NCBI RefSeq assembly: GCF_034424315.1
Contig: NZ_CP139972.1
Span: 4,216,001 to 4,280,000, forward strand
Source of the DNA: Chitinophaga sancti
Lineage (GTDB): Bacteria; Bacteroidota; Bacteroidia; Chitinophagales; Chitinophagaceae
Direction: 5' to 3'
Length of the DNA stretch: 64,000 bases
The notes beneath the pieces were generated by a model that had not been told where the DNA came from, did no database searches, and saw only the letters and a program-made list of their open reading frames with translations. Every line of letters starts with the position of its first letter. Positions within the stretch are counted from its first letter, which is position 1. Below, one piece after another: positions 1 to 64,000 of this stretch. The position numbers and the translations under genes are program-made.

Positions 1-558
1 CGGCAGATCATTATTCAATGCAGGATCCAGTCTGAAGTGAATCGTATCAGTTCTGTCTATTACCCAATTGCCTCCAGCTGCTACAGCATTGAAGATGCGT
101 AAACGGTAATAGTTTACTGTACTCCCATCTTCCTGCATGGTAAATCGTACCCTGTTGAGTCCCCGCTGTGCATAAGCTTCACTTACCTTTGGGCGAACCG
201 GTGTGCTGTCAGCCGCACTTACAGAGCCGAGGCCATTATTGGCAACCCGTATTGAATAATGACTACCGGTTTTCGCGACTGATCGTGATACGAAATATCC
301 ATACCCATTTATTACCCGGTATGTAGGAGCAGGCAATGTGATGCCATTTTCCTGGAGTACGACCGTAGCTGAATCCAATGGATCAAATGTATAATCAGTT
401 ACTTTTTTACTACTAGTCACCCGGATATAGATGAGACTGTCTGGCTGAATCAGGCTGTTTACAACAATCTTATTGCCTGTATAAGGAATTTCAATCCTCG
501 ACTCCTTGACACAGGAACTGAGAATAATTATAGTTAGAAAGATGAGTAGTTTTTGCAT
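1..558 (-). CDS. DUF4249-type lipoprotein, 3' part outside the window
   Basis: I translated this by hand from the ATG at 558; 186 codons stay open to the window edge, so the C-terminus is missing. The protein starts MQKLLIFLTIIILSSC, a lipoprotein signal with lipobox LSSC (Cys16), then a beta-rich region with stretches such as KIVVNSLIQPDSLIYIRVT that resemble DUF4249 proteins of Bacteroidetes. DUF4249 lipoproteins are usually encoded directly after a TonB-dependent receptor, and that is so here: the receptor stops 41 bases upstream on the same strand. The likely place is the outer membrane, as a partner of the receptor at 600-3209. The family assignment rests on the N-terminal half and the neighbourhood only; the biochemical role of the family is not known. 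Confidence 0.75.
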   Translation of the reverse strand, partial: MQKLLIFLTIIILSSCVKESRIEIPYTGNKIVVNSLIQPDSLIYIRVTSSKKVTDYTFDPLDSATVVLQENGITLPAPTYRVINGYGYFVSRSVAKTGSHYSIRVANNGLGSVSAADSTPVRPKVSEAYAQRGLNRVRFTMQEDGSTVNYYRLRIFNAVAAGGNWVIDRTDTIHFRLDPALNNDLP

Positions 559-599
559 TGAAATAAAAATTTAAATTTTGCTACGTTCAGCAACCAGCA

Positions 600-3209
600 C
601 TAAAACTTAATGGAAAATGTCACACTCGGCAGTATCGGCAGAATACTAATCTCCTGCAAATACCTTTTCTGATTCTGCTTATCCGTTACGATCGAATACA
701 AAAATGGATTAGCATGATTATATGCATTAAACAAACTAATCGTCCAGCTCCTGCTCCCCCACGACTTCTCCTTCGTATTCGTCGCACTCAGATCCAACCT
801 GTGAACCACACTCGATCTATATTGATTCCTGTTACTCAACTGATCCAACACCGGGAAACTACCTCCACCATCATAAGGAGAAGGATTATTCACCCCTTCA
901 TAACTCGCCACCGGCAATGTCAATGGCAGGCCGGAATTAAAATGCCAGTTAGCCGCCAACTCCCATCGCTTCCCAACCTGCTGCATCAGCATCACTTTAA
1001 TATCATGCCGTCCATCGTAGTTATAAGGATACCGTTCTCCACCATTCACATTCGGAAACCTTCTGTACGCCCACGAAAGCGTATAGCCAATCCACCCTCT
1101 CAGTTTCCCCTTTCTCTTCTCCAGCATCACCTCTCCGCCGTAACTCGTGCCTGTACCGGTCTCAACATGATCATCCCAATTCTTACTCGCTGAATTAAAG
1201 ATCTTGCTGTTATCCTTATACTCAATCACATTCCTCATACTCTTATAATACGCCTCCACCGAAAGGGAGTAACGCTGATCTTTCAGGATCTTATTCACAC
1301 CAAAAGTAAATTGCCTGGAAAACATCGGCCCCACCTTCTTCGTAGACGGTACCCACAGGTCCATCGGCAGACTCGCATTAGATTCACTCAGCACATGCAG
1401 ATACTGATTCATATGTGTAAAGCCTGCCATCAGCGTCCATCGGTTGGGTAACTGATACCTCACCTGCACCCTCGGCTGCAAAGAATAAAATAATTTCCCC
1501 TTCACCAGGAATCCTGAACTATGTAAGCCCATATTTACTCTCAATGCATCGGTAACTGTCCAGTCATCTTCTGCATACATCAATACTTCCCCGCCAACAG
1601 AGGTCGCCTGGTTATATGCCGTGTCTAACAAAGTTTTAGACTGTGAATAATCTTCGAATGCAGATACCCCCGGATTAAATTTGTGAATGATACCCCCCGC
1701 TCCAAATTTGAAAATATGATTCGGATCAGGAATAAATTCCGCATCAGTCCGCAACATCAGATCCTTCACCATTGAATAGTACTTGCCATACAGGTGAATG
1801 GAGTCCCTGCTTTTGGAAGGCTGATAATAATAATTGTAATCTATATTGAAGTAATACTGAGAATAATTGAGTGTCGTATTGACAAACAACTTCGGATTAA
1901 AAACATGGTTCCACCTCAAAGCAAAAGTATGATTCCCCCAGTTCAGCCTTGTCACCGTGCTTTCGTTAAAGGGATTAGCTGCGGTTGTGCTATCCGCATT
2001 ATTTTGCAAGGTGAGGCCAAGGTTATCATTTCCCACATAGCTACTAAAGTAAAGACGATCTTTCGGAGAAAAAATGTGATTTATTTTCAAATTCACATCA
2101 TGAAAAACAAGATTCACTTTGGTGCCCTTCTGCTTTTGAATTTCCTCATCAATATTATTCAGAATAGGTTCTAAAATAGACCTGCGGGCAGAAACCACAA
2201 AGGAGGTCTTATCTTTTTTAATAGGACCTTCTACCATTCCTCTCACAGCAATCACACCTGCAGATGCTTCGCCATGGTATTCTTTCATATCTCCATCTTT
2301 AGTGGAAATATCGATTACTGAAGACAACCTGCCGGCATACCTCGCAGGAAAACCACCCTTATAAAAGTCTGCACTTTTCACAATATCCGGGTTGAACACA
2401 GAGAACAAACCAAAGAGATGCGAAGAATTAAAAACCGGTGAACCATCTAACAAGATCAGGTTCTGATCAGAACCTCCACCTCTTACACTGGTCACAGTTC
2501 CACCATCTACACCACCAGATATACCTGGCAATGTGGCAATAGCCCGCATCACATCAGATTCTCCGAGCAGGCGTGGCATTGATTTTACATCAGCAGGCGA
2601 CACATGGAGCGCACTCATTTGGCGCTGGCCTTGCGCGGTATCCGAGACAGTGAATTCCCGCAGGCTATTGGAAGGCTGTAAGCCGACAATAACAAATGAC
2701 TTCCCTGTCATACAAAGCCGCTGTGAGAGATAACCGATATAACTTACACATAGACTAGCTGTATCTTTTGGAATCGTCAGACTAAAAAAGCCGAATTGAT
2801 TCGTGGTGGCACCTACCTGTTGTGAAGGGGAATAGATAGTAGCCCCAATGAGTCGTTCACCATTTCGCACGTCTTGTATATAACCACTGATAGTGATATT
2901 GGGATACTTTTTTACGGTAAGCACAATTTGTTCGCCGATACGGGCGAAGCGGATATCAAAGGGAGAAAAGAGTTCATCAAGGGCTCTTTTCAGGGGTTTA
3001 TCTTGAAAGTTGACTGTTACCCGGCGGGAAAGGTCTACGATTTCTCTGCTATAGGAGAAATGTATGCCGTACTGGGATTCCAGTTGTCCGCATATAACGG
3101 ATAGCGGCTGATTGTTTACAGTGACAGTGATCCGGGTATGCCAGTCCCAACCTAACACCTGCAAGGGAATGAGTAATATTCCCAGCAGCATTCTTCCGAG
3201 CAATGACAT
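600..3209 (-). CDS. TonB-dependent receptor with N-terminal STN signalling domain
   Basis: 869 aa. A signal peptide (about residues 1-20) is followed by an STN/secretin-like domain (about 28-100), a carboxypeptidase-regulatory-like beta-sandwich (about 105-185), a plug (about 205-310, with RGGGSDQNLILLDGSPVFN) and a long outer-membrane beta-barrel ending in an aromatic residue (TFSIKF). STN receptors pass a ligand signal to a FecR anti-sigma factor in the inner membrane. FecR and an ECF sigma factor lie just upstream on the same strand (3253-4377 and 4690-5193), so this is a transenvelope signalling unit that also imports a ligand. It is not a SusC protein: there is no SusD beside it, and a DUF4249 lipoprotein follows instead. 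The substrate cannot be read from the sequence. The ATG at 3209 gives a proper signal peptide. Confidence 0.9.
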   Translation of the reverse strand: MSLLGRMLLGILLIPLQVLGWDWHTRITVTVNNQPLSVICGQLESQYGIHFSYSREIVDLSRRVTVNFQDKPLKRALDELFSPFDIRFARIGEQIVLTVKKYPNITISGYIQDVRNGERLIGATIYSPSQQVGATTNQFGFFSLTIPKDTASLCVSYIGYLSQRLCMTGKSFVIVGLQPSNSLREFTVSDTAQGQRQMSALHVSPADVKSMPRLLGESDVMRAIATLPGISGGVDGGTVTSVRGGGSDQNLILLDGSPVFNSSHLFGLFSVFNPDIVKSADFYKGGFPARYAGRLSSVIDISTKDGDMKEYHGEASAGVIAVRGMVEGPIKKDKTSFVVSARRSILEPILNNIDEEIQKQKGTKVNLVFHDVNLKINHIFSPKDRLYFSSYVGNDNLGLTLQNNADSTTAANPFNESTVTRLNWGNHTFALRWNHVFNPKLFVNTTLNYSQYYFNIDYNYYYQPSKSRDSIHLYGKYYSMVKDLMLRTDAEFIPDPNHIFKFGAGGIIHKFNPGVSAFEDYSQSKTLLDTAYNQATSVGGEVLMYAEDDWTVTDALRVNMGLHSSGFLVKGKLFYSLQPRVQVRYQLPNRWTLMAGFTHMNQYLHVLSESNASLPMDLWVPSTKKVGPMFSRQFTFGVNKILKDQRYSLSVEAYYKSMRNVIEYKDNSKIFNSASKNWDDHVETGTGTSYGGEVMLEKRKGKLRGWIGYTLSWAYRRFPNVNGGERYPYNYDGRHDIKVMLMQQVGKRWELAANWHFNSGLPLTLPVASYEGVNNPSPYDGGGSFPVLDQLSNRNQYRSSVVHRLDLSATNTKEKSWGSRSWTISLFNAYNHANPFLYSIVTDKQNQKRYLQEISILPILPSVTFSIKF

Positions 3210-3252
3210 AGCTTGAATTAAAAATTGGCGTTTGCCTTCTTGATTGAAATAG

Positions 3253-4377
3253 TTATTCCTGCCTCCTCAACTCATAATCATCACCTTTTATAATGACATT
3301 TGCATTCGATAAATAAGCAATACCTTCCAGTACATTCTGCACAGATTCTCCTGTATAATTCGCTGTAACCGGTAACCCCATCAGATCAGCATCAGCACTT
3401 ACATTAACATGATACAACACATTAATGGTCTGCAACACTTCGCGCAAAGGCGTATCCTTAAACACGATAGCCTGTGTGGCAGCATCTTTAATATGTGCGC
3501 CTACCTGGTACTGTTGTTTACTGCTGTCTTCTTCCAGCAACATCCCAGCGGTCAAAATTACACTATCCCGCTCCCTGCTAACTTTAATTTTTCCTGAATT
3601 GATAAAAACCCGCAACTGATGGCTGTTATCCACACTAAACCGGGTACCCAGCACAGTAATAGCCTGGTTTCCGAGGTCTATAATAAACGGATGTGCAGCA
3701 TCAGTAGTTACATCAAATTCAGCTTTTCCTTTCAAGATAACTTTACGGTTTTTCTTTCCAAAACCAGGAAGCACCTGTAGCTGAGCGGCGGGATCCAGCC
3801 GGACACTGGAGCCATCATCCAGTTTGACCAGCTGGGCGCCGTTATAGTTGATTTGCCTTTCGCTTTGATGGATAAAGAACCAGAGGACTGCGCTGATCAA
3901 GAGGAGGATGGAAGCGGCAGCTAGCCAACGGGTGAGTTTGAAAGAGCGGTTAGCTCCTTTATGAACTAAACGCTCATCCCGCTCATTAAAATAGCCCACG
4001 TCGTTCAAATCACCCTCCTCGTTCAAATCTCTCAATTCATCCAGTTCTCTCTCTTCATCTAATTCACCCTCTTTTTCAAATACACCCGCTTCATTCGATT
4101 CACCCACTTCATATATTCCAATTCCAGCTCGCCCCCCCATACCTTCATCTATCCTGCTACTCAATAATCGCCATGCCGTCTCCGTATCCATTGCCCCCTG
4201 AACCGCCTGTTCAGCAGCTGTACGCAACAACTTATCCAGAGAAGCCAGCAATACCGGGTGCTCAGGATTAGCCCGAAGCCAGGTATTTACCCATTGCTGC
4301 TCATTGCTATCCGCTTCATTCAGCAGATACTTGCATAGGAGGGTATATAATGCCTCATCTGGTGTAAGCATAGTCAT
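3253..4377 (-). CDS. FecR-family anti-sigma factor with a hexapeptide-repeat insert
   Basis: 374 aa, inner-membrane anti-sigma regulator. The N-terminal cytoplasmic part (1-80) has the LLCKYLLNEADSNEQQWVNTW pattern of FecR N-domains. A single membrane helix lies at about 149-169 (LAAASILLLISAVLWFF). The periplasmic FecR domain follows (about 185-300: VKLDDGSSVRLDPAAQL, GTRFSV), then a secretin/TonB short-N-terminal-like tail (about 310-374). Between cytoplasmic domain and helix, residues 92-139 form an acidic six-residue tandem repeat (units such as GELDEE, RELDEL, RDLNEE, GDLNDV), which I do not know from FecR proteins. The gene sits between its sigma factor (4690-5193) and its STN receptor (600-3209). 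The 312-base gap to the sigma gene is unusually wide for such a pair. Confidence 0.9.
   Translation of the reverse strand: MTMLTPDEALYTLLCKYLLNEADSNEQQWVNTWLRANPEHPVLLASLDKLLRTAAEQAVQGAMDTETAWRLLSSRIDEGMGGRAGIGIYEVGESNEAGVFEKEGELDEERELDELRDLNEEGDLNDVGYFNERDERLVHKGANRSFKLTRWLAAASILLLISAVLWFFIHQSERQINYNGAQLVKLDDGSSVRLDPAAQLQVLPGFGKKNRKVILKGKAEFDVTTDAAHPFIIDLGNQAITVLGTRFSVDNSHQLRVFINSGKIKVSRERDSVILTAGMLLEEDSSKQQYQVGAHIKDAATQAIVFKDTPLREVLQTINVLYHVNVSADADLMGLPVTANYTGESVQNVLEGIAYLSNANVIIKGDDYELRRQE
3961..4104 (-). repeat. 18-bp minisatellite, about 8 imperfect units, inside fecR
   Basis: Eight consecutive 18-base units encode GESNEA, GVFEKE, GELDEE, RELDEL, RDLNEE, GDLNDV, GYFNER and DERLVH. The frame is kept because each unit is six codons. 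On the plus strand the period shows as recurring ttcaaat/ttcatc and caccc blocks. Copy-number change would alter linker length between the cytoplasmic domain and the membrane helix without a frameshift. Confidence 0.8.
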
Positions 4378-4689
4378 GTACAGTTAGTAGATTTACAGAT
4401 TCGCCGGGCAAAAATAAGGATTGCCGGTTTGATAAAGGACGCCTGCAAAGGAGGGAGGCCCCTATTGAACTGGAAAATTTTATCCCCGGGGCCGGGAAAA
4501 TGGGAAAGCCCTGAACGGGAAACTTAAAAAAAGAGGAAAACCTATATACCTGGAAGCAGAAAACGCTTTAAAACCTGCCAAGAAGAATCCTAACGAAAGA
4601 ATCCTAAAAATAAAATCCTACTCAAAAAACCTAAGAAAGGAAACACTCCTAAAACAAGCACCTCAAATCATTATAAAACCCCACCAATC
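4378..4689. other. Intergenic gap between sigma and fecR genes
   Basis: 312 bases without a gene. It holds a stem GGCCCC (4457-4462) / GGGGCC (4488-4493) and, on the side next to the sigma gene (about 4585-4690), an A-rich stretch in which aatcctaa-like words recur. No clear Bacteroidetes -7 box was seen in either direction. Confidence 0.5.
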
Positions 4690-5193
4690 CTACAAAAACA
4701 TCCCCAAATACTCCTTCAATTCTTTATGCATATGCTTCAGCGCCTTCCCCATTTGATTCTCAACAGTCTTCACCGAAATATTCATCAGCACCGCAATTTC
4801 CGCATATTTCAACTGCTGCTGCCTGCTCAGCACAAATACCTCCCTACACCGCTCGGGCAATTTCTCCAACGCCTGCTGATACATCTTTTCCAGCTCCCAG
4901 GCCTGGGAAACCGTTACTGACGGGGCTAATTCATACCCAGCCCCCTGCTCTTTTTCATTCCTAACAGTATCTTTCCGCCAATTACTAATCGCCGTATTCC
5001 GGATAGCCGCAAAAAGATAAGACTTCACCATCCCTGTAATATCTACACTCTCCCGTTTCTCCCAAAGCTTAAGAAAAACCTGCTGTACGACCTCTTCCCC
5101 CTCATGAACATCCCCGGTATAATGCACAGCAAAAGCCACGCACTGTGCATGGTACTCCTTAAAAATGGCTTCAAATGTGTGGCGGTCTAGCAT
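4690..5193 (-). CDS. ECF RNA polymerase sigma factor
   Basis: 167 aa, the usual length for the FecI-like sigma-70 family of Bacteroidetes. Region 2 spans about residues 7-75 (EEVVQQVFLKLWEKR, SYLFAAIRNTAISNWRK), and region 4 about 112-163 (LPERCREVFVLSR, YAEIAVLMNISVKTVENQM helix-turn-helix). It directs RNA polymerase to target promoters when released by its FecR. Same strand and order as FecR (3253-4377) and the STN receptor (600-3209), so receptor occupancy most likely controls it. A near-match to the Bacteroidetes -7 box, ATATTTTG, lies just upstream of the ATG at 5193. Confidence 0.93.
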   Translation of the reverse strand: MLDRHTFEAIFKEYHAQCVAFAVHYTGDVHEGEEVVQQVFLKLWEKRESVDITGMVKSYLFAAIRNTAISNWRKDTVRNEKEQGAGYELAPSVTVSQAWELEKMYQQALEKLPERCREVFVLSRQQQLKYAEIAVLMNISVKTVENQMGKALKHMHKELKEYLGMFL

Positions 5194-5286
5194 GATATCG
5201 GTTACAAAATATGACTCATTTTAATTTTAAAGCGGGCCGCAGCGTATTACTCACAATACAGGCTAGTGTCCAAAACCCAGTTTGGT

Positions 5287-5501
5287 ATTCCTGTAATTGG
5301 CCAATCCTACCATTTCCAACCCAGGCATTACTCCCAATCCAAGCCATTACCCCAACATCAGTAAATACTCCCAACGAAGACTATGATTACTAACTCCAGA
5401 CCATAATTCCTGTGGCTAGCCAATCCTCCGCAAGCTACCAATGCCAACCCTCACATTACTCCTAATCCAAGCCATTACCCTAACCTCAACAATACCCCTC
5501 A
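5287..5501. repeat. Imperfect direct duplication (about 90 bp, two copies)
   Basis: Copy one at about 5287-5373 and copy two at about 5405-5501. Shared words in the same order: attcctgt, gccaatcct (ggccaatcct in copy one), cattactc, aatccaagccattaccc, then caac and atactccca/atacccctca. The longest shared word is 17 bases. The spacing and order are conserved with small insertions, which is what an old tandem duplication would leave. Confidence 0.6.
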
Positions 5502-5698
5502 ACTCCTATAACCAGCCGTCGCCCACCAATACCTCCTGACACCATAAGTATCACCAATCATCAGCAGCTATTTTGGTAATTAAAATGTAAAATGATTCAA
5601 TACCTGGCTACAAAAATAGTATTCCGGAATGAAGATCAATGCAATTATAAATAATAAAAGTTTCATTGTGACAACACGGAAATGACGAGGATCTCTCT

Positions 5699-5727
5699 TT
5701 TGCTTTTCTGGTTTAACATTATCTTTG
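5699..5727 (+). promoter_or_regulatory. Bacteroidetes-type promoter of pyrD
   Basis: TTTG at 5699-5702 and TATCTTTG at 5720-5727 (TAnnTTTG) with a 17-base spacer. Transcription would begin a few bases further on, at or next to the pyrD ATG at 5734, so the transcript may be leaderless. Confidence 0.6.
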
Positions 5728-5733
5728 TGCCGC

Positions 5734-6762
5734 ATGTATAATTTAATCAAAAAGGTGTTTTTCCGTTTTCCGCCGGAAAAAATCCACTATCAGGTAATGA
5801 AAGGCCTGCATATTTTGCACGCCATACCACTGGGCAAACAGATTCTCCATTCATTTTGTATGTCTAAAAAGACCGGGCTGGAACGGACTTTATGGGGATT
5901 AACCTTCAAGAATCCCGTAGGCTTAGCGGCCGGATTCGACAAGGATGCGAAGTATACGGATGAACTGGCTAGTCTTGGATTTGGATTTGTGGAGATTGGC
6001 ACTGTTACACCGGTGGCTCAGCCGGGTAACGACCAGCCTCGTTTGTTCCGCTTGCCTACAGATAAGGCGCTGATCAACAGGATGGGATTTAATAATGGTG
6101 GGGCTGTGCCTGCGGCAAAGCGGTTGCAGAAGCGGAAGTCAGATATCATTATCGGGGGCAATATCGGGAAAAACAAGATCACTCCCAATGAAGAGGCAAT
6201 TAGTGATTATGAAAAATGCTTCCAGGCCTTGTTCGATGTGGTGGATTACTTTGTAGTCAATGTAAGTTCACCCAATACCCCAAATCTGCGTGCGTTGCAG
6301 GAAAAGGAACCATTGAAACAGTTACTGCATCATTTGCAGATGCTGAATGAACAGAAGGCAAAGCCGAAACCAATCCTGTTAAAAATAGCACCAGATCTGA
6401 CCGATAGTCAACTGGATGATATTATTGAAATTGTGACAGAGACGAAGTTGGCCGGGCTTGTGGCTACAAATACAACAATCAGCCGGGAAGGTTTACAAAC
6501 ACCTGCAAGCGAAGTGGAAGCGATGGGCGCAGGTGGATTGAGTGGCTTGCCAGTGAAAGATAAGGCGACAGCTGTGATTAAGTATATTTCCCAGAAGACA
6601 AAAGGCAGTATGCCAATTATCGCGGTAGGAGGGATTTTTACAGCAGCAGATGCACAGGAGAAATTGGATGCGGGGGCAAGTTTGGTACAGGTGTACACCG
6701 GGTTTATTTACGAGGGGCCAACGATTGCGAAGAAGATATGTGATGGGTTGAAAAAAGGATAA
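5734..6762 (+). CDS. pyrD: Dihydroorotate dehydrogenase (quinone), class 2
   Basis: 342 aa from the ATG at 5734. The enzyme oxidises dihydroorotate to orotate in pyrimidine synthesis, using FMN and the quinone pool at the inner membrane. Visible features: N-terminal amphipathic membrane helix ([20 protein letters not shown]), the FMN-binding start [13 protein letters not shown], the active-site stretch [12 protein letters not shown] in which Ser serves as catalytic base (the class 2 mark), [15 protein letters not shown] and the phosphate site [11 protein letters not shown] near the C-terminus. A TTG at 5725 is in frame but lies inside the -7 promoter box, so ATG 5734 is preferred; it also matches the MY start of other class 2 enzymes. 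It stands alone and ends at a strong bidirectional terminator. Confidence 0.96.
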
Positions 6763-6772
6763 GTTGTAATAA

Positions 6773-6820
6773 AGAGATATTAAAAGGCTGTTCTGATTAG
6801 AACAGCCTTTTAATATCTCT
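6773..6820. terminator. Bidirectional intrinsic terminator between pyrD and GH127 gene
   Basis: A perfect inverted repeat with 22-base arms (6773-6794 and 6799-6820) and loop gatt. The GC core GGCTGTTCT/AGAACAGCC is flanked by AAAA and TTTT, so it can stop transcripts from both convergent genes. Confidence 0.9.
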
Positions 6821-6841
6821 CTCAAATCGATTCTAATATTC

Positions 6842-8830
6842 TCACCTCAAACTCACCCCTCTCACCTTCTCCAAAAACCAAACACTCATCTCCCCCTCTC
6901 CTCTATTCGCCCAACTATAATAAGGTATCAACGTCACCCCCTGCGTAACTGTCTCCACCCCACTCTCCCTCACCTCCACTCTCTTCCCCTCTCCCTTCAA
7001 CACCACCACTCCATTCAACATACCCTCCTTCACCACTTCCCACTTATCCCCCAACCCAAACAAATCACTCACCTGCCCCGCATTATCCTTCCACTCCGCA
7101 CAATACACCAACGGCCCCCTTTGTATCGCCACCTTCCCCACATCATCCACCAACCTACCATCCGCAACCACCTCCTTCACCTTCATCGGCAAATTCATCG
7201 TCACCACATCCCCCTTCTTCCACATCCTGTTCAACACCGCATACCCCTTCTCCATCTTATAAGGCACCGCCTGGCCATTCACATACACCACCACAGCATC
7301 CGCCGTCGTATCCCTAAACTTATATAATCCATCCGGTATCGCCTCTCCCCTCACCCATCCAGGTACCCTCACATACAACTCAAACGCCGCCGCCTTCACC
7401 GGATCCACCTTCAATGATATATTCCCCTCCCACGGATATGCATGCTGCTGCGTAAGCACCACATCACTATTATTCACCTTCAAATTCGCCGTACTATTAA
7501 TAAACAAATTCACATACAATTTACTCCCATTTTGCCCATACATATACCCCGGTACTGAAGGCAAAAAACGAACTAAATTAGTCGGACAACAAGAACACTC
7601 AAACCACCCTGACCGAGACCGCTCCAAACTCCCATGCTTAAAATCATCCGTTACCTGCATCGCATTCGTATAAAAAAACGATTTCCCATCCAATCCCAAC
7701 CCGGATATCAACCCATTATACATCACCTTCTCCAACAAATCAACATACTTAGCATCCCCATGCAACAAAAACATCCTTTCATTCCAAAACGCATTCCCGA
7801 TCGCCGCACAAGTCTCATTATAAGCCGTCGCATTCGGCAACTCATAATCCTCCCCAAACCGTTCCCCATCCGGCACCGCACCTATTCCCCCCTGCACATA
7901 AATCTTCTTCCCTGTCATATTATTCCATATCCTGTCTATCGCCGCCAAATAAGCCGTATCCCCATCTATCGCCGCTATATCCGCCATCGCTGCATACAAA
8001 TACATGGCACGCACCGCATGCCCTTCCGCCTCATCCTGCGCCGTCACCGGCTTATCATCCTGCCAGTACTTCCCATTTTGCCACTCACTCTTACTCTCCT
8101 TATTATATCCACGCTTCCCCCTCTCATCTATAAAAAACTTAGCCAGGGCTAAATAATCCTTACGCCCCGTTATCCTGTACAGCTTCACCAATCCCATTTC
8201 TACCACCTCATGCCCCGGTGCCACTCCCCTCTTCCCCGGCCCAAATGTCTTCACCAGCAAATCCGCATTCTTCAACGCGATATCCAAAAAATTACGCTTC
8301 CCCGTTGCCAGGAAATGCGCACTCGCCGCCTCAAACAAATGCCCTGAATTATACAACTCATGACTCATCACATGCTCATTTACCCAACGTTCCGGTCCCG
8401 CCCACTCTGGTGGATGCAAAGGATCTATCGTCCTCGCCGTATACAAATAACCATCCGGCTCCTGTGCCTTCGCCACTATCCCTATCAGCGAATCCACATA
8501 TTGATCCATCTTCTTATCCGGTGTCACGGCCATCGAAAACGAGGCCCCTTCTATCGTCTTATAAATATCCGTATCATCAAATGTGAACTTCGTACAAAAC
8601 TTCCCCGAATGCGCTGCCGCCATCTCAAAATTCTTCACCCTGCCGGTATTCTCACACCGCGCAAACGACGCTGGAATCGTCACATTATGATTCACCTGAA
8701 TCCGCGGCAACCAAAAATTGTCCGCTAATTTCACCGCCGTGAAATTCACTGCCCTGATAGGGTAATCCGCCTGTTGTGCAGATAAGTTAACTGAATAGAA
8801 TAGTGATAATGATAAAAATAATCGCTTCAT
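6842..8830 (-). CDS. Glycoside hydrolase family 127, beta-L-arabinofuranosidase type
   Basis: 662 aa with a signal peptide (1-18, cleavage near NLSAQQ), so periplasmic or exported. GH127 enzymes release L-arabinofuranose from beta-linked arabino-oligosaccharides with a zinc-bound cysteine nucleophile. In the Bifidobacterium enzyme HypBA1 the zinc is held by Glu, Cys, Cys, Cys; here the matching residues appear to be Glu339 and Cys341 (AYNETCAAIGN) and Cys414-Cys415 (FECSCCPTNLVRF). The acid/base Glu is expected in GERFGEDYELPN (about 322-333). The C-terminal part is a beta-sandwich. The gene follows susD (9001-10611) on the same strand after 170 bases, so it is the enzyme of this utilisation locus. 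The 3' part uses G-ending codons very heavily. Confidence 0.9.
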   Translation of the reverse strand: MKRLFLSLSLFYSVNLSAQQADYPIRAVNFTAVKLADNFWLPRIQVNHNVTIPASFARCENTGRVKNFEMAAAHSGKFCTKFTFDDTDIYKTIEGASFSMAVTPDKKMDQYVDSLIGIVAKAQEPDGYLYTARTIDPLHPPEWAGPERWVNEHVMSHELYNSGHLFEAASAHFLATGKRNFLDIALKNADLLVKTFGPGKRGVAPGHEVVEMGLVKLYRITGRKDYLALAKFFIDERGKRGYNKESKSEWQNGKYWQDDKPVTAQDEAEGHAVRAMYLYAAMADIAAIDGDTAYLAAIDRIWNNMTGKKIYVQGGIGAVPDGERFGEDYELPNATAYNETCAAIGNAFWNERMFLLHGDAKYVDLLEKVMYNGLISGLGLDGKSFFYTNAMQVTDDFKHGSLERSRSGWFECSCCPTNLVRFLPSVPGYMYGQNGSKLYVNLFINSTANLKVNNSDVVLTQQHAYPWEGNISLKVDPVKAAAFELYVRVPGWVRGEAIPDGLYKFRDTTADAVVVYVNGQAVPYKMEKGYAVLNRMWKKGDVVTMNLPMKVKEVVADGRLVDDVGKVAIQRGPLVYCAEWKDNAGQVSDLFGLGDKWEVVKEGMLNGVVVLKGEGKRVEVRESGVETVTQGVTLIPYYSWANRGEGEMSVWFLEKVRGVSLR

Positions 8831-9000
8831 AATCGTGCATGTTTATAACCGAAAGAAAAGGGCCGTAGCCCTTCTCTAAATAGACCTTTAACAAAAATCA
8901 ATCTACAAAAGAACCCTCTTTAAAAACAGATCTGCCCCAAAAAGACAAGACCTTCTTTTATAAATTTATCGCCTAAAGAGCTCCCTTTTAAAACCTCAAA

Positions 9001-10611
9001 TCAATACCCCGCATTCTGCTTCAAATTCCCATTCTTATTCAACTCCGTCCTTGGTATCGGGTACAAACTCCTATAATCCCCATTCGGACTATGCGAAAAC
9101 CAACTCTTCTTCGTAAACACCCCAAACCTGATCATATCCTGCCTCCTTCTGCCCTCCTGACTAAACTCCCATCCCAACTCATCCAAAAATCTTCCATATG
9201 TCACATCACTGCCCCCCTCAAACGTGGAATCATTATGATTCCTCAACCCATAACTATAACTACTCCCTTTCAGCAAATCCGCCGCAGTTACCACCGCCTT
9301 CGCAGGATTCGTAGTAAAAGAACGCTGACGTACCAACGTTACCAACGCCGCCGCATCCGCCGTCTTCCCCGTACGCAATAAACTCTCCGCCTTCATCATC
9401 AACACATCCGCATACCTGAACAAAGGCCAGTCATTACTCAACTGCACCTGCGCCTTCTGCTTAATCTCAAACTTCCCTAATCTATACCCATGCACCTCCT
9501 CAGACGCATCTATCCCCGGCACCACGTTAATATAATTCAGCGGCTTCCCTGTATAAGCACCCATCGTACACATCAACTCCTCCCCACTCGCACTATACTG
9601 CTGCCCCTTAATCCAGTTATCCTTCAACCGGTCATCATCCGCATCATACGTACTGATAAACTGCGGTATCGCACAAATACCACCCCAGGGTGTTGACTTC
9701 AGATTATACGTCGCCTGGTTCGCCGGCTGCAAAGTCTCCATATGAATATCAAATGCATTCCAGTTCGTTACATACGTCTCATCAAAAGGCAATGCAAAAA
9801 TGATCTCAGGTGAGTTCTCATTCTCCGTAATGAACACATTTTTCTGCGCAGCCTCCAATGCAAAGCCTACATTTGAATTCATGATCGTATCACACTGCTT
9901 TATACACTCCTCCCAGGCCGGTGTGCCACTATACACCTCCGCATTCAGATACATCTTTGCCAGCAAGGCATGCGCTGCCCACTGGTTAAATTTCCCATAC
10001 GCCGCTCCACCATTCTTCGCACTCAGCAATGGCAGATAAGTATTCACCTCATGCACAATAAATTCGTATACCTCTTTCCGTGTGTTCTGTGTAGGCAAAT
10101 AACCATCCGGCACCTTGAACGTCGTCACCAATGGTACATTCCCATAAAAATCACACAACACATAATAATAGGACGCCCGCAATACATGCAATTCCGCCAG
10201 CGTAGCATGCTTGGCCGCTGAATCAGAAATAGGTATGATCCCTGACTCCAGCTGGTAAATCACCCGGTTACAATTCGTAATCCCCGCATACGCACGCCCC
10301 CATGTTTGCACCACTATATCATCGTCCGCTGTCCAGGTATGCTCATGTATACGCAGGTAAACCCCACCATCTACCCAGCCATTCGGCCTCGCAGGTATCA
10401 CCACCTCATCCCCCGATACTTCCTCTGCACGGAATAAACCGTTCCAGTCATTCAGCACATAACGCCAATTTACATACGCAGTACCTACCAGGCTCGCCAA
10501 ATCTTCCGTCGTCGGATCAAACTGGCTATCAATGATCTTATTATAACTGGTATCCTTTAGTTTGGTACAGGCCATTGCAAACAGCACTGCTATCCATATA
10601 TATCTTTTCAT
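9001..10611 (-). CDS. SusD/RagB-family glycan-binding lipoprotein
   Basis: 536 aa. Lipoprotein signal MKRYIWIAVLFAMAC with lipobox FAMAC (Cys15). SusD-type TPR helices occupy most of the N-terminal half (for example LHVLRASYYYVLCDFYGNVPLV at about 146-167), and the conserved C-terminal end includes WEFSQEGRRRQDMIRFG followed by YPIPRTELNKNGNLKQNAGY. SusD proteins sit on the outer membrane as the lid of a SusC transporter and bind the glycan. The gene starts 11 bases after susC (10623-13931) and is followed by the GH127 enzyme, so arabinose-containing glycans are the likely cargo; this is inferred from the enzyme only. Confidence 0.94.
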   Translation of the reverse strand: MKRYIWIAVLFAMACTKLKDTSYNKIIDSQFDPTTEDLASLVGTAYVNWRYVLNDWNGLFRAEEVSGDEVVIPARPNGWVDGGVYLRIHEHTWTADDDIVVQTWGRAYAGITNCNRVIYQLESGIIPISDSAAKHATLAELHVLRASYYYVLCDFYGNVPLVTTFKVPDGYLPTQNTRKEVYEFIVHEVNTYLPLLSAKNGGAAYGKFNQWAAHALLAKMYLNAEVYSGTPAWEECIKQCDTIMNSNVGFALEAAQKNVFITENENSPEIIFALPFDETYVTNWNAFDIHMETLQPANQATYNLKSTPWGGICAIPQFISTYDADDDRLKDNWIKGQQYSASGEELMCTMGAYTGKPLNYINVVPGIDASEEVHGYRLGKFEIKQKAQVQLSNDWPLFRYADVLMMKAESLLRTGKTADAAALVTLVRQRSFTTNPAKAVVTAADLLKGSSYSYGLRNHNDSTFEGGSDVTYGRFLDELGWEFSQEGRRRQDMIRFGVFTKKSWFSHSPNGDYRSLYPIPRTELNKNGNLKQNAGY

Positions 10612-10622
10612 TGCTTTTGGTT

Positions 10623-13600
10623 TTAAAAATTCAGATTCACACCCACAGTAAATGTTCTGACAGAAGGATACTTATCCCTTTCATCCACACCAGGCGCCAG
10701 GCCCAGTCTGTTCACCTCCGGATCTATCCCCTTGTAACCTGTCAGGGTCAGCGTATTCAACGTTGACGCATATACCCTCGCCCCATGGATGTACTTATTC
10801 TGAATATGACTGAAATTATAACCTATTGTAATGTTATCTATCTTCCAGAAATCACCGTTTTCCACATAATTACTATTGAACTCCAGCGGCATATCCGTAC
10901 TCAGCACCGCCTTACCATACACCTTATCATACGCTGATTTCAGACGGTTATACTGCTGCAAACCAGTATTCTCATAATACATGCGCTGTACATTCAGTAT
11001 CTGGTATTTAAATGCACCACGCATCGTAATATTCAGATCAAAATTCTTATACCGGAATGTATTGTTCCATCCACCATAATACTTTGGCAAACCATTACCC
11101 AATACCCGCTTGTCCTCAAATGCATGCTGGTAATTACTATACGCCTGCGGTTTTCCATCACGGCCTTCATAGATCCACTTTCCCTCACTGGAAATATCCA
11201 CTACCTTAAAACCATAGAAATCACCAATATTACGTCCTACTCTCACCAGGCTTGTAAACGTCTGAATAGGTTCCCCTGTTCCTCCTTCTGTTATGTAATC
11301 CACACTGGTCTGGTACAATTCATTACTCAGCGTAATCAGTTTATTCGTATTCGTAGAGAACATCAGGCTGGTACTCCACTCAAATTCACTCGTCTTCACC
11401 GGAATGATATTCACCATTACTTCCAAACCCTTGTTCTCCATCTTACCTACGTTCGCACGGGTACGATCATATAAATTCGGCGGACTAGGTACCTGGTAAT
11501 CATACAGCAAACCGTTGATCCTCCTGATATAATAATCCACATTACCACTCACACGACCATTAAATAATGTATAGTCGATCCCAAAATTGGATTCATGCTT
11601 CTCTTCCCAACGCAGTTTATCATTCGGATTCTGAGAAGGTCCCAATGTCTGGATCCATACCCCATTATTATACACATAATCACCATAACTCAGTATCCCC
11701 ACACCCAGGAACAGATCCGTAGGCTGTGTACCCGTTACACCATAACCCGCACGGAGTTTCAAATCCGTCAGCCAGCTGATCCCTTTCATAAAAGGCTCAT
11801 TGCTCAGTCGCCAGCCCAATGACACCGCAGGGAAATTACCCCATGGCTGTTTCGTACCGTACAACTGACTCGCTGCCTCATGCCTCATAGAAGCCAGCAA
11901 TAAATACTTATCATTATAACTATAAGTAGCACGACCAAAGAAACCAATCAGGTTCGTTTCTGATTTCTCACTGAACTCCGGTGCCAGCCCTTGTTTCAGC
12001 GCATATCCTATACCAATATCATTATAAGAAAAACGGTCAGTAGGAAAATCCCAGTTCTGCATATAATGATTGCGGTAATCAGTTTCCTGGTAACTATATC
12101 CTCCCATCACACTGAACTTATGTTTCCCAATATTCTTATTATACTGTGCAGTCAGTTCCATCAGCCGTTGCACATTCTGCAATGAACCCACAGAAGCATA
12201 CCCGTTCTTCCCATCACGCAATGTGGATATGTTTTGTTTGGTTTCTGAATAACCACGCTCTTCATTATATCGGGTATAAGAAAATAAGGCAGACAATTTC
12301 AATCCTTCTATTGGCAGCAAGGTGATCGTACTGTTCATACGTGTGTTCTGAGACGTATTTTCACCATCGCTCTCATACAGCCTGGACAAAGGATTCTCAT
12401 AGTTGAACAAACCTGTCTGTTCAAACCATTTGCCGGTAGAATCGTAAATCGGAGAGGTCGGGTTCCGGATCAGTGCCTGCCTGTACGTATAGCCATTAAA
12501 ACTATAACCATCCCCGGTAGTTGTAAACTTATTGTTGGAATTCAATAAACCTACATTGATACGCAGCTTATCATCCAGCATACTGTGGTTGATGTCAATC
12601 CTGCCTGTAAACGTATTGTTGTCTGACTTCTTCATAATCCCTTCCAATGCACGATAGTTCACGTTCGCGAGGTAATTCGTCTTACTGTTACCACCCCGGA
12701 AAGTCAGGTTATGCACATGTGTGATCGGGTCCTGGGTAATAGCTTTCTGCCAATCAGTATTAGCACCCAGATCCCATGATTTATCACGGGTACCTTCAGC
12801 TATCTGCCGGCGATAATCTGCAGCAGTCAGCATATCCGGCTTACGGGCAATTGTCTGCGTACCCACATATCCACTATAATCTACAGAACTCGTATACGCG
12901 CCACTGGGTCTGCGGGTAGTCACGATGATCACCCCATTCGTACCACGGGTCCCATAAATCGCAGCCGCAGAGCCATCTTTCAGTACATCCATAGATTCAA
13001 TATCTTCCGGGGCAACCGTTTTCAGATCACCGGGAATACCATCGATCAATACCAGCGGACTACTATTCGCACCTAACAAAGTCGTATTACCACGCAGCAG
13101 TATCTGTGTACCACTGGTAGGGTCACCACTTGGTGCAGAGATAGTCAGCCCCGCCACCTTGCCCTGCAATAACTGCCCCGCATCCAACACATTCCCCTTC
13201 ACAAAATTTTCAGATTTTACGGTAGCCACAGAACTGGTGAGATCACCTTTACGCTGACTACCATACCCAATCACCACCACGTCCTGCAGGGAGTTTTCAC
13301 TCAATACCAGGCGGATCGTAAGCTGGCTCGCTCCTTTCACTGGTACTACCTGTGTTTTATACCCTACATAACTAACCAGTAGTGTATCATTCTCAGTGAT
13401 ACTATTCAGCGTGAAAATACCTTTCTCATTAGAGATCGTACCCGCGTGAGAACCTTTGATGGAGATACTCACACCAGGCAAGGGATCACCTTTCTCATCG
13501 GTGATCACCCCAGAAATAGGTTTGGCAAAATCAACCGGGATCGACTTTTTAATAATGATGTAATGCCCATCCTGGATATAAGCAAGATCATTCGGACCCA

Positions 13601-13931
13601 GTACAGCATCCAGGATCTCCTTGAGAGAACGTTCTTTATCTTCCAGGGCAGACACTGCTGTCAGCTGTGCAATACTCCCATCCACAATAAAAAACAATTC
13701 AGTGTTGCGTTCAATTTGTTTTAACACCTTATCCAGTTTGGCGTCACGAATATTCAGGTGTAGTCTGATGGCGCTCAGATCCTGCCCACGGCTATCGCGG
13801 GCTACCAACAGCAGCGTCGTTGTACATAAAACCAGTATGACCAGGAACAGGAAGCGCATGATCTTTAATAACGGTTGAAAACGTTCGTATAAGGGAATAG
13901 GAATCCCGCTTAAAATACCGCAGTATTTCAT
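10623..13931 (-). CDS. SusC/RagA-family TonB-linked transporter with STN domain
   Basis: 1102 aa. Signal region at about 20-50 (MRFLFLVILVLCTTTLLLV inside it), STN domain about 55-125 (LDKVLKQIERNTELFFIVDG), carboxypeptidase-like beta-sandwich about 137-215 (GVITDEKGDPLPGVSISIKG), the SusC signature VVVIGYGSQRKGDLTSSVA, plug about 225-340 (GAAAIYGTRGTNGVIIVTTR), then the beta-barrel to the C-terminal NLNF. The STN domain means that this transporter can also signal to FecR at 14106-15029. Two Met codons are possible: the ATG at 13931, or the Met of MRFLFLV at residue 25; the second gives a more ordinary signal peptide. It is co-directional with sigma, FecR, SusD and GH127. Confidence 0.94.
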   Translation of the reverse strand: MKYCGILSGIPIPLYERFQPLLKIMRFLFLVILVLCTTTLLLVARDSRGQDLSAIRLHLNIRDAKLDKVLKQIERNTELFFIVDGSIAQLTAVSALEDKERSLKEILDAVLGPNDLAYIQDGHYIIIKKSIPVDFAKPISGVITDEKGDPLPGVSISIKGSHAGTISNEKGIFTLNSITENDTLLVSYVGYKTQVVPVKGASQLTIRLVLSENSLQDVVVIGYGSQRKGDLTSSVATVKSENFVKGNVLDAGQLLQGKVAGLTISAPSGDPTSGTQILLRGNTTLLGANSSPLVLIDGIPGDLKTVAPEDIESMDVLKDGSAAAIYGTRGTNGVIIVTTRRPSGAYTSSVDYSGYVGTQTIARKPDMLTAADYRRQIAEGTRDKSWDLGANTDWQKAITQDPITHVHNLTFRGGNSKTNYLANVNYRALEGIMKKSDNNTFTGRIDINHSMLDDKLRINVGLLNSNNKFTTTGDGYSFNGYTYRQALIRNPTSPIYDSTGKWFEQTGLFNYENPLSRLYESDGENTSQNTRMNSTITLLPIEGLKLSALFSYTRYNEERGYSETKQNISTLRDGKNGYASVGSLQNVQRLMELTAQYNKNIGKHKFSVMGGYSYQETDYRNHYMQNWDFPTDRFSYNDIGIGYALKQGLAPEFSEKSETNLIGFFGRATYSYNDKYLLLASMRHEAASQLYGTKQPWGNFPAVSLGWRLSNEPFMKGISWLTDLKLRAGYGVTGTQPTDLFLGVGILSYGDYVYNNGVWIQTLGPSQNPNDKLRWEEKHESNFGIDYTLFNGRVSGNVDYYIRRINGLLYDYQVPSPPNLYDRTRANVGKMENKGLEVMVNIIPVKTSEFEWSTSLMFSTNTNKLITLSNELYQTSVDYITEGGTGEPIQTFTSLVRVGRNIGDFYGFKVVDISSEGKWIYEGRDGKPQAYSNYQHAFEDKRVLGNGLPKYYGGWNNTFRYKNFDLNITMRGAFKYQILNVQRMYYENTGLQQYNRLKSAYDKVYGKAVLSTDMPLEFNSNYVENGDFWKIDNITIGYNFSHIQNKYIHGARVYASTLNTLTLTGYKGIDPEVNRLGLAPGVDERDKYPSVRTFTVGVNLNF

Positions 13932-14105
13932 ATCTTTAAATGCATTTTGTATGATGTAATAGAAGTACAGTGCCGTAGCGCTAAGGCATCTGAAGTTTGC
14001 AGACCGTGGATGCTGAAAGCGCTATGTTCTTTCTATCATGAAGAATCACCGGCGGGCATGCTGATAAATTTCATAACGGGAATATTTGGTCAATAAAAAA
14101 CTATC

Positions 14106-15029
14106 CTAATTATTACAGCCACTACCTGAAATCGTTACCTCTCGCTTATCTTCACTAATGCTAAATGTGGAATTGTTAATCTTACACAACATGGATAAAA
14201 TGAACGGTAGATTGGCTGCCTGGTCAAAACTCGCCAGGAAAGTGCAGTGCGCAAGTGCCGAATTATCAAAGTGAATATCTACACCATACTTCCGGCTAAG
14301 ACGATTGGCAACTTCTTCAAAGGTTTCATTGTTTACTTCAAAGCTGCCGTCTATCCAGGCTTTATATACGACTGCGTTTACTTGTTTTTCTCTGATCGCT
14401 CCTGTGATTGATTCCAGCGCGATCTGTTTGTTGGCAGTGAGCACTTTCAATTGCTGATGCTGATCTTGTACCTGAACTTTGCCGGTGGCGACGGTGATGA
14501 GTACTTTTGGATCATTTTTGTAAGCTTTAATGTTGAAAGATGTCCCTAAAACGGTGGCGGTACAGGGGCCTGCTTTAACGACGAAAGGCCGGCCGGCCGC
14601 CTGCTTAATATTAAAGAAGGCCTCGCCTTCCAGCATTACTACTCTTTGGTTGTCAGTTTCGTTGTACGTTAATTTACTATCTGCATTGAGCCATACCTCA
14701 GAACTATCCGGCAATAATAAGCGGTTCTGGTGCTCACGGGGAACATATACAGCCATTTGCCGCTGTAACACTGGCCTGTTATAATAATGATACCCGCCTA
14801 TCATCAACAACAACACAGCTGCAGCTACCCCTATCCATTTAAAAGGCATTCCAGGCCGCCTGCCAATCTCAATTCCCCGCCTGATCCTTGCCCCCATTTC
14901 CGCATCCGGAACCGGCGTAAGCATCGCTTCCTGCTCATGGTACCACTCCTGCAAGCGCTGTATTTCAGCAGGCGTTGCGGTGCCATTCAGCCATTTTTCA
15001 GCTAGTTCCTGGATGTTTTCTCCTGACAT
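14106..15029 (-). CDS. FecR-family anti-sigma factor
   Basis: 307 aa. N-terminal cytoplasmic domain (1-60: LAEKWLNGTATPAEIQRLQEW), one membrane helix at about 63-81 (WIGVAAAVLLLMIGGYHYY), the periplasmic FecR domain at about 105-200 (LLLPDSSEVWLNADSKLTY, GTSFNIKAY) and a C-terminal STN-interacting domain (about 225-300: FEVNNETFEEVANRLSRKYG). It would hold the sigma factor at 15096-15659 inactive until the STN transporter at 10623-13931 binds its glycan. No acidic repeat insert is present here, unlike in the FecR at 3253-4377. It starts 66 bases after the sigma gene. Confidence 0.93.
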   Translation of the reverse strand: MSGENIQELAEKWLNGTATPAEIQRLQEWYHEQEAMLTPVPDAEMGARIRRGIEIGRRPGMPFKWIGVAAAVLLLMIGGYHYYNRPVLQRQMAVYVPREHQNRLLLPDSSEVWLNADSKLTYNETDNQRVVMLEGEAFFNIKQAAGRPFVVKAGPCTATVLGTSFNIKAYKNDPKVLITVATGKVQVQDQHQQLKVLTANKQIALESITGAIREKQVNAVVYKAWIDGSFEVNNETFEEVANRLSRKYGVDIHFDNSALAHCTFLASFDQAANLPFILSMLCKINNSTFSISEDKREVTISGSGCNN

Positions 15030-15095
15030 GGGAATTGCCCTTTTATAAGTAGAGTATATTTTAAAAGGAATACCCTTGGTCTTTCAAAAAAAATA

Positions 15096-15659
15096 TCACA
15101 TAAATAAAGTCGTATATAAAGTGCCCAGTTTTAAACGCACAGTTTTTAGTGCGCGGGTCAGATGTCCTTCAGCAGTTTTGACGGAGATATTAAAGGACTG
15201 GGCAGATTCAGAAAGCGCATGATCTTTCAGCTTATTATCAGCAAATACAAGCCGGCTTTTTTCAGGTAGTTCCGCAGCAATCGCATCTACCAGTTGTAAG
15301 AGTAAACGGGCATTCACAATGGCTTCTATATCCGGTGCAGATTGCGTCATGGCAGCCATTTCCTGCATACGGGTGCGAATGGTCTCCTGACGGGCATGAT
15401 AATGAAATATAGCGTAACGGGTAATAGCGAAGAGATAACTTTTTAAAATTTCCACCTCAATGGTATGCCGCTTTTCCCAAAGAATAATAAATGTATCCTG
15501 TACAATTTCTTCTGCAATTTCTTTGGAAGGAAGCCGCTTGTAAGCCACGCGGAATAACTGCTCCCAGTAGCGGGAGTATACTTCATTAAAAGCCGGAATA
15601 GAATCCGCTTTTATCAAATTCCATAGATCGGAATCCTGATGAAGATGCGCATTTTTCAC
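15096..15659 (-). CDS. ECF RNA polymerase sigma factor, GTG start
   Basis: 187 aa. Region 2 at about 22-95 (IAEEIVQDTFIILWEKR, SYLFAITRYAIFHYHARQE) and region 4 at about 125-180 (LPEKSRLVFADNKLKDHALSE, SFNISVKTAEGHLTRAL). The first codon is GTG; the next in-frame Met lies far inside region 2/4, so GTG is the likely start. It heads the run sigma - FecR - SusC - SusD - GH127 and presumably activates the transporter promoter. The upstream sequence has a perfect inverted repeat ACTTATAA (15665-15672) / TTATAAGT (15681-15688), and a related AT-rich word occurs in front of fecR. Confidence 0.92.
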   Translation of the reverse strand: MKNAHLHQDSDLWNLIKADSIPAFNEVYSRYWEQLFRVAYKRLPSKEIAEEIVQDTFIILWEKRHTIEVEILKSYLFAITRYAIFHYHARQETIRTRMQEMAAMTQSAPDIEAIVNARLLLQLVDAIAAELPEKSRLVFADNKLKDHALSESAQSFNISVKTAEGHLTRALKTVRLKLGTLYTTLFM

Positions 15660-15664
15660 GTGGT

Positions 15665-15688
15665 ACTTATAAAGTATATATTATAAGT
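15665..15688. promoter_or_regulatory. Inverted repeat upstream of the sigma gene
   Basis: ACTTATAA and TTATAAGT flank an eight-base AT spacer just upstream of the GTG start at 15659. A related word (TTATAAGTAGAGTATATT, about 15043-15060) lies in front of fecR. A binding site is possible but not shown. Confidence 0.35.
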
Positions 15689-15795
15689 GTGTAATCTACA
15701 ATTATTTTTTCTTTTAAACAACATTCGTCAGGGCTTAGCAGTGAATCAGGCTGAATTTAATTATGCCCTCCACAGACCTCCTACGAATCCCCTGT

Positions 15796-16497
15796 TTACT
15801 CCGCATTCACTGCATTCATCATCGTCACACCCACCACACCCGCAGTTTCCGTACGCAACCTGGTTTCACCAAGTGATACAGGTTTAAATCCCCTACCAAG
15901 GGCCATTGTAATTTCTTCGGGCGTAAAATCTCCCTCAGGTCCAATCAGGAGCAATGAATCTTTCCCTTTTTCCATCGCCTGCCAGAGATGTTGTTTTTGT
16001 TCAGGTAAACAATGCGCAATCAATAATTGCTCAGCAGGCGGCTCAGCTACCAGTTTATCAAAACTCAGTGGCGCCGTTAAATCCGGCAGGTAATATTGCT
16101 GGGATTGCAGCATAGCAGAAACAAGGATATTCTCTAACCTGTCCACCCGGAATTTTTCCTTTTCAGAACGATGACTGATCAGGGGTATAATTGACTGAAT
16201 ACCAATTTCTGTGGCCTTCTCCAGGAACCACTCAATACGCGAAGTATTCTTTGTAAACGCAATCGCCAACCTTACAGGTGCCGCTACCGCCGGCATCAGG
16301 GTGTATTGAGAAATGGAAAGCACACATTTCTTCCGGTTATCATCCGTAATCACTGCCTGGTAACGCCCTCCTTTCCCATCCGTCAGCGCTACCTCATCCC
16401 CTGCAGTATGGCGCAATACCATAATGCAATACTTGGAACCAGGTTCATCCATTGTATATGTGGCTGCAGTTGGCAGCAGTTCTTTTGCGTAAAACAT
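15796..16497 (-). CDS. rsmE: 16S rRNA (uracil-1498-N3)-methyltransferase
   Basis: 233 aa, the normal RsmE length. The enzyme methylates U1498 of 16S rRNA with S-adenosylmethionine. The N-terminal PUA-like part begins MFYAKELLP and includes MVLRHTAGDEVALTDGKGG. The C-terminal SPOUT knot has IEWFLEKATEIGIQSIIPL, LLIGPEGDFTPEEI and VSLGETRLRTETA, the three marks of the family. The start at 16497 fits the usual N-terminus and lies only five bases after a promoter -7 box, so the mRNA may be leaderless. The gene is convergent with nothing and divergent from the DoxX gene. Confidence 0.96.
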   Translation of the reverse strand: MFYAKELLPTAATYTMDEPGSKYCIMVLRHTAGDEVALTDGKGGRYQAVITDDNRKKCVLSISQYTLMPAVAAPVRLAIAFTKNTSRIEWFLEKATEIGIQSIIPLISHRSEKEKFRVDRLENILVSAMLQSQQYYLPDLTAPLSFDKLVAEPPAEQLLIAHCLPEQKQHLWQAMEKGKDSLLLIGPEGDFTPEEITMALGRGFKPVSLGETRLRTETAGVVGVTMMNAVNAE

Positions 16498-16502
16498 GGG
16501 TG

Positions 16503-16510
16503 CAAAGCTA
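16503..16510 (-). promoter_or_regulatory. -7 promoter box of rsmE
   Basis: The plus strand reads CAAAGCTA, so the minus strand reads TAGCTTTG, a match to TAnnTTTG. It ends five bases before the rsmE ATG. No good -33 TTTG is seen. Confidence 0.55.
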
Positions 16511-16622
16511 TCTAATTGATCTGAAAAATGACCTATACAGGATGTAAATCCTGCTTTAACTCAAGTCGCAAATCCCCTCATAATTGACGTACCCACCCCT
16601 CACAACTTATTCTGAACAAAAT

Positions 16623-16630
16623 TATGTTTG
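16623..16630 (+). promoter_or_regulatory. -7 promoter box of the DoxX-like gene
   Basis: TATGTTTG matches TAnnTTTG and lies 19 bases before the ATG at 16650. It would drive DoxX, beta-lactamase and araC as one transcript. Confidence 0.5.
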
Positions 16631-16649
16631 CAATTGTAAATTATATCAT

Positions 16650-17030
16650 ATGAAAGCGACTAAAATCATTTACTGGATCACGACCATCCTCTTTTTCCTC
16701 TTCGAAGGTGTCATGCCTGCCATCTATGGCAATTCTGACCTGGCAAAACAAGGGTTTGCACATTTAGGATATCCTGAATACTTCCGTGTACTACTTACCA
16801 TCTTCAAGATAACAGGTGCCCTGGTACTCATCCTCCCCTTCTTCAAAGGCAGAATTAAAGAATGGGCTTACGCAGGCTTTACCTTCAACCTGATCAGCGC
16901 TGCAGTATCCCATGCCGCTGTCGATGGCTTGTCAAACGGACAAACATTCTTCCCGGTCTTTGTCATGCTGATCCTGGCCATCAGCTATTTCACCTATCAT
17001 AAACTTTATGGCGTATCTTCAGGGCTATAA
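16650..17030 (+). CDS. DoxX-like small membrane protein
   Basis: 126 aa from the ATG at 16650; an in-frame upstream extension exists but would overlap the promoter box. Four membrane helices are visible: about 3-22 (IIYWITTILFFLFEGVMPAI), 43-62 (FRVLLTIFKITGALVLILPF), 72-90 (WAYAGFTFNLISAAVSHAA) and 98-115 (FFPVFVMLILAISYFTYH). DoxX-like family proteins are inner-membrane proteins of unclear function. It ends nine bases before the beta-lactamase start, so the two are likely co-transcribed. Confidence 0.85.
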   Translation: MKATKIIYWITTILFFLFEGVMPAIYGNSDLAKQGFAHLGYPEYFRVLLTIFKITGALVLILPFFKGRIKEWAYAGFTFNLISAAVSHAAVDGLSNGQTFFPVFVMLILAISYFTYHKLYGVSSGL

Positions 17031-17039
17031 AACCATACA

Positions 17040-17921
17040 ATGCCACTGAAGACACCCATTGTTCTATTGTTAGCTTGCCTGTCGGCTAGCGTTCACGCAC
17101 AAACTACCGCTTTACGGAAAACGATCGATTCCATTGCCACACATTCCAAATCACGTATCGGCGTTGCTGCCCTGCTGCTGGAAACCGGTGATACCCTTAC
17201 CTACAAAGGCAATGATCATTACCCTATGCAAAGCGTGTACAAGTTCCCGATCTCCTTCGCCATCCTGCATCAGGTAGACCTGGGAGAATATAAACTGGAT
17301 CAGAAAATCACCATCACCAATGATGACATCCTGCCATTAGGACATAGCCCTATACGTGAGGCCCATCCACACGGTGGCGCAGATATGACAATCCGGGAAA
17401 TCTCCAGGTTGAATATCCAGGAAAGTGATGGCACCGCCTGCGATGTACTGCTCCGTTTACTGGGCGGTACCAAAAAAACAGATGATTACATTAAGAGTCT
17501 GGGCGTAAAAGGTATCAACATCGCTACCACTGAAAAGGAACAGCAAACGAACGATACCATCCAATATCGCAACTGGGCAACCCCCATCGCAATCACCCAA
17601 TTGTATAAGGTCTACTTCCAGAGCAACATTCTCTCTAAAAGTTCATACGATGTACTCTGGAAAGATATGACAGAATCACATCCCGGTCCTAAACGCATCA
17701 AAGGCCAGCTACCTGCCGGTACAATTGTTGCGCATAAAACAGGTACCTCCGGTACACATAACGGGTTTACCGCAGCCACAAATGATACCGGTATCATTAT
17801 CTTACCAAATGGGAAACACCTGATCTTAACAGTCTTCGTCTCAGATTCAAAAGGAAGCGAAGCGGAAAGAGAAGGCTGGATAGCACAGATCTCAAAAGCC
17901 GTATATGATCATTTTAAATGA
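17040..17921 (+). CDS. Class A beta-lactamase (PER/CfxA-like subclass) with SDG motif
   Basis: 293 aa with signal peptide (1-20, cleavage near VHAQ), thus periplasmic. Serine beta-lactamases hydrolyse the beta-lactam ring. Motifs: Ser65-Val-Tyr-Lys68 (nucleophile SxxK), Ser129-Asp-Gly131 where most class A enzymes have SDN, Glu165 in ATTEKEQ (general base, with the layout of PER, VEB and CfxA enzymes rather than of TEM), and Lys233-Thr-Gly235 (HKTGTSG). A Gly at Asn132 (standard numbering) is known from mycobacterial BlaC, where it affects inhibitor sensitivity. The gene is preceded by a DoxX-like gene and its last 17 bases overlap an AraC regulator. Function as a lactamase is well supported; the substrate range is not. 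Confidence 0.92.
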   Translation: MPLKTPIVLLLACLSASVHAQTTALRKTIDSIATHSKSRIGVAALLLETGDTLTYKGNDHYPMQSVYKFPISFAILHQVDLGEYKLDQKITITNDDILPLGHSPIREAHPHGGADMTIREISRLNIQESDGTACDVLLRLLGGTKKTDDYIKSLGVKGINIATTEKEQQTNDTIQYRNWATPIAITQLYKVYFQSNILSKSSYDVLWKDMTESHPGPKRIKGQLPAGTIVAHKTGTSGTHNGFTAATNDTGIIILPNGKHLILTVFVSDSKGSEAEREGWIAQISKAVYDHFK

Positions 17922-18654
17922 AGGTGAGTTTTTAGGGGTCAATGAACGCACCAGCGTACAGCATGACCTGATCCTCAGCAAAACAGCACATCTGTATGGT
18001 GAGACAGCTATGCATGCCCATAAAAACGACTATTTCAGTATCCTCCTCAGCGGAGAATATCTTGAAAACTTCAGAAATGAATCTATCCTGATCAAACCAG
18101 GAGACATTGTATACAGAAGACGGGATCACATCCATAAAAACGAGTTCGTCACTGACACCGTTTCCTGTATCAATATTGAAATCTCTCATACAGAAAATGA
18201 AAATTTCTTCCTGTATACAAAAGAGAATAAAGGCTATTTCTATCAACTAATTGTAGACTTCTTATTAAACAAATCCTTTGCTGCAGATCCCGGTTTCTTT
18301 GGTGACCAGCCATTGCCGGAACCGAATAAAAACCTCACATGGCTCATACAATTAATCGGGATCCTGCATGCAGAGAAAGATGTTTTTCATACCCCCCACT
18401 CACTCGCACAAAGGGTATTTGTTCACCCCAATTACCTCGCCCGCGCCTTCAAAGAAAAAACCGGGAACACCATCGGCACCTACCAGCTAAAAATCAAACT
18501 GAATCACGCCGTACAACAACTCCTGAATACCCCGAAAACTATCTCCGATATCAGTTTCGAAAACGGCTTTTATGATGATGCCCATTTTATCCGCTCATTT
18601 AAAAAAGCCTATCATATCTCCCCCTTACAATTCCGCAAACTGCTGAAAAGTTAA
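17905..18654 (+). CDS. AraC-family transcriptional regulator
   Basis: 249 aa. An N-terminal cupin-like sensing part (about 15-95: MHAHKNDYFSILLSGEY, IKPGDIVYRRRDHIHKNEF) precedes two helix-turn-helix motifs at the C-terminus (about 160-249: HSLAQRVFVHPNYLARAFKE and ISDISFENGFYDDAHFIRSF, ending PLQFRKLL). The start ATG at 17905 overlaps the end of the beta-lactamase gene by 17 bases, so translation is probably coupled. It could control the DoxX/lactamase transcript, but nothing in the sequence proves the target. Confidence 0.93.
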   Translation: MIILNEGEFLGVNERTSVQHDLILSKTAHLYGETAMHAHKNDYFSILLSGEYLENFRNESILIKPGDIVYRRRDHIHKNEFVTDTVSCINIEISHTENENFFLYTKENKGYFYQLIVDFLLNKSFAADPGFFGDQPLPEPNKNLTWLIQLIGILHAEKDVFHTPHSLAQRVFVHPNYLARAFKEKTGNTIGTYQLKIKLNHAVQQLLNTPKTISDISFENGFYDDAHFIRSFKKAYHISPLQFRKLLKS

Positions 18655-18704
18655 TTGTATACAATTTTAGCAAGCGCCCTTACACTTGTTTTGTATAAAA
18701 AACA

Positions 18705-19709
18705 ATGCGGCTTATTCTCTGCTTACTACTATTCCCGCTTTGCACCTTTGCCCAGTCCGACTCAAGCCGGTTTTACAGCCTGTGCTTAGATGCCAACGTA
18801 TCCAGGGCCATGCAATACGTGCCCGAAAGCCTTGCCCCTGATTTTGAAAAACGTTTCAAATATGAAAACGACCAGTCTGATTACCTGGCAAAACATAGCT
18901 CCGGCATCGATTCATTACTCCTGATCTTTCACCACTACTGGCGACAATCATTATTAGATAGTACTAAAAACTATGATGGAGAACTGGCAACAGAACTATG
19001 CCATTTTTTTAATGTAACAGGTACAATGCCTGTTGATTCATTGAATGTACCCTTCAATGCCTATATCAAATCAAAAAACTACTATGCTACGGACGGTATT
19101 GGAAAGGTGGGTAAACTGTACGACCTGCTGGTATGGCGAAAACAAACGGACACCACTTACGCTTTTCATCTCAACAAAGAGCATTTAAATGTACGGGTCG
19201 TACTCATGCAGAATTTTGTTACGCTGGGCTGGGAAGAATACGCCTCCTTAGGGAAGTTCTACCCCGGTGGATGGGCCGTGACCGATGCCCTGTATTGTGT
19301 AGCGGATGCCTACGACAGGAAAAGCGAAAAATTCCTTGTCAGCTACCTTGCACATGAAGGCCGGCACTTAAAAGACTATGAATTATTTCCCGGCATCGAA
19401 GGCAAGGACCTTGAATACAGGGCCAAGCTGACTGAACTCAGTATGGTAAATAGCATGATGTATTCACTGATAAATTTCTTTATCAAAAATGCCAATAAGT
19501 ACAGTGTGAACGAACACCCACTGGCCAATTACAACGTGATGAGCGCATTATCAAAACGCCTTTTCCACAAGGAATTTGAAGAAGATATCACCCAATGGAA
19601 AAAACTTTCCGTGCAGCAGATAAATAAAGCAGCAGATCAGTTACTGCTTACAAATACAAAAGCTATGCGGAACTTATATAAGCATAAGAGGAAGGAGGAT
19701 AAAGGCTGA
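18705..19709 (+). CDS. Unknown exported protein with an HExxH metal-binding motif
   Basis: 334 aa, not recognised. A signal peptide (1-16, MRLILCLLLFPLCTFAQ) points to the periplasm or outside. Residues 213-225 read SYLAHEGRHLKDY, so His217-Glu218-x-x-His221 has the zinc-protease pattern, with Glu237 (DLEYRAKLTEL) 15 residues after the second His as a possible third ligand. The protein ends in a very basic tail (KHKRKEDKG). It follows the AraC gene after 50 bases on the same strand and may belong to that transcript. Its last 47 bases overlap the convergent gene at 19663-20118. A metallopeptidase role is inference from one motif. Confidence 0.75.
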   Translation: MRLILCLLLFPLCTFAQSDSSRFYSLCLDANVSRAMQYVPESLAPDFEKRFKYENDQSDYLAKHSSGIDSLLLIFHHYWRQSLLDSTKNYDGELATELCHFFNVTGTMPVDSLNVPFNAYIKSKNYYATDGIGKVGKLYDLLVWRKQTDTTYAFHLNKEHLNVRVVLMQNFVTLGWEEYASLGKFYPGGWAVTDALYCVADAYDRKSEKFLVSYLAHEGRHLKDYELFPGIEGKDLEYRAKLTELSMVNSMMYSLINFFIKNANKYSVNEHPLANYNVMSALSKRLFHKEFEEDITQWKKLSVQQINKAADQLLLTNTKAMRNLYKHKRKEDKG

Positions 19710-20118
19710 TAACCCGTACATCTCTTACAGGATAAATAATCCCGGTTGAAATGAAAACCATCTCAACCGGGCCATATTCTTTTCTTAAAATAATCTCAAT
19801 CTTCGGTTCGGCCATCCCTTCTTTCAGCAAACCCTTTGCACGACCTACCATTTGCCGGTATACCCTCACATCCCCAATCTCCAGCTCCCTATACACCCGC
19901 GACGCCAAAGGCGAAGCAATCTTCATTCTCCCGGCATCTTCTATCAATGATTTAAACGCCGGATCCTTCTTCACCCGCTTCGCAGTCAGAGAACTTTTTA
20001 CGCGCAGCATAAACCTTCCGCTCTTCATAGGAGCGATGGTTAAACCCTGCTTTGTGCGTTGCCTGAAAGGCCGTTCTCCGTGTATAATCATACTATGAAT
20101 ATACCGCTTTTCCGTCAC
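19663..20118 (-). CDS. Conserved-looking hypothetical protein, GTG start, coupled to MATE gene
   Basis: 151 aa, not recognised; basic and without signal peptide or membrane helix, so likely cytoplasmic. The GTG at 20118 overlaps the MATE stop as GTGA, a typical translational coupling; the first ATG is nine codons further in (MIIHGERPFRQR). The 3' end overlaps the convergent HExxH gene by 47 bases. The middle, LRVKSSLTAKRVKKDPAF, has the look of a phage- or repeat-element-like protein, but I cannot name a family. Real coding is supported by the coupling and by the absence of a better frame in this interval. Confidence 0.6.
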   Translation of the reverse strand: MTEKRYIHSMIIHGERPFRQRTKQGLTIAPMKSGRFMLRVKSSLTAKRVKKDPAFKSLIEDAGRMKIASPLASRVYRELEIGDVRVYRQMVGRAKGLLKEGMAEPKIEIILRKEYGPVEMVFISTGIIYPVRDVRVISLYPPSSYAYISSA

Positions 20119-21518
20119 GATACCCTTGTAAAAGCGTTCAATTGAGTAGTCTTATGCTGGAACCTTAAGAACAATAAAACCGATGCAGCGAGTAATCCGA
20201 GTAATAGCCCCCACCAGATACCCTGGATGCCATAACCCAGATGTATCCCTAATAAATAAGCAGCCGGTAATCCCAATACCCAATAAGCCAGCATGGTAAT
20301 GATCGTAGGTACCTTCACATCTCCCAATCCACGCAATATACCCAGGCCTACGACCTGTGTACCATCGAACAACTGGAAGAAAGCTGCTATCAGGATCAGA
20401 TGCGCCGCAATGTCTATTACAGCAGGATCATTGATATACATGAGCGGCAATATCCTACATCCCACCAAAAAGATGAAGGCTGTTGTACCCATCATCATCA
20501 ACACCATATGATAACTCGCGATCGCAGATAAGCGTAACTCCTTCAACTGCTTCGCACCAAAATGATTGCCACTCTTAATCCCCGCTGCCGCAGAAATCCC
20601 ACTTGCCATCATGTAAGTAATAGAAGCCAGGTTGATCGCAATCTGATGCGCTGCCTGTTCTCTTGCACCAATCCATCCGGCCATAATAATCGCACTACTA
20701 AAAGCACTGATCTCAAACACATACTGCAGGGCAACCGGCGTACCAATACCCAGTATTTTCTTAATCATCTCCAATGAAAAATACCTGTTCCGGAACTCCT
20801 TCAGATAAGGTTTGAAACGATTCGCTGTCAGCACATACCAACACATTGCCACAGCCATCAGGATCCGGTCAGTCAAGGTACCAATACCCACACCAATCAC
20901 ACCCAGTTTAGGTAATCCACCAATACCGTATACCAATGCAATCCCCACTACAATATTCACCATGTTCCCGATAATGCTGATATGCATGGCCTGCTTGGTA
21001 AACCCGAGCCCCTCCGCAAATTGCTTAAAAGACAGGAACACCATCAAAGGAAAATAAGATAACCCTAATAATTTCAGGAATGGCTTAGCCTGTAAGGCAA
21101 CTTCAGGTACCTGGTCTAATTTATACAAGTAATTACTCCCTGCATAAATCAATGTACTCATCAGCACCCCCATCACTAAATTAATCACCAGGCTATGACG
21201 CAGCAGGTTGCCGCAAGCCGTTTTATTCTGCCGGCCATACTCCTGTGCAATCAATGGTGTCAGGCCATAAGACATGCCGATACCGATTACCATACAGATA
21301 GAAAAAATACTGCTACCCAGCGCTACAGCTGCCAATGGTACATCGCCGGTATGCCCGATAATAATGGTATCAGACAGGGCCACCAATGTATGCCCCAGCT
21401 GACTTATAACGACCGGATAAGCCAGTTTAAAATTGTCTTTATAATAAGTTTGATACTTAGTCCACACGTTGATAAAATTTAAATCATTTTCATTTTTTAA
21501 AAGCCGGCCGCAGGCCAT
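20115..21518 (-). CDS. MATE-family multidrug/metabolite exporter
   Basis: 467 aa with about twelve membrane helices in two similar halves. The first half has the family pattern AYPVVISQLGHTLVALSDTI and IGHTGDVPLAAVALGSSIF; the second half has PVALQYVFEISAFSSAIIMA and AAGIKSGNHFGAKQ. MATE transporters export drugs and metabolites from the cytoplasm in exchange for sodium or protons. The closest functional neighbour is the beta-lactamase on the other strand, but a shared resistance role is only suggestive. The gene is followed by the coupled hypothetical at 19663-20118. The ATG at 21518 leaves about 30 residues before helix one, so a later start is possible. Confidence 0.92.
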   Translation of the reverse strand: MACGRLLKNENDLNFINVWTKYQTYYKDNFKLAYPVVISQLGHTLVALSDTIIIGHTGDVPLAAVALGSSIFSICMVIGIGMSYGLTPLIAQEYGRQNKTACGNLLRHSLVINLVMGVLMSTLIYAGSNYLYKLDQVPEVALQAKPFLKLLGLSYFPLMVFLSFKQFAEGLGFTKQAMHISIIGNMVNIVVGIALVYGIGGLPKLGVIGVGIGTLTDRILMAVAMCWYVLTANRFKPYLKEFRNRYFSLEMIKKILGIGTPVALQYVFEISAFSSAIIMAGWIGAREQAAHQIAINLASITYMMASGISAAAGIKSGNHFGAKQLKELRLSAIASYHMVLMMMGTTAFIFLVGCRILPLMYINDPAVIDIAAHLILIAAFFQLFDGTQVVGLGILRGLGDVKVPTIITMLAYWVLGLPAAYLLGIHLGYGIQGIWWGLLLGLLAASVLLFLRFQHKTTQLNAFTRVS

Positions 21519-21543
21519 CTCTTCACAAATACCGAAATAAAAA

Positions 21544-21569
21544 AAGGCGCTTCGGTGAAGAAGCGCCTT
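21544..21569 (-). terminator. Intrinsic terminator of dnaB
   Basis: AAGGCGCTTC (21544-21553) pairs with GAAGCGCCTT (21560-21569), loop ggtgaa. Seven A at 21539-21545 give a U-run on the minus strand, so it ends the dnaB transcript. Confidence 0.85.
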
Positions 21570-21590
21570 ATATCTTAAACCTTTTTATTG

Positions 21591-23159
21591 CTAAAAAGGC
21601 GCCTCTTCATCGAAGTCCATATCATTCATACGTGATCCTTTCTGGATATACAGCTTCGCTTCATCTGTCGCACCGCCATAAGAATCATTCCCTGAATTTG
21701 AAACCGGCATAAAGTTGCCGCCACCGCCACCAGGGTTCTCCAGACTACCATCATCCTCAAAGCGCTGGAATTCCAGGATCGCTCTCAGCTTGATCGTATC
21801 CAGCTGACCATTACGGTGTTTTGCAATACGCACGTGAGTTTCACCTTTATTAGATTCACCCATCTCATTCGTATTGATCTCGTAATACTCAGGACGGTAC
21901 AGGAACATTACCATGTCAGCATCCTGCTCGATCGCACCAGATTCACGCAAGTCAGACAGCTGAGGCATCTTGTTACCATCCTTTCTCTTTTCCACATCAC
22001 GGGAAAGCTGTGATAAAGCAATGATCGGTACATGCAGTTCCTTCGCCAGGCCTTTCAGATCCCTGGAGATCTTGGAGATCTCCTGCTCACGGTTACTACC
22101 CTTACCATCCGCATGACCACTCATCAGCTGCAGGTAGTCAATGATGATCACACCTACACCATGGTTATGTACAAGACGACGGGCTTTCGCACGCAGCTCG
22201 AAGATGTTCAGTGCCGGGGTATCATCAATAAAGATGGGCGCTTTCGCCAGTCTTTCGATACCATGGGTCATCAGCTTCTTCATCTCGTATTCTTCCAGCT
22301 TACCTCTGGTGATCTTTTCCAACTTAATCTCTGACTCGGCAGAGAGAATACGCTGTACGATCTGCCCGGAGGACATTTCAAGGCTGAACACGGCCGCACC
22401 TTTCGGGAAGCGGGGATGCAAGGCTGCATTTCTGGCCAGGTTCAGGGCGAAAGCGGTCTTACCCACCGCAGGACGTGCCGCGATGATGATCAGATCCGTT
22501 GACTGCCAACCATAAGTCACCTTATCCAGAGAAGGGAACCCGGAAGGTACCCCTGTGATATCATCGCCTTTATTACGCAGGTCCTCGATACGCTTCATGG
22601 TATTCACCAATACGCGGTCGATGCTGTCATAGTTCTTACGCAGGTGATTGTTCGTCACCTCAAAGAGTTTACTTTCGGCACTGTCGAGCAGGTCGAAAAC
22701 GTCGGCAGTATCTTCGTATGATTCAGATAAAATTTCTCCTGAAATGCGGATTAACTCTCTCTGAATGAACTTTTGCAGGATGATACGGGCATGCGCCTCA
22801 ATATTGGCAGAAGACACCACCATATTAGTAAGACGTGTAATATAATAAGGTCCGCCCACTATCTCCAGTTCACCCATTGAACGTAACTCTTCTACCACTG
22901 TGAGGATGTCCACAGGCATGGACTTGCCCGCCAGGCGGGTCATGGCACTAAAGATTTTCTGATGTGCTTCTACATAAAAACATTCACCTTTCAAGATCTC
23001 TACCACGGTGTCAAACGCCCCTTTCTCCAGCATAATGGCTCCCAATACGGCCTCTTCCATTTCCTTTGCCTGAGGAGGAATTTTACCGTACATCATGGTA
23101 GATACGTCAACGGACGGCTTACGTCGCCCGCTGCGGTCTTTCTTTAGATTGAGATCCAT
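21591..23159 (-). CDS. dnaB: Replicative DNA helicase
   Basis: 522 aa. The N-terminal domain (about 28-130: PPQAKEMEEAVLGAIMLEKGAF) binds primase; the C-terminal RecA-like motor has Walker A IIIAARPAVGKTAFALN (about 224-240), Walker B region VGVIIIDYLQLM and LSQLSRDVEKR, then the arginine-finger segment MFLYRPEYY. It unwinds DNA at replication forks in the cytoplasm. The C-terminal tail after about 470 (GGGGGN and acidic end) is low in complexity. The 539-base gap upstream carries DnaA-box-like sequences, and pheT diverges from the other side. Confidence 0.97.
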   Translation of the reverse strand: MDLNLKKDRSGRRKPSVDVSTMMYGKIPPQAKEMEEAVLGAIMLEKGAFDTVVEILKGECFYVEAHQKIFSAMTRLAGKSMPVDILTVVEELRSMGELEIVGGPYYITRLTNMVVSSANIEAHARIILQKFIQRELIRISGEILSESYEDTADVFDLLDSAESKLFEVTNNHLRKNYDSIDRVLVNTMKRIEDLRNKGDDITGVPSGFPSLDKVTYGWQSTDLIIIAARPAVGKTAFALNLARNAALHPRFPKGAAVFSLEMSSGQIVQRILSAESEIKLEKITRGKLEEYEMKKLMTHGIERLAKAPIFIDDTPALNIFELRAKARRLVHNHGVGVIIIDYLQLMSGHADGKGSNREQEISKISRDLKGLAKELHVPIIALSQLSRDVEKRKDGNKMPQLSDLRESGAIEQDADMVMFLYRPEYYEINTNEMGESNKGETHVRIAKHRNGQLDTIKLRAILEFQRFEDDGSLENPGGGGGNFMPVSNSGNDSYGGATDEAKLYIQKGSRMNDMDFDEEAPF

Positions 23160-23698
23160 TTATTTATTAATCTGATTCTGTTAGCTAAAAAAACTATATG
23201 TCGTGGCTATCCTTAGTTTCTTTTACAATTTTTTATACCTGTTATGTCCTTTATCGATTGTCCAAATTGTAAAGCTTATTAGGGCCGTAAAAACTAAGGT
23301 AACCGCATTTATTCATTTAACAAGGATTGATTGCTGATATAGTTTATAAGACCAAATTCACAGGATATACACCCGCAAAATGTCAGTTATCCACTGACTA
23401 GTAGTACATTATTCACATTATTAACACGCAATCCCCATACAAAGGTGCACATAATCACAAACATTGTTAAAAAAGTTTTTCCCCAATGGTTTGGAGATAT
23501 GCGCAATGTGTGTATCGCCGGACTTATCCACATCCTGCAAAGATCGCACCTTTTTGGTAGAGATTGCTAACACATCTTAGTCACTTTTGTGCAATACTGG
23601 ATTTTTAGGGGTTGGGCTAACAGCGAGCCTCCCATTCTCTTTACTCATTGGCACATTCGTACATTAATTTTACCTTTACGGACTTATTAATTATACAA
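23160..23698. other. Divergent dnaB/pheT region with DnaA-box-like sites
   Basis: 539 bases, AT-rich, without a gene. Plus-strand words close to the E. coli DnaA box TTATCCACA: TTATCCACT 23387-23395, TTATTCACA 23409-23417 and an exact TTATCCACA at 23524-23532. The first lies inside a small hairpin, GTCAGT (23382-23387) / ACTGAC (23393-23398). This may reflect DnaA control of dnaB or an origin-like element; the sequence alone does not decide. Confidence 0.45.
23648..23678 (+). promoter_or_regulatory. Probable pheT promoter
   Basis: TTGG at 23648-23651 and TACCTTTA at 23671-23678, a one-base variant of TAnnTTTG with a 19-base spacer. It lies 20 bases before the pheT ATG at 23699. Confidence 0.5.
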
Positions 23699-26119
23699 AT
23701 GACTATTTCATACAATTGGCTGTGTGACTATTTGCCGGTGAAACCAACACCGGAGGAACTATCTGTGATCCTGACACGCATAGGTCTGGAAGTTGAAAGC
23801 CTGGAAAAATTCGAATCTGTAAAAGGCAGTCTGGAAGGACTCGTCATCGGCGAAGTACTCACCGCAGTACCACACCCTAATGCAGACAAACTGAAACTGA
23901 CTACTGTCAATATTGGTGCAGCAGAGCCCCTCAACGTCGTTTGTGGTGCGCCCAACGTTGCTGCCGGACAAAAAGTAGTAGTAGCCCCTATCGGTGCCAC
24001 CATCTACCCATCCTCCGGAGAACCGCTGACCATGAAAAAAGCAAAGATCCGTGGCGAAGAAAGCCATGGTATGATCTGTGCTGAAGACGAAATCGGCCTC
24101 GGTAGCAGTCATGCAGGCATCCTGGTGCTGGATCCTTCCCTTACCCCAGGTACCCCTGCCCGCGAAATATTCAAACCCTTCGAAGATTGGGTGTATGAAA
24201 TCGGCCTCACCCCTAACCGCATGGATGCCATGAGTCATCTGGGCGTTGCCAAAGATGTGTGCGCTTACCTGAATAATATCGCTAATACGCTGGATAACAA
24301 AGCGAAAATCCCAACCCTGGCAGCATTGCCGGAGGCAAAAGAGCGCTACGATATCAGCGTGAGCATCGAAAATACCACTGCCTGCCCCCGTTATGCAGGT
24401 ATCACCCTCACAGGTGTGAAAGTTGGCCCTTCTCCTGAATGGCTCACACATCGCCTGCAGGCTATCGGTATCCGCTCCATTAATAATGTAGTGGATATTA
24501 CCAACTTCATCCTGCATGAAACGGGTCAGCCACTGCACGCCTTCGATGCTGATACCATCAAAGGCCGTAAAGTGATTGTCAAAAACCTGCCACAGCATAC
24601 CCTTTTCACCACCCTCGATGAAAAGGAACGTAAACTGGACGCCGCTGACCTCGTCATCTGCAATGCAGATAGCGAACCTATGGCCCTGGCGGGTGTTTTC
24701 GGTGGCCTGCACACAGGTGTTACCGAAAACACTACTAATATCTTCCTCGAAAGCGCCTGCTTTGCTTCCGCCAGCATTCGTCCTACCTCTTTCCGCCATG
24801 GATTGCGCACAGACGCTGCTGCCCGTTTTGAAAAAGGTGTGGATATCTCAGGTACCGTATTCGTTTTACAACGTGCCGCGGCCCTGATCTGTGAACTGGC
24901 GGGTGGACAAGCCGCCTCTACTATTGTGGACGTTTATCCACAACCTAAACCAGCTGTGGAAGTGGAAACCTCCTGGAACTATATCCAGAAACTGAGCGGT
25001 AAAGCTTACCCTGCTGATAAAATCGAACGCATCCTCCTTAGTCTTGGATTCACATTCGTATCCAAAACTGAAGAACGCTTCCGCGTAGCAGTGCCTTTCA
25101 GCAAACCAGATATCAGCATCCCTGCAGATATCGTGGAAGAAGTAATGCGTATAGATGGTCTGGATAACATTGATATCCCTACACAGATAACCATCACCCC
25201 CTCTCCGGCTGCCCGTCCTGACAAGGAAAGGATCCGTGAAAAGGTGGCTAACTACCTGGCATCTAATGGTTTCAACGAGATCTTCACCAACTCCATCACG
25301 AACAGTAAGTACTATACCCCAGAGGTATTGGCAACGACCGTTCGCATGATCAACAGTCTGACTGAAGACCTCGACATTATGCGCCCTTCCATGCTGGAAA
25401 CCGGCCTGGAAAGCGTAGCCCACAACCTGAACCGCAGAAACGATAACCTGCTGTTCTTCGAATTCGGTAATACCTACGCCATCACCGGCGAACATAAATA
25501 TGAGGAAACAGCTCACCTGAGCCTCTACCTCACAGGTCAGAAAGTGGCAGAAAGCTGGCTGCACAAAGCAGAACCGGTTGACTTCTACTTCCTCAAAGGC
25601 TATGTGCAAAATGTATTGCAACTCCTGGGTATCAAAGGATGGCAATATAAAGAAGGCGAAAACAATACCTGGGAGATCGTGGTGAAAAACAAATCAGTGG
25701 TGACCCTCGGCGCTGTGGATAACACAAAACTGAAACAGTTCGACATCAAACAGGCCGTATGGTTTGCAGATTTCAACTGGCTGAATTTGATAAGCCTGTT
25801 GCAGAAAACGGAAAGCTTCTATAAAGAAATTCCGAAATTCCCTTCTGTACGCCGTGACCTGGCCCTGATCCTGGACAAACAGGTGAAATACGCAGCGGTA
25901 GAGGCAGCAGCAAAACAGGTGAAATCACCACTGCTGCAGGACCTGAACCTCTTCGACGTATTCGAAAGCGAAAAACTGGGTACAAACAAGAAGTCTTATG
26001 CAGTGAGCTTCACCTTCCAGGATGCACAGAAAACGCTGACAGACAAGGAGATCGATGCTGTTATGGAAAAGCTCATCAAAACCTTCCAGACACAACTGCA
26101 GGCTGAGATCAGAAAATAA
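23699..26119 (+). CDS. pheT: Phenylalanyl-tRNA synthetase beta subunit
   Basis: 806 aa from the ATG at 23699 (MTISYNWLCDYLPVKPT); an in-frame TTG at 23648 is part of the promoter and is not used as start. The protein pairs with PheS to charge tRNA-Phe. Domains in order: tRNA-binding OB fold (about 40-155, VVCGAPNVAAGQKVVVAPIG), B3/B4 editing region (about 215-400, DITNFILHETGQPLHAFD), B5 (about 410-480), a catalytic-like domain, and the C-terminal ferredoxin-like anticodon-binding domain (about 710-806, FPSVRRDLALILDKQV). pheS is not next to it in this window, which is common in Bacteroidetes. Confidence 0.97.
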   Translation: MTISYNWLCDYLPVKPTPEELSVILTRIGLEVESLEKFESVKGSLEGLVIGEVLTAVPHPNADKLKLTTVNIGAAEPLNVVCGAPNVAAGQKVVVAPIGATIYPSSGEPLTMKKAKIRGEESHGMICAEDEIGLGSSHAGILVLDPSLTPGTPAREIFKPFEDWVYEIGLTPNRMDAMSHLGVAKDVCAYLNNIANTLDNKAKIPTLAALPEAKERYDISVSIENTTACPRYAGITLTGVKVGPSPEWLTHRLQAIGIRSINNVVDITNFILHETGQPLHAFDADTIKGRKVIVKNLPQHTLFTTLDEKERKLDAADLVICNADSEPMALAGVFGGLHTGVTENTTNIFLESACFASASIRPTSFRHGLRTDAAARFEKGVDISGTVFVLQRAAALICELAGGQAASTIVDVYPQPKPAVEVETSWNYIQKLSGKAYPADKIERILLSLGFTFVSKTEERFRVAVPFSKPDISIPADIVEEVMRIDGLDNIDIPTQITITPSPAARPDKERIREKVANYLASNGFNEIFTNSITNSKYYTPEVLATTVRMINSLTEDLDIMRPSMLETGLESVAHNLNRRNDNLLFFEFGNTYAITGEHKYEETAHLSLYLTGQKVAESWLHKAEPVDFYFLKGYVQNVLQLLGIKGWQYKEGENNTWEIVVKNKSVVTLGAVDNTKLKQFDIKQAVWFADFNWLNLISLLQKTESFYKEIPKFPSVRRDLALILDKQVKYAAVEAAAKQVKSPLLQDLNLFDVFESEKLGTNKKSYAVSFTFQDAQKTLTDKEIDAVMEKLIKTFQTQLQAEIRK

Positions 26120-26128
26120 TGTTGGATG

Positions 26129-26160
26129 GCTCCACTCAGGTATAATAGCCCGGGTGGAGC
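26129..26160 (+). terminator. Probable pheT terminator
   Basis: GCTCCAC (26129-26135) pairs with GTGGAGC (26154-26160), followed by ATTTT. The loop is long (18 bases) and may pair further. It lies 10 bases after the pheT stop. Confidence 0.55.
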
Positions 26161-26238
26161 ATTTTGCCAATTTCTCTTAATAATTAATCTCCGGTAATTT
26201 CTATTATCAATTCATAATCCGTAATTTGTACTCATAAG

Positions 26239-26246
26239 TACATTTG
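26239..26246 (+). promoter_or_regulatory. -7 promoter box before the zapB-like gene
   Basis: TACATTTG matches TAnnTTTG. It ends only four bases before the TTG start at 26251, so either the transcript is leaderless or this box is fortuitous. Confidence 0.35.
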
Positions 26247-26250
26247 AACA

Positions 26251-26559
26251 TTGGCTTTGGAGCAACACATACTGAGAATCGAAGAAAAGCTGCAACAGTT
26301 GCTAAAGAAATTGCAACAGGTGCAGTCGGAGAATGTTTCGCTCAAAGAGACCTTACAGATCAAGGACAACGAACTGATAATGAAGCAACAGCAGATCGAC
26401 GAACTGGATAATAAGTTACACTTAGCCAGGATTGCCGGTGCTGCACAGGGAACACCCGGAGATAAAGAGGATGACGAGGAGTTTAAGAGGGAAATGCGCA
26501 ATAAGATCAATGAATATATCAGGGAGATTGACCGGTGTATCGCCTTATTAAATATATAA
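26251..26559 (+). CDS. ZapB-like coiled-coil protein, TTG start
   Basis: 102 aa. Most of it (about 3-65) is a continuous coiled coil rich in Leu, Gln, Lys and Glu (RIEEKLQQLLKKLQQVQSEN), followed by a glycine-containing linker and a short helix at the C-terminus (REMRNKINEYIREIDRCIAL). An in-frame TGA at 26245-26247 leaves no upstream ATG, and no Met occurs before residue 43, so TTG at 26251 (or 26257) must be the start. It lies 10 bases before zapA. A small coiled-coil gene in front of zapA is common in Bacteroidetes, and a role in Z-ring assembly together with ZapA is the likely one. The similarity to ZapB is of type, not of clear sequence. Confidence 0.75.
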   Translation: MALEQHILRIEEKLQQLLKKLQQVQSENVSLKETLQIKDNELIMKQQQIDELDNKLHLARIAGAAQGTPGDKEDDEEFKREMRNKINEYIREIDRCIALLNI

Positions 26560-26569
26560 ACGACACAGC

Positions 26570-26863
26570 ATGGAACCGCTGATCCCCATTAATATCATTG
26601 TAGCAGACAGGTCCTACAGAATAAAAATCAAGCCGGAAGAAGAAGAGGAAGTACGCCGTACAATGAAGGAAGTGAACGAAAAGATCATAGAATTCAAGAC
26701 AGCGTATGCGGGCAAAGACTTACAGGATTACATCGCCATGGCGCTGATCATGTATGCTACCCACCCTGTCACCCATGGCGGAAAAGTGCAGGCTGGTCTG
26801 CAACCATTTTTGGAGGAGAAACTGCAACATCTGGAGACATTGATCGATGAGCACTTAAAATAG
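26570..26863 (+). CDS. zapA: Cell division protein ZapA
   Basis: 97 aa. ZapA binds FtsZ and bundles its filaments in the cytoplasm. The N-terminal globular part reads INIIVADRSYRIKIKPEEEE, followed by the long dimerising helix (about 28-50, VRRTMKEVNEKIIEFKTAYA) and the typical LQDYIAMALIMYA segment. It is preceded after 10 bases by the coiled-coil gene and followed by a 529-base gap before rny. In many bacteria the gap after zapA holds the 6S RNA gene. Confidence 0.9.
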   Translation: MEPLIPINIIVADRSYRIKIKPEEEEEVRRTMKEVNEKIIEFKTAYAGKDLQDYIAMALIMYATHPVTHGGKVQAGLQPFLEEKLQHLETLIDEHLK

Positions 26864-27392
26864 TCAACCAATCCCGGTTCAGGAAATGCAAAATTCATTG
26901 GTATCATTATGATTTATTCCAGGTCCTTCGAAACTCATGCGTTGGAGATTCGGGTGGATTTTCAGGAAGAAAATTATTAATAATGCTTTGCCGGGTCTTA
27001 TTAATAATTTAAAAATGAAGGAAATATATTAATATGCACCCTGAAAAGGAAGATGTTTGTAATAAAAAATGTTGAGTCTGGTAAGTGGAGGGGTCTAGGA
27101 AGGGACTGAAATATCTTGAAAAGTGGATTTCTAGTAAGTAATATATTCTTATATAAATACGATATAGTAAATTAACGTTCAGCAAATTATTGTCGCTTCC
27201 CCGTTCATGAAAGCTACGCCTGATGGCATGTTTTGCGATCCGGCCTGCCGAAAAACCTACAAATCCTCAACAGTACTGCATTGCAGCACATTCTTTTTTG
27301 TATTTTCGCGAATCGGTTCTAAACCCTTTACCTTTTCCACGGATAAGGAATGTGGCCAGGAATGCAACATAAATCAAGTTAAAATTATTGAA
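26864..27392. other. Gap between zapA and rny; possible structured RNA
   Basis: 529 bases without a convincing protein gene; the only frame upstream of rny (from about 27207) reads through a Cys-rich stretch that looks accidental. Structures: ACCAAT (26867-26872) / ATTGGT (26897-26902), an imperfect stem CGAAACTC/GAGATTCG near 26929-26955, and a perfect 13-base inverted repeat listed separately. The zapA-side position is where many bacteria carry 6S RNA, but I could not build the full 6S fold. Confidence 0.35.
26971..27010. repeat. Perfect inverted repeat downstream of zapA
   Basis: AAATTATTAATAA (26971-26983) and TTATTAATAATTT (26998-27010) around the loop tgctttgccgggtc. The arms are all A and T, and no U-run follows, so it is not a normal terminator. 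Confidence 0.7.
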
Positions 27393-28958
27393 ATGGAATC
27401 TACTTTAATCGTAGCAATAACAGCAGTAGCTGCGTTGATCATAGGAATACTGCTAGGCAAGGTTATATTTGCTAAAAACACACAGATAAAAATACAGGAA
27501 GCTGAGGCACAGGCTGCAAAGATCGTAGAAGATGGGAAAGTAGCCGCTGAAAACGAAAAAAAGAACAGAATCCTGGAAGCAAAGGAGAAATTCCTGCAGT
27601 TGAAAAGTGAGCATGAAAAAGAAACCCTTGCACGCAACCAGAAAATGGCAGATGCAGAAAACCGCATCAAACAGAAAGAACAGAGTCTGACACAAAAGAC
27701 AGACACCATAACGAAACAGATGCAGGAGAACGAGGCGATCAAGGAAAACCTGACCCGCCAGATGGAGCTGGTAGCTGTAAAACGCACAGAACTCGAAAAA
27801 CACCAGGAAGAACATATTCGCCGTCTTGAAAAAGTAGCGGCCCTTACAGCAGAAGAAGCACGTCACCAACTCATTGAAAGCCTGAAAGAAGAAGCACGTT
27901 CACAGGCCCTGTCTCACATCCAGGAGATCATCGAGGATGCTAAACTGAAAGCAAACAAGGAAGCTAAGAAAATCATTATACAATCCATCCAGCGTACTGC
28001 CGCTGAGCAAACCATCGAAAACGCTATTACCGTTTTCAACCTGGAAAGTGATGAAATCAAAGGCCAGATCATTGGCCGTGAAGGTCGTAACATCCGCGCT
28101 ATCGAAGCAGCTACTGGTGTTGACCTGATCGTAGACGATACCCCTGAAGCTATTGTATTATCTTCTTTCGACCCATTACGTCGTGAAATCGCTCGTCTGT
28201 CTCTGCAAAGACTGGTACAGGATGGCCGTATTCACCCTGCACGTATCGAAGAAGTAGTAGAAAAAACCAAGAAACAACTGGAAGAACAGGTTATGGATAT
28301 CGGTGAAAGAACCGTGATCGAACTGGGTATCCATGGTTTACATAAAGAACTGATCAGACTTGTAGGTAAGATGCGTTTCCGCTCTTCTTATGGTCAGAAC
28401 CTGCTCATGCACTCCAAAGAAACTGCTAACCTCTGTGCAGTAATGGCAGCAGAACTGGGTCTGAACCCTAAACTGGCTAAACGTGCTGGTCTGCTCCACG
28501 ATATTGGTAAAGTGCCTGATGAAGAAACAGAACTGAGCCACGCATTGCTGGGTGCTAAACTGGCTGAGAAATATGGTGAACATGCGGCGGTAGTAAATGC
28601 GATCGGTGCACACCACGATGAAATGGAAATGCAATACGTGATCTCTCCAATCGTTCAGGCTTGTGATGCCATCTCTGGTGCACGTCCTGGTGCACGTCGT
28701 GAGATCATGCAGAGCTACCTGCAGCGTATTAAGGATCTGGAAAACCTGGCCCTGGCACATGATGGTGTGGAAAAAGCATACGCTATCCAAGCCGGTCGTG
28801 AACTGCGTGTAATCGTTGAGAGTGAAAAAGTAACAGATAACGATGCAGATCGCCTGTCATTTGAAATAGCGAACAAGATTCAGAATGATATGCAGTATCC
28901 TGGACAAATTAAGGTGACTGTAATCAGGGAGAAACGTGCTGTTAATGTAGCGCGCTAA
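27393..28958 (+). CDS. rny: Ribonuclease Y
   Basis: 521 aa from the ATG at 27393 ([20 protein letters not shown]). The endoribonuclease starts mRNA decay at the inner membrane. Layout: N-terminal membrane helix (about 4-24), long coiled coil (about 25-200), KH RNA-binding domain (about 210-275, [21 protein letters not shown]), HD phosphohydrolase domain (about 335-430, with HSKETANLC and [14 protein letters not shown] giving the metal-binding His-Asp pair) and a C-terminal domain. An upstream in-frame extension adds a Cys-rich stretch of 62 residues and is rejected because it would place the membrane helix internally. A strong terminator follows. Confidence 0.96.
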
Positions 28959-28980
28959 ATCATCAGAATTAATATATTTA

Positions 28981-29017
28981 AAGCAGGCTTGGAAGTCAAA
29001 TTCCAGCCTGCTTTTTT
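28981..29017 (+). terminator. Intrinsic terminator of rny
   Basis: GCAGGC-TTGGAA (from 28983) pairs with TTCCA-GCCTGC, one bulged base, loop gtcaaa, followed by a run of six T. Confidence 0.88.
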
Positions 29018-29040
29018 AATTCCACTAATTCCATAACGCT

Positions 29041-29868
29041 ATGATTATGCATCCCTTAGAATCAAAGATTGAAGCCGCGGTAAAATATCTTTCCTCGTTT
29101 AATGCAGATAAAGCACGTGTAGGTATCGTGTTAGGAACTGGTCTGGGGCAGTTAGTACAACACATTACGGTGAGCAGAGCCATTTCTTATTATGAAATCC
29201 CTCATTTTCCTATTTCCACGGTAGAATCACATAAGGGCCAGCTGATCTTTGGGAAAATCGGCGACACACCTGTTGTTGCGATGCAGGGGCGGTTTCATTT
29301 TTATGAAGGCTACACTATGCAGCAGATTACATTTCCGATTCGGGTAATGAAAGCTTTGGGAGTGGAAAAACTCTTACTAAGTAATGCCGCGGGTGGGATG
29401 CGACCGGCATTCAAAAAAGGAGATATGGTGTTGCTGGATGATCATATTAACCTGCAACCTGAGAGTCCATTGCGTGGCTTGAATTCACCGGTGTTTGGAA
29501 CAAGATTTCCGGATATGAGTATGCCATATGATGAGGAATTAGGGAAGATGCTGAAAACGGCAGCACATAAAGTAGGGTATTTTTTAAGGACTGGCGTATA
29601 TGCAGCGGTGATGGGGCCAAATCTGGAGACGAGAGCGGAGTATCGGTTTTTGCGCTTGATAGGAGCTGATATGGTGGGAATGAGTACGGTGCCGGAGGTG
29701 ATAGTGGCGAACCAGATAAAATTGCCATGTGCAGCAGTGTCAGTGATAACGGATGAGTGCGATCCGGATAATTTACAGCCGGTAAGTATAGAGGAGATTA
29801 TTGAGGTGGCAGGGAAAGCGGATAAGAAGCTGAGTGAGATTTTTGTGGAGGTGGTGAAGCAGCTGTAA
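29041..29868 (+). CDS. punA: Purine nucleoside phosphorylase (inosine/guanosine type)
   Basis: 275 aa. It cleaves inosine and guanosine with phosphate to the base and ribose-1-phosphate. Trimeric-PNP motifs: GIVLGTGLGQLV (phosphate loop), VESHKGQLIFGK, MQGRFHFYEGY, LLLSNAAGGMRPAF, GPNLETRAEYR with the catalytic Glu, GADMVGMSTVPEVIVANQ and SVITDECDPDNLQP with the purine-binding Asp/Asn. Two close ATG codons (29041 and 29047) are possible starts. Coding-strand use shifts to G-ending codons in the second half. It is bounded by terminators on both sides. Confidence 0.94.
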   Translation: MIMHPLESKIEAAVKYLSSFNADKARVGIVLGTGLGQLVQHITVSRAISYYEIPHFPISTVESHKGQLIFGKIGDTPVVAMQGRFHFYEGYTMQQITFPIRVMKALGVEKLLLSNAAGGMRPAFKKGDMVLLDDHINLQPESPLRGLNSPVFGTRFPDMSMPYDEELGKMLKTAAHKVGYFLRTGVYAAVMGPNLETRAEYRFLRLIGADMVGMSTVPEVIVANQIKLPCAAVSVITDECDPDNLQPVSIEEIIEVAGKADKKLSEIFVEVVKQL

Positions 29869-29912
29869 GAGGAATAATTTTAGGAGCTGGCCGCCGGCCT
29901 TTTGCATAAACT

Positions 29913-29946
29913 AAAAACGCTTTTGCCATCCGGCAAAAGCGTTTTT
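29913..29946. terminator. Bidirectional terminator between punA and scpB
   Basis: Perfect 15-base arms AAAAACGCTTTTGCC (29913-29927) and GGCAAAAGCGTTTTT (29932-29946), loop atcc. It serves both convergent genes. Confidence 0.92.
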
Positions 29947-29952
29947 GTTGTT

Positions 29953-30984
29953 TTATTTTGAATTAGATTCATCATCATCTTCATTTTCTTCATCTTCTCC
30001 TTCAAAATCATCCCCTTCATCTTCAAAGTCATCATCATCCTCATCGTCTTCTTCATCGTCATCATCTTCTTCCTCATCATCAAAATCATCATCTTCTTCC
30101 TCACCAACTATATCTCCCTCCTCCGTACTTTCCTCTTCACTCAAGGCTTCATTCTCCGCCACAACGTCTTCACCTTCTTCCGCCCTACCTTCTTCAATCT
30201 CACCTTCTTCAACCTCATCTTCCCTAACCTCATCTTCTTCATTTTCATCCTCCTCCACTACCGCATCTTCCTGCCCCAAAGGCAATTCCAGCTGCCCGCC
30301 ACTCACCTCATCTTCAATCACCAGCAAAATCTCCTCCTCTACCAACTCCCCATTCTCTGACACCCGCAATATCATCGCATCATCTCCAGCTCCATTCCCA
30401 TTCTCCAATCCCGCTATCAGCGTTGGCTGCACATCCTCCTCAAACACTTCCTTCAACTTCGGCAGGTCATTCGGTGAGTTCAATCCAAAATAATCCATAA
30501 ACGCCTTAGAAGTAGAATACAACAACGGCTTCCCTGGCAGCGTCTCACTACGCCCTGAAATCACAATCAACTCCTTCTCCAGCAATTTAGTAATGGAGTA
30601 ATCCGTACTCACCCCACGAATATGCTCAATCTCTCCTTTAGAAATAGGTTGTTTATACGCCACAATCGCCAGCGTTTCCAACGCCGCTGTAGACAACCTT
30701 TTCAGGAACTTATCCCCATTCAGCTGCGCCACCGTTTGATAATATTCCTTCTTAGTCAGGAATTGAAATCCACCCCCACTCTCCTTCACTTCAAACGCAT
30801 AAAACTCCGTGCTATACTTTTCCCGTATAGCCTCAATGGCTGTCTCCACCTGGTCAACAGTCACCCTGTCTTCCAGAAAAGCCAGCGCATTATTTAACAA
30901 GTCGGTGATATCCAGCACGGGCAGGGGTCTGTCAGCAGCGAATATCAGTGATTCAACATGAGGTATGATCTGTGAGATTTCCAT
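29953..30984 (-). CDS. scpB: Segregation and condensation protein B with a very long acidic tail
   Basis: 343 aa from the ATG at 30984 (MEISQIIPHVESLIFAADRP); an upstream in-frame TTG at 31011 is less likely. ScpB forms the SMC-ScpA-ScpB condensin that organises the chromosome. The two winged-helix domains fill about residues 1-190 (STAALETLAIVAYKQPISKG, IRGVSTDYSITKLLEKELI). The remaining 150 residues are a disordered tail; from about residue 240 to the end it is almost only Glu and Asp with runs such as EEEDDDFDDEEEDDDDEED. Most ScpB proteins are about 200-260 aa, so the tail is the oddity. The DNA encoding it (29953-30264) is nearly pure GA on the coding strand. Confidence 0.93.
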   Translation of the reverse strand: MEISQIIPHVESLIFAADRPLPVLDITDLLNNALAFLEDRVTVDQVETAIEAIREKYSTEFYAFEVKESGGGFQFLTKKEYYQTVAQLNGDKFLKRLSTAALETLAIVAYKQPISKGEIEHIRGVSTDYSITKLLEKELIVISGRSETLPGKPLLYSTSKAFMDYFGLNSPNDLPKLKEVFEEDVQPTLIAGLENGNGAGDDAMILRVSENGELVEEEILLVIEDEVSGGQLELPLGQEDAVVEEDENEEDEVREDEVEEGEIEEGRAEEGEDVVAENEALSEEESTEEGDIVGEEEDDDFDDEEEDDDDEEDDEDDDDFEDEGDDFEGEDEENEDDDESNSK

Positions 30985-31028
30985 TATCCGGTTTTCAATT
31001 GCTGGCGTCAACGCCTATAAGCTAAAAA

Positions 31029-31056
31029 GTCAAAGACCGAAAATACAGTCTTTGAC
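31029..31056 (-). terminator. Intrinsic terminator of atpG
   Basis: GTCAAAGAC (31029-31037) and GTCTTTGAC (31048-31056), loop of ten bases; five A at 31024-31028 give a U-run on the minus strand. It separates atpG from scpB. Confidence 0.85.
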
Positions 31057-31197
31057 CTTTATGATAAAATCTAAAAATATCGATGTTAATACGATGTGTA
31101 TAAGTCAGGCATTACCCCATCAGGCGCAACTAATCCATTTCTGTTTTAATCTATCAGCACATTAGCCGTAACCAATCTTATACGATCAATCAGCAAC

Positions 31198-32097
31198 TTA
31201 GCCTTCCAGCGCAGCTGCACCACTCACGATCTCAGTCAGCTCAGTTGTAATCGCTGCCTGACGTGCACGGTTGTAGCTGATCTTGTAATTACGCAGCAGT
31301 TCGTTTGCATTTTCTGTCGCCTTATCCATCGCAGTCATACGCGCACCATGCTCAGAAGCATTTGCATCCAGCATCGCTTTGTACAACTGAGTATTCAGGA
31401 TCTTAGGCATCAGCTCAGCAATCAAAGTATCTTTCTCTGGTTCGAAGATAAAGTCCGCTTTCGCTAATTTCTTACCCTTACTATCTGAAACTTTTTCCTC
31501 TACTTTAGCGATAGGCAGGAATTGCTCAGATATAAAGAACTGAGTAGCAGCATTTTTGAACTGGCTATAGATAATCTCAACAGCATCATACTGACCACTG
31601 GTGAAACCGTCCATTGCTACCGTAGCAGCTTCCTTCACATGATCGAAATCCAGGTGTGCAAACAGGTGCCAGTAAGTTTCGTTCATTTTGTAACCATTCT
31701 TAGCAAAATGCTCCCAGCCCTTCTTACCGATAGGCAGGATAGTTACACGACCTTTCTCAAACTGTTCCTGGTATTTTTCACGGATTACCTGCTTAGTCAG
31801 CTTGATCAGGTTTGAATTGTAAGCACCACATAAGCCTCTGTCCGAGGTTATTACGATCAGTAATACCTTTTCAACAGGACGCTCTGCTGCCAATGCCAGG
31901 TCGAGGCTGCCTTCACTGTTGGAAACAATGTTGGACAACATTTCCTGCAATTTAACAGCATAAGGACGCATGAGTAAGATAGCATCCTGCGCACGACGCA
32001 GTTTAGCAGCACTCACCATTTTCATGGCTTTTGTAATCTGCAGGTTGGACTGTGTGGACTTAATTCGGTTGCGAACTTCTTTAAGCTGACCGGACAT
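31198..32097 (-). CDS. atpG: ATP synthase F1 gamma subunit
   Basis: 299 aa. Gamma is the central rotor shaft of F1. The N-terminal helix MSGQLKEVRNRIKSTQSNLQ and the stretch ITKAMKMVSAAKLRRAQ, the Rossmann-like middle (VLLIVITSDRGLCGAYNSNL) and the C-terminal helix (HGARMTAMDKATENANELL, YNRARQAAITTELTEIVSGA) are all normal. What is unusual is the context: no other atp gene is next to it. The upstream neighbour is a WG-repeat protein, and atpG has its own promoter box and terminator, so it is probably a single-gene transcript. Confidence 0.97.
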   Translation of the reverse strand: MSGQLKEVRNRIKSTQSNLQITKAMKMVSAAKLRRAQDAILLMRPYAVKLQEMLSNIVSNSEGSLDLALAAERPVEKVLLIVITSDRGLCGAYNSNLIKLTKQVIREKYQEQFEKGRVTILPIGKKGWEHFAKNGYKMNETYWHLFAHLDFDHVKEAATVAMDGFTSGQYDAVEIIYSQFKNAATQFFISEQFLPIAKVEEKVSDSKGKKLAKADFIFEPEKDTLIAELMPKILNTQLYKAMLDANASEHGARMTAMDKATENANELLRNYKISYNRARQAAITTELTEIVSGAAALEG

Positions 32098-32163
32098 AAT
32101 GTTTTATGTATTACGTAAAGTTTATATGACTAAAAGCCCTTTGGGAGCTCCTGAATTTGGCTG

Positions 32164-32171
32164 CAAAGGTA
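32164..32171 (-). promoter_or_regulatory. -7 promoter box of atpG
   Basis: Plus strand CAAAGGTA, minus strand TACCTTTG (TAnnTTTG). The leader to the ATG at 32097 would be about 60 bases. No clear -33 element. Confidence 0.5.
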
Positions 32172-32378
32172 AGAAAAAGTAATTAAGATTGGTAGGATTG
32201 TGGATAGTTTGCCAGGGAAGCAGTATTGATCCTCGTCATATATTAATAAAATGAAATGACTGGATTTGGCAGCTGAATTTTAAGGTTAAAAAATGACTCG
32301 ATTTAGCCATCAGCCAGAAAACTATTTTCCCAAAAAAGGTTTTCATTCCCCCTGGTGAATTCCCTTTCCGTGATTTTC

Positions 32379-33251
32379 TTATTTCCCCGCCTCCGGCACT
32401 GAATCCGTCCAGGTCTCATTCCCCTCTTTATCCACATACCCCACTCTACCATTCAACTTAATCAAGCCTCTCCCATTTTGAAAAATAATCGCATTATCAT
32501 ACTTCGCCGCAATCACCTCCTTATTTGTCATATCAATAAACCCAAACTTCCCACTCACGCCCACCGGAGCCAGGCCCTCATTAAAATTTCCTACTTTGTC
32601 ATACACCACAGGAATCACCACATCCCCCTTCTCATTGATAAACCCAAACTTACGATCCACCTGCACCCATGCCAGCCCATCCTTAAATTGTCCAACCTTA
32701 TCATATTGACCCCCAATCACTTTTCCTGTTTTCAGATCTGCACGGCCACACTTTTCCTCATTATAGACGAGTACACTATGATGACTTACCCCACTGATCA
32801 TATCATAAGTTGGTTTCAAAATCACCTTCCCCTTATTATTCACCATGCCATATAATTCTCCCACTTTAATCCTCGCATATCCCTCCTTTTCCGGTTTTAC
32901 CTCATCATAGATGGGAGCTACCCATTCCTTACCCGTGCTATCCAACAGCCCCTGCTTCTTTTTCTTACTCACGAAGAAGTACTTCCCCTTCACCCAGGCA
33001 GAATCATATTTATAAGCAGAATGTTTTCCATTGGCAAACACAAATCCGTATTTCCCTTTTGATTGCACAGCTGCTGCACCATGCATGAATGCTCCAGCTG
33101 ACTCATATTGAGCGGGGATGATTTCATGACCAGCAGTATCCCGGAAGCCATATTTTTCCTCTTTCTGGAATTTAACCAGGGAGTCAGCTTGCTGCGCAAA
33201 TCCAAAAATTGTTGGACATAGAAGTAGTGAGAGCAGGAAAAATCGTTTCAT
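32379..33251 (-). CDS. WG-repeat protein, exported
   Basis: 290 aa from the ATG at 33251 (MKRFFLLSLLLCPTIFGFAQQ), which gives a clean signal peptide; a longer start seven codons upstream is less likely. The rest is a series of WG (KWG) repeats with the pattern YGFxDxxGxxIIPxxYD, for example KYGFRDTAGHEIIPAQYES, KFGFINEKGDVVIPVVYDK and KFGFIDMTNKEVIAAKYD. WG repeats form beta-rich units with unknown binding partners. It probably acts in the periplasm or on the surface. It has its own promoter box and no obvious functional neighbour. Confidence 0.88.
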   Translation of the reverse strand: MKRFFLLSLLLCPTIFGFAQQADSLVKFQKEEKYGFRDTAGHEIIPAQYESAGAFMHGAAAVQSKGKYGFVFANGKHSAYKYDSAWVKGKYFFVSKKKKQGLLDSTGKEWVAPIYDEVKPEKEGYARIKVGELYGMVNNKGKVILKPTYDMISGVSHHSVLVYNEEKCGRADLKTGKVIGGQYDKVGQFKDGLAWVQVDRKFGFINEKGDVVIPVVYDKVGNFNEGLAPVGVSGKFGFIDMTNKEVIAAKYDNAIIFQNGRGLIKLNGRVGYVDKEGNETWTDSVPEAGK

Positions 33252-33269
33252 AGGAAAAGGATTGTATAC

Positions 33270-33277
33270 CAAAAATA
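33270..33277 (-). promoter_or_regulatory. -7 promoter box of the WG-repeat gene
   Basis: Plus strand CAAAAATA, minus strand TATTTTTG. It lies 18 bases before the ATG at 33251. Confidence 0.45.
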
Positions 33278-33302
33278 ATAAATATCATTGAATTATGTAG
33301 AA

Positions 33303-33330
33303 AAAGGCCTTCGCTCACACGAAGGCCTTT
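33303..33330 (-). terminator. Intrinsic terminator of the DJ-1/PfpI gene
   Basis: AAAGGCCTTCG (33303-33313) and CGAAGGCCTTT (33320-33330), loop ctcaca; A-run on its left gives U on the minus strand. Confidence 0.85.
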
Positions 33331-33452
33331 CCTAAATTTCTTATTCCAGAAATGACGCTTTCTTAAATCAATTCTTTCTCTAAACTTTCTATTCTTAAAT
33401 CTTACATCACTTCTTTCCTGGAATTTCTTAAACTATTTAACTTCTTAGTCAC

Positions 33453-34034
33453 TTACAACTTAATCTCTGTTCCCAACACCTTCAAAAACGCCGCTATCCA
33501 CTGCGGATGCGCAGGCCATGCCGGCGCTGTCACCAAATTTCCATCCGTCACCGCCTCATCTACATTCACGGAAGCATAATGCCCTCCCGCTATTGTCACC
33601 TCCGGCCCCACCGCCGGATAAGCAGTCAGTGTCTTTCCTCTTACCACATCTGCCACTGTTAAAATCTGGATACCATGACAAATAGCAGCAATCGGCTTAT
33701 CAGCATATGCAAAATGTTTTACCAGTTCAATCACTTTCGCATTCAGTCTTAAATACTCAGGGGCTCTGCCACCTGCTATGACTAATGCATCATAATTCTC
33801 TGGTTTTGCATCCGCAAACGAAGCATTCAGCACAAAATTATGCCCACGTTTTTCGCTGTACGTTTGGTCCCCTTCAAAATCGTGGATGGCAGTGATGATT
33901 TTGTCTCCTGCTGATTTATCAGGGCATACAGCATGGACGTTATGACCGACCATGAGGAGCATCTGAAAAGGTACCATGGTTTCGTAATCTTCGGCATAGT
34001 CTCCGGTGAGGAAGAGGATGTTTTTTTGAGCCAT
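33453..34034 (-). CDS. DJ-1/PfpI-family protein
   Basis: 193 aa from the ATG at 34034 ([18 protein letters not shown]); the frame is open for 51 more codons upstream, but that part is low in coding character. The nucleophile elbow [11 protein letters not shown] carries Cys119 next to His120, and Glu15 in GDYAEDYE is the expected partner, as in PfpI and other class I amidotransferase-like proteins. Members act as peptidases, glyoxalases or protein/DNA deglycases; sequence alone does not tell which. It is cytoplasmic, has its own promoter box (34086-34093) and its own terminator. Confidence 0.9.
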
Positions 34035-34085
34035 GAGAGTAGGGGGTTTTAAGGGTGAGATTAAAGATAGTGAATAAATTTTGTT

Positions 34086-34093
34086 CAAAAATA
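34086..34093 (-). promoter_or_regulatory. -7 promoter box of the DJ-1/PfpI gene
   Basis: Plus strand CAAAAATA, minus strand TATTTTTG, about 50 bases upstream of the ATG at 34034. Confidence 0.4.
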
Positions 34094-34192
34094 TGCAACC
34101 TCTTTCCTGAGAAAAGCAACTAATAATGCCAGGAAAAATCATATTTATGGAGACACAATTCGATGAATCCATCTTACCAATAAACAAAAAGC

Positions 34193-34225
34193 CTCAATTG
34201 TGTCATCGGCGATGACACAATTGAG
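34193..34225 (-). terminator. Intrinsic terminator of the second susD
   Basis: Perfect 15-base arms CTCAATTGTGTCATC (34193-34207) and GATGACACAATTGAG (34211-34225), loop ggc. AAAAA at 34186-34190 gives the U-run on the minus strand. Confidence 0.9.
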
Positions 34226-34235
34226 CTTCCTAATA

Positions 34236-35840
34236 TCAATACCCCGGATTCTGCCTAAACTCATTACTACTCCTATCAATCTGATCCTGCGGAATCGGCC
34301 GCAACACATGCTTCTCCTCTATATTCGTTCCCCCCTGCGGATTATGCAACCTCACCCGCTCCAACAACTTCCCCGTCCTCACCAAATCAAACCACTGCAG
34401 CTGCTCCCCTACCAACTCTCTCCCCCGCTCATCCAATATAAAATCAATACTCAAATCCGATTCCCCAATCTTCATTGCCTCCCTATGCGCCTCCGTCTCC
34501 ACATCACTCATCCCCACCTTCGCCGCACGAACCCGCAACTTATTCATATACCCCACCGCTGTCGCATTATCGCCCATCTTCATATACGCCTCCGCCGCTA
34601 TCAAATAATCCTCCGCCAACCTAAACGCTATAAACGGCCTCACCCCCGAAGCCTGATTATCCGGCCGCAACGCATCCGCAAACTTATTCAATGAAGGATA
34701 CAATTTCTCCGTATAATTCCGGGGCGGCACATACAAATACTTCTTACCCGCTATCTCCCCATCCGTTACATCCACCCCAGGCATATACACCGAAGTATCA
34801 CCCACCTTCAACTTATCCGTTGCCGTATTACAATACCAAACCCTCGTAAAAAACTTCTCATAACGACAATCATTCACCCTGTCCTTATATAAGGTATCCA
34901 ACAAAAACTTTGTAGGCCGATAACGTTTCCACGGTGTACCATTTGCCAGGTCCCTCTTCATCCCCGCCAATACATCATACTGCATCAAAAAGAACCTGCA
35001 CGCATTATTATCCGATGAATTATACAAGGCATCATTGATATACTGCACCGCAAACACCGTCTCACTATTCTTCTCATTCCCCTGCGCCCACACCTGCCCT
35101 ACATCCGGCAATAACTGAAACCCATACTGCGATATCACCTTCGTTGAATAATACGCTGCACTATCATAATCCGTACCCACCGCCGAAGCAGAAGATGCAC
35201 GGGTTAAATACACCCTCGCCAGCAAATGCTCCGCCGCCGGCTTCGTCGCCCTTCCCCAATCCGTCTGCGATGCCGGCAACACCGCTGCCGCATATTGCAA
35301 ATCACTGATCACCGCTGCATAAATCGCTGCCACCGGATCACGATGTGCCTCCCTCTCTATTGTCGTATTCTCCTTCAAATTCAAAGGCACATCCCCAAAT
35401 AATTGCAACAAAATAAAATAATAATTAGCCCGACAAAAACGAGCCTGCGCCAGCCCGGACACCTTCACAACTGAATCCAAACTTACTATCGCATCCGCTC
35501 TCGTCGTCACTACATTACACACATTAATCGCCTGGTAAAACCCATTCCATATCTCCCGCAAATGTGAATAACTTGGATTCAACTGTGATGTATACTGGTT
35601 CGCAAACTTAAAATCCCCATCCGACCCATTCGTATACGTATCCGTTCCAAACACACTCACCGTCATCCCTCTCTCCGTACTATAAAAATTCCTCAACGCT
35701 GCGTAACTACTACTCACCGCCGTCGTAAACCCTCCCGGCGTATTATAAAAATCATCCGTCACATTCGTCACCACATCCTCATCCAACATCTTATTACACG
35801 ATACAACCACTATTAATATTAAGAATAAGAACTTTTTCAT
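34236..35840 (-). CDS. SusD/RagB-family lipoprotein (second locus)
   Basis: 534 aa from the ATG at 35840 (MKKFLFLILIVVVSCNKML), lipobox VVSC; a TTG two codons earlier is ignored. The N-terminal SusD region has YAALRNFYSTERGMTVSVFG, and helices such as ARFCRANYYFILLQLFGDVP follow. The C-terminal end has FILDERGRELVGEQLQWFDL and RPIPQDQIDRSSNEFRQNPGY. It is the surface glycan-binding partner of the SusC at 35880-38879, starting 39 bases after it. No glycosidase lies directly downstream; the divergent double DUF1080 protein is the only enzyme candidate nearby. Codon use in its 3' part is strongly biased to G-ending codons. Confidence 0.94.
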   Translation of the reverse strand: MKKFLFLILIVVVSCNKMLDEDVVTNVTDDFYNTPGGFTTAVSSSYAALRNFYSTERGMTVSVFGTDTYTNGSDGDFKFANQYTSQLNPSYSHLREIWNGFYQAINVCNVVTTRADAIVSLDSVVKVSGLAQARFCRANYYFILLQLFGDVPLNLKENTTIEREAHRDPVAAIYAAVISDLQYAAAVLPASQTDWGRATKPAAEHLLARVYLTRASSASAVGTDYDSAAYYSTKVISQYGFQLLPDVGQVWAQGNEKNSETVFAVQYINDALYNSSDNNACRFFLMQYDVLAGMKRDLANGTPWKRYRPTKFLLDTLYKDRVNDCRYEKFFTRVWYCNTATDKLKVGDTSVYMPGVDVTDGEIAGKKYLYVPPRNYTEKLYPSLNKFADALRPDNQASGVRPFIAFRLAEDYLIAAEAYMKMGDNATAVGYMNKLRVRAAKVGMSDVETEAHREAMKIGESDLSIDFILDERGRELVGEQLQWFDLVRTGKLLERVRLHNPQGGTNIEEKHVLRPIPQDQIDRSSNEFRQNPGY

Positions 35841-35879
35841 CTTCAAATGTTTTTAAGCGTTAAAACCAATACACCTCAA

Positions 35880-38879
35880 TTAAAATGTGGCATTCACCCC
35901 AAATTGCAGCATCCATGTCGCCGGTGCATCTATCCCAATCAAATTCACATCCTCCGGATCTATCCCCTTCCACTTCTGCCTGTAAGGCGCAATGATCAAA
36001 GGCTGCTTCACATCCACCGAAAACCGCACCGACTCCATCTGCCACCTGTCCATCAACTTCTTCGGCAACGAATACCCCAGGCCAATATTCCTGATCTTAA
36101 AATAAGACCCGTCAAAATAACTCAGCGTATTGTAGTTATTCGGCCGCTCCTGGTTAGAGTTCGGACGGGGAAACGCATTCGAAGGATGCGATGGCGTAAA
36201 GTATTCCACATCCAGATTATTATACCTTCCAAACAAGGTATTATACGTCGCATAAAAATCACTCTTAATCATACTACCCATACGCGCAAACGCTACCACC
36301 GAAAAATCAAATCCCTTGTAACTAAAACGCTGCGTCATGCCTCCCGACCACTTAGGCTGTGATGATCCTAAGATCACCCTATCCTTATCCGTGATCGCCT
36401 TATCACCATTCACATCCGCTAACTGTATCTCTCCCTGATGCTGCTTATACACCTGCGCCGCTTCCTCGGTTTGCCAGATCCCCACTTTCTTATAATCATA
36501 ATACACATAAGTAGGTTGCCCCACAAACCATCCATTGCCCACATCCTGTGTCTTACCTTCTCCCAGGGCTAATATCTTCTCACGGTTAACAAAGAAGTTC
36601 ACATCCATCGTCCAGCTAAACCCACTCTTCGTTTCAATATTCACAGTAGAAAGCCCTATTTCAATTCCCTTATTCTGCGTTACCCCCGTATTCTCTAACA
36701 CATAATCAAACCCATTACTATAGGGCAAAAATTTCTGCAACAACAGATCCGTCGTCTTCTGCTTATACACATCTACCGTACCACTGATCCTTCCTTTCAG
36801 CACACTGAAGTCAAGACCAATATTCGTTGAGGTCGTCGTTTCCCATGTCAGATTAGGATTACGCAATAAGATAGGAGAATATCCCAGCGTACCCTTATTG
36901 TTAAATGCATAAGTCGTTCTACCCAGCAAACCCTGCGTAGCATAAGGCGGAATACCTGTATTCCCAATCTTGCCATAACTTGCACGCAATTTCAGGTTAT
37001 CAAAGAATCCCGTTCCCTGCATAAAACGCTCCTTCGTGATATTCCACCCCAAAGCCACAGAAGGGAAATATCCCCACTTATGCCCCGGAGCAAAACGTGA
37101 TGAACCATCTGCACGAACAGTCAGGGTAACAAGGTACCTGTCATCATATCCATAATTCACACGACCCATATAGGACAAGATCGTCCATGTTCCCAGGCTA
37201 CTTCCAATTCCCGTTACATTCGCAGCCTGCCCTAAACCATAATACTCCTGCCACTCCACCGGGATACCTCTTACCGAAGCAGAGGAACTATCCTCCCGCT
37301 GGCGTTGCACACTATACAATGCCGTCACACCTAAATTATGTTTCTCATGAAAAGTCTTATTGTAGGTCAACAGGTTCTCTATCGTATAAGCCCACACGAA
37401 CTGGCTCTGTTTTGTAGCAGTCGCATCGCCTCCCCCTATGAGCAGGTCAGTACTATTCTTCCCCAAAAACAATCCATAGTTATTCTGCTGCAGATCTGTT
37501 CCTACATTCAGGCGATATTTCAAACCATCGAGAATGGCCACTTCGCCATACAGACTATTGAAGAACCGAAGATGATATAAATTCTCTACCCTATTCCCGG
37601 GTACATAATTCAATAAAGCATTGGGTTGCTGGTTATCACCGGTTGGGTAGGTAATAAGATGTCCATTGGCATCATAAGGATCTGCGATTGGTAACATTTT
37701 CAATGCATCTCCCATTCCATTATAACTACTGCCTTTGCGCGTACTGTAAGCAGCAGACATCGATGTACCCACTGTAATGCGCTTACCTATTTCCTGGTCC
37801 ACCGCTACATGCAGGTTATAGCGCTCATAACTCTGCAATTTCAACACACCCTGGTCTTTAAAATATCCCCCCGTTACCGAATACCTGGTCTTATCCGTTC
37901 CTCCACTTACACCAAGCGAGTGCCTTGTTTGCCATCCCGAACTAATCAACAGATCCTGCCAATCCGTATTCACACCTCTCTTAATATTAGCCAGCTCCGT
38001 CGTATTAAAAATCTTAGCATCAGCAGCAGCTGGGTTATTATCATCATAAGTGCCAGTGGTACGATACGCCTCCCGCTTCATTTCAATATACTGCTGACTA
38101 TCCATCATATCCGTACGACCCAGGGCATGCACATAGCCATATATACCACTATAACTTACCACGGGTCTGCTGGCACTCTTCCCTTTTCGCGAGGTGATCA
38201 GCACCACCCCATTTGCACCACGCGAACCATAAATAGCAGTGGCCGAGGCATCTTTCAATATATCCATCGAACTGATGTCCGAGGGATTGATATCATTCAT
38301 CGCACCCGCAAACGGAATTCCATCTACCACATACAAAGGATCATTCCCTGCAGAAAGCGATCGGGTACCTCTCACACGTACCCTGGGTTCATCACCCGGC
38401 TTCGCACTATTATTAATAACATCAATACCCGGTGTCCTCCCCTGCAATGCCTGCTGTGCATTGGTAACCGGCACTTCCATAATTGCCTTGCTGCTGATAG
38501 AAGCAATAGAACCTGTTACATCCTTCTTCTTCTGTTGTCCATACCCTACTACGACCACCTCTTCCAGTTTCTTGTTGTCTTCGGCCAACTTCACATCAAG
38601 CGTAGTCCTGTTATTAACGGGAATTTCCTGTTGCAAATACCCAATAAACGAAATGACGATAGTAGCGCCGGGCGAGACTTTCAACTTATAAGCACCCATC
38701 GCATCAGTAACAGTACCTGTCGATTTTCCTTTTACGGCTACCGTAGCCCCAATAACAGGATTACCATCCGGTGATGTCACCCTTCCCGATAGATTAACAA
38801 GCTGTTGCGCGCGAATAAGGGTTCCCAGCAATAGTAGATACAGGAGTATCACCCCCGTTTTCGATAACGTGTTTTTCAT
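35880..38879 (-). CDS. SusC/RagA-family TonB-linked transporter (second locus)
   Basis: 999 aa, no STN domain, so no sigma/FecR signalling is expected. Signal peptide 1-24 (MKNTLSKTGVILLYLLLLGT), carboxypeptidase-like beta-sandwich about 28-105 (GRVTSPDGNPVIGATVAVKG), SusC signature VVVVGYGQQKKKDVTGSIAS, plug about 110-225 (ATAIYGSRGANGVVLITSRK), then the beta-barrel ending FGVNATF. It imports a glycan fragment over the outer membrane with energy from TonB. A 425-base regulatory region with LacI-type operators separates it from the divergent DUF1080 gene, so a LacI-family regulator probably controls it. Confidence 0.95.
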   Translation of the reverse strand: MKNTLSKTGVILLYLLLLGTLIRAQQLVNLSGRVTSPDGNPVIGATVAVKGKSTGTVTDAMGAYKLKVSPGATIVISFIGYLQQEIPVNNRTTLDVKLAEDNKKLEEVVVVGYGQQKKKDVTGSIASISSKAIMEVPVTNAQQALQGRTPGIDVINNSAKPGDEPRVRVRGTRSLSAGNDPLYVVDGIPFAGAMNDINPSDISSMDILKDASATAIYGSRGANGVVLITSRKGKSASRPVVSYSGIYGYVHALGRTDMMDSQQYIEMKREAYRTTGTYDDNNPAAADAKIFNTTELANIKRGVNTDWQDLLISSGWQTRHSLGVSGGTDKTRYSVTGGYFKDQGVLKLQSYERYNLHVAVDQEIGKRITVGTSMSAAYSTRKGSSYNGMGDALKMLPIADPYDANGHLITYPTGDNQQPNALLNYVPGNRVENLYHLRFFNSLYGEVAILDGLKYRLNVGTDLQQNNYGLFLGKNSTDLLIGGGDATATKQSQFVWAYTIENLLTYNKTFHEKHNLGVTALYSVQRQREDSSSASVRGIPVEWQEYYGLGQAANVTGIGSSLGTWTILSYMGRVNYGYDDRYLVTLTVRADGSSRFAPGHKWGYFPSVALGWNITKERFMQGTGFFDNLKLRASYGKIGNTGIPPYATQGLLGRTTYAFNNKGTLGYSPILLRNPNLTWETTTSTNIGLDFSVLKGRISGTVDVYKQKTTDLLLQKFLPYSNGFDYVLENTGVTQNKGIEIGLSTVNIETKSGFSWTMDVNFFVNREKILALGEGKTQDVGNGWFVGQPTYVYYDYKKVGIWQTEEAAQVYKQHQGEIQLADVNGDKAITDKDRVILGSSQPKWSGGMTQRFSYKGFDFSVVAFARMGSMIKSDFYATYNTLFGRYNNLDVEYFTPSHPSNAFPRPNSNQERPNNYNTLSYFDGSYFKIRNIGLGYSLPKKLMDRWQMESVRFSVDVKQPLIIAPYRQKWKGIDPEDVNLIGIDAPATWMLQFGVNATF

Positions 38880-39163
38880 TACGTAGAATTTTAGAGTAAC
38901 AGAATAGTCAATAGTCGATCGTCACTCATGCTGATCATTCTAAGCCAGGCACAGACCATTCCCCACCGCTTCCTAAGGAATCAGTTTTCATGGGCAACGT
39001 GCTTAGCAGAATGAAAAATGAGTCACAACTTCTTTAGTTTATTTCGAGTCTATACAATGGCCCTCCTTTTCCGGCAGTTAACGACTTGAGCTTTAATTAT
39101 TCTTTTGGTTTTTCTTACAATTCCGGCTCGGGGCAATACAAGTTAAGTAGATTCGTTATAAAT

Positions 39164-39177
39164 TGCAAACGATTGCA
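39164..39177. promoter_or_regulatory. LacI-family operator 1
   Basis: TGCAAACGATTGCA fits the palindromic LacI/GalR pattern TGCAAnCGnTTGCA exactly, centred on CG. Confidence 0.65.
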
Positions 39178-39242
39178 TAAATTTAGAGAGAAGTTAGTAG
39201 TCCTTGATTAAAAAGGATTTCTACCGCTCATCACATAAATGG

Positions 39243-39256
39243 TGCAATCGGTTGAA
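39243..39256. promoter_or_regulatory. LacI-family operator 2
   Basis: TGCAATCGGTTGAA, one mismatch to TGCAAnCGnTTGCA. The centre lies 79 bases from that of operator 1 and about 50 bases before the predicted start of the DUF1080 transcript. Confidence 0.5.
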
Positions 39257-39286
39257 TAAATGAGTGTTATTATTTATTTTTAAAAC

Positions 39287-39294
39287 TAGTTTTG
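39287..39294 (+). promoter_or_regulatory. -7 promoter box of the DUF1080 gene
   Basis: TAGTTTTG matches TAnnTTTG and ends ten bases before the ATG at 39305, so the leader would be only a few bases. Confidence 0.5.
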
Positions 39295-39304
39295 GTTCAT
39301 TGTT

Positions 39305-40675
39305 ATGAAAAACACGTTACTGGTCTGTATTGTCCTGTTCCTCAGCGTTTGGGCAACAGCACAAAAGAAAGCTCAATGGCAATCCCTCTACAATGGTAAG
39401 GACCTCACAGGATGGAAAGAAGTAAATGGGACAGCTACCTATGAGGCTAAAAAAAATGAAATCGTGGGCACATCCGTCACGGGAAGCCCAAATTCCTTTC
39501 TCGCTACCGAAAAAGACTACGGTGATTTTATTTTAGAGCTGGAACTCAAGCTTGATGCGGAAATGAACTATGGTATTCAATTCCGTAGCGAAAGCAAAGC
39601 TGACTATAACAATGGTCGGGTACATGGTTATCAGATGGAAGTAGATCCCAGCGACAGAGCATGGAGCGGTGGCATTTATGATGAAGCACGTCGTGGATGG
39701 CTCTATCCATTAGATCTGAATCCAGCTGCGCAAAAGGCGTTCAAAAAGAAAGACTGGAACAAATACAGAATTGAGTGCAGAGGATCGGAGATCAGAACAT
39801 GGATCAATGGCGTTGCTTGTGCACATGTGATCGACGACATGACCCTGAAAGGCTTCATCGCCCTACAGGTGCATCAGATCTACAAACCTGAAGATGCAGG
39901 CAAACAGATCCATTGGCGCAATATCCGTATTTTAGAAAACCCGGAAGCTTCACAATATTCTCCTTACGATAATGTTTATGTGGTGAATAATGTACCGAAC
40001 TCAGTCTCTCCACAAGAGCAGAAAAACGGGTATTCATTAATATGGGATGGTAAAACATCCACAGGCTGGAGAAGAGTGAATAAACAAAACTTCCCCACCA
40101 CCGGTTGGACTATTCAGGATGGTTTACTTACCATCCACCAGTCTACAGGTGATGAAGAAGGTTCAGGTGGTGACATCATCACTGACAAACAATACGGTGC
40201 TTTCGACCTGGAGTTCGATTTCAAACTGACAGAAGGTGCTAACAGCGGTGTGAAATACTTTGTAAAAGAAGACTATGACACCAAAGGAAAATCAGCCATA
40301 GGACTGGAATTCCAGGTACTGGACGATGAACGTCACCCCGATGCCAAGCTTGGCCGCGATGGAGACAGAACCCTCTCTTCATTATACGACCTCATCCCCA
40401 GGAAGAAAGATGTTAACCAAAATGCATTTAGAAAAATCGGTGAATGGAACCATGGCCGCGTCATTGTATATCCAAATAATCATGTGGAACATTGGCTGAA
40501 TGGCATAAAGATGGTGGAGTATGAAAGAGGGTCAAAAGAATTTAAAGACCTCGTAGCGATTTCTAAATACAAAAATTGGAATAACTTTGGTCTTTGGCCA
40601 GAAGGACACATCTTACTCCAGGATCATGGAAACACTGTGTCATTCCGTAGCATAAAAATCAAAAATTTAAAATAG
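39305..40675 (+). CDS. Exported protein with two 3-keto-disaccharide hydrolase (DUF1080) domains
   Basis: 456 aa with signal peptide (1-19, cleavage near ATAQ). Two homologous jelly-roll domains follow: about 25-215 ([38 protein letters not shown]) and about 240-456 ([38 protein letters not shown]). DUF1080 domains are related to concanavalin-like lectins; some members hydrolyse 3-keto-glycosides. The two domains probably arose by duplication. The gene is divergent from susC of the second locus and shares its LacI-type operator region, so it likely acts on the same substrate. Confidence 0.9.
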
Positions 40676-40716
40676 GTTAACAAGTTGATTTTGATTATTA
40701 ACCTAATTTTGCAGCG

Positions 40717-40902
40717 GGTATTAAAGCCGAAGCCGTCCGTTGAATGAAAATTTCTAGTGAAACAAGGCTGAAACTTAAACGATTGAGTTTACAGCAATCA
40801 TTTGAAAATGAGGAGAGTTGAGCTGATAAATACCTGATATTAATACGTTTTCATTGTTCACTGTTCTATATAAAACATTCCGATTCTTCGGAGTGTTTTT
40901 TT
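40717..40902 (+). ncRNA. Candidate small RNA with its own promoter box and terminator
   Basis: A -7 box TAATTTTG (40704-40711) lies 29 bases after the DUF1080 stop, and an intrinsic terminator ends at about 40902. The 186 bases between have no protein frame but several hairpins: GTATTAA (40718-40724) pairs with TTAATAC (40840-40846) as a closing stem, with GATTG/CAATC and CATTT/AAATG inside. It could instead be an untranslated trailer. No family was recognised. Confidence 0.3.
40873..40902 (+). terminator. Intrinsic terminator before the DUF885 gene
   Basis: AAACATTCCGA (40873-40883) pairs with TCGGAGTGTTT (40888-40898) through one G-T pair, loop ttct, followed by a T-run. It ends the candidate small RNA or the DUF1080 transcript. 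Confidence 0.8.
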
Positions 40903-40940
40903 ATTTTTAGCCCGTACACATCAACAAAATCTAAAGACAC

Positions 40941-42686
40941 ATGCTGTTTAAAAAACACTATCTCCTGCTGCCCTCGTTCCTGCTGGCAGTAGCTTGTGGT
41001 CAGCCTGGCAGGAAAACCGGTAATGGAGCCGATTCTCTACACCACCTCGTCCAGCAATATTACGATGACAGAATGGAATTGTTTCCGATGGAAGCAACTA
41101 TGAATGGAGAACATCAGTATGATAGTCTCCTGCAAATAGACATCAGCGAACATTTCCGTCATCGCCTCGATAGCTTTTACACCAGCTACGAAACCGCGCT
41201 CAATAGTGTAGATACTGCAGGCCTTACACCCAATGACCTGATCAGTTATCTCATGTTGCAACGCGATCTTTCCTTAAGTAAGGAGCGACTGAAATTCCCT
41301 GATCACTACATGCCTTTTGATCAGTTCAGCGGCCTCACCTTAATGTTGCCTTTATTTGGTTCCGGTGCCAGCGCACAACCATTCAAAACGAATGATGACT
41401 ATCGCCACTTCATGGCACGTATGAAATCCTTCTCTGAATGGGCTGACACTGCTATCGCCAATATGCGCAAAGGCATCGATGCAGGTGTGGTCTTACCTAA
41501 AACACTGGTAGTAAAAATCCTTCCTCAACTGGCAGACATCGCTAAGAAAGATACTGGCAACGTATTTTACGCTCCGTTGAAAACCCTGAAGGATACAGCA
41601 CTGGCAGCTGAGTATAGAGCAAGTATCGAGCAGTACATACTCCCCTCCTATGCACGTCTGCATGACTTCATTGAAAAGGAATACCTGCCCAAAGCCCGTA
41701 GCACCAGCGGTTATGGTGCATTACCAAACGGTAAGGACTGGTATGCCCTCTACAGCAAATACTGGACAACAACAAACCTGAGTCCTGATGAAATCTTTGC
41801 AATCGGTGAAAAAGAAGTAGCCCGTATCAAAGGTGAAATGGAAAAGGTGATGACAGAAACAGGCTGGAAAGGTGACCTGCCATCATTCTTCACTTATATC
41901 AGAACAGATAAGAAGTTCAAAATCTTCTCCTCCCCCAAACAAATCCTGGATAGTTTTGCTGCTATCAAAGACAGGATAATGCCAAAGGTAAAAGAGATGT
42001 ATGGCCACCTGCCTAAAACACCTTTTGAAATCAGGCAGACCGAAGCATTCCGCGCAGCCTCTGCAAGCGCAGAATACATGCAGGGAGCAGCTGATGGGTC
42101 AAGACCTGGTATCTTCTACGTGCCTATTCTGAATGCCAAAGAATTTGGTTACACAGGTATGCAATGCCTGTTTCTACACGAAGCAATACCCGGTCACCAC
42201 TTCCAGATCTCCATCCAACAGGAGAACGATTCGTTGCCTAAATTCCGCAGATTTAACTGGATTGGCGCATATGGGGAAGGTTATGCACTTTATTGCGAAA
42301 GCCTTGGAAAAGAATTAGGAATATATACAGATCCTTACATGTACTTCGGCAGATTAAGCGATGAAATTCACCGTGCTATCAGACTCGTTGTGGACGTAGG
42401 TTTACATTACAAAGGTTGGACCCGTGAACAGGCTATCAGGTATATGCTTGATTATGAACCAACCAGTGAGCAGGAAGCCACCGCGGAAATTGAGCGCTAT
42501 ATGGCCTTGCCGGCACAGGCTTTGTCCTATAAAATTGGCGAAATGAAAATCCGCGAACTGAGGAACAAGTATACCGCTGAGTTGGGAAATAAATTTAACA
42601 TCAAAGATTTCCACGATGAATTGTTGAAAGATGGCTGCGTACCATTAGATGTGTTGGAAGAAAAGATGGCAAGGAAATTCAAATAA
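40941..42686 (+). CDS. DUF885-family lipoprotein, putative zinc peptidase
   Basis: 581 aa. Lipoprotein signal MLFKKHYLLLPSFLLAVAC, lipobox AVAC. The family mark HEAIPGHHFQ (about 413-422) supplies the His-Glu-His metal ligands, followed by FRRFNWIGAYGEGYALYCES and the C-terminal AQALSYKIGEMKIRELR, all typical of DUF885. Structural studies place the family with zinc metallopeptidases; the substrate is unknown. The signal implies membrane attachment facing the periplasm or the outside. It has a terminator in front and a hairpin behind, so it is a single-gene unit. Confidence 0.92.
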   Translation: MLFKKHYLLLPSFLLAVACGQPGRKTGNGADSLHHLVQQYYDDRMELFPMEATMNGEHQYDSLLQIDISEHFRHRLDSFYTSYETALNSVDTAGLTPNDLISYLMLQRDLSLSKERLKFPDHYMPFDQFSGLTLMLPLFGSGASAQPFKTNDDYRHFMARMKSFSEWADTAIANMRKGIDAGVVLPKTLVVKILPQLADIAKKDTGNVFYAPLKTLKDTALAAEYRASIEQYILPSYARLHDFIEKEYLPKARSTSGYGALPNGKDWYALYSKYWTTTNLSPDEIFAIGEKEVARIKGEMEKVMTETGWKGDLPSFFTYIRTDKKFKIFSSPKQILDSFAAIKDRIMPKVKEMYGHLPKTPFEIRQTEAFRAASASAEYMQGAADGSRPGIFYVPILNAKEFGYTGMQCLFLHEAIPGHHFQISIQQENDSLPKFRRFNWIGAYGEGYALYCESLGKELGIYTDPYMYFGRLSDEIHRAIRLVVDVGLHYKGWTREQAIRYMLDYEPTSEQEATAEIERYMALPAQALSYKIGEMKIRELRNKYTAELGNKFNIKDFHDELLKDGCVPLDVLEEKMARKFK

Positions 42687-43027
42687 CACCATATTACCTT
42701 TTGCAGAGTGCAATCACCCTGCAAAAGGTAAATATTAAAATTAAATCTATACGCCCCAATTACTGCACAGCTTCCTGATAATCTGGATTTAACAATAAAA
42801 ATATGTGCCCGCTTTGAGAAAAGATACTTAAATTTATAGTGGGAATTTTATTATTTCAGGGAACATGAACCATTAAGGTTTTAGGAACGTTGCCATATCA
42901 CACAGAGACTCATCTATAACGAAAGCTATCCATTCAACGAGCCTTTTACCATTTTACATTTTTAAGATTTTCGCCTTATAAATTCACTGAGAGAAAGGAA
43001 TTTTTTAACTTTTAAGCTGCCAGTATT
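42687..43027. other. Gap between DUF885 and MmcQ/YjbR genes
   Basis: 341 bases. Holds the hairpin 42694-42731 after the DUF885 stop; further right I see only AT-rich sequence and no clear promoter. Confidence 0.5.
42694..42731 (+). terminator. Hairpin after the DUF885 gene, weak terminator
   Basis: TTACCTTTTGCAG (42694-42706) and CTGCAAAAGGTAA (42719-42731), loop of 12 bases. No U-run follows. Confidence 0.5.
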
Positions 43028-43381
43028 ATGTTTGACATGACCCTTAATTACTGCCTTGCTTTCCCTGCCGTAGTGAGGGAAGAGAAGTGGGATGATGATG
43101 TACGGTTTTCCGTAGGTGAAAAACTTTTTTGCATGATCTCAAAGACTTCACCACATCAGATTGCCCTGAAATGCAGGCTGGAGGATTTCCACCGCCTCAT
43201 TTCCCAACCGGGTATCGTTCCGGCCCCTTATCTGGCCAGGTACCACTGGGTACAGATCAAACAATTGGATACATTACCTGTACCGCAATTACAGTCTTTA
43301 TTACAGAATGCCTATGACCTGGTGGTAAATTCATTACCTCCGGAAGAAAGGGCGCAGATATTGCGGGAGCAAAGGGTATAG
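43028..43381 (+). CDS. MmcQ/YjbR-family protein
   Basis: 117 aa, a normal length for this small cytoplasmic family with a CyaY-like double-wing fold. Family features: MTLNYCLAFPAVVREEKWDD near the N-terminus, FSVGEKLFCMIS, ALKCRLEDFHRLISQPGIVP and HWVQIKQLDTLPVPQLQSLL. Some members bind DNA; the cellular role is not established. It is convergent with the TauE/SafE permease gene, with a bidirectional terminator between them. Confidence 0.9.
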   Translation: MFDMTLNYCLAFPAVVREEKWDDDVRFSVGEKLFCMISKTSPHQIALKCRLEDFHRLISQPGIVPAPYLARYHWVQIKQLDTLPVPQLQSLLQNAYDLVVNSLPPEERAQILREQRV

Positions 43382-43463
43382 TACCCCTGGATTTTTTGTG
43401 GTAGGAAGGTTTGCGCCTGACGCTGGCAGCGTTGAGGAACTCCTGTATACTCCTGAAAATATT

Positions 43464-43495
43464 AAAAGCTTTTACCCATGCAGGTAAAAGCTTTT
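43464..43495. terminator. Bidirectional terminator between MmcQ/YjbR and TauE/SafE genes
   Basis: AAAAGCTTTTACC (43464-43476) and GGTAAAAGCTTTT (43483-43495), loop catgca, T-run to 43497. Confidence 0.9.
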
Positions 43496-43524
43496 TTATT
43501 TGGTGGGTGGCCTGTGGCCGACAT

Positions 43525-44304
43525 TTAAGAGAAGACGGTGTATATGATGTCATATAAACCAAATACTATCAGCGTACACGCAAATACTTTTTCAAGTAAA
43601 GGTGTCTTCATCTTCACAGCAGTTTTCGCCCCTAAATAAGATGATGGGATCGCTGTCACTGAAAGTAATAATGCAATATTCCAGTCGATATGCCCCAGGT
43701 ACCAGTGCGCGATTGCCCCGGGAATAGAAAGTATAGCAGATAATACAATTGAACATGCCAATGCCTGCTTGATTGGCATCCTTAAACGCTTGATGAAGAA
43801 GCTGCTGAATAATACACCTCCCGCATTCGCTAACAAACCAGATAATAAACCAATACCGGTAGCAGCCAGGATCATTAATCCCTTGTGGAAATGCTGATCA
43901 GCTTCTACCTCCACATTCTTCTTCTTTAAGAAGGAAATCAACAATGTCGTACCTATGCTCATTATAAACAAGGCCGTACAGATCATCAGCGTTTCCCCTT
44001 TTAAGTAATGACTGAAAAAAGCGCCTACAACAGTTGCCGGTACACCAAATAATGCACCTAATCCAATCACACGTTTATCGAAAAGCTTTTCTTTACTATA
44101 TACCGCAGTGGCAGAAATTGTACTCGTAATAGAAGCAGGTAATGGGGAAGCCAGGGCAAAAAATGGATTTACACCGGCAAAGATCTGTAGCGCTGGCGTA
44201 CTCACTGCACTACCTCCCTTGCCCAGTAAACCGGAAAGATAACCCACGATCAATCCGATGGATAATATTACCCAATAATTAGTCTGTTGAAATAACGCAA
44301 TCAT
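43525..44304 (-). CDS. TauE/SafE-family permease
   Basis: 259 aa from the ATG at 44304 (MIALFQQTNYWVILSIGLIV); the frame extends 31 codons upstream but that part is hydrophilic and unlike the family. Seven to eight membrane helices are visible, with the first-half motif GYLSGLLGKGGSAVSTPAL and the second-half repeat GLLSGLLANAGGVLFSSFFI. TauE/SafE proteins export or import sulfite, organosulfonates or other anions. It lies 320 bases downstream of the ebo operon on the same strand, separated by a strong hairpin. A functional tie to ebo is possible but not shown. Confidence 0.9.
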   Translation of the reverse strand: MIALFQQTNYWVILSIGLIVGYLSGLLGKGGSAVSTPALQIFAGVNPFFALASPLPASITSTISATAVYSKEKLFDKRVIGLGALFGVPATVVGAFFSHYLKGETLMICTALFIMSIGTTLLISFLKKKNVEVEADQHFHKGLMILAATGIGLLSGLLANAGGVLFSSFFIKRLRMPIKQALACSIVLSAILSIPGAIAHWYLGHIDWNIALLLSVTAIPSSYLGAKTAVKMKTPLLEKVFACTLIVFGLYDIIYTVFS

Positions 44305-44624
44305 ATACAGGTTAGACACACTCCTGCCGGCTGGCAGGTCGTCGGTTGGTTTTGATGAATTTCCCTTTTTAGCAAATAAGTGTCGCGAACAAGCCAAAAG
44401 TACAGTGTTGGCGCAGGTTCAACAAAATTATCCGGGGTTCAGGCCATTACTAAAAGTTATGGGATATAACTTTATGTTATAATTCTGACAGTCGTGGCTT
44501 TAAGTGGGATATAGCCTACCAAGTCTAGGAAATATAGGCAGTCAGGGGATTTGGTAGGCAAATCCCCTGACTGCCATTTCTTATCTGAAAACAAGCCTTA
44601 TTACAATTGAGAAATCAAATTACT
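44305..44624. other. Gap between eboF and TauE/SafE gene
   Basis: 320 bases with one long hairpin (44537-44575) near eboF and no other recognised element. Confidence 0.5.
44537..44575 (-). terminator. Probable end-of-operon hairpin after eboF
   Basis: Perfect 16-base arms GGCAGTCAGGGGATTT (44537-44552) and AAATCCCCTGACTGCC (44560-44575), loop of seven. Only a weak TATATTT follows on the minus strand, so termination may be partial. Confidence 0.65.
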
Positions 44625-45989
44625 TTATTGCATCGTTTTCCAGATCACATCGTAAATATCCACCGCTTCTACCGGCCTCGGCTCCTCTCCCTTTGCTGTG
44701 ATCAATACCGGGTGATACTGACTATCTTCTGAAATCCGGCCATGAGAACCTTTTATTAAGGTCGCATCCAGCGGAATCACATTCATCAGGTAGCGGAAAC
44801 CTAATTTCTTCTTCAGGAGCTTAAAACCTGCCTTCAATTTGATCAATGGATCAGCAGGATTCATAAACATCTCTACCGGATCATAACCCGGCTTACGATG
44901 TATATCCACCAGTCTCGCAAAGTCAGGCGCCTTTGCATCATCCAGCCAGTAATAATAAGTAAACCAGCTATTGGTATCTGCTACCAATACTAACTCACCA
45001 CTTCTTGCATGATGCATATGATGTTTACGCTTGCCCTCACGATCCAGTACCAGCTGAATACCCGCTGTGTTTTCCACAATCGCTCTCACCTTTTTATATA
45101 CAGACGGATCGTTCACATACACATGCGCTATCTGGTGATCTGCTACTACAAAAGCTTTTGAAGCCCCTGCATCCAGCAGTTCCAAACCACGTTCCTCTCT
45201 CACCGCGATCAAACCCTCCTGCCGGAAAGTACGATTCAGGTGAATAGGGTTATTCACATTCGTAATACCATATTCTGAAAGAATGATCACACGGGTATCC
45301 TTCTTTTCATAATGCGTGACCAGTTGTTTTACCACTTCATCTATCTCATGCAGTTCCTTACTGATGCGTGACAGATCCTGCCCGAATTTCTGTAAACAAT
45401 AATCCAAATGAGGCAGATAGATCAAGGTCAAAGTAGGATCATACAAATCATCCGTCATCACAGATGCATCGGCAATCCACTGTGTTGATTTGATGTTCGC
45501 ACCCGGCCCCCAGAACTGAAACAAGGGGAAAGTGCCTAACTCTTTTTGCAGATGATCACGCAGTGATGATGGATGTGCATAACAATCCGGTGCCTTACGG
45601 CCATCAGATAAATACTGTGGACGAGGTGTCACAGAATAATCTGCGCTGGAATACATGTTATACCACCAAAACATTTTGGATACCGTAAAGGAAGGATCTA
45701 TCTTCCTGGCCCGCTCCCATATCTTTGGTGCTTCTACCAGCTTGTTTGATTGCTTCCAGAATTTCACTTCACAATCCTGACGGTCATACCAGCCATTACC
45801 AACAATGCCATGCTCCGCAGGCCATTGTCCGGTGACATAAGTACTCTGAACCGCTGTGGTGACTGCAGGCACCATAGGTTTAATTGTGCGCAACTGGTGC
45901 TGCTGTACATACGCCTTCAAAAAAGGGGTATGCTCTCCAATCAGAGAGGAGGAGAGTCCTACGACATCAATAACAACTGTCTTTTTCAT
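44625..45989 (-). CDS. eboF: EboF, alkaline-phosphatase-superfamily phosphodiesterase-like protein
   Basis: 454 aa from the ATG at 45989 (MKKTVVIDVVGLSSSLIG); an upstream in-frame start would overlap eboE by 26 bases. The protein belongs to the type I phosphodiesterase/nucleotide pyrophosphatase fold: Asp8 and Thr44/Thr45 (VPAVTTAVQST) match metal and nucleophile, and GSHG closes the site. At two places the usual ligands differ: the SDHG motif is SEYG (Glu239-Tyr240), and the DxxxH element is Asp196-Tyr-Cys-Leu-Gln. It is the last gene of the ebo operon, 40 bases after eboE. The substrate is unknown; a phosphoester of the traffic metabolite is a fair guess. Confidence 0.88.
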   Translation of the reverse strand: MKKTVVIDVVGLSSSLIGEHTPFLKAYVQQHQLRTIKPMVPAVTTAVQSTYVTGQWPAEHGIVGNGWYDRQDCEVKFWKQSNKLVEAPKIWERARKIDPSFTVSKMFWWYNMYSSADYSVTPRPQYLSDGRKAPDCYAHPSSLRDHLQKELGTFPLFQFWGPGANIKSTQWIADASVMTDDLYDPTLTLIYLPHLDYCLQKFGQDLSRISKELHEIDEVVKQLVTHYEKKDTRVIILSEYGITNVNNPIHLNRTFRQEGLIAVREERGLELLDAGASKAFVVADHQIAHVYVNDPSVYKKVRAIVENTAGIQLVLDREGKRKHHMHHARSGELVLVADTNSWFTYYYWLDDAKAPDFARLVDIHRKPGYDPVEMFMNPADPLIKLKAGFKLLKKKLGFRYLMNVIPLDATLIKGSHGRISEDSQYHPVLITAKGEEPRPVEAVDIYDVIWKTMQ

Positions 45990-46029
45990 GATCGTTGAGC
46001 CATTCTTAGGATATAATTCGTGCTCAAAT

Positions 46030-47247
46030 CTATACTTCCTTTTTCTGAATTCCAAGCTGTTGCATTACCCAGCCCACTTCACGCGAAACGGATTGATCCA
46101 TAGGAAGTTTTAACTCAGCAGGCAGTACACCCCAGGTATAGGTTTCTACCTCCATGTGCTGCGTGAATAACTGTTCCCTTTGTAATTGCAGTACATCACG
46201 AATATCAGACTGTGTACTAAATAAGCGTTCGTAGTGTTCTAAAAATACAGGAACATGGAAATGTGAACGCCACTCTACCACCTCCTTGTTATTCACATCC
46301 TCCAGTGCCTGTGGCAGATCCGGATAATGCATAAAACCACCCTTGGCTTTCCTGGCAATTACCTGGTGTAGGTAAGTCGGTTCATTGAATGCACTGAATG
46401 CCTGTGCCACCGCATTTCTCTCCGCAATATCTTCCGGCATAGCGGCTTTGAGAGCTGCACTGATCTGCAGCTTGCCTACTTTCAATCCATACTCCTCCAA
46501 CCTGCCTAATACAAAAGAAGGAGATTCATATACTAACGCGAAATGGCATACGTCATAACACAACTGAATATGCCTTTTAATAGCAGCACCAGCTTCTTTT
46601 TCTGTCATATCAAACTGATCCAGCAGATAGTTGATACCTAATGGCATCAGGTAGGCAAAATACCAGTCAATGTACTCCTGCATATTCTCCATCAATCCAT
46701 CCGGCTCAGGCTCAATATCCAGGTGCATAACTGGACCACCTGCACGATGTATACGTACTAACTGCCCTAATACCTGGAGCATATTCAAAGTAGCATCTTC
46801 CATAGCAGCTTCCAGGTCATCATGCCACAATTTGTACGACAACGGAGCAGTAGAGATTCCTCCTTCCATACCTGCCGGCAACAAAGCAGCCAGAATGCGG
46901 AATAGCCGTGAGGTGTACTCCACACGCTCAGCAGTGGTCCAGTCAGGTGCATGTACCTGGTCCTTTACCACAGTATGATGAAAGCCTCCGTAAGGGAAAC
47001 CATTCATCGTAAATACATAACAATTCTGCTCTTCCAACCAATGTTTGAAAGCAAGCAGGTTCGTTTCTTTTGACAACTCTAAACTGGCTGTATTTGCAAG
47101 ACGCAAACCAATACCAAAAGCTCGATCAGGTGAAACAGCAGATTTAATAGCTGGAATATATCGTTGCAACTGCGCGAAATGATCTGGCCAGGTTTCACCT
47201 GGGTGGATATTCGTGCAATAGGAAAGATGACCTGTAATTGTTTGCAT
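46030..47247 (-). CDS. eboE: EboE, TIM-barrel metabolite traffic protein
   Basis: 405 aa. The N-terminal HLSYCTNIHPGETWPDHFAQ, the middle VMHLDIEPEPDGLMENMQEY and CYDVCHFALVYESP place it with the xylose-isomerase-like TIM-barrel proteins named EboE. Acidic and His residues in these stretches (Asp, Glu, Glu and His) look like a metal site. The enzyme probably acts on a sugar or cyclitol phosphate. It starts 12 bases after eboD and is followed by eboF. The assignment comes from the family pattern and the unmistakable order of the cluster; biochemical function is not established. Confidence 0.9.
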   Translation of the reverse strand: MQTITGHLSYCTNIHPGETWPDHFAQLQRYIPAIKSAVSPDRAFGIGLRLANTASLELSKETNLLAFKHWLEEQNCYVFTMNGFPYGGFHHTVVKDQVHAPDWTTAERVEYTSRLFRILAALLPAGMEGGISTAPLSYKLWHDDLEAAMEDATLNMLQVLGQLVRIHRAGGPVMHLDIEPEPDGLMENMQEYIDWYFAYLMPLGINYLLDQFDMTEKEAGAAIKRHIQLCYDVCHFALVYESPSFVLGRLEEYGLKVGKLQISAALKAAMPEDIAERNAVAQAFSAFNEPTYLHQVIARKAKGGFMHYPDLPQALEDVNNKEVVEWRSHFHVPVFLEHYERLFSTQSDIRDVLQLQREQLFTQHMEVETYTWGVLPAELKLPMDQSVSREVGWVMQQLGIQKKEV

Positions 47248-47259
47248 GAAATTAGGTTT

Positions 47260-48414
47260 TTAAGAAAGCGAGCGGGCTGTTTCCACAGCCTTATCTAAGA
47301 GCGTCAGATCCATTGTATGAACTTCTGCTGCCACCCCGATTCCCTTTAATAAACATATGGTCAGTCTGCCACCAAGATGCTCTCTGAACTCTTCCAGTCC
47401 TTTGATGACAGGTGATGGCACACCATCTTTATTCTCCATCAATGGGTGGTATACCGGCAATTGTAATTGCTGCAATAACTTTACTATCCGCAAAGCTGCT
47501 GCCTGATCCATCCAACCTAGCAGTGAAGCATATATACTATCTACTGCCATACCGATAGACACCGCTTCGCCATGACGCAGATCGAAATTTGACAACTGCT
47601 CCAGTTTATGGGCGCTCCAATGCCCAAAATCCAAAGGTCTTGAAGACCCGCTTTCAAACGGATCGCCGGCACCACCTATGTGTGCCATGTGCAAAGCTGC
47701 ACAACGATATACCAGTTCCTGCATAAGCGGAAGATCCCCATTTGCAAGCGGCGCAGCGTTTGCTTCCAGCCATTCAAAGAAAGGCGCATCTTTGATCAAT
47801 GCCACCTTAACTGCTTCTGCAATACCTGCACGCCAGTCCTTCGGATCTAAAGTAGTCAGCAGGTGTGCATCATTGAATACCGCTGCTGGTGGTGCAAAAC
47901 TGCCCAGGAAGTTTTTCTTCCCTTTGTAGTTGACCCCATTCTTAACACCTACACCAGAATCATTCTGTGATAATACGGTGCTAGGTATACGAATATGACG
48001 TACACCTCTGTGAGATACTGCTGCTGCAAAACCTACCAGGTCCAGCACAGCACCACCACCCATACCGATTACAAATGAATGGCGATCGATGGAATACTGA
48101 TCAATGGCATCTACAAGGCTGTAAAAAAGCGGCATATCGTTTTTCACAGCTTCGCCACCAGGAATGACCAGGATCTCGCCAGCAAGTTCAAAACCATTCA
48201 CAGCTTCGCAATAATGTCTGATTTGTGCGGGAAGGTTTGGATGATGTTTAATCAATCCTTCATCAGCAATTACTAATAAGCGCTTGCTGAGATTGTTCGC
48301 GGCCTGGCTTTCCAGGTAGTTTTTAAGCAGTGGGTTCCCTGAGTCGAAGAGGTGGGTTGTAAAGAATACTTCGTAGGAGTATGGTACACTGAATGTCTGT
48401 TGAATAACGTGCAT
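47260..48414 (-). CDS. eboD: EboD, sugar-phosphate cyclase related to 3-dehydroquinate synthase
   Basis: 384 aa. NAD site GMGGGAVLDLVGF (117-129), the NDSGVGVKNGVNYKGKKN segment, the metal ligands Glu200 (GIAEAVK), His265 (DFGHWSAHKLE) and His281 (RHGEAVSIGM). The metal and NAD sites of dehydroquinate synthases are thus kept, but DFGHWSAHKLE differs from the NFGHTxGHAIE of true AroB, so another cyclitol product is likely. It is the fourth gene of the ebo operon. A strong terminator lies in the 126 bases between eboC and this gene, so eboDEF may be expressed less than, or separately from, eboABC. No promoter box was found in that gap. Confidence 0.92.
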   Translation of the reverse strand: MHVIQQTFSVPYSYEVFFTTHLFDSGNPLLKNYLESQAANNLSKRLLVIADEGLIKHHPNLPAQIRHYCEAVNGFELAGEILVIPGGEAVKNDMPLFYSLVDAIDQYSIDRHSFVIGMGGGAVLDLVGFAAAVSHRGVRHIRIPSTVLSQNDSGVGVKNGVNYKGKKNFLGSFAPPAAVFNDAHLLTTLDPKDWRAGIAEAVKVALIKDAPFFEWLEANAAPLANGDLPLMQELVYRCAALHMAHIGGAGDPFESGSSRPLDFGHWSAHKLEQLSNFDLRHGEAVSIGMAVDSIYASLLGWMDQAAALRIVKLLQQLQLPVYHPLMENKDGVPSPVIKGLEEFREHLGGRLTICLLKGIGVAAEVHTMDLTLLDKAVETARSLS

Positions 48415-48484
48415 AGCTATGATTGAATGCTCATCAAATAATTAAAGCCGTTTTAAAAGTACAAAACTGCCAGCAGCAAAAAAA

Positions 48485-48511
48485 ATCGCTTTTACCTGCG
48501 GTAAAAGCGAT
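48485..48511 (-). terminator. Intrinsic terminator inside the ebo operon, between eboC and eboD
   Basis: Perfect 12-base arms ATCGCTTTTACC (48485-48496) and GGTAAAAGCGAT (48500-48511), loop tgc; eight A at 48478-48485 form the U-run on the minus strand. Confidence 0.92.
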
Positions 48512-48540
48512 ATCAATAAATTATAAATCAAATAAAATTA

Positions 48541-49512
48541 TCAGGTTACAGCAAAAGCTTTTGCCATCAGTAATGATATTGGCAACAATATCAACACCAA
48601 TAATGCATGTGGTAATGTAGAAAACGCAGCTACCCAGGCAGCATTCATTGCAACTAAAGCAATAATGCCTCCTTTCACAGCCTTACCAATATTAGGACCG
48701 GTAGGCTCTTTCATTGCAGTCCACAGCGGCCTGTTGATCAGTATGATGAATAAGATGATAAAAGGAGAAGCCAATAGTAAATGCTCATTGTAATACGCCA
48801 GCGCGAACATAGTACCATATACCACCGCATAGCAAACAGCTGCAACCCGCATAGTAGCCGGGGTACCGCCGTGTACTTCACCACGGCTGATGTAAGTCAC
48901 AGCAGCAATGTAGATCACAGGGATGATGCCCATCCACCAGTACGTTTGCAAAGCAGGCAGCACTATGCTGATCCCTAACAATAAATTCAACCCCCTGCAA
49001 AGCCCCATATTCACAGGGCCCCAAGCCTGGTGTTTCCCCCATTTATTATACACCAGCGCACTCACAGTTATACCCAGGGCAATAAAGCCGGTGATACGAC
49101 CTACAGTAAATGCTGCCAGTATACCTACTAATAGCAGGTAAGAACCCAACACAATTGCCTGCGCCAAAGAAATAATGCCACTTGGTATCGGGCGTTCAGG
49201 ACGTTCTACTTTGTCCAGTTTTGCATCCATCACATCGTTGAACACAACTCCTCCTCCATACAACCCTACTGTGGCCAGGCAAAGACAAAGTAATGGCAAC
49301 AGGTGATCCAGATAATTGACAACCTCAGATCCCAAAAAACCGGATATAGCCATCCCGGCCAGTACATCTGCAACCGCAGTTACGATATTGGCAGGACGCA
49401 TTAAACGTAAATATCCTAGTAATTTGCTAATAATATAATTCACCGGGTACACGGGTTTTCTCAATGACGAATGACGAAATACGAATTGCAATTGATCCAT
49501 ATTCACATACAT
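48541..49512 (-). CDS. eboC: EboC, UbiA-like prenyltransferase
   Basis: 323 aa with about eight to nine membrane helices. UbiA enzymes move a prenyl chain to an acceptor in the inner membrane. The first aspartate motif is present (VVFNDVMDAKLDKVERPERP, Asp93, Asp96, Asp100), but no Asp occurs anywhere after about residue 100, so the second DxxxD motif of classical UbiA enzymes is missing; the place where it would be expected reads TYISRGEVHGGTPATM. This may be a feature of EboC proteins. Third gene of the ebo operon, followed by a terminator. Confidence 0.9.
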   Translation of the reverse strand: MYVNMDQLQFVFRHSSLRKPVYPVNYIISKLLGYLRLMRPANIVTAVADVLAGMAISGFLGSEVVNYLDHLLPLLCLCLATVGLYGGGVVFNDVMDAKLDKVERPERPIPSGIISLAQAIVLGSYLLLVGILAAFTVGRITGFIALGITVSALVYNKWGKHQAWGPVNMGLCRGLNLLLGISIVLPALQTYWWMGIIPVIYIAAVTYISRGEVHGGTPATMRVAAVCYAVVYGTMFALAYYNEHLLLASPFIILFIILINRPLWTAMKEPTGPNIGKAVKGGIIALVAMNAAWVAAFSTLPHALLVLILLPISLLMAKAFAVT

Positions 49513-49545
49513 GATTTAAATTGTCAGCACGACGAACAATCCCCT

Positions 49546-49565
49546 GCCGGGTTCAAATACCCGGC
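49546..49565 (-). other. Hairpin between eboB and eboC
   Basis: GCCGGGT (49546-49552) pairs with ACCCGGC (49559-49565), loop tcaaat; a second small stem CCTG/CAGG around six T lies at about 49581-49595. No U-run on the minus strand, so it may be an mRNA processing or stability element. Confidence 0.55.
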
Positions 49566-49622
49566 GATGGCATACGACATGCCTGTTTTTTCAGGACACC
49601 TGTAAATTCTTAATACTGCTGT

Positions 49623-50606
49623 TTAACTAATTATAGTAGACTGAGCGTTTCGGAAAGGTTGTTGACCACCACGTAAAACAGTACTTCCGTTGAACTTCAG
49701 GCTCTGGTCTATTTGTTTCACCATCTCAAAATCCGCTTCATTAATTTGCCCACTTTGGGCAAAGGCTGTTATAGCATTGCGGAAAGTTACCAAATGAATG
49801 TCATTCGAGTCAATACCACTTTCGTGCATGAGGGCCGCCGTTTTTGGTACAGCCAATGGATCACTGATACCCCAATCAGCTGCAGAATTGATCATAATTC
49901 GCTCACTGCCATACTGTTTCACGACTTCCACCATCCGTTCATTCCCCATTTTGGTAAATGGATAAATGGTAAATGCAGCCCAGAAACCCCTGTCTAACAC
50001 CTCTTTTACGGTTTCTTCATTGTTATGGTCTACAATCACCATCTTAGGGTCAATACCATGTTCAATGGCAATGTCCATACTACGCGTAGTGCCTCTCTTT
50101 TTATCTCTGTGTGGGGTATGGATCTGCACAGGTAAACCCGCTTCCTTAGCGAGTTCCAGCTGTGCACGATAATATTTTTCTTCTGCAGGAGTCTGGTCAT
50201 CAAAACCAATTTCACCAACACCTACTACCCCTTCTTTGTAAATAAAAAGCGGTAATATTTCCATCACAGCTGCTGCCAGTTTTTCGTTGTTGGCTTCTTT
50301 ACTGTTCAGGCCTATTGTGCAATAATGTTTGATCCCAAATTGTGAGGAACGAAAACGCTCCCAGCCGATCAGACTGTTAAAATAATCCTTGAAAGTATCC
50401 ACACCTGTACGGGGTTGCCCCAGCCAGAAAGCAGGCTCAATAACTGCTGTAATACCAGCCGCTGCCATAGCCTGATAATCGTCTGTGGTGCGGCTTGTCA
50501 TGTGAATATGCGGATCAAAAAACTGCATTCCTTTTATGTGATCCATAAACGCGGGTACCATTGTCAATGGCTGGGCTGTTTCTTTCAGTTCGTGACTACA
50601 ACACAT
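49623..50606 (-). CDS. eboB: EboB, TatD-like metal-dependent hydrolase
   Basis: 327 aa. Amidohydrolase/TatD metal ligands are complete: His33-x-His35 (FFDPHIHMTSR), Glu132 (GVGEIGFDD), His163 (VQIHTPHRD), His194 (IVDHNNEE) and Asp244 (SAADWG). It is thus likely an active cytoplasmic hydrolase. Substrate unknown. The ATG at 50606 is the first in frame; MVPAFMDHIKG 15 residues later is an alternative start. It is the second gene of the ebo operon, with 201 bases before it and 110 after it. Confidence 0.92.
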   Translation of the reverse strand: MCCSHELKETAQPLTMVPAFMDHIKGMQFFDPHIHMTSRTTDDYQAMAAAGITAVIEPAFWLGQPRTGVDTFKDYFNSLIGWERFRSSQFGIKHYCTIGLNSKEANNEKLAAAVMEILPLFIYKEGVVGVGEIGFDDQTPAEEKYYRAQLELAKEAGLPVQIHTPHRDKKRGTTRSMDIAIEHGIDPKMVIVDHNNEETVKEVLDRGFWAAFTIYPFTKMGNERMVEVVKQYGSERIMINSAADWGISDPLAVPKTAALMHESGIDSNDIHLVTFRNAITAFAQSGQINEADFEMVKQIDQSLKFNGSTVLRGGQQPFRNAQSTIIS

Positions 50607-50807
50607 GTCAAAATATTTTCGTGAGACCTGGTAATTTGTTTTAAAATCAATGTTACCTGTTGCAATTTTACAGGATATACATTTTACGTGTGATACACGT
50701 TTATGCTATTCGGTGTTAATTCCGGTTTTTCGCAGGTTCATATCATGAATTCCGGTTATACCTTTGCATTTTTTATTGCAGATAGCATGGTGAATATGCA
50801 TGCAACA

Positions 50808-51686
50808 CTATAGCGAGCTTGCTTTTTCTGCAACCGTCACCCACGTCAGCGACTCATTGGCTATCGCAGCAGCCAGTTCCGGCGATTGCAGCAGCAATGC
50901 TTTTGCAGGACCAAACCCCGTTTGAGCGCAGGCCAAAGCAGCCGCTTCCTTATCTACAACCTGATCAGATGCCCGGAGACGATTAATATCAGGCAGGATA
51001 TCATTGTCAATGAAAGGAGCGATCAAACGCCATAACATGGGATTAATTTTCCGGCCGGCCGCCCAGCGTTCATGTGCATAATCACGCAGGATCTGCACCA
51101 GTTCCGGATTAGCCCGTTCGTCAAGTCCCGTGATCAGGTGCACCGGCTTATCCGTAAAGATCGCCTTCATCACCAGCTGATTCCAGGCTGGTTTATCCAG
51201 GTACTGTGCCGGGTAAGGATTGTGTACCATAATAGCTTCCAGCACCCCGCCGATGTTTGAGCGGACACCTTCAGCAGTGCACAGCTTCCACTCCTCAGGG
51301 TATGCCAGCAATGGCAATGCCCCATAAAGCGTAATCTGCTCATTCATGTCCGCTGCCGAAAAGAGGTCTTCTATCGCAGCCACATAACGGGATCGGTCAT
51401 CCGAAGGTAATTGGAGCAACCACCAGATACGTGCAAGACGATCTAACGTATACCCATAAATGAAAAAGTTATTCGCTTCCGCAATGTGGGTATCCGATAT
51501 AACTTGTTTACCCGTAAAACGTGGCATAGCAGTGAAAGTAATATTGAAGCGCTGAGTAGTCTTCGCTTCCTCTAGCAGCTGTAACTGTTGTTGCAACCAG
51601 TTAAGTGCCTGTGGCGTGGCGTGTGCTGTGATGATAGCGTGTATTCGCTTACTTACCAACGCACTGTCATAATAGTATGGTTCCAT
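50808..51686 (-). CDS. eboA: EboA, first protein of the ebo operon
   Basis: 292 aa, soluble, mostly helical, no signal peptide and no catalytic motif known to me. Stretches such as NNFFIYGYTLDRLARIWWLL, DMNEQITLYGALPLLAYPEEW, RSNIGGVLEAIMVHNPYPAQY and RIHAIITAHATP match the EboA family. The identification is supported by its place at the head of eboB-C-D-E-F. EboA function is not established; in cyanobacteria the cluster is needed to bring the scytonemin monomer to the periplasm. The upstream region has several inverted repeats. Confidence 0.88.
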   Translation of the reverse strand: MEPYYYDSALVSKRIHAIITAHATPQALNWLQQQLQLLEEAKTTQRFNITFTAMPRFTGKQVISDTHIAEANNFFIYGYTLDRLARIWWLLQLPSDDRSRYVAAIEDLFSAADMNEQITLYGALPLLAYPEEWKLCTAEGVRSNIGGVLEAIMVHNPYPAQYLDKPAWNQLVMKAIFTDKPVHLITGLDERANPELVQILRDYAHERWAAGRKINPMLWRLIAPFIDNDILPDINRLRASDQVVDKEAAALACAQTGFGPAKALLLQSPELAAAIANESLTWVTVAEKASSL

Positions 51687-51816
51687 CTTTGAGACCCTGA
51701 GTTGTCTGGCTTTAAAGTTAGCAGAATATGATGTAAAATAATAAAAGAGTTACGAAAGGTAGCGTGGTAATTTAAATGGCTGTTTCATAGGTTATCTAAA
51801 TCAGTTATAAATAAAA

Positions 51817-51837
51817 GAGAGGCACAGTGTGCCTCTC
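51817..51837 (-). terminator. Terminator-like hairpin downstream of the FG-GAP gene
   Basis: GAGAGGCAC (51817-51825) and GTGCCTCTC (51829-51837), loop agt, with A-rich left flank giving U on the minus strand. Confidence 0.7.
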
Positions 51838-51889
51838 CTTCCGCCATTCTAAAACCTGATCAGTTCAATCAGGAGTATCTTTATAGTTA

Positions 51890-51911
51890 GAACAATACAA
51901 GCGTATTGTTC
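51890..51911. promoter_or_regulatory. Inverted repeat, possible operator upstream of eboA
   Basis: GAACAATAC and GTATTGTTC around aagc; perfect 9-base arms, about 200 bases upstream of the eboA ATG. Confidence 0.35.
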
Positions 51912-52109
51912 ATGGTTGCAATTAATATAAATCAGGGAAATATAATCAAGACCTTAGGCCTAATCTCTTAGTCAGCGAGCCACGATTTAGATTTCTTACC
52001 TGTTGTTGTGTATGCAATATAAGGATTTATTTGTTACAACTGTGATCTACCATGTAAAAAAAATGTCAACTTGAGTTACTATTTAATTGATGAGTAAGGT
52101 AGCATCCGC

Positions 52110-53552
52110 CTATTTTTTCTTATTTTCCAGCAATACCATCGGCATATGAATATTCCAGCCCGGTTCATACCCCTCCTGGATGATAAATCCCCTCGAATAA
52201 CTACCCAATACCAGGTCTATATCCCCATCTTTGTCATAGTCTCCCGCCGCCATACAGATCCACCTGCCCTGCGCAGCAAGATTCGCAACTGCATGAGGTT
52301 CAAATAATAAGAACTTCTTTTGTTCAAAATAAATGAACTTCTCCGCTGGGTTATTCTTCAAATCCGCAAAGAAAGCAATCGTTGCAAGGTCCAGGTCGCC
52401 ATCCTGATCAAAATCAGCCGCAATCACTTTTGTACAACCATTCACCGGGTAAAAGAAATCAGGTTTATCCACATTAAATTTGAAATTCCCCTTGTTCAGA
52501 AAAACGTACACTCCATGGTAAGGCTTCAGGACCATTGAATAATCACCATTATCCCCTGCCGTGTAAATGATATCCAGCTTACCATCCTTATTCAGATCTG
52601 CCAGCTGGAAACTTGTAGAACCATATACCGGGGGAAAACGAAGTACCTGCTCACTGCTAAAGCCACCTTTCTTATCATTCAGGAATAACCAGATCCCCTC
52701 ATCATCATACGCAAACAAAGCCATCATATCGGGATAACCATCATTGTTAAAATCGCCGGTCTCCGCATGAATTGCACCCGGAACATCCCGGATCGTTTTC
52801 CGGGTTTTCTCATTCAGCAAATACAAGCCACCACTCTTATGCCCAAAACCCAGACAGATATAATCCTTACCAAATGGCAGGGTTTGCACCGGCCTTGGCA
52901 GCCCCATAGCTATAGTATGTACCCGCTCCTCCTCCGGAGACAAGGGCGTCACTTTCCAAATCACACCCGAAAGCTGATCTACCGCCCTCAGATTACCTAT
53001 ACAGGTGAGAATACCGGTATCAGGTGCAATCCAGGTCAGATCCACACCTGTAGATTGCAGGTCAATGACTTGCTGTAATTGTGCCCCCTCCCATTTAAAC
53101 AGTGCTGCCGTCTTGCCATTTTCAGCACTTGAATACACCCTCCCTGTAAATGGATCAATAGACACCATGGTAGTAGTCGCCCTGTAAATTGTATCATCCA
53201 CCTCCACAGGGGTATGTACCACAAATAAGGAAGCATCCTCTTTCAGTACTGGGGTCACTGATTGCAAAGAATCAGGAGCCAGCTCTTTATAATACTTCAC
53301 AATCTCATTCCATTCAGTAATGGAGATGCCCCCCTTACCCGAATAATACTGATTGTCATCCCACACTCCTATTCCTAATTTAGGTGCCATGGCTGGCAAT
53401 ACATGCTTCAACCAGGTCTCTTTATCCAACAGGGATGGTGACACAGCCAAATGACAACTACTACAATTTTTTTCAGCTAATACCTCGCCCCTGGATCTGC
53501 TTTTACAGGAGAAAATGATAACGAGGAATACAAATGGAATATATCTAAGCAT
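52110..53552 (-). CDS. Lipoprotein joining a cytochrome c heme motif to FG-GAP repeats
   Basis: 480 aa. Lipoprotein signal MLRYIPFVFLVIIFSC. Residues 30-34 read CSSCH, a covalent heme c site, within a short cytochrome-like segment (to about 95). The rest is a beta-propeller with FG-GAP/VCBS calcium-binding loops: DFNNDGYPDMM, DLNKDGKLDII, DFDQDGDLDLA and DYDKDGDIDLV. No distant axial Met is obvious, although Met occurs at APAMAPKLG-like positions. It follows the third susCD pair on the same strand but is cut off from it by a strong terminator. Its role could be redox-linked glycan or protein binding on the surface. Confidence 0.85.
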   Translation of the reverse strand: MLRYIPFVFLVIIFSCKSRSRGEVLAEKNCSSCHLAVSPSLLDKETWLKHVLPAMAPKLGIGVWDDNQYYSGKGGISITEWNEIVKYYKELAPDSLQSVTPVLKEDASLFVVHTPVEVDDTIYRATTTMVSIDPFTGRVYSSAENGKTAALFKWEGAQLQQVIDLQSTGVDLTWIAPDTGILTCIGNLRAVDQLSGVIWKVTPLSPEEERVHTIAMGLPRPVQTLPFGKDYICLGFGHKSGGLYLLNEKTRKTIRDVPGAIHAETGDFNNDGYPDMMALFAYDDEGIWLFLNDKKGGFSSEQVLRFPPVYGSTSFQLADLNKDGKLDIIYTAGDNGDYSMVLKPYHGVYVFLNKGNFKFNVDKPDFFYPVNGCTKVIAADFDQDGDLDLATIAFFADLKNNPAEKFIYFEQKKFLLFEPHAVANLAAQGRWICMAAGDYDKDGDIDLVLGSYSRGFIIQEGYEPGWNIHMPMVLLENKKK

Positions 53553-53570
53553 ACATTACAAGTTAAAAAA

Positions 53571-53607
53571 AATTACGAATGGCAGCACATGGCCGCCATT
53601 CGTAATT
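53571..53607 (-). terminator. Intrinsic terminator between third susD and the FG-GAP gene
   Basis: Perfect 13-base arms AATTACGAATGGC (53571-53583) and GCCATTCGTAATT (53595-53607), loop of 11, with eight A at about 53565-53572 forming the U-run on the minus strand. It ends only 13 bases before the next start codon. Confidence 0.9.
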
Positions 53608-53681
53608 CAACTGCCCCGGATTAAGAGGCTCCCGTATTGACGGGCTCATTCATCACTCAATGAGAACTTTAAGTTTTATTG

Positions 53682-55466
53682 TTAATAGCCTTTATTTTGC
53701 TCCAGTGTTTTCGCGCTACCACTCACACTCAGGTCAATCTGACGCTGAGGGATCGGATAATGTTCATTTCTGCCAGTCACAAACTTACCACCAGTGATGT
53801 CGGTCGTAATTTTGGACTCATACGTAAAGAACTTGGTCAGCTCAGTACCGGCAATACCCCAACGTACTAAGTCAAAATATCGCTGTCCTTCCATCGCCAA
53901 CTCCAGCTTGCGCTCAAAGTAAATGGCCTTCAGGGAGTAATTTTTACCTCCAGCAGCAAAGGTGCCGGCAGGATAAGTGGCTACTACATACTTAGCAGCT
54001 GGCGTTGTTGAGAAACCACCCATCGGCGTTGCATCATTGGTGTATTTGTACACAGCAGTAGCCGGTTTACCAGCCCTGGTACGCACCAGGTTTACATAAG
54101 TCTCTGCTGTACCATAGTTACCCAGGTTGGCCTCTGTCTCTGCTGCCTGCAGCAATACATCTGAATAACGAATCAACACGATATTGATGGCAGATCCCGG
54201 TGCCCATGAATTCGCATCCTTATACTTATCCTGGTTATACTGCCAGTATACATTCTTCTTAGGTGCATACGGACCAGCATAATCCTGGTCACGCACCCAT
54301 GAACGACCCGGGTGATTACCCCAGTCCAGGTAAGGAATACCCCTACGACCTACTGTCCAGTCTAATCTTGGATCCAGGTTACCCGCATCCGGAGTAAATG
54401 GCTCAGTAGACAGGATCTTCATATCATTTTTCACAGCATGATCATTATAATCATCCAGGTAAGGCAACCCACCATCATCAGTACGATATGAATTCACCAG
54501 TTCTTGTGTAGGCTGATAGAATCCACAACAACCAAATGGACTGTTATATGGGAAGTTCAGCATCTCACCCTGATTACCATTGGCAATAGAACCAGTACCA
54601 TCGTTGGCTGCCATCTGAATCGCAAATACTGACTCCTTATTATTCTTGGCAGCAGGATCGAAGTTGTCCTCAAAACGATCTGTCAATCCATAAGACAGCC
54701 CATTTGATGTCTTACCCTTTGTAGTGATGAGATCAAAAAGCGGTTTAGCAGCCGTCCATTTAGCTTCAAATACATAGGTCTTGGCAAGATAACAGGCAGC
54801 AGCCCATTTATTCGCACGACCTACATTACTCTGTGTTTCAGGCAGGTTATCATAAGCAAACTGGAAATCAGCTTCGATCTTAGGCCAGATATCCACATTA
54901 TTAGGCTGCTTGTAATCATCTATTTTCGTTTCATCAACCCATGGAACTTTGTCATACATCTTCTTCAGTTCAAAGTAGAAATGACCTCGCAGGAACAAAG
55001 CCTGTGCTTTCACACCGGTTTTCTCAGCATCTGTCATACCTGTAGCAGCAGGCAGTAAAGACAACAATGTATTTATCCTGGATACCCCTTCGAATAACAC
55101 CTGCCATTTGGTATTGAAGAAACCATTACTGGGATCAAAGTTGCCAACAGCAATCTGGCTCACTGGCGGCTGGTCAGTAGCATCACTCCCCTTATGTGCA
55201 TCGCCGGCAGCTACGCTACCATAGATCCAGTTACTCGGAGCAGCTTCCCATGGGTTCCCCCCATTGAGGGCTGTAGTACCGCTGTTCTGGCCATCCAGCG
55301 CAGCATAGGAACCTACAAGCAATGCTTCAATACCATCTTTATTTTGCAGGTCAGAACCCTGCAATGCCCCCTGAGGACTGCGCTCCAGGAAACTCTTGCT
55401 GCACGCATCTACCAGTATGGCAGTAGACATCACTGCCGCTATGACTATATATTTTGATTTTATCAT
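53682..55466 (-). CDS. SusD/RagB-family lipoprotein (third locus)
   Basis: 594 aa. Lipoprotein signal MIKSKYIVIAAVMSTAILVDAC, lipobox VDAC. SusD helices include AQALFLRGHFYFELKKMYDK and the C-terminal half has KLELAMEGQRYFDLVRWG and HYPIPQRQIDLSVSG, ending LEQNKGY. It is the surface glycan-binding partner of the SusC encoded 21 bases upstream (55488-58733). No glycosidase is in the same run, so the substrate cannot be inferred. Confidence 0.95.
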   Translation of the reverse strand: MIKSKYIVIAAVMSTAILVDACSKSFLERSPQGALQGSDLQNKDGIEALLVGSYAALDGQNSGTTALNGGNPWEAAPSNWIYGSVAAGDAHKGSDATDQPPVSQIAVGNFDPSNGFFNTKWQVLFEGVSRINTLLSLLPAATGMTDAEKTGVKAQALFLRGHFYFELKKMYDKVPWVDETKIDDYKQPNNVDIWPKIEADFQFAYDNLPETQSNVGRANKWAAACYLAKTYVFEAKWTAAKPLFDLITTKGKTSNGLSYGLTDRFEDNFDPAAKNNKESVFAIQMAANDGTGSIANGNQGEMLNFPYNSPFGCCGFYQPTQELVNSYRTDDGGLPYLDDYNDHAVKNDMKILSTEPFTPDAGNLDPRLDWTVGRRGIPYLDWGNHPGRSWVRDQDYAGPYAPKKNVYWQYNQDKYKDANSWAPGSAINIVLIRYSDVLLQAAETEANLGNYGTAETYVNLVRTRAGKPATAVYKYTNDATPMGGFSTTPAAKYVVATYPAGTFAAGGKNYSLKAIYFERKLELAMEGQRYFDLVRWGIAGTELTKFFTYESKITTDITGGKFVTGRNEHYPIPQRQIDLSVSGSAKTLEQNKGY

Positions 55467-55487
55467 TGTTAGCGATTTTTAACAGTT

Positions 55488-58400
55488 TCAGAATCCAACA
55501 TTTACGCCTACCAGGTACTGACGCTGATTAGGATAAGCTCCTTCATCCAGACCGAAATTGGTAGTACCACCAGAGATCTCAGGATCTATACCTTTATACT
55601 TCGTAATGGTGAACAGGTTCGCTGCCTGTACATAGATGCGGAAGCGATCAATACCTACTCTCTTCAATGTTGAAGATGGCAAAGTATAACCCAGGCCAAT
55701 GTTCTTCGCCCTGAGGTAAGAACCGTTTTCTACGAGGTAAGAGTTAGGAACGTTGTTCGTACTGAAAGAGTTGCCATTTTCCTGGATAGGTGCAGTAGCA
55801 TTGTGGTGATCTGGTCTCCATGAATCGTAGAGGGCTGTCTTGCTCTTTACACCCGCAAAGTTTGCATAGTAGTCAGTCCACCAGCGAACCTGGTTCCAGA
55901 TCTCATTGCCCTGTACACCATACATGAAAATGGTAAAATCAAAGTTCTTATAATCGAGCTCCAGGTTCAGACCGTAGCTGAAATCCGGATTTGGATTACC
56001 AAGGAAAGTTCTGTCAGCTTCAGTAATATGACCATCGCCATTGATATCCGCATAACGGAAACGACCCAGCGCAGCCTGTGACTGGTATTCTGCTCCTGTC
56101 ACACCTGTTGCTTTCTCTGCTTCCTTATTGGCATTAGTGATCTCGGAAGCCTCATTCCAGAAGCCAATCACTTTATAACCAAAGAAGCTGGATACCGGCT
56201 GACCTACTGCGTTACGGATGATATAGCTACCATTGAAACGACGTGACTCCTGGTCGAAGTAAGGCGCATCATAAGAGATAGCTACAATCTTGTTCTTGAA
56301 AGTAGTCAGTGTTGCATTGGCTTTCATTGTCAGATCTTTCGTCAGGTGAATACCTGTAGCTGTCAATGACAGATCGATACCATGGTTTTCCATCTGTGCA
56401 ATGTTCACAGTAGGAGGATCCGTACGACCCGCAGTAGCAGAGATCTCAGGTTTGTACAGCAGGTCCTTTACTTTCTTGCTGTAATAGTCAACACTCATTT
56501 CCAGTTTACCTTTCAGGAAGCTCGCATCCAAACCGATATTGGAGTTGACATTGCTTTCCCATTTCGCATTCGGGTTACCGATGTGTGTTTTGGTGAAACC
56601 AGAAACCAGTGTATTAGATGTACCATTCAGGTCATAGAAAGAAGAACCTTTGTTCAGACCATATTGTGTAAATGCATTCGCACTTTCCACGTTCAACTGG
56701 TTACCCATGATACCATAACCACCACGGATTTTTAAATCAGACAGCCAGGAAACATCTTTCAGGAAAGCCTCCTGAGAAATACGCCAACCTGCGCTCACAG
56801 CCGGGAACCAGCCATAGCGGAAGTTGTCACCAAACTTACTGGAACCATCACGGCGAATAACAGCACCCAGCAGGTAACGATCATTGTAACTATAATCCAC
56901 ACGACCAAACAGGGAGAACAATCCATCAGAATAAGTTCCACTGCCATTGGTCACAGTACCTGTACCAGTGGATAGATTGGTAAAGTTAGGATCAAAGATG
57001 AAGTAACTCTGCGTAGTACCAGTGAGGGAACGACCATGGTTGTCATAAGCCTCAGAACCTATCAGCGCAGTGATATTATGTCTGCCAAATTTCTGATGGT
57101 AAGTCAGGGTATTGGTCCAGGTCCAGTTATAACCACTGCTGGCACCTTCTGTGAATGAATTCACTTTATTGTTTTCCGCATTTTCATATTCAGGGAAGGT
57201 GAATGTATGCGTGCTTGCAGAGAAGACTTCACCACCGAATGAGGTACGGAGTGTGAATACTTTCAGCACATCAGCTTCCAGGTATACATTACCCAGGAGG
57301 CGATTACCTATGCCTTTGTTGTTGCGGATACGATCCTGGATGGCAACAGGGTTACGTGCATTACCCAGCTGCGCACTGTTTGTACTGAAGGAACCACCAT
57401 AGTTACCTTTGATGTCGTATACCGGAATGATAGGCTGTTCGCGGAATGCCATACCAATACCACTACCTTCAGTGAGTGCATCGATCTGCGGGTTATCGAT
57501 CACAGAATACTCGAGGTTCTCCCCGATTCTCACATGCTCTCCAATATTGAAACTGCTGTTAGAACGGATAGAGTAACGCTTCAGGTAAGTATTCTTTAAC
57601 GTTCCCTGTTGATTGGAATAATAAAAAGAGAGGAAATAACTACCCTGCTCGCTGGCACCACTCACAGAAATATTGTGACTGGTTGTTGGCGCTGGCTTGA
57701 ATATTTCATGGAACCAGTCAGTACCTTGTTTGTTCGCTTTGGTAATGCGGTAAAAACCATCGAGGTCTGAAGGGTTCTTATAATAAGGATCTACCTTGTA
57801 ACGAGAAGGATCAGTACCCGGATCACCTTCTTTCAAACCACCTGGCGCGATATAATCAGGTAATACAGGGGTAGCACCGGAACCATACAATCCATCGTTG
57901 TACACAACATTCGGATCCGTATTTTTCAGCGCCATCCATTTCAGGTTAGCCTGTTCCTGGGAATTCAGCAGGTGCCATACATTACCACCTTTAGGTACCT
58001 GGCGACCATAGAAAGCATCGTATGTTACTTTTACTTTGCCTGATTTTCCTTTTTTAGTGGTGATGATGATCACACCATTTGCCGCCCTGGCACCATAGAT
58101 GGAGGCAGAACCTGCATCTTTCAGTACCTGCATGGACTCCACGTCATTCGGATTGATGTCCACAATATTCTGCGTTGGCACACCATCAATAACATAGAGC
58201 GGAGTGTTGTTACCAAAAGTATTCACACCACGGATACGTACCTGAGGCTCTTCTCCGGGCTGACCGGAACCGAGTACCATGATACCGGATACCTGCCCCT
58301 GCAACTGGTTGCTTACCTGTGCAGTGGGTTGACGTGTGATCTGTTCTACATTTACAACAGATACAGCACCTGTCAGGTCTTTTTTACGTTGCACAGCATA

Positions 58401-58733
58401 ACCTGTTACAACTACTTCATCAAGGGATCCGATTTTTTCGGAAAGAATAACGTCGACTGTAGGTCCGTCACCAACACGAACTTCCTGTGAAGTGTAGCCG
58501 ACAAAAGAGAAAACGAGGACATCACCTTTCTTAGCCTGTATGGTGTAATGTCCATTGGGATCGGTGGCGCCACCTCTGTTTGAACCTTTTACGGCAACAG
58601 TCACCCCGGGCAAGGGATTACCTGAGGCATTGTCAGTAACTTTACCAGTTATACGGGTTTGGGCGAGGACGTTACCGGCAAGCAGCAACAAGGCCCAGCA
58701 CCATATAATGGTGCGGCATACATGTTTCTTCAT
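55488..58733 (-). CDS. SusC/RagA-family TonB-linked transporter (third locus)
   Basis: 1081 aa from the ATG at 58733 (MKKHVCRTIIWCWALLLLAG), which gives a normal signal peptide; an earlier in-frame start at 58808 is less likely. No STN domain. Carboxypeptidase-like domain about 28-105 (GKVTDNASGNPLPGVTVAVK), signature VVVTGYAVQRKKDLTGAVSV, plug about 110-225 (SASIYGARAANGVIIITTKK), and barrel ending VGVNVGF. Same strand and order as susD and the FG-GAP lipoprotein. No sigma/FecR pair or operator was recognised upstream. Confidence 0.95.
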   Translation of the reverse strand: MKKHVCRTIIWCWALLLLAGNVLAQTRITGKVTDNASGNPLPGVTVAVKGSNRGGATDPNGHYTIQAKKGDVLVFSFVGYTSQEVRVGDGPTVDVILSEKIGSLDEVVVTGYAVQRKKDLTGAVSVVNVEQITRQPTAQVSNQLQGQVSGIMVLGSGQPGEEPQVRIRGVNTFGNNTPLYVIDGVPTQNIVDINPNDVESMQVLKDAGSASIYGARAANGVIIITTKKGKSGKVKVTYDAFYGRQVPKGGNVWHLLNSQEQANLKWMALKNTDPNVVYNDGLYGSGATPVLPDYIAPGGLKEGDPGTDPSRYKVDPYYKNPSDLDGFYRITKANKQGTDWFHEIFKPAPTTSHNISVSGASEQGSYFLSFYYSNQQGTLKNTYLKRYSIRSNSSFNIGEHVRIGENLEYSVIDNPQIDALTEGSGIGMAFREQPIIPVYDIKGNYGGSFSTNSAQLGNARNPVAIQDRIRNNKGIGNRLLGNVYLEADVLKVFTLRTSFGGEVFSASTHTFTFPEYENAENNKVNSFTEGASSGYNWTWTNTLTYHQKFGRHNITALIGSEAYDNHGRSLTGTTQSYFIFDPNFTNLSTGTGTVTNGSGTYSDGLFSLFGRVDYSYNDRYLLGAVIRRDGSSKFGDNFRYGWFPAVSAGWRISQEAFLKDVSWLSDLKIRGGYGIMGNQLNVESANAFTQYGLNKGSSFYDLNGTSNTLVSGFTKTHIGNPNAKWESNVNSNIGLDASFLKGKLEMSVDYYSKKVKDLLYKPEISATAGRTDPPTVNIAQMENHGIDLSLTATGIHLTKDLTMKANATLTTFKNKIVAISYDAPYFDQESRRFNGSYIIRNAVGQPVSSFFGYKVIGFWNEASEITNANKEAEKATGVTGAEYQSQAALGRFRYADINGDGHITEADRTFLGNPNPDFSYGLNLELDYKNFDFTIFMYGVQGNEIWNQVRWWTDYYANFAGVKSKTALYDSWRPDHHNATAPIQENGNSFSTNNVPNSYLVENGSYLRAKNIGLGYTLPSSTLKRVGIDRFRIYVQAANLFTITKYKGIDPEISGGTTNFGLDEGAYPNQRQYLVGVNVGF

Positions 58734-59233
58734 AACGTGAAACGTTGTTTTTTTAAGGTGAATGAATGGCCAGATCGGGGTCTTTCCGTTGAGAAAAAGA
58801 CACGCCAATAAAAGCCGGGTTACAGCATAATCCGGGTAATTAAAAGGGTTTTGCTAAAATGCCAGTCTTAGAAATACTAATGCTCATCGCACTGCCCGCG
58901 AACGCAGTGTGGTTGTGTTACAATTCCGGTCAAGGTTTATTTTAATTGGGTATTTTACTACAGCACTAATTCAAATGGGCACAAATGCACAGGCAAACTA
59001 CATACTACAGCTTGTTGTCATGTCATAACGTTTAGAGAATTCGTGGATATTAGACTTTGGTTACATTTACCAAATTAACACATTCATTTGTTTTATGCAA
59101 GGAATTTTTTTCAAGGATAACATTTCACTTTGAATTTATTCTGGCAAACCGCAGGACCATAGCAGATCTCCGCGTAGTTACCCCAGGTAACTGCGCAGAG
59201 ATCAGAATTATTAAATGTATTTTATACAATTAC
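58734..59233. other. Gap upstream of the third susC
   Basis: 500 bases. Contains a small hairpin CACTGC (58890-58895) / GCAGTG (58904-58909) and, near prfH, the hairpin 59165-59203. No -7 box for susC was found. Confidence 0.5.
59165..59203 (-). terminator. Hairpin after prfH, probable terminator
   Basis: 18-base arms (59165-59182 and 59186-59203) with one mismatch and one G-T pair, loop cca. No U-run on the minus strand. It lies 31 bases after the prfH stop. Confidence 0.55.
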
Positions 59234-59845
59234 TCACAACACTTCTTCAATTGTCTTCACAGCGCGTCCTCTCTCCAGTTCATTGTGTTCCTGCCATTGC
59301 TCCTGTTGCTGCTGAATGAGTTTCTCACCCTGCCATGCCTGTACTTTTGCTTCCAGCCGTTTCAGGCAAAGTTGCTTATTCTCCCACTGAGAACGACTAT
59401 CCATTGCCAGCACCTGTATGCCGGATGGAATATGCGTACCCCGAACAGCAGTTTCCACTTTATTCACATTCTGCCCACCAGGACCCGATGCCCTGCATGT
59501 TTCCATTCTTACATCCGCCATGTTGAACTGCATCTGCTTCGCAATGTCAAAGAATGCCACTCCCACAAACCAATTCTTACGTTTGTGAAATTTTCTATAA
59601 GGACTCTTTGAAATCCACTGCACAGTGCCTGACCATTCTTTTGATAAACTATCTATATCACCACTTACTGATATCAATGTGGATAAGAAAGTTCCTTTCA
59701 GGTCACCCGGTGTACTATCAAGTAATTCTATTTCAATACCTGCCTTCCGGCATTGTGCAAATAACTTTTCTGTTACTTTGGCAACCACCCTGCTACATTC
59801 TGCAGGACCTCTGCCAGCAGTAATTTGTATAATAGCTTTGTCCAT
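59234..59845 (-). CDS. prfH: Peptide chain release factor homologue PrfH
   Basis: 203 aa, shorter than RF1/RF2 because the codon-reading domain is missing. The hydrolysis domain is intact: RASGPGGQNVNKVETAV with GGQ at 123-125, followed by a basic C-terminal tail. PrfH releases peptides from ribosomes whose 16S rRNA has been cut in the decoding centre, and the partner ligase then repairs the cut; this is known for the PrfH-RtcB pair. The gene starts 3 bases after rtcB, so the two are translated together. Confidence 0.92.
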   Translation of the reverse strand: MDKAIIQITAGRGPAECSRVVAKVTEKLFAQCRKAGIEIELLDSTPGDLKGTFLSTLISVSGDIDSLSKEWSGTVQWISKSPYRKFHKRKNWFVGVAFFDIAKQMQFNMADVRMETCRASGPGGQNVNKVETAVRGTHIPSGIQVLAMDSRSQWENKQLCLKRLEAKVQAWQGEKLIQQQQEQWQEHNELERGRAVKTIEEVL

Positions 59846-59848
59846 TAC

Positions 59849-61249
59849 TTATTCTTTATACATTCTTACAATACGGGGAACAAATCTTCCCTCAATGTTT
59901 ACCAGATCCTGCTGTGCATCTATGACACGTTCAATATCTTTATACGCCAGCGGATTTTCTTCTACGCTGCCTCCTATTAGGGTGACGTTGGCATCTGCCA
60001 ACATCTTCTTAAGAGCAGACATCGTTACACTTTCTTTTGCGCGCTTACGACTCATCGCCCTGCCTGCACCATGTGCAGCAGAGTATAAGGAAGCAGGCAC
60101 GCCTTTACCTGATACGAGATAGGCAGCAGTCGTCATGCTACCAGGTATAATACCTAATTCACCAGCATGTGCAGGGGTAGCTCCTTTACGATGAATGATC
60201 ACCTTCCGACCATCTGCCAATGTATCTTCCCAGGCAAAATTGTGATGATTTTCTATGGTAGCAAGGGCCTGCAAACCTGTTGCCTTCAGCAGGTTTGCAT
60301 GGATCCTGTCATGACATGCTTTGGCATAATCACCCGCTAACTGCATGCTCATCCAATACTCCTGCCCCGCTTCGGTATCCATATCTAACCACGCAAGTTG
60401 CTGTGCTTCTCTGGGCAACTTACAGGTATCCATCGCGATCTTTGTATAATACTGTGCAATGCTGGCACCTAAACCTCTGCTACCTGAGTGAGATAAAAGA
60501 GCGAGGTATTCACCAGCAGCAATACCTGTTGCATTGTCTTCATTCAAGGTAATGAAACCGAATTCCACAAAGTGATTGCCGGTACCTGAAGTACCTAATT
60601 GCCTGGCAGCTTTACCTTGTAACTTTCTCAGCAGATCTGTTGCTTTGAAAGTTGGATGATCTAACACAGCATGTTCCTGCTCAATATCTAATCCACCTTC
60701 TAAACCGAAATGCGTGAATTCTTTCAAGGCAGTTTTCAACTGGAAACCATATCGCTTCATAAAGCTTTCGCCTGTATCTAATATTGAGAGAGCCATTCTG
60801 CACCCGATATCAATACCTACTGCATAAGGTATCACAGCATTGTGTGTAGCAAGTACACCACCAATAGGCAATCCATATCCTGTATGTGCATCAGGCATCA
60901 AAGCTCCCTGCACAGATACCGGCAGCGTCATGGCTGTTTCCATTTGTCTTCTGGCACCAGCTTCTATTTCTTTGGCACCATATACTTTCACATCACCTGC
61001 ATTTTCAAGCAGGGTATGTGCACGAAAGGGTTTTACAGGCACTTCATCCAGGAAAGTGGCTGCTATTTTTCCCAGTACTTCATCATTACGATAAGTAGCG
61101 GGGTTCTCTTTAATATCATTCAACAACGCGATCGCTTCTTCTTTAGAATGATGCTTAAAGTGTTTGGAGAATATATTAATAACAAGGCTCCGGGCACGAT
61201 CGTCTGTATAGCCGATCCTGCTGAGCTCTTTAGCTTTTAAACTGCTCAT
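59849..61249 (-). CDS. rtcB: RtcB-family RNA ligase, PrfH-linked type
   Basis: 466 aa from the ATG at 61249 (MSSLKAKELSRIGY); an ATG seven codons upstream at 61270 is also possible. RtcB joins RNA 2',3'-cyclic phosphate and 5'-OH ends with GTP and manganese. Visible: PDAHTGYGLPIGGVL, GIDIGCRMA with the metal-binding Cys, GTGNHFVEFG, LLSHSGSRGLGA, ENHHNFAWED, the loop RKGATPAHAGELGIIPGSM and the His-containing HGAGRAMSRKRA (guanylylation site). Its pairing with prfH marks it as the rRNA-repair form rather than a tRNA ligase. The leader to the promoter box is about 170 bases, with a small hairpin at 61329-61345. Confidence 0.94.
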   Translation of the reverse strand: MSSLKAKELSRIGYTDDRARSLVINIFSKHFKHHSKEEAIALLNDIKENPATYRNDEVLGKIAATFLDEVPVKPFRAHTLLENAGDVKVYGAKEIEAGARRQMETAMTLPVSVQGALMPDAHTGYGLPIGGVLATHNAVIPYAVGIDIGCRMALSILDTGESFMKRYGFQLKTALKEFTHFGLEGGLDIEQEHAVLDHPTFKATDLLRKLQGKAARQLGTSGTGNHFVEFGFITLNEDNATGIAAGEYLALLSHSGSRGLGASIAQYYTKIAMDTCKLPREAQQLAWLDMDTEAGQEYWMSMQLAGDYAKACHDRIHANLLKATGLQALATIENHHNFAWEDTLADGRKVIIHRKGATPAHAGELGIIPGSMTTAAYLVSGKGVPASLYSAAHGAGRAMSRKRAKESVTMSALKKMLADANVTLIGGSVEENPLAYKDIERVIDAQQDLVNIEGRFVPRIVRMYKE

Positions 61250-61424
61250 AAGAATGCTTCGTGCGGGCATAGCAATGCCGCAACTAAATTTTTATTCAGG
61301 AAAAATTAATTGGGAAAGGGGGGTGTCCTGCCGGACTAAGCGGCAAGATCGATGGGTGATATGTTGGTACGGTTCAGCATGATTCCTTGTGTTTTAAAAA
61401 GGTTATGAAATAAGGAATTCGGCG

Positions 61425-61432
61425 CAAAGGTA
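61425..61432 (-). promoter_or_regulatory. -7 promoter box of rtcB-prfH
   Basis: Plus strand CAAAGGTA, minus strand TACCTTTG, a match to TAnnTTTG. The transcript would have a leader of about 150-170 bases. An AT-rich tract follows upstream. Confidence 0.5.
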
Positions 61433-61479
61433 TATTTTTTTTATATATTGGTGAAATATTCTTCAACGCTCGTCTCTTT

Positions 61480-61851
61480 ATGAAAATATTCAACATCATC
61501 TGGTGCATCCTTTTCATCATCTTCGCAGGATTGCAATACAACGATCCGGATCCATATGTATGGATGCCTATTTATCTGTATGGTGCTGCATGTTGTGCAC
61601 TGGCAGCCAGGGGCAAATTTTACAGAAAAGCTTACATCACGGGCATAATAATATACCTCTGTTATGCAGTGTATAAGTTCTTTGACCAGAATGGCGTATT
61701 AGATTGGGCCACCAAACATCATGGAGAGAACATTGCTGAAACCATGAAAGCCTCGCAGCCATGGATAGAAGAAACCAGGGAATTCTTTGGACTGTTCATC
61801 CTGATTGCTGTACTGGTGATCAATTATATATATGCCGGACGTAAAAAGTAA
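61480..61851 (+). CDS. TMEM220-family membrane protein
   Basis: 123 aa. Four membrane helices: about 3-18 (IFNIIWCILFIIFAGL), 26-44 (VWMPIYLYGAACCALAARG), 51-68 (AYITGIIIYLCYAVYKFF) and 102-118 (FFGLFILIAVLVINYIY). The N-terminal GLQYNDPDPYVWMPIYLYGA is the mark of the transmembrane 220 family, found from bacteria to man with unknown function. It is divergent from rtcB with a 230-base gap and convergent with the gene at 62089-64000. Confidence 0.88.
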   Translation: MKIFNIIWCILFIIFAGLQYNDPDPYVWMPIYLYGAACCALAARGKFYRKAYITGIIIYLCYAVYKFFDQNGVLDWATKHHGENIAETMKASQPWIEETREFFGLFILIAVLVINYIYAGRKK

Positions 61852-61963
61852 TGACCAAAAATTCTCTTGCATAAAAGGAAAGCTGGTCTGGTCCAGCCCT
61901 TATGATAGGCAAGTACCTAAAAACTTGAAATGATTGATCTCAATTCCTGAAAGGGGGTTATTA

Positions 61964-62026
61964 GAACTCATTTCATCAATTAAGTATTGGTTGTCAATTA
62001 CGAATACGTATTTATGAAATGAGTTC
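61964..62026. repeat. Inverted repeat after the TMEM220 gene
   Basis: GAACTCATTTCAT (61964-61976) and ATGAAATGAGTTC (62014-62026), perfect 13-base arms with a 37-base loop. A smaller stem GCTGG/CCAGC lies at 61882-61897. Confidence 0.65.
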
Positions 62027-62034
62027 CAGCATAA

Positions 62035-62070
62035 AAAAAAGCTTTTGCCATCTCTGGCAAAAGCTTTTTT
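62035..62070. terminator. Bidirectional terminator, TMEM220 gene / sorbosone-dehydrogenase-like gene
   Basis: Perfect 16-base arms AAAAAAGCTTTTGCCA (62035-62050) and TGGCAAAAGCTTTTTT (62055-62070), loop tctc. Confidence 0.92.
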
Positions 62071-62088
62071 GATAGAAGTGTAAAGAAA

Positions 62089-64000
62089 CTATTTTGATAA
62101 CAATTCAAACCTGCTAATACCGAAAGACGTCTTTTCATCCGCACTGGCCGCAGTTATCCTGATGTATAAATCATGCAGCTTGCCATCTGCTACCGGTGCA
62201 AAACTAATCGTTGCGATGTTAGGCGCTTTCACTTTCGCACCCGGCCCTATCAATACCTCACCAAGTTTAGTACCACCATCCTTATCCAGGAATACCTGCA
62301 CATTATATCCATACTGCAATGATTCCTGTGTATAGTAAGCTATACCAACCCCCGTTACACCGGTAAGATCCAGGTTATTATACGTCACCCAGCTATTCGC
62401 TGTAGGAATCAGGAACTTCATACCATCTGCCTCAAAGCTTGTCACACCAAAAGATTGATCGTAATTAGCTGCCACCAGTTTAGGGCTTCTTAATGTCGCA
62501 GTAGCCGTACCCGTTAGCGGACGGATATTTGGACCTCCCTGATCTGTATAACTGGCTATCAGGTACAAAACACCATTGTCTTTCTCCGGTTTACCGGCTG
62601 TAGGAGACACTGTGCCTTTCTGTGGCATGGAAGGTGCTACCTTATTCTGAGCACCCTGAGACATCACATACTCTGCCAGCTGGTGCGCCTCTCCCTGAGT
62701 CAATGTAGGATGTGCAGACATTGCTGTTTCACCCCATACACCGCCACCACCACTGATGATCTTATTCGCCAGGTAATCCTTCGCATTCGGATCATCTTTA
62801 TATTTCTCTGCTACCAGTTTGAAAGCAGGCCCGATTGATTTCTCATCCAGTTTATGACAAGTTTTACAATCACCTGATTCAAACAAATTCTTACCCGCAA
62901 TCACCCCGGTAATGATCTGATGCCCCTGCTGAGGAATACCTGCCTGATCACTCCCTTCCATATATTCAGCACGGATGTACATATTCTCAGGCTTGATGTT
63001 AGCTGCATCTTCTTTGTCTACCACCTGCACATCATACGCCACCTGTTTACCAGGGAAATAGAAGGTCTTGTTACCCGTCAGGTTAATCTTCACCTCAGGC
63101 GTTTCATTACCTGCATACAAGGCAATGCCTTCACTACGCGTACTGGTACCTTTATTATCCACCACTTCTACTGACACCGCATATTCACCAGCCATTGAAT
63201 ACGTCACCTCTGCTTCTGGTTCTTTGGTTTCTTTCTTATTACCATTACCCAGGTACCAGATGTAAGTAAGTGGATCATGGTCAGGATCAGCAGATCCTTT
63301 AGCACTCAGTTTTACTTTAAATGGTAAACCACCTGACAGCTTGCTTGCCTGGATCTTCGCAATAGGTGCACGGTTGCCTCCATTGAAATCAATCCTTGAC
63401 AAACCAGCATCTTTATTCTTGCTAAACCAGCCATTACCATATTCCAGTAAATACAACCTGCCATCAGGACCCATTTCCATATCAATGATCGCATTGAATT
63501 TAGTATGAGACATGAATGGCTCAGTCTTGGAAAGATTACCATCTTTATCAAAAGTCACAGCTTTAATCCAACCCCTTACCCAATCATAAATGAAGAACTT
63601 ACCATTATAGTAATCCGGGAAACGAGTTTCCTGTGGATAAAACTCATTGTAATACACAGGTCCGGCCATGGCATTACGACCACCACTACCCATGCTTGGG
63701 AAATCAGGCGACTTATCGTAAGGATACCAGATCATTGGCGGAGTAGCAGGGGGCAGATCCCTGATACCAGTATTATTTCTTGAATCATTCACTGGTTTTG
63801 CAGCATCAAATGGTGCCCCTGCTTTCCCTGTTTCATAGTCATAACGATGATAAGCATAGTTGTTACCTACGAACATAGGATAACCGAAATTACCCGGTTT
63901 CTTTGCCTGGTTGATCTCATCATAACCTCTCGGACCACGTTCAGGATCATCATTGTTAGCATCAGGGCCTACTTCCCCCCAATACACATACCCATTCTTA
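62089..64000 (-). CDS. Partial multidomain protein: sorbosone dehydrogenase-like, PKD, cytochrome c
   Basis: The N-terminus lies outside the window; the frame stays open to 64000 (KNGYVYWGEVGPD at the edge), so about 637 residues are seen. Order of domains: C-terminal half of a PQQ-type glucose/sorbosone dehydrogenase propeller (DYYNGKFFIYDWVRGWIKAV, IDMEMGPDGRLYLLEYGNGW), a PKD domain (ADPDHDPLTYIWYLGNG, YAVSVEVVDNKGT), a cytochrome c domain (heme site CKTCH, GPAFKLVAEKYKD, ETAMSAHPTLT with the likely axial Met) and a C-terminal carbohydrate-binding-like beta domain. Such proteins oxidise sugars in the periplasm and pass electrons to the attached heme. Co-factor and substrate are not proven. 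Confidence 0.88.
   Translation of the reverse strand, partial: KNGYVYWGEVGPDANNDDPERGPRGYDEINQAKKPGNFGYPMFVGNNYAYHRYDYETGKAGAPFDAAKPVNDSRNNTGIRDLPPATPPMIWYPYDKSPDFPSMGSGGRNAMAGPVYYNEFYPQETRFPDYYNGKFFIYDWVRGWIKAVTFDKDGNLSKTEPFMSHTKFNAIIDMEMGPDGRLYLLEYGNGWFSKNKDAGLSRIDFNGGNRAPIAKIQASKLSGGLPFKVKLSAKGSADPDHDPLTYIWYLGNGNKKETKEPEAEVTYSMAGEYAVSVEVVDNKGTSTRSEGIALYAGNETPEVKINLTGNKTFYFPGKQVAYDVQVVDKEDAANIKPENMYIRAEYMEGSDQAGIPQQGHQIITGVIAGKNLFESGDCKTCHKLDEKSIGPAFKLVAEKYKDDPNAKDYLANKIISGGGGVWGETAMSAHPTLTQGEAHQLAEYVMSQGAQNKVAPSMPQKGTVSPTAGKPEKDNGVLYLIASYTDQGGPNIRPLTGTATATLRSPKLVAANYDQSFGVTSFEADGMKFLIPTANSWVTYNNLDLTGVTGVGIAYYTQESLQYGYNVQVFLDKDGGTKLGEVLIGPGAKVKAPNIATISFAPVADGKLHDLYIRITAASADEKTSFGISRFELLSK

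Follow-up and report, generated by a model that had tools for sequence, protein, structure and literature searches.

What does the ebo pathway make? It spans bacteria to algal plastids and is needed for sunscreen export in Nostoc. Bacteroidetes were the most represented phylum in a 2016 survey of ebo clusters, and the gene order ABCDEF is typical of them (Yurchenko 2016, PMC5133447). We analysed a 64,000-nucleotide stretch (the window) of the 8.4-Mb genome of Chitinophaga sancti, in which the ebo set is complete: its six genes, eboA to eboF, follow one another in the canonical order on the minus strand, at positions 44625–51686. These genes and two hairpins are as follows.

50808–51686, minus strand: eboA, helical-repeat protein (NCBIfam NF035938 domain, 177.9 bits; cut-off 50)
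49623–50606, minus strand: eboB, TatD-like metal-dependent hydrolase (PF01026, 63 bits)
48541–49512, minus strand: eboC, UbiA-like membrane prenyltransferase (NF035940, 397 bits; cut-off 250)
48485–48511, minus strand: terminator-like hairpin between eboC and eboD (12-bp perfect stem, loop of 3, then TTTTTTTG)
47260–48414, minus strand: eboD, sugar phosphate cyclase (NF004852/PRK06203, 563 bits; cut-off 333)
46030–47247, minus strand: eboE, xylose-isomerase-like TIM barrel (NF035939, 500 bits; cut-off 250)
44625–46055, minus strand: eboF, alkaline-phosphatase-type phosphodiesterase (PF01663 type I phosphodiesterase, 210 bits)
44537–44575, minus strand: strong terminator-like hairpin 3′ of eboF (17-bp stem)

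An ORF check found all six reading frames on the minus strand exactly where a preliminary description of this DNA had placed them, bearing out its account of same-strand genes in canonical order. The homologues are likewise clustered, in the order A to F and on one strand, in all 11 loci from named records, one of which (L021) has around 3.5 kb between C and D. This recurrence argues that the arrangement is not due to chance; the cluster is ordinary for Chitinophaga. The family names given in that description stood to differing degrees. EboC and EboE pass the cut-offs of their Ebo families, EboA passes at the level of the domain model but falls under the cut-off of the longer family model (NF035937, 232.2 bits; cut-off 320), and EboD passes a dehydroquinate-synthase model. 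EboB and EboF have no Ebo-specific NCBIfam model; their membership rests on superfamily matches in Pfam, on position and on identity to the cluster genes of the 11 named loci (75–99% for EboB and 66–97% for EboF). The cluster is flanked by SusC/SusD/FG-GAP and TauE genes, and no biosynthetic partner for ebo was found among the neighbours examined.

The description had also called the set a complete operon. Completeness holds, but a single six-gene transcript is doubtful, because the spacing is loose (gaps of 201, 110 and 126 bases at A–B, B–C and C–D) and the C–D gap contains the terminator-like hairpin, the stem of which is followed at its 3′ side by seven T. The hairpin is identical in L011 and has altered arms in L012, and C–D is the junction most often interrupted among relatives. 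Two annotated starts may also need revision. The TTG start of eboF overlaps eboE by 26 bases, and an ATG at 45989 is the likely better start, as homology begins at residue 15–23 in 9 of the 11 named loci. The true EboC start may lie downstream of the annotated one, as the NF035940 match begins at residue 34.

Five of the six Ebo proteins belong to enzyme families, each with invariant polar residues of a catalytic kind (57–77 aligned homologues). In EboB, H33, H35, E142, H166, H194 and D244 are invariant among 77 aligned homologues (counting rows that have a residue there); we take them to be metal ligands, a role carried over from TatD. EboC has an invariant NDxxDxxxD prenyl-diphosphate motif of the UbiA superfamily (N92, D93, D96 and D100; 57 aligned), and EboF has an invariant T66 (75 aligned), which we assume to be the nucleophile. 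The best Foldseek match of EboE is the 3-dehydroshikimate dehydratase AsbF (E = 2.8e-6); 57 matches have E ≤ 0.001, and nearly all of the 50 listed are xylose-isomerase-like TIM barrels. EboA differs in kind: its AlphaFold2 model (pLDDT 88) is nearly all helix and tentatively HEAT/ARM-like.

These features bear on whether the Ebo proteins, rather than making a dedicated metabolite, form a physical complex that translocates a small molecule. The shape of the EboA model would suit such a complex, as would the report that each Nostoc ebo mutant made accumulates the same monomer, with no gene-specific intermediates detected (PMC6282210). Against it stand the five enzyme families with their conserved residues and the presence of only one integral membrane family, that of EboC. 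The exchange of the cyclase for another ring-making enzyme, described below, would make sense only for catalysis. We consider a pure translocation complex quite unlikely.

Database naming would make EboD simply a second dehydroquinate synthase: 3-dehydroquinate synthase is the name of NCBI model PRK06203 and of the best PDB matches. EboD keeps D152, K158, N168, E200, K203, H265, H269 and H281 in 68 of 68 sequences, and we presume that these have the catalytic roles known from cyclases. At positions 258, 262 and 345, however, all 68 EboD have S/A, D and E, where AroB has R (10/10), N (10/10) and K (9/9, one gap); the 10 aligned AroB were those kept after filtering from 13 loci tried, with the AroB of the window's own genome (L001) left out. 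A tree of 33 rows places the 19 EboD included in a single clade (100/100) that is separate from AroB. Another PF01761 protein, presumed to be the housekeeping AroB, is encoded elsewhere in the window's genome, and one is present besides EboD in all 11 EboD-bearing genomes checked. Together with ebo-like clusters that have inositol-3-phosphate synthase (MIPS) in EboD's place, this makes a second AroB very improbable.

EboD instead falls, as its own clade, on the side of the tree with the sedoheptulose 7-phosphate (S7P) cyclases (EEVS/DDGS), although the join has support of 83/35 and carries a long-branch warning. D262 and H346 are common to EboD and the S7P cyclase L086; H269 is replaced by P in L086 and L088, and W266 occurs only in EboD in the alignment. 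L087, a single reference that is itself nearest to the solved DOIS 2d2x, falls on the AroB side, on a very long branch and with an unsure place. The residues and the side of the tree hint at a seven-carbon substrate, S7P.

Where EboD is absent, a different pair of enzymes can appear. Among 47 plasmid records with EboE (actinomycetes and Gemmatirosa), 29 have MIPS and a sugar isomerase near EboE, in EboD's place; the isomerase is present in all 29 records that have MIPS within 10 kb of EboE, and Pfam confirmed MIPS in both examples scanned (L065 and L079). Three Streptomyces records with EboE gave no MIPS match. Three haloarchaeal clusters also carry MIPS, and in these neither EboE nor EboA was matched. 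Of 49 Bacteroidota genomes with EboE, one (G178) lacks EboD; its sole PF01761 protein groups with AroB in the tree, and an adjacent MIPS–isomerase pair lies elsewhere in the genome. Within Bacteroidota, G178 is the single such case. Clusters that lack eboD are also described from Leeuwenhoekiella and Planctomycetes (Yurchenko 2016, PMC5133447). Isomerases of the G178 type were found in 2 of 395 genomes of the phylum and in 1 of 395 in an overlapping class sample.

The isomerase also accompanies MIPS in non-ebo clusters (L126, L132 and L133). The Streptomyces ebo isomerase is about 51% identical to non-ebo-cluster copies compared with 44% to the G178 copy, and the G178 isomerase is closer to that of the non-ebo genome G195 (54%). 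Non-ebo copies that are at least as close as the ebo ones argue against a simple interchange. MIPS identity to Streptomyces MIPS hardly differs between G178 (35–36%) and EboD-bearing ebo genomes (31–35%). Even so, MIPS and an isomerase in EboD's place in other lineages support a polyhydroxy-cyclitol route and suggest that the ring-making ebo gene can be swapped for an inositol-making enzyme.

We therefore weigh the prenylated cyclitol that the preliminary description had proposed, a hypothesis already published (Yurchenko 2016, PMC5133447; Klicki 2018, PMC6282210). It gains support from MIPS in EboD's place and from the intact EboC motif; the comparison of EboD and MIPS across lineages is what this analysis adds. 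That the complete cluster makes a membrane-seated prenyl-cyclitol is, in our judgement, modestly probable. EboD would cyclise a sugar phosphate, likelier S7P (C7) on residues and tree but possibly glucose 6-phosphate (C6), to a keto-cyclitol. EboE, as a metal-dependent enzyme, would epimerise or dehydrate the ring, and EboC would transfer a prenyl group to it from a prenyl diphosphate at the inner membrane. The metal hydrolase EboB and the phosphatase/phosphodiesterase EboF would trim ester or phosphate groups, with EboA as a scaffold. The product could serve other pathways where these are present, such as scytonemin monomer export in Nostoc, from which a carrier or export role would be carried over by analogy. 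We infer the substrates, the order of steps, the product and the role in the Chitinophaga host.

Published assays point elsewhere. The Maribacter EboC known as UbiA-297 farnesylated 8-HQA, as did two of its homologues, and six of 14 aromatic acceptors, quinolines among them, were accepted in vitro by EboC homologues; the part of that report considered here names no cyclitol as acceptor (PMC9235831). EboC might thus act on a quinoline- or indole-type aromatic acid, with the other Ebo proteins shaping the acceptor and EboD feeding aromatic-ring synthesis. Consistent with this, ebo lies beside aromatic pathways, for scytonemin (PMC6282210) and, in the Pseudomonas EDB cluster, for indoles (PMC9655573). 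Type II polyketide genes surround the lone eboE of L071, and a PF12902 ferritin-like protein is encoded in L073, with the same cluster in L031 and L069. We take the L073 protein to be kin to VioB. Against aromatic prenylation, the AroB residues are absent from EboD, MIPS to our knowledge feeds no aromatic synthesis, and the Chitinophaga ebo neighbours scanned or read include no aromatic-pathway gene. Moreover, the R145A mutant of UbiA-297 was still active (PMC9235831), so the assay may reflect promiscuity. We regard an aromatic acceptor as unlikely.

A prenyl-cyclitol core (EboB, EboC, EboE and EboF) with exchangeable front ends, either EboD or MIPS plus a PF01261-type isomerase, is a tentative extension that we rate as plausible but short of probable. 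MIPS is a C6 enzyme and EboD hints at C7, so the two front ends may give different rings. If the extension is correct, EboC prenylates a ring resembling inositol or an inosose, the pathway extends to actinomycetes and, as a variant, to haloarchaea, and the absence of eboD in some Bacteroidota is replacement rather than loss. A natural swap of this kind would narrow ebo chemistry to a polyhydroxy ring and opens it to direct genetic test.

Compared with known systems, the window's EboC shares its origin in an ebo cluster and a motif of the same Asp-rich class with UbiA-297, which was assayed in vitro with aromatic acceptors (PMC9235831). Nostoc punctiforme has homologous proteins, and EboA is predicted to be a helical-repeat protein in both; there, ebo serves scytonemin monomer export, each ebo gene that was knocked out (a set that did not include eboD) proved necessary for the monomer to leave the cytoplasm, and eboD lies nearby in reverse orientation (Klicki 2018, PMC6282210). 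The window has no scy-like gene among the neighbours scanned with Pfam. The ebo operons described from Bacteroidetes, cyanobacteria and eustigmatophyte plastids have the same six families in the order ABCDEF and an EboD that branches separately from AroB, towards the S7P cyclases; the window's clade differs in its terminator-like C–D hairpin, and the window cluster in its SusC/SusD/FG-GAP and TauE flanks (Yurchenko 2016, PMC5133447). Actinomycete SCO3242-type clusters (L065, L074, L075, L076 and L080) similarly bring together UbiA, EboA-domain, TatD, EboE and phosphodiesterase genes, but in these MIPS and the PF01261-type isomerase replace EboD.

The six ebo genes of the window, part of a single-contig genome of 8.42 Mb, lie where the preliminary description placed them.

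44625–51686, minus strand: eboA to eboF, in order, six genes

In profile searches EboC and EboE surpassed their curated cut-offs, EboB matched TatD only and EboF matched type I phosphodiesterase only. EboA surpassed a domain cut-off but fell below the cut-off of the longer family model. EboF likely starts at the ATG at 45989, and with this start it no longer overlaps EboE. The closest named relatives at the locus are Chitinophaga silvisoli (L011; protein identity 90–99%) and [Flexibacter] sp. ATCC 35208 (L012; 87–96%).

EboD surpasses the PRK06203 model, which NCBI names 3-dehydroquinate synthase. Judged by its sequence, EboD is not AroB, the housekeeping enzyme of that name. Another PF01761 protein, of AroB length, is encoded elsewhere in the genome. 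We aligned 68 EboD proteins, 10 AroB proteins (the window genome's own left out) and four reference cyclases with annotated names; AroB-type residues at positions 258, 262 and 345 were absent from all 68 EboD proteins, and the residues taken as catalytic, a role that we presume for these positions, were kept. A tree of 33 rows, which included 19 of the 68 EboD proteins, gave EboD as a single clade (100/100). The clade lay on the same side as the sedoheptulose 7-phosphate (S7P) cyclase and DDGS references and apart from AroB and the reference for DOIS. Support for the fork that unites EboD with those S7P and DDGS sequences was only 83/35, and the tree program gave a long-branch warning. Among the references, the nearest solved structure is DOIS 2d2x for L087 and 5tpr for L088.

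The preliminary description called the cluster an operon. The intergenic spacing is loose, and a terminator-like hairpin in the middle makes a single transcript doubtful.

48485–48511: terminator-like hairpin between eboC and eboD, perfect 12-bp stem, then seven T

L011 has the hairpin too, and L012 has it with different arms; a check of three more loci from the genus (L013, L014 and L017) showed no perfect-stem candidate between eboC and eboD. Across 48 Bacteroidota stretches (L022–L064 and L127–L131, some ending at a contig end), C and D were same-strand neighbours in 30; in 7 they lay on opposite strands, in 2 a gap of over 900 bases parted them, and in 9 the stretch lacked one of the two. 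Adjacency was 42/48 for A–B, 39/48 for B–C, and 45/48 for both D–E and E–F. A two-component system (histidine kinase and LuxR-type regulator) separates C from D in L021 and L062. The cluster therefore resembles a pair of blocks, ABC and DEF. Genes inserted at the same junction also occur in several cyanobacteria (Yurchenko 2016, PMC5133447). The inserted genes (L021:5616–8250 and L062:12463–15135, both Chitinophaga-group genomes) encode a TPR-histidine kinase and a LuxR-type response regulator on the strand opposite to eboC and eboD. Two window hairpins, at 43464–43495 and 48485–48511, have the core GCTTTTACC/GGTAAAAGC in common, and a further terminator-like hairpin with a 9-bp stem (51817–51837) is found some 130 bases ahead of the start of eboA and about 270 bases past the preceding FG-GAP gene.

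The EboE model matched 31 of 395 Bacteroidota genomes in a phylum sample and 14 of 147 in a family sample (the window's own genome counted in each), and the distribution is therefore patchy. In Chitinophaga loci the ebo block is usually bordered on one side by genes for SusC, SusD and an FG-GAP protein, and on the other by genes for TauE, YjbR, a DUF885-like peptidase and a DUF1080 protein; FG-GAP, TauE, YjbR and the SusC receptor were named by Pfam, and we take the SusD, DUF885 and DUF1080 names from the look of the sequences. L019 and L020, the two loci that clearly belong to other genera, have the ebo block alone in common with these, and none of the ebo neighbours examined looked biosynthetic. 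Six Chitinophaga-group loci (L013–L018) have a gene between eboF and the TauE gene (DUF6992 by Pfam at L013:12646–13311) that is absent from the window. In Aureibacter, Mycetohabitans and another genome of the Bacteroidota, a ferritin-like protein and a large partner are encoded next to ebo; the large partner in L069 had no Pfam match.

L073:3838–5106, L069:5903–6961 and L031: ferritin-like protein/large partner beside ebo (PF12902 in L073)

In some lineages outside Bacteroidota, inositol-3-phosphate synthase (MIPS) and a PF01261-type isomerase stand near EboE where other clusters have EboD. A tblastn search of EboE against 72,556 plasmid records gave 47 records, of which 29 (25 Streptomyces, 2 Embleya, Nonomuraea and Gemmatirosa) have both genes within 10 kb of EboE, with MIPS at most 5.2 kb away. 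In 14 others, EboD is a neighbour of EboE (8 by coordinates; L067, L069, L077, L083 and two Ketogulonicigenium by annotation), one Mycetohabitans record fell outside this classing, and three Streptomyces records with EboE had no MIPS match. In the one of these three inspected, eboE stands by itself amid type II polyketide genes (L071:8977–10155). Among the fetched loci with ebo genes, none had both EboD and MIPS under the score limits applied. Pfam scans of two loci, L065 and L079, confirmed MIPS in both (PF07994 and PF01658). In three haloarchaeal loci (L070, L079 and L134) TatD, UbiA, two isomerases and an EboF-like gene cluster with MIPS; a fourth (L078) has no MIPS in range, and matches to EboE and EboA are absent from all four.

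Within Bacteroidota, we collected 49 distinct genomes with EboE (31 from the phylum sample, 13 more from the family sample and 5 more); EboD is in the ebo cluster of 48 (cut by a contig end in L128). The one genome without it, G178, has A-B-C-E-F, the E and C matches being about 160 bases apart (L044), and its only PF01761 protein genome-wide falls with AroB in the tree. A MIPS and isomerase pair stands elsewhere than its ebo locus.

L121:8759–9979: MIPS, isomerase directly after
L121:9996–10844: isomerase, 44% identical to the Streptomyces ebo isomerase

Isomerases of a MIPS cluster without ebo genes share about 51% identity with the Streptomyces ebo isomerase, and the G178 isomerase is 54% identical to that of G195, whose gene lies in such a MIPS/Gfo-Idh/YcaO/PIG-L cluster; identity therefore does not tie the G178 pair to ebo. 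The G178 MIPS is hardly closer to Streptomyces MIPS than are those of G000 and G399, both with EboD, and MIPS alone is not telling because it was found in 3 of 16 genomes tested, the window's own among them. An isomerase of the G178 type (E ≤ 1e-25) occurs in 2/395 phylum genomes, the second being G195, and in 1/395 genomes of a class sample overlapping the phylum sample. What remains of the case for replacement in G178 is a coincidence: the only genome of the 49 with no eboD in its cluster carries a rare gene pair. The non-ebo cluster (MIPS, Gfo/Idh/MocA, YcaO, PF01261-type isomerase and PIG-L deacetylase) occurs in Roseomonas, Hymenobacter and G195 (L126, L132 and L133), with a GT4 glycosyltransferase annotated in the L132 copy; its resemblance to a thiol-cofactor route is a guess.

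Catalytic-kind polar residues of EboB, EboC, EboE and EboF are invariant across both kinds of cluster where alignable (alignments of 77, 57, 75 and 75 sequences, to which loci lacking EboD, among them the MIPS-type ones, contributed 12, 7, 9 and 12; gapped rows were dropped per position and Streptomyces EboC proteins left out). The EboE structure model is a xylose-isomerase-like barrel, with 3-dehydroshikimate dehydratase as its best Foldseek match and 3-keto-glucoside epimerase next, which is support at the level of fold only. We propose that EboD would make a keto-cyclitol, EboE adjust it, EboC prenylate it, and EboB and EboF trim it, with EboA as a scaffold. The residues and tree of EboD lean towards S7P (C7) as the substrate, and the MIPS swap leans towards a C6 ring.

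The cluster and its gene order, the prenyl-cyclitol hypothesis, the misannotation of EboD as AroB and an eboD-less Bacteroidetes cluster appear in Yurchenko 2016 (PMC5133447); the export phenotype and carrier idea come from Klicki 2018 (PMC6282210), and EboC homologues farnesylate 8-HQA, a quinoline acceptor (PMC9235831). The word 'inositol' is absent from the main text of the first two. A literature search (SCO3241-3243, EboA with inositol, annotation names), with subscription papers mostly outside its scope, found no paper describing the swap, none on EboA together with inositol and none with the annotation names together; for SCO3241-3243 it listed two transcriptome papers. Our placement of EboD agrees with the published tree as described in Yurchenko 2016 (PMC5133447). 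In three Streptomyces plasmids, a gene annotated as ScyD/ScyE family adjoins the MIPS-type ebo cluster.

L065:2993–4192, L074:2197–3399 and L080:1936–3135: gene annotated ScyD/ScyE

The L065 gene has a weak NHL-repeat match, and this neighbour of the Streptomyces MIPS-type clusters recalls the scytonemin cluster.
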